In this document: positions 1-10,937 of the stretch, piece by piece
Layout: each line of letters begins with the position of its first letter
Numbering within the stretch: the stretch's first letter is position 1
Assembly: GCA_013695175.1 (NCBI GenBank)
Contig: JACDAZ010000173.1
Coordinates: 1-10,937 of the forward strand
Origin: Flavisolibacter sp.
Lineage (GTDB): Bacteria; Bacteroidota; Bacteroidia; Chitinophagales; Chitinophagaceae
Direction of reading: 5' to 3'
DNA: 10,937 nucleotides
Notes under the pieces: generated by a model
Database searches by the model: none
The model's input: the letters and a program-made list of their open reading frames with translations, nothing else
What the model was told of the DNA's origin: nothing
Translations under genes and position numbers: made by a program

Positions 1-3000
1 TCCAACACAAGCACTTCTTATATAACTTACACCATCAACTGAAACTGATAATAAATTTTCCTGATTACCACCATAACCAAATACAATATTTCTGACTAAT
101 AAATTATGAGCCACATTTATATACTGCCAATTTCGACTAGCAGAATCTAATACAATATTTTCACTTTCAGATTTTGTATTCTGATAATAATGCGATTGAT
201 TAAAACCTGGTTCATGATTTTGCAAGTAAATAAATGAAAAATTATTCCATGCAATATCACCTGCTTCCGGCACAAGTCCTACCCTCCAATAATACACGAC
301 ATTATTAGTGTACGTAACTGTGGATGGAAATTCAATAATTCCACCTATTGAATTTATCGTTTGGGAAATTTTTAAAGGGGAATTGAATTTTTCTGTTGTA
401 TCAAGTTCTAGTCTATACTGTTTAATACTACTGAATGGGTCGGCGGTAGATGCTATAAACTTAAAGCCTTGTTTGTTAACAATAGAATAGTTATACGGAT
501 ACACAGGTCTTGCCTCATCCTCATAAATATAAATTTCCTTAGTAACGGAATTGTTTGTTTCAAATAATTCATCAACTATATTATCAGCATCAACGGTTAC
601 AGTAATCTTATTCAATCCTTTATCACGTAATGGATCAATGGGTATGTTCACAATAACAGAATCAATATATCTGATTCCCGGAATGGTATCACGTGACACT
701 ATTCCTGTTGTACCATCAGGATACTCACGTTTTACTTCTACAACTATATTTTTATTTATTGCCATCCCCATATTGATCATGCTGGCATGTACCTTAAATG
801 ACTGATCAGCAATGGAAACAAAACCAGGAGTCAAGCGAACCATATTATCTTCTATTACATAATCAGGCTTTTCATGCGAATTGATTGATAAAGCTGGATC
901 TCCATGTAAACTTGTTTCTTCACACTGAGCACGGGCATATACATCAACTTCACTTTGATCAGCAAAAACTTTTTCTATTGTGGTTTTCATAATCTGACCT
1001 ATAGATTGCCCATAATGTTGATAAGTAATTCCTCTATATGACCTTGTATTATAAATATGCAAATACTCTACAATTCCAAAGTGACTGCTGGCAATAAATC
1101 CAATAGTGCCCCTGTTTGGTGCCAGCGTAAATCTTTCTGAAATAGTTTCCTTTGTTGTGAATCGAATTGTATTGTAATTATAAAAATCACCTGCATTACA
1201 ACCTAAACCAATAAATACCGGGTATTTGCCCTGGTTATTATATTGTTCAGGATTGTTTAAATTAAATTCAAGTGTAGTTGAAGAAGAGTGACCAAAATAT
1301 GTCATTAAACTAATTCCTTCTTCAAATAATTTGTCCAGCACACCTTCACTAATTTGCTGTATTGCATTTGCCGAGGTTTTTGTAAATGTGGTAACCTTGG
1401 CGCCAAATAATGTATCCTTAATAATATTAGCGTAGTTATTCATGAAGATATCAAGGGTATTTTGCAAACCCGGTTCACTTGAACCAACTATATGAACAAC
1501 ATTTTTCATCCATGCTTTATCTTTTATTAATGGAGATTGAAATTTTTGCTGCTGTTCATACTCTTTCACTTTATTTAAATAATCAGTCACCTCCTGTGGA
1601 TATATAACAGACAGCCTTCCAATGGGCGTTTTTGGTTGACTACTACCGGGGTCCGATACAAGTAACATATCGGAGGCCGGCCACCCAAAAGTTGGTACTA
1701 AATTCAACTTTTGCATATTTTGCTTCTCTGTCAAAGACCATTGTTCACTATACCGCTGGTGTACATAATGAACAGCCTTACCCAATAAAAAAACATTACT
1801 TGGAGCAACTGAAAATTTATTCCTGGAAAACATTAAAAAATTACGTAGTGCAACAGGATGATTTTTTATTCCAAATCCAAATTGATCAACAATGTCTTCA
1901 GTTAAATAAATTTTTGTATTAAATGAACCACCATTTACACTACTTCTGTATTGCCTGTAGTCTTCTACCGGATTAGCGCCATTTGCCCCTGCAAAAAGTG
2001 CAGGATGCGATATGATAATATAATCAGCCTGGTTTTGAGGCAGCATATAGTTTATAAAAGTTTTATATCCTAAAGCACCTATCTCAGATCTGTTTGCCGT
2101 TTCACCACTAATAAGAATAAGCTTTCTTTCAATAGCTGATGGCTCTAACAAAATTCTTACAAGAGAAGGATTGCTTATATCTGCTACATATCTTTTTCCA
2201 TTTGTAATATCATATAATACCGGAGCTGTGTTACCATGTGAAAATCCCGCTATTTCAAGATAATTTCCTGAACCACTTGCAGGTAACGAAAATTCAAAAT
2301 TTTTAGCTCCCCCAAAATGAAAATAACGTGGATAGGTTAATTCCAGTTTTGCAACTGCCATTCTATCCGGTCTTCTTGCAGCCAGATTATGAACCTCTAT
2401 CTGTGCTGTATTAGTACTTATCTTGACTGGACTAAATAAAGTTGAATCTCTCCTGTAATTAAAAAAGTCCATTTGATTTCCTAAAACCGAATCCCCATTT
2501 ACTCTTACCTGGTATCGACGCCTGTTATAAGCATTTCCAAGAATAGAAATTTTAAATTTTGCAGATGGTCCACTGGAATATGTGTATAGATTGGAGAAAG
2601 TATAGTTTAAAACACCGGCACTGTCAATAACCTGTGATGTAAATCCTTCACCTTCTTCATAAGATGATGAATACAAAAATTCACTTCCCACAATCTGGTA
2701 TTTCCCCGAATTTATTGAGTAATTTCTTTGATCAGGAATAACACCTCCATCCCTTACATAGTTGCCTACTGTATGCATAAAAAAAAGCTCCGGAGATAGT
2801 GTATTACCTGCAATATTATTGGTAGTGGATATTAAGCGTTTATTACTACCACTATTGGTAGTTAAAAAATAAGTAGAACTATCTGTTAATAAACTCCATT
2901 TATCATTCAATTGAAAATCTGGATTTCTATACAATGCTTTATCAGGTTTTCCATCATTATACTCCCCCCAAAACTCAATATAATCAGATGCTGAAAAAGT

Positions 3001-3246
3001 ACCGGTTGATGCAGAAGTATATATAGGCACTTCAACTCCATTTCTCCAAAGCTGAAAATCCTGTGCTTGCACGCTTCCCAGCCCTGCTGTTACTAAAATG
3101 TCATTAGATATTCTGTGAAGACCTTCTTTACCTACTTTAAATTTGTAATAGGTTTTATTATAATCTGCAATCCATTCGTTATTGTATACCTGGCTATCTG
3201 CACTTAAGCCTGATATTATCAATAAACAAACTAGAAAATTTTTCAT
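1..3246 (-). CDS. porU2: PorU-family C25 (gingipain-like) peptidase, putative T9SS sortase PorU2; 3' end beyond window
   Basis: The frame is open for 1082 codons from an ATG at 3246 to the left edge with no stop, so the C-terminus is missing. Residues 1-19 form a signal peptide (KNFLVCLLIISGLSADSQ). A large beta-rich N-terminal region precedes the C25 domain at about 405-795. That domain shows a conserved GRLSV stretch near 543, the catalytic His653 in YFGHSS, the catalytic Cys683 in GLGCNAG, and an HGDPAL motif near 781. Residues about 800-908 resemble a CARDB adhesion-like domain (INMG, DADN, VDELFETNNSV), followed by a beta-sandwich-like region with YYWRVG. PorU proteins are outer-membrane sortases that remove the C-terminal signal of T9SS cargo and attach it to lipopolysaccharide. 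The CARDB-like extension argues for the PorU2 paralogue rather than classical PorU. It lies 25 bases downstream of a PorV-like gene and is probably cotranscribed with it. C25 membership is firm; the PorU2 name and sortase role are inferred. Confidence 0.85.
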   Translation of the reverse strand, partial: MKNFLVCLLIISGLSADSQVYNNEWIADYNKTYYKFKVGKEGLHRISNDILVTAGLGSVQAQDFQLWRNGVEVPIYTSASTGTFSASDYIEFWGEYNDGKPDKALYRNPDFQLNDKWSLLTDSSTYFLTTNSGSNKRLISTTNNIAGNTLSPELFFMHTVGNYVRDGGVIPDQRNYSINSGKYQIVGSEFLYSSSYEEGEGFTSQVIDSAGVLNYTFSNLYTYSSGPSAKFKISILGNAYNRRRYQVRVNGDSVLGNQMDFFNYRRDSTLFSPVKISTNTAQIEVHNLAARRPDRMAVAKLELTYPRYFHFGGAKNFEFSLPASGSGNYLEIAGFSHGNTAPVLYDITNGKRYVADISNPSLVRILLEPSAIERKLILISGETANRSEIGALGYKTFINYMLPQNQADYIIISHPALFAGANGANPVEDYRQYRSSVNGGSFNTKIYLTEDIVDQFGFGIKNHPVALRNFLMFSRNKFSVAPSNVFLLGKAVHYVHQRYSEQWSLTEKQNMQKLNLVPTFGWPASDMLLVSDPGSSQPKTPIGRLSVIYPQEVTDYLNKVKEYEQQQKFQSPLIKDKAWMKNVVHIVGSSEPGLQNTLDIFMNNYANIIKDTLFGAKVTTFTKTSANAIQQISEGVLDKLFEEGISLMTYFGHSSSTTLEFNLNNPEQYNNQGKYPVFIGLGCNAGDFYNYNTIRFTTKETISERFTLAPNRGTIGFIASSHFGIVEYLHIYNTRSYRGITYQHYGQSIGQIMKTTIEKVFADQSEVDVYARAQCEETSLHGDPALSINSHEKPDYVIEDNMVRLTPGFVSIADQSFKVHASMINMGMAINKNIVVEVKREYPDGTTGIVSRDTIPGIRYIDSVIVNIPIDPLRDKGLNKITVTVDADNIVDELFETNNSVTKEIYIYEDEARPVYPYNYSIVNKQGFKFIASTADPFSSIKQYRLELDTTEKFNSPLKISQTINSIGGIIEFPSTVTYTNNVVYYWRVGLVPEAGDIAWNNFSFIYLQNHEPGFNQSHYYQNTKSESENIVLDSASRNWQYINVAHNLLVRNIVFGYGGNQENLLSVSVDGVSYIRSACVG

Positions 3247-3249
3247 TTG

Positions 3250-3266
3250 AGTTGGTTATAGTTGGT
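3250..3266 (-). repeat. Short direct repeat in the porV2-porU2 linker
   Basis: On the minus strand, ACCAACT occurs twice with a 10-base period just upstream of the porU2 ATG at 3246. It fills most of the 25-base linker between the two genes. There is no purine-rich Shine-Dalgarno sequence. The repeat may be incidental or may act as a translation-initiation or regulatory element; function is unknown. Confidence 0.4.
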
Positions 3267-3271
3267 ACGAA

Positions 3272-4384
3272 TTAATTTTTATTTTTTTTCTTTTTATCAT
3301 TTATCAAATCAACCTGTAAAGAAAAAACATGGGTATATAATGAACTTGATTGATTAGCCAAATTAGTAAGTGCATAATCTATACGAACATTTTGAAGTTT
3401 AAATCCTGCCCCTACACTGGGTTGATAAATCCAAACTTTAGTTTGATTGAGCGTATCCTTATCCGCCAGTGCCTGTTGAAAATTATTAATGCCCCCCCTT
3501 ATAAAAAGTACCTTATTGATGCTTGCTTCAACACCTAGTTTAGGATCAATGCTTACAGGGTTGGAACTGATTACTGTATTGCGCTTGCCATCAAATGTAA
3601 AATCAAGATTTGCTTCTGCTAAAAGACCTACTGATTTACTTAATGAAAACTCACGGGCCACACCAGCCACTAATCTTGGGGCCGTCATTTCAGTAGATTT
3701 TACCGGAATATCATTATTAGTCAGATATAATACTTCCTTTTCTCTTTCAGTAAAATTGAATGACCATGAATTAAAAGTGGTAGTTATGTCACGACCTGCA
3801 AATCCAAATCTCCATTTATTTGATTCTATCTGTAACCCTGCATCAAGTCCAAAACCCCATGCTTTTGCAAATGTGCCAACACTCCTGTGTATAATTTTAG
3901 CATTTACTCCAAAATGAATATTTTTCTTTTCAGATTGCTTAAGAGTCTGACCCAAAGAAACAAGAAAAGCATAATCGGCAGAACTGAATTCCTTAATGTT
4001 GTTATAATTGATAGTACCATCTGGTTCCACTAAAAATAAAGTATTGGGTATGTCGTCAACAGCAAAACGTATAGCAGTTATACCAAGGGTTCTTTTATTA
4101 CCTGCCATAGGAAAAGCCAGGCTGGCATAATCAAATTTACCTATACCTGAAAAATATTCAGCATGCATTAAGTTAGCTGAGGCATTGTCTTTTACTCCTG
4201 TAAGTCCCGCAGGATTCCAATAGCCTGCAGTACCATCTTTTACAGAGGCTACCTGGGCACTTCCCATAGCAAGTCCGCGGGCACCAACACCAATATTTAA
4301 AAATTCATTTGAATATTTTCGAAATTGGGCTTGTGAGTTTAAAGACAATAAAATGATGAAAAAGAAGCAGAGGTGGATTCTCAT
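3272..4384 (-). CDS. porV2: PorV/PorQ-family outer-membrane barrel protein, putative PorV2
   Basis: This is a 370-residue protein starting at the ATG at 4384. I chose this start because it gives a clean signal peptide (MRIHLCFFFIILLSLNSQAQ, cleavage after residue 20). The frame stays open 64 codons further upstream to 4576, but that stretch looks non-coding and would cover the whole tyrS leader; an intermediate ATG at 4429 is the next best choice. The mature start carries the family hallmark IGVGARGLAMGSAQVA followed by GYWNPAGL (residues 31-61). Alternating beta-strands follow, as expected of a FadL-like outer-membrane barrel. PorV shuttles T9SS cargo to the PorU sortase, and here the gene sits directly upstream of a PorU-like gene. 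That pairing supports a dedicated PorV2/PorU2 function. The C-terminus is a lysine/asparagine tail (KKKKNKN) rather than a terminal aromatic. Family assignment is strong; the V2 subtype is inferred from context. Confidence 0.82.
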   Translation of the reverse strand: MRIHLCFFFIILLSLNSQAQFRKYSNEFLNIGVGARGLAMGSAQVASVKDGTAGYWNPAGLTGVKDNASANLMHAEYFSGIGKFDYASLAFPMAGNKRTLGITAIRFAVDDIPNTLFLVEPDGTINYNNIKEFSSADYAFLVSLGQTLKQSEKKNIHFGVNAKIIHRSVGTFAKAWGFGLDAGLQIESNKWRFGFAGRDITTTFNSWSFNFTEREKEVLYLTNNDIPVKSTEMTAPRLVAGVAREFSLSKSVGLLAEANLDFTFDGKRNTVISSNPVSIDPKLGVEASINKVLFIRGGINNFQQALADKDTLNQTKVWIYQPSVGAGFKLQNVRIDYALTNLANQSSSLYTHVFSLQVDLINDKKKKNKN

Positions 4385-4445
4385 CTGGTTTAATTTCAGG
4401 AAGGAAATGGTGGTGTAAAGTTGGTTCATAAGGATAGGCTGGCGA

Positions 4446-4453
4446 CAAAAATA
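4446..4453 (-). promoter_or_regulatory. Candidate Bacteroidota -7 box for porV2-porU2
   Basis: Read on the minus strand this is TATTTTTG, matching the Bacteroidota -7 consensus TAnnTTTG. It would place a transcription start near 4439, about 55 bases before the chosen porV2 ATG. No good -33 TTG is seen at the usual distance, so support is motif position only. Confidence 0.3.
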
Positions 4454-4555
4454 CTCTTTTGAAGCAGAAATCCTAAGTTTTTCGCCGGAAATCATTGAGG
4501 TTCTAAAACGTTTATATAAAGATAAAATTGCATTAAAAACAAACTTACGCTGACT

Positions 4556-4563
4556 TACTTTTG
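4556..4563 (+). promoter_or_regulatory. Candidate Bacteroidota -7 box for tyrS
   Basis: TACTTTTG matches TAnnTTTG and lies 19 bases before the tyrS ATG, implying a very short 5' leader. A TTG occurs at 4528-4530, but the 25-base spacer is longer than usual. The leader has no T-box-like GGUACC antiterminator element. Confidence 0.33.
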
Positions 4564-4582
4564 CCTTTAAAAGCAAATTTTG

Positions 4583-5860
4583 ATGAATTTGATTGAAGAA
4601 TTACGCTGGAGAGGACTAATTCACGATATTATGCCTGGGACTGAAGAGCAGTTATCAAAAGAGATGACGACAGGATACGTAGGTTTTGATCCTACGGCTG
4701 ACAGCTTGCATATTGGAAGTTTGGTGCCCATAATATTATTGGTTCACATGCAAAAAGCCGGGCATAAACCCATTGCTTTAATCGGCGGCGCTACCGGCAT
4801 GATTGGCGACCCTTCAGGTAAAAGTGAGGAAAGAAATCTTTTAAGTGAAGAAACCCTTAATGAGAATATCAACGGCATCAAAATACAATTGAGTCGATTT
4901 CTCGATTTCAGCTCAAAGCAGCCAAACAGTGCTGAACTGGTCAATAATTATGACTGGTTTAAACCAATATCTTTTATAGATTTTTTGCGTGATGTGGGTA
5001 AACACATAACTATAAATTATATGATGGCAAAGGATAGCGTAAAAAAACGTATTGAAGGAGAAACAGGCATAAGCTATACAGAATTTGCTTATCAACTCAT
5101 GCAGGGATATGATTTTTTATGGCTGTATCAAAACAAAAACTGCAAACTTCAATTTGGCGGCAGCGACCAGTGGGGTAATATGACAACCGGTGCAGAATTA
5201 GTAAGGCGTAAAGCTGCCGGTGAGGCTTTTGTTTTTACCAATCCTCTTATCACAAAATCTGATGGCGGAAAATTTGGAAAAACTGAAAAAGGAAATATCT
5301 GGCTGGATGCATCAAAAACATCTCCTTACCAATTTTACCAATTTTGGCTAAATGCAGCCGATGCAGATGCAGAAAAATGGATCAGGATATTTACATTCAT
5401 GCCTCATAATGAAATATTATCTGTTATAAAAGAACATGAAGCAGATCCATCGCAAAGAATAGTTCAAAAGCGATTAGCTGAAGAGGTAACAAAGTTTGTT
5501 CATGGTGAAGAAGAATTAAAAAAAGCTATCACTACCACCCAAAAATTATTTGATAAACAACATGCACCTGCCGAATATTTAACTGTTGAAGATTTGGAGA
5601 GTATGGAAGGTATTGTAAAAGTAAATTACGAGAAGATGAAACTGGAATCAGGTGTTGAAATTGTAAATTTCCTGGCAGAAACAATGATCTTACCCAGTAA
5701 AGGAGAAGCGAGAAAAATGGTTCAAAACAGTGGTATAAGCATCAACAGAAAAAAAGTAGATACGCAGGCATTTAAGGTGCAGATGTCCAACCTGCTACAT
5801 GATAAATACATACTGGTGCAAAAGGGAAAGAAAAATTATTACCTGGTAGAAGCTGTATAA
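4583..5860 (+). CDS. tyrS: Tyrosyl-tRNA synthetase
   Basis: This is a class Ic aminoacyl-tRNA synthetase that charges tRNA-Tyr with tyrosine in the cytoplasm using ATP. The protein has 425 residues, close to the 424 of E. coli TyrRS. The Rossmann catalytic domain has YVGFDPTADSLHIGS (HIGH-type motif HIGS at 43-46), the tyrosine-pocket region with QLMQGYDF and QFGGSDQWGN (about 171-199), and the KMSKS-equivalent KFGKT at 230-234. An anticodon-binding segment and a C-terminal S4 RNA-binding domain (about 360-420, with KGEARKMVQNSGISIN) follow. I chose the ATG at 4583 over the in-frame TTG at 4580. The gene is divergent from porV2, with 198 bases between the two ATGs. Its TAA stop directly touches the stop of the convergent cyanophycinase gene. 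It looks intact and is essential housekeeping. Confidence 0.97.
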   Translation: MNLIEELRWRGLIHDIMPGTEEQLSKEMTTGYVGFDPTADSLHIGSLVPIILLVHMQKAGHKPIALIGGATGMIGDPSGKSEERNLLSEETLNENINGIKIQLSRFLDFSSKQPNSAELVNNYDWFKPISFIDFLRDVGKHITINYMMAKDSVKKRIEGETGISYTEFAYQLMQGYDFLWLYQNKNCKLQFGGSDQWGNMTTGAELVRRKAAGEAFVFTNPLITKSDGGKFGKTEKGNIWLDASKTSPYQFYQFWLNAADADAEKWIRIFTFMPHNEILSVIKEHEADPSQRIVQKRLAEEVTKFVHGEEELKKAITTTQKLFDKQHAPAEYLTVEDLESMEGIVKVNYEKMKLESGVEIVNFLAETMILPSKGEARKMVQNSGISINRKKVDTQAFKVQMSNLLHDKYILVQKGKKNYYLVEAV

Positions 5861-6754
5861 TTATTCTGTAATGACCTGCTTTTTTATTACTGCACCCTCC
5901 CTGGCTTCCATTAAAAATTTTCTGTCCTGTAGTATATATCCGTTTCCTTTTTCACAAAAATGAACTTTCAAATTCTCAATAGAAACAGGATTTCCATCAG
6001 GTATATCTCCAATATTAGAATGTCTTATTTCATGACCATCAATAATAATAACCAACCCGCTGCCAATAGCTTCCATTATATTTCCTTCTGTTATCAGCAT
6101 GCCCGTATCTTCTCCCAAACCAATACCAATACAGGATGGATTACAGGCAACTGCCTGTGCAAGCCTTCCAAATCTTCCTCTTTTTTCAAAATGAGAATCT
6201 ATAATTACGTCATCTATTAAACCTAGGCCTGTTGTTATTTTTACCTCCCCTTTTAAGTGTGCCCGTGTTGAATTTCCCTCATAGATCATAGTATTACTCA
6301 TAGCCATTGCTCCGGCAGAAGTTCCTGATATTACAAAATTTTCATTGTGATAACGATCCAGTAGAATGCGAAGAAAATCAGTACCACCAAATATTGAAGA
6401 AAGACGCATTTGGTTACCCCCGGTAAACATAACTGCGTCACAGTTCTTTAGGGAGTCAATATGTTCCTGCTTTGTTGCATCATACCTGTTCCTGATATCC
6501 ATTACACCAATATTAATGCAACCTATTTTACCAAATGCATTTATGTAATTGTTGCCCGTTTCATAAGGTATCATAGAAGCAGTAGTCACAATTTCTATCC
6601 GGGCTTTATTACCACCTGCTTCTTCAACAAACCTCCTTAAAATGCCAAGCTCAAAGAAATTAAGATTATTCCTGTGAATCTCTCCTTTCTCCAGGTCAGT
6701 GCCTTTATCTTCTGCACCGCCAATTGCTATTAGTTTCCCTTTGGGTTTATTCAT
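5861..6754 (-). CDS. cphB: Cyanophycinase (peptidase family S51)
   Basis: This is a 297-residue protein from the ATG at 6754; the TTG codon just before it is an unlikely start. Cyanophycinase hydrolyses the storage polymer cyanophycin (multi-L-arginyl-poly-L-aspartate) to beta-Asp-Arg dipeptides. S51 signatures are clear: an N-terminal GKLIAIGGAEDK, the VMFTGGNQMRL turn, the nucleophile Ser146 in SGTSAGA, His188 in DSHFEKRGRFGRL, and Glu215 in GIGLGEDTG. These correspond to the Ser-His-Glu catalytic residues of cyanobacterial CphB. It is slightly longer than the 271-residue Synechocystis enzyme. No signal peptide is visible, so the enzyme is probably cytoplasmic. It lies 50 bases downstream of an aminotransferase-like gene on the same strand and probably shares its transcript. 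No cyanophycin synthetase or isoaspartyl dipeptidase is nearby, so the true substrate could be imported or locally made polymer, or another beta-aspartyl peptide. Confidence 0.93.
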   Translation of the reverse strand: MNKPKGKLIAIGGAEDKGTDLEKGEIHRNNLNFFELGILRRFVEEAGGNKARIEIVTTASMIPYETGNNYINAFGKIGCINIGVMDIRNRYDATKQEHIDSLKNCDAVMFTGGNQMRLSSIFGGTDFLRILLDRYHNENFVISGTSAGAMAMSNTMIYEGNSTRAHLKGEVKITTGLGLIDDVIIDSHFEKRGRFGRLAQAVACNPSCIGIGLGEDTGMLITEGNIMEAIGSGLVIIIDGHEIRHSNIGDIPDGNPVSIENLKVHFCEKGNGYILQDRKFLMEAREGAVIKKQVITE

Positions 6755-6776
6755 CAATCTTCTTCTTCTGTTTCTA

Positions 6777-6784
6777 CAAATTTA
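6777..6784 (-). promoter_or_regulatory. Candidate internal -7 box for cphB
   Basis: Read on the minus strand this is TAAATTTG, matching TAnnTTTG. It lies 22 bases before the cphB ATG, inside the 50-base gap after the aminotransferase gene. It could give cphB its own transcript, but no clear -33 element accompanies it and AT-rich spacers match by chance fairly often. Confidence 0.27.
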
Positions 6785-6804
6785 ATATGCACAATTTTTA
6801 TTCC

Positions 6805-8100
6805 TTAGCTTTTTGCGAATTCTCTGATGCCTTTAACCAAAATATCAAGATTTGCAGTAGTAGTATACACATTTGGTGTTACTCTTACTCCTTTTATATT
6901 TTCCCATTCTATACCTACTGTATGAATTTTATATTTATTCATTAAAAAACTGTCCAAATCACCGGGCTTCTTTCCTTCTACAGAAACCATTCCTATTGCA
7001 CCGCCCCATTTAGGATCTAATGAAGTGTGGAGCTTTACTTTTGTTTCATCCTTTACCTTTTGCATCCAGTAATTCTTCAAATAATGCAGACGCTTTTCTT
7101 TTCTTTCACTGCCAATCATATGGTGAAATTCAAGTGCTTTTCCTATTGCTTGTTCAATAAAAAAAGGCCTGGTTCCTAAGTGTTCAAACTTCCTGATATC
7201 ATCTTTTAATGGCTCACCTGAAGCAAATAAGGGATAAAGATTTTTAATCTTTTCTTTTCTTACATAAAGCAAACCACTACCTATAGGTGCATACAACCAT
7301 TTGTGGAGGCTGCTGGCAAAATAATCTGCATTTAAAGAAGGTATGGTAAAATTTATATGCGCAAAGCTATGTGCACCATCCACTAAAACTTCTATGCCTC
7401 TTTTTTTAGCTTCATCAGCAATACGCTCTACCGGTAAAATTTGCCCGTTCCAGTTGATAATATGCGTTATGTGTACTACTTTGGTTTTAGGTGTAAATGC
7501 ATTTACATATTGTTGTACCAAATAGTTTTCATCATCTGAAGGCAATTCAAGATTGATCCATTTTAATTTGATGTTATCTCTCAACTCTCTTTGCTTCCAT
7601 GCATTCACCATATTTGGATAATCCTGCTTTGCCGCTACTACTTCATCGCCTGGTTTTAATGGCAAGCCAAATATCACTGTCTCTAATCCTTCTGAAGAAT
7701 TCCTATTGATAGCTATTTCTTCGGCAGATGTACCAGCTAATTGTGCCAGGTTTTCTCTCAAAGTTTCTCTTCCCTGGTCCAGTATCCTCCACATATAATA
7801 ACTGGGAGCTTCATTACTATAATCGTAATATCTTTTCATGGCATCCTGCACTGTTTTTGGAGCAGGAGAAACACCACCATTATTCAGGTTAATGAGTGAA
7901 GGAGAAACAGTAAATGCCTGTTGTATATAATACCAAAAGTCATCATCGGACGCTAATTCATCCGGTGATATGGATTCTGAAATTTTTAAAGCTTTTTCAA
8001 GATTACGACTCCAAGCCGGCTGAAGAAAAGAAGAAAATAAAGCTGTTGCTGAAACTAAACTTGCTTTATTTAAAAAAGATCGACGGTTTACCATGCTCAT
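6805..8100 (-). CDS. Tat-exported PLP-dependent class V aminotransferase-fold enzyme
   Basis: This is a 431-residue protein of the class V aminotransferase / isopenicillin-N-epimerase-like / cysteine-desulfurase superfamily. The N-terminus is a twin-arginine signal, NRRSFLNKAS at residues 5-14, followed by a hydrophobic segment (LVSATALFSSFL). This predicts export of a folded, cofactor-loaded enzyme to the periplasm or cell surface. The mature part has an N-terminal INLNNGG (about 70-76), NRNSSEGLETVIFGL (about 132-146), the PLP-ring aspartate Asp241 and His244 in VLVDGAH, and the Schiff-base Lys267 in SSLHKWL. The motif GSGLLYVRKEKI follows. A C-terminal small domain ends near 430. The ATG two codons downstream (MVNRRSF) is an equally possible start. 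The actual reaction (epimerase, desulfurase or lyase) cannot be read from the sequence. It precedes cphB by 50 bases, which may or may not reflect shared amino-acid metabolism. Confidence 0.9.
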   Translation of the reverse strand: MSMVNRRSFLNKASLVSATALFSSFLQPAWSRNLEKALKISESISPDELASDDDFWYYIQQAFTVSPSLINLNNGGVSPAPKTVQDAMKRYYDYSNEAPSYYMWRILDQGRETLRENLAQLAGTSAEEIAINRNSSEGLETVIFGLPLKPGDEVVAAKQDYPNMVNAWKQRELRDNIKLKWINLELPSDDENYLVQQYVNAFTPKTKVVHITHIINWNGQILPVERIADEAKKRGIEVLVDGAHSFAHINFTIPSLNADYFASSLHKWLYAPIGSGLLYVRKEKIKNLYPLFASGEPLKDDIRKFEHLGTRPFFIEQAIGKALEFHHMIGSERKEKRLHYLKNYWMQKVKDETKVKLHTSLDPKWGGAIGMVSVEGKKPGDLDSFLMNKYKIHTVGIEWENIKGVRVTPNVYTTTANLDILVKGIREFAKS

Positions 8101-8165
8101 GTCGTTTGTTTTATAAATGTCGTCATCCTAAGAGCTAAGGTAAAATAATGAATAGCGATTACCGC

Positions 8166-8194
8166 ATTTTATTCAGGATGCCGGAGAATAAAAT
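8166..8194. terminator. AT-rich inverted repeat, possible terminator after the DUF6702 gene
   Basis: ATTTTATTC (8166-8174) and GAATAAAAT (8186-8194) are perfect 9-base inverted arms around an 11-base loop. The loop itself can form a small GG/CC inner pair. It lies 10 bases beyond the minus-strand stop of the DUF6702 gene and upstream of the aminotransferase gene. There is no clear U-run after the stem on the minus strand, so it is either a weak intrinsic terminator or an operator-like palindrome for the aminotransferase promoter region. Confidence 0.42.
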
Positions 8195-8204
8195 TTGACT
8201 ATAA

Positions 8205-8735
8205 TCAAAAGGTGAATTTCGCCAGTTTTTGAGGAAAATCTAATTTGTAACTTTTACGCGTGCCATTCACCAAAACATGCATAATATTTATTTGCTTGTC
8301 TGTAAGATCCTGCAAAAGTGAGTTTGATACCTGGAGAGATTTAATTGAAGAAACATTAAGCATTTCAAAATAACAAAAAACTGATTCACTGTCTTTTTCA
8401 TACCCAATAAATTCCAGATTACCTGTTTTTTGATTGGGCGCAATATTTAAGTTTTTCCTGATATAGTCTGATATCAGTTTATCATTTTTTAGCTGTTGCT
8501 TACTGTCACTTAAATTGACCGGGGTATTAAAATTTAGTTTCAATACATCTTCCATATCATCAATAAAAATCTTACAAGTTATCTCAAGGGTTTTTTCTTT
8601 TTGATTGTGGTTGATTTCAGTTACACTTACATAATAAGGATGCACTGCAATTTTTTCTATACCATCAATAGCAGCAGAAGGTGCAGGCATAAAATGCATT
8701 ATAAGAAAAAATACTTTATAAACTAAAACACCCAT
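8205..8735 (-). CDS. DUF6702-family secreted protein of unknown function
   Basis: This is a 176-residue protein with an N-terminal hydrophobic signal segment (VLVYKVFFLIMHFMPAPSAA, residues 3-22), so it is probably periplasmic. The pattern matches the Bacteroidota DUF6702 family: HPYYVSVTEI (32-41), an LEITCKIFIDDMEDVLK block (50-66), an isolated YIRKNL helix near 91, then FIGYEKDSESVFCYFEM (109-125) and NSLLQDLTDKQINIMHV (138-154) near the end. The fold is probably a compact beta-sandwich. The invariant His-Pro and the acidic DDMED cluster are possible metal or ligand contacts, but this is conjecture. It ends in TGA, unlike the TAA of the other complete genes. It is transcribed divergently from the HupE-like gene, with 81 bases between starts, suggesting shared control. 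The biochemical function is unknown. Confidence 0.82.
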   Translation of the reverse strand: MGVLVYKVFFLIMHFMPAPSAAIDGIEKIAVHPYYVSVTEINHNQKEKTLEITCKIFIDDMEDVLKLNFNTPVNLSDSKQQLKNDKLISDYIRKNLNIAPNQKTGNLEFIGYEKDSESVFCYFEMLNVSSIKSLQVSNSLLQDLTDKQINIMHVLVNGTRKSYKLDFPQKLAKFTF

Positions 8736-8816
8736 TTATACTAAATTATTTTTCTGTTACAAAAGTCTGCTTTATTTTGACAGCCTATTACTACAAAAGG
8801 TTAAGATTGGATTTGC

Positions 8817-9389
8817 ATGGAATTGAACTATTTTCTGGAAGGTTGGAAACATATAATAAGCATAGATGCAATTGATCACCTGCTGTTTATACTGGCTCTT
8901 GCAGCCTTGTACACACTTAAAGATTGGAAACAGGTTCTTATACTTGTAACTGCATTTACTGTAGGACATTCTATTACGCTTGCTTTAAGTACTTTAGAAA
9001 TAATTAGCTTAAATACCGATCTGGTAGAGTTTTTGATCCCTTGTACTATTGTTATTACAGCTATCAGTAATTTATTTCAAAAGGAGCTGAATCCGAAAAC
9101 AGTTTATACAAATTATTTCCTGGCTTTATTCTTTGGATTGATCCATGGATTAGGTTTTGCAAATACTTTACGATTTATTAAAGCAAGTGATGAAAGACTG
9201 GGATGGGTGCTTTTGAAATTTAATATTGGGCTTGAATCAGGTCAAATTGTTGTAGTTATTGCAATTTTACTTGTAGCACAATTTTTTATACACTATTTAA
9301 GAGTAAACCGTCGTTACTGGCTTTTTGCTATTTCCGGCGTAGCATTGATTGCTTCTTTAAAAATGGCTATTGAACGTTTTCCATATTAA
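8817..9389 (+). CDS. HupE/UreJ-like integral membrane protein (possible metal transporter)
   Basis: This 190-residue hydrophobic protein has about six predicted membrane segments (roughly 19-35, 39-57, 68-86, 98-115, 130-155 and 165-182). HupE/UreJ_2 family signatures are present: GWKHIISIDAIDHLLFILAL with His12, Asp17 and His21; FTVGHSITL with His51; FFGLIHGLGFA with His110; and FNIGLESGQ with Glu140 and Gln143. These buried His and acidic residues are those expected to handle a divalent metal. HupE and UreJ proteins elsewhere are linked to nickel supply for hydrogenase or urease, but neither enzyme is in the window, so the substrate is open. It lacks the signal peptide and long periplasmic segment of larger HupE forms. 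It is divergent from the DUF6702 gene and followed after 13 bases by the M1 peptidase gene, probably in one operon. Confidence 0.88.
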   Translation: MELNYFLEGWKHIISIDAIDHLLFILALAALYTLKDWKQVLILVTAFTVGHSITLALSTLEIISLNTDLVEFLIPCTIVITAISNLFQKELNPKTVYTNYFLALFFGLIHGLGFANTLRFIKASDERLGWVLLKFNIGLESGQIVVVIAILLVAQFFIHYLRVNRRYWLFAISGVALIASLKMAIERFPY

Positions 9390-9402
9390 ACCCCTATAAC
9401 AA

Positions 9403-10788
9403 ATGAAGAGAATCATTTATGTTTTTCTGGCTTTACTTCCTTTTTCTTATTTATTTGCACAGAACATTCAAAACAATCCAGGTTCAAATCACGGAAACAA
9501 ATTTGAACAATTAGGCACTATTTTACCTACCCCTAATGAATACAGAACAGCAAGTGGAGCTCCCGGTCCAAAATACTGGCAGCAAAGGGCAGATTACAAT
9601 ATCAAATGTGAGCTTGATGAAAAAAATATGAGGCTTACCGGTAGTGAAACCATAACTTATTTTAATAATTCACCCGACATTCTTCGCTATTTGTGGTTTC
9701 AGCTTGATGAAAATGAACACAGCTCAGTAAATAATGCCAATTATCAAACCAGTTCCACAATCCCCAGGCAGGCAACAGCTCAAATGCTGACGAATCTGGA
9801 AAAGCAAAGAACTGATAATGGATTTGGATTCAATATCTTAAAAGTAGCAGATGCTACAGGCAAAGCTTTACCATATGTGATAAACAAAACCATGATGCGT
9901 GTTGATCTGCCACAAGAATTAAAACCAGGTCAAAAGTTTGTAATAAATATTAATTGGAACTATAATATTCCTGATCGCATGGTGCAGGGTGGCAGAGGTG
10001 GATCTGAATTTTTTCCAGAAGATGGCAATCACCTATTTACAATAGCTCAATGGTATCCACGCCTATGCGTATACAGCGATTTCCAGGGCTGGCAGAATCA
10101 CCAGTTTACAGGACGTGGAGAGTTTGCATTAACATTTGGAAATTTTAAGGTACAAATGACGGTGCCTGCTGATCACATAGTTGCATCTACAGGTGAATGT
10201 CAAAACTATGCACTAAACCTAACACCAACACAGCTTTCACGTTGGCAAAAAGCACAAACGGCTAAAGAGCCTGTTGAAATAGTAACCTTAGCTGATGCAA
10301 AAGCTGCTGAAACAAAAAAAAGTACAGCTAAAAAAACCTGGATTTATACAGCCAATAATGTTCGTGATTTTGCCTGGACATCCAGCCGCAAGTATGCCTG
10401 GGATGCTATGCCTACATATGTAGAAGGAAAGAAGATTATGGCAATGAGCTATTATCCAAAAGAAGCTTATGGTTTATACCGTCCTTTTTCTACAAGAGCA
10501 GTTGCACATACTATACAGGTTTATTCAAAGTTTTCTATTCCATACCCTTATCCGGTTGCTATTAGTGTAGAGGCTGCCAATGGCATGGAATACCCGATGA
10601 TCTGCTTTAATTATGGACGTACTCATGAAGATGGAACTTATACAGAAGCAACAAAATATGGTATGATTGGAGTGATCATTCATGAAGTTGGACACAATTT
10701 TTTCCCCATGATTATTAACTCCGATGAGCGGCAGTGGACATGGTTTGATGAAGGTTTGAATACATTTGTACAATACCTCACAGAATAA
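9403..10788 (+). CDS. Secreted M1-family zinc metallopeptidase, interrupted by in-frame TAA
   Basis: This is a gluzincin aminopeptidase-like protein of the M1 family. A signal peptide at residues 1-20 (MKRIIYVFLALLPFSYLFAQ) predicts export. A beta-sandwich N-terminal domain (about 45-260) includes YWQQRADYNIKCELDE. The catalytic domain has the GAMEN-equivalent NGMEYP (393-398) and perfect zinc ligands, HEVGH at 427-431 and Glu450 in WFDEGLNTF, spaced HEXXH-X18-E. The frame stops at codon 462 (TAA). However, recognisable M1 sequence continues in the same frame to the window edge, so this is a broken or recoded gene rather than a naturally short protein. A product ending here would lack the presumed catalytic tyrosine and the whole C-terminal helical domain, and would probably be inactive. 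It lies 13 bases after the HupE-like gene, suggesting cotranscription. M1 identity is firm; the peptide substrates are unknown. Confidence 0.9.
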   Translation: MKRIIYVFLALLPFSYLFAQNIQNNPGSNHGNKFEQLGTILPTPNEYRTASGAPGPKYWQQRADYNIKCELDEKNMRLTGSETITYFNNSPDILRYLWFQLDENEHSSVNNANYQTSSTIPRQATAQMLTNLEKQRTDNGFGFNILKVADATGKALPYVINKTMMRVDLPQELKPGQKFVININWNYNIPDRMVQGGRGGSEFFPEDGNHLFTIAQWYPRLCVYSDFQGWQNHQFTGRGEFALTFGNFKVQMTVPADHIVASTGECQNYALNLTPTQLSRWQKAQTAKEPVEIVTLADAKAAETKKSTAKKTWIYTANNVRDFAWTSSRKYAWDAMPTYVEGKKIMAMSYYPKEAYGLYRPFSTRAVAHTIQVYSKFSIPYPYPVAISVEAANGMEYPMICFNYGRTHEDGTYTEATKYGMIGVIIHEVGHNFFPMIINSDERQWTWFDEGLNTFVQYLTE

Positions 10789-10937
10789 CTTTGGGATAAC
10801 AGGTATCCTTCCCGCCGTGGGCCGGCACATTTGATTACAGATTATATGAGGCTTCCTAAAGAACAGCTGGAGCCAATTATGACTAATTCAGAAAATATTA
10901 TTCATTTTGGACCTAATGCTTATTCAAAACCGGCAAC
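10789..10937 (+). pseudogene. Downstream part of the interrupted M1 peptidase, running off the window
   Basis: Forty-nine codons continue without a stop in the same frame as the upstream peptidase, directly after the TAA at 10786-10788. The translation begins LWDNRYPSRRGPAHLITDYM and includes EPIMTNSENI and FGPNAYSKPAT. In M1 homologues the last stretch holds the transition-state tyrosine (Tyr507 in continuous numbering), 57 residues after the Glu450 zinc ligand. The usual family residue at the stop position is probably Gln (TEQLWD). An in-frame ATG at 10846 could allow re-initiation, but it has no signal peptide or plausible domain start. Frame and composition indicate one original gene. Confidence 0.8.

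Follow-up and report, generated by a model that had tools for sequence, protein, structure and literature searches.

A lone in-frame stop codon in an M1-type metallopeptidase gene of a Flavisolibacter draft genome, probably a wrong or unrepresentative consensus base

The interrupted gene and its neighbours

The window analysed here, 10,937 nucleotides in length, is an entire contig (C208) of a Flavisolibacter draft genome. Close to its end, codon 462 of about 792 in an M1-type metallopeptidase gene is an in-frame TAA, located 149 bases from the end of the contig. The reading frame stays open beyond this TAA through 49 full codons, up to the end of the window, and the base directly 3' of it is C. 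The features relevant to this region are:

8205..8735, minus strand: DUF6702 protein, the divergent neighbour (Pfam PF20420, 142.4 bits)
8817..9389, plus strand: HupE/UreJ_2 membrane protein, intact, directly upstream of the M1 gene (Pfam PF13795, 161.4 bits)
9403..10788, plus strand: first 461 codons of the M1-family metallopeptidase gene and the TAA (open reading frame list, Pfam, and 99-100% identity over 461 residues to three 792-residue proteins with PF01433)
10383..10937, plus strand: end overlap of 555 bases with contig C419 (98.6% identity, 8 substitutions, no gaps)
10681..10695, plus strand: HEVGH zinc-binding motif, residues 427-431 (position computed from the start of the reading frame)
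10750..10752, plus strand: third zinc ligand, Glu450, of the HEXXH-X18-E pattern (18 residues past HEVGH)
10786..10788, plus strand: in-frame TAA, codon 462 (read from the sequence; a Glu codon stands at the same place in C419)
10789..10937, plus strand: continuation of the gene past the stop, 49 full codons, truncated where the contig ends (all 49 encoded residues match those of the unbroken copy on C419)
10921..10923, plus strand: presumed catalytic Tyr507 (NAYSKPAT), past the stop (aligned with the Tyr of the ERAP1 SYDKG motif)

The first-pass annotation of this DNA, made from the letters alone, had reported that the TAA splits M1-like sequence, with all zinc ligands before the stop, the NAYSKPAT tyrosine after it, and an intact HupE-like gene upstream. 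These facts and their coordinates are confirmed. The zinc site is complete in the 461-residue reading frame (H427, E428, H431 and E450). M1 metallopeptidases are also marked by a GxMEN-type substrate-binding motif, of which a variant, GMEY, is present at residue 394. When the full-length homologue P0002 is used as a query against solved ERAP1 chains, Tyr507 falls opposite the tyrosine of SYDKG, which we take to be the catalytic residue of ERAP1, in a weak match (best E = 3e-4). This tyrosine beyond the zinc site is absent from the window's 461-residue product and present in the C419 copy and in the database proteins P0001, P0002 and P0003. If the interrupted allele is real, its product would break off half-way through the catalytic domain, short of the tyrosine, and should be inactive, judging from its sequence. 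The window fragment scores 22.1 bits against PF01433, below the gathering cut-off of 27.7, and the C-terminal part encoded on C419 scores 47.6 bits, above it.

The divergent DUF6702 gene, the HupE/UreJ_2 gene and the M1 gene (8205-10788) form a conserved neighbourhood. Among the 68 loci of relatives with enough flank, HupE precedes the M1 gene in 62, DUF6702 in 65, and both in 60. A 2025 paper (PMC12537917) terms DUF6702 a metal sequesterase and reports M1 peptidases as neighbours; a joint metal-handling role of DUF6702, HupE and the M1 peptidase is a testable idea. The first-pass annotation had expected that loss of the peptidase would be informative about the operon. That expectation has no basis if the stop is spurious; the arrangement of HupE and M1 as such is conserved. 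Two further pairs of adjacent genes occur elsewhere in the window: a gene for a PorU2-like sortase, truncated where the contig begins, adjoins that of a PorV2-like protein of the type IX secretion system (1-4576; NCBIfam NF052324 and NF052325), and a cyanophycinase gene (5861-6757; TIGR02069, 230.7 bits) adjoins tyrS.

An overlapping contig without the stop

Contig C419, of 5,382 bases, overlaps C208 end to end. Its codon 462 encodes Glu, and its frame runs open to codon 792, followed by TGA. The draft thus contains this stretch twice, once without the stop, as an assembly or sequencing error at this base would predict. The agreement of all residues after the stop with the uninterrupted copy is more than chance. 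The eight substitutions between the contigs comprise five synonymous third-position changes, two conservative replacements (T370A and I387V) and the stop. Compared with C419, the C208 copy has one stop only and no pseudogene decay beyond that one lesion, and the single lesion rules out an old pseudogene.

Thr370 is also found in P0001 and P0003, the Ala370 of C419 in P0002, and Ile387 in all three proteins. Since these residues recur in database proteins, the two contigs seem, the stop aside, to represent genuine strain variants. On this comparison of residues, the seven other differences look like real strain variation, and most of the C208 end would be a true haplotype. A nonsense allele could be part of that haplotype: a genuine one, of recent origin and carried by one strain of a mixed population, is possible but distinctly less probable than a faulty base. 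The C208 strain would then be predicted to make a product of 461 residues that includes the zinc ligands, lacks the catalytic tyrosine and has no peptidase activity, and other strains, represented by C419 and P0001-P0003, would retain the enzyme. The divergence of the contigs, with 8 substitutions over 555 bases and 5 of these synonymous, is of the kind seen between strains; a single lesion is what a recent event predicts; and loss might be tolerated, given that contig C366 has two or more M1 paralogues that are uninterrupted over their matched part. However, the position of the stop, so close to the contig end, speaks against a true allele, as do the relatives and the other interrupted genes described below.

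The gene order beyond the overlap bears on whether the two contigs belong together. Among the 62 loci of relatives with enough downstream flank, the esterase gene of C419 follows the M1 gene in 17 and a sortilin-like gene in 11. The whole order HupE, M1, esterase, sortilin-like, as C208 and C419 would give it when joined, occurs in L043, L051 and L052, among others. Synteny supports the two contigs as halves of one locus, short of proof and with partial support from the esterase and sortilin-like genes. We infer that they come from the same locus; a near-identical second gene copy is formally possible.

The draft genome consists of 3.20 Mb in 547 contigs, with 92.05% completeness and 4.45% contamination. 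Contig ends were compared among 102 contigs: 100 sampled ones (28 fully masked and one partly, with 481,625 of 553,423 bases readable), together with C208 and C419, which joined the set because of the finding. Most contigs were picked by number at regular steps, first every fourth and then every eighth, with C366 added and C149 wanted for its M1 paralogue. Six pairs overlap end to end, three of them exactly, over 127 bases each, and three inexactly, at 97.3-98.6% identity (367 and 411 bases at 97.3-98.3%, and the 555 bases of C208 and C419). Four other rows were not counted, three being repeat matches that touch one end and one being internal. The exact overlaps suggest a de Bruijn assembly of that word size, and the inexact ones suggest that contigs were broken off where strains differ. 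One study found assembled genomes to be more contiguous when strain heterogeneity was lower (PMC10926707). The assembler probably met two strain versions of one stretch, so that C208 ends inside the M1 gene and C419 carries the same stretch unbroken along with the rest of the gene.

Codon 462 in relatives and lone stops elsewhere in the genome

A comparison of orthologues at codon 462, proposed in the first-pass annotation, gives a sense codon in 109 of 109 loci from relatives (108 counted first and L037, initially left out). No stop lies near position 462 in the alignments of the 108 loci, nor in that of L037. The 99 distinct sequences among the 108 loci have Glu at this position in 86 cases, Gln in 8, Ser in 3, and Thr and Arg in one each. 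The origin suggested earlier, a C-to-T change in a CAA glutamine codon, is thus probably wrong, given this prevalence of Glu and the Glu codon of C419.

Database proteins agree. Among the best 120 of 7,999 matches, 117 have Glu at position 462 and two have Gln, and the remaining one is a 'partial' fragment that ends four residues earlier; none ends exactly at codon 462. P0001, P0002 and P0003 are intact at 792 residues and have Glu at 462; over the window's 461 residues they show 1, 3 and 2 differences, respectively. Seven of the best 120 of 7,999 are short (457, 481, 495, 543, 627, 677 and 757 residues). P0102, a 481-residue M1 homologue with 77% identity, stops some 20 residues beyond codon 462 although its record comes with a 366-kb contig. 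It is possibly another truncated M1 copy, and does not have the window's stop in common.

These counts bear on every reading in which the stop is genuine. For a nonsense allele, neither the loci nor the best 120 of 7,999 proteins supply a second instance. For a natural gene end at codon 462 followed by a separate gene, the two encoding a split two-chain peptidase, the open frame after the stop is as expected, but the alignment runs through without a stop in all 109 loci and the catalytic domain would be cut mid-way. Homologues that end naturally at this codon ahead of a separate downstream gene, which the first-pass annotation had named as a possible refutation, were looked for and found in 0 of 109 loci and 0 of the best 120 of 7,999 proteins. 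A natural split gene is contradicted by the relatives' alignments and is the least credible of the explanations considered.

The full enzyme would also result from readthrough, whether programmed or tolerated, or from reassignment of TAA, and both the C after the TAA and the flanking codons without decay accord with this. However, the stop is kept in none of the 109 loci, and TAA is the commonest terminator in the sampled contigs, closing 188 of 271 long coding-like frames (from a codon table that includes masked letters). Additionally, positions 10500-10937 have no Rfam match at E values up to 1, and no stop-reading tRNA is present among the 5 tRNAs of the sampled contigs, a weak test with most tRNA genes located elsewhere. 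Readthrough and code reassignment, very improbable on this evidence, are rejected on non-conservation, ordinary TAA use, and the Rfam and tRNA negatives.

Other genes of the same genome are interrupted in a similar way. With masked codons excluded, 497,944 readable bases were scanned by codon score, at a looser setting, for stops that have coding sequence directly on both sides. The scan returned five, namely the window's stop and the following four:

L138 (C149) 7061-7063: lone stop in an M1 paralogue; sense codon in 19 of 19 loci of relatives
L153 (C133) 4287-4289: lone stop in valS; sense codon in 16 of 16 aligned loci (19 tried, three unaligned there)
L195 (C366) 5587-5589: lone stop in a heptose-7-phosphate kinase gene; sense codon in 14 of 14 aligned loci (15 tried, one unaligned)
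L204 (C433) 11890-11892: lone stop in gldG; sense codon in 19 of 19 loci of relatives

In valS, the parts before and after the stop match positions 2-329 and 332-859 of an NCBIfam model of 860, and in gldG they match 4-416 and 420-552 of 552; in both cases these are consecutive parts of one model. For the kinase, the match to the NCBIfam model ends at position 274 of 315, and the tail of 43 residues gives no separate match. The interrupted valS is the only copy found in the bin, and a cell is not expected to live without this gene; the valS stop, at least, is therefore probably not real. An intact valS may sit outside the bin, which is 92% complete. These stops count against a nonsense allele in the M1 gene as well, since they fall in valS and other conserved genes whose loss would be difficult to explain.

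As a control, 400,000 bases of G003, a relative assembled as one contig, were scanned in the same way. All 4 candidates obtained are flanked by separate complete families and are thus ordinary gene borders. At a stricter setting, two stops were returned in the genome of C208 (the M1 paralogue and the kinase) and one in G003. The excess of 4 stops in about 487 kb, with the window's contig set aside, over 0 in the 400 kb of G003 is in the expected direction and statistically weak. Random single substitutions make stops in 4.9% of cases, and 15.3% of the stop-making changes are transitions; five stops are too few to tell error from mutation by the kind of change. If all five were random substitution errors, roughly 2 bases in 10,000 would be wrong.

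Interpretation and relation to known systems

We favour an error as the source of the TAA, with a strain-private nonsense allele second, because C419 is intact, near-identical database proteins are intact, and lone stops interrupt conserved genes including valS. The TAA is probably a wrong or unrepresentative base of the C208 consensus rather than a property of the organism. Since an overlapping contig of the same draft has the gene unbroken, it is most likely an error and at best a rare strain variant. Within this explanation, the odd base more likely stems from an error of sequencing or assembly than from a true rare allele. The lone stop in valS, which should be indispensable, likewise points to base errors, in an assembly that is fragmented and mixes strains. 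The gene of the population would then be, as a likely prediction, an ordinary 792-residue secreted M1-type metallopeptidase.

The first-pass annotation had listed a recent nonsense mutation, an error and readthrough side by side. From that list, error emerges as the best account and a strain allele as the second, and readthrough finds no support in the 109 loci. A composite reading can also be framed, in which the C208 strain has a true stop and makes two forms, for the most part an inactive zinc-binding 461-residue fragment and a little full-length peptidase through inefficient termination at TAAC, and in which a leaky-termination or suppressor background lets the strain tolerate the other lone stops, including that in valS. 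Such a combination seems highly unlikely.

As a finding, the stop is ordinary, and its use is as a caution: when a lone in-frame stop lies near a contig end in a draft from a mixed population, the other contigs of the bin should be checked before the gene is called broken or recoded. The case resembles short-read metagenome-assembled genomes with consensus errors in its fragmented bin, its inexact end overlaps and its lone stops in indispensable genes, and no trait was found that sets C208 apart from the consensus errors and strain-split ends of such genomes. The protein, for its part, resembles the M1 metallopeptidases (PF01433) of Chitinophagaceae and other Bacteroidota in its HEXXH-X18-E pattern, GMEY and downstream tyrosine, and in a length of about 790-800 residues with a signal-peptide-like start. 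Its C-terminal part is 72-78% identical to those of same-genus relatives, and its N-terminal part reaches up to 78% identity in named genomes (for example, a Niastella metagenome-assembled genome and Cnuella takakiae). The sole difference of the C208 copy from these Bacteroidota enzymes is the lone stop at codon 462.
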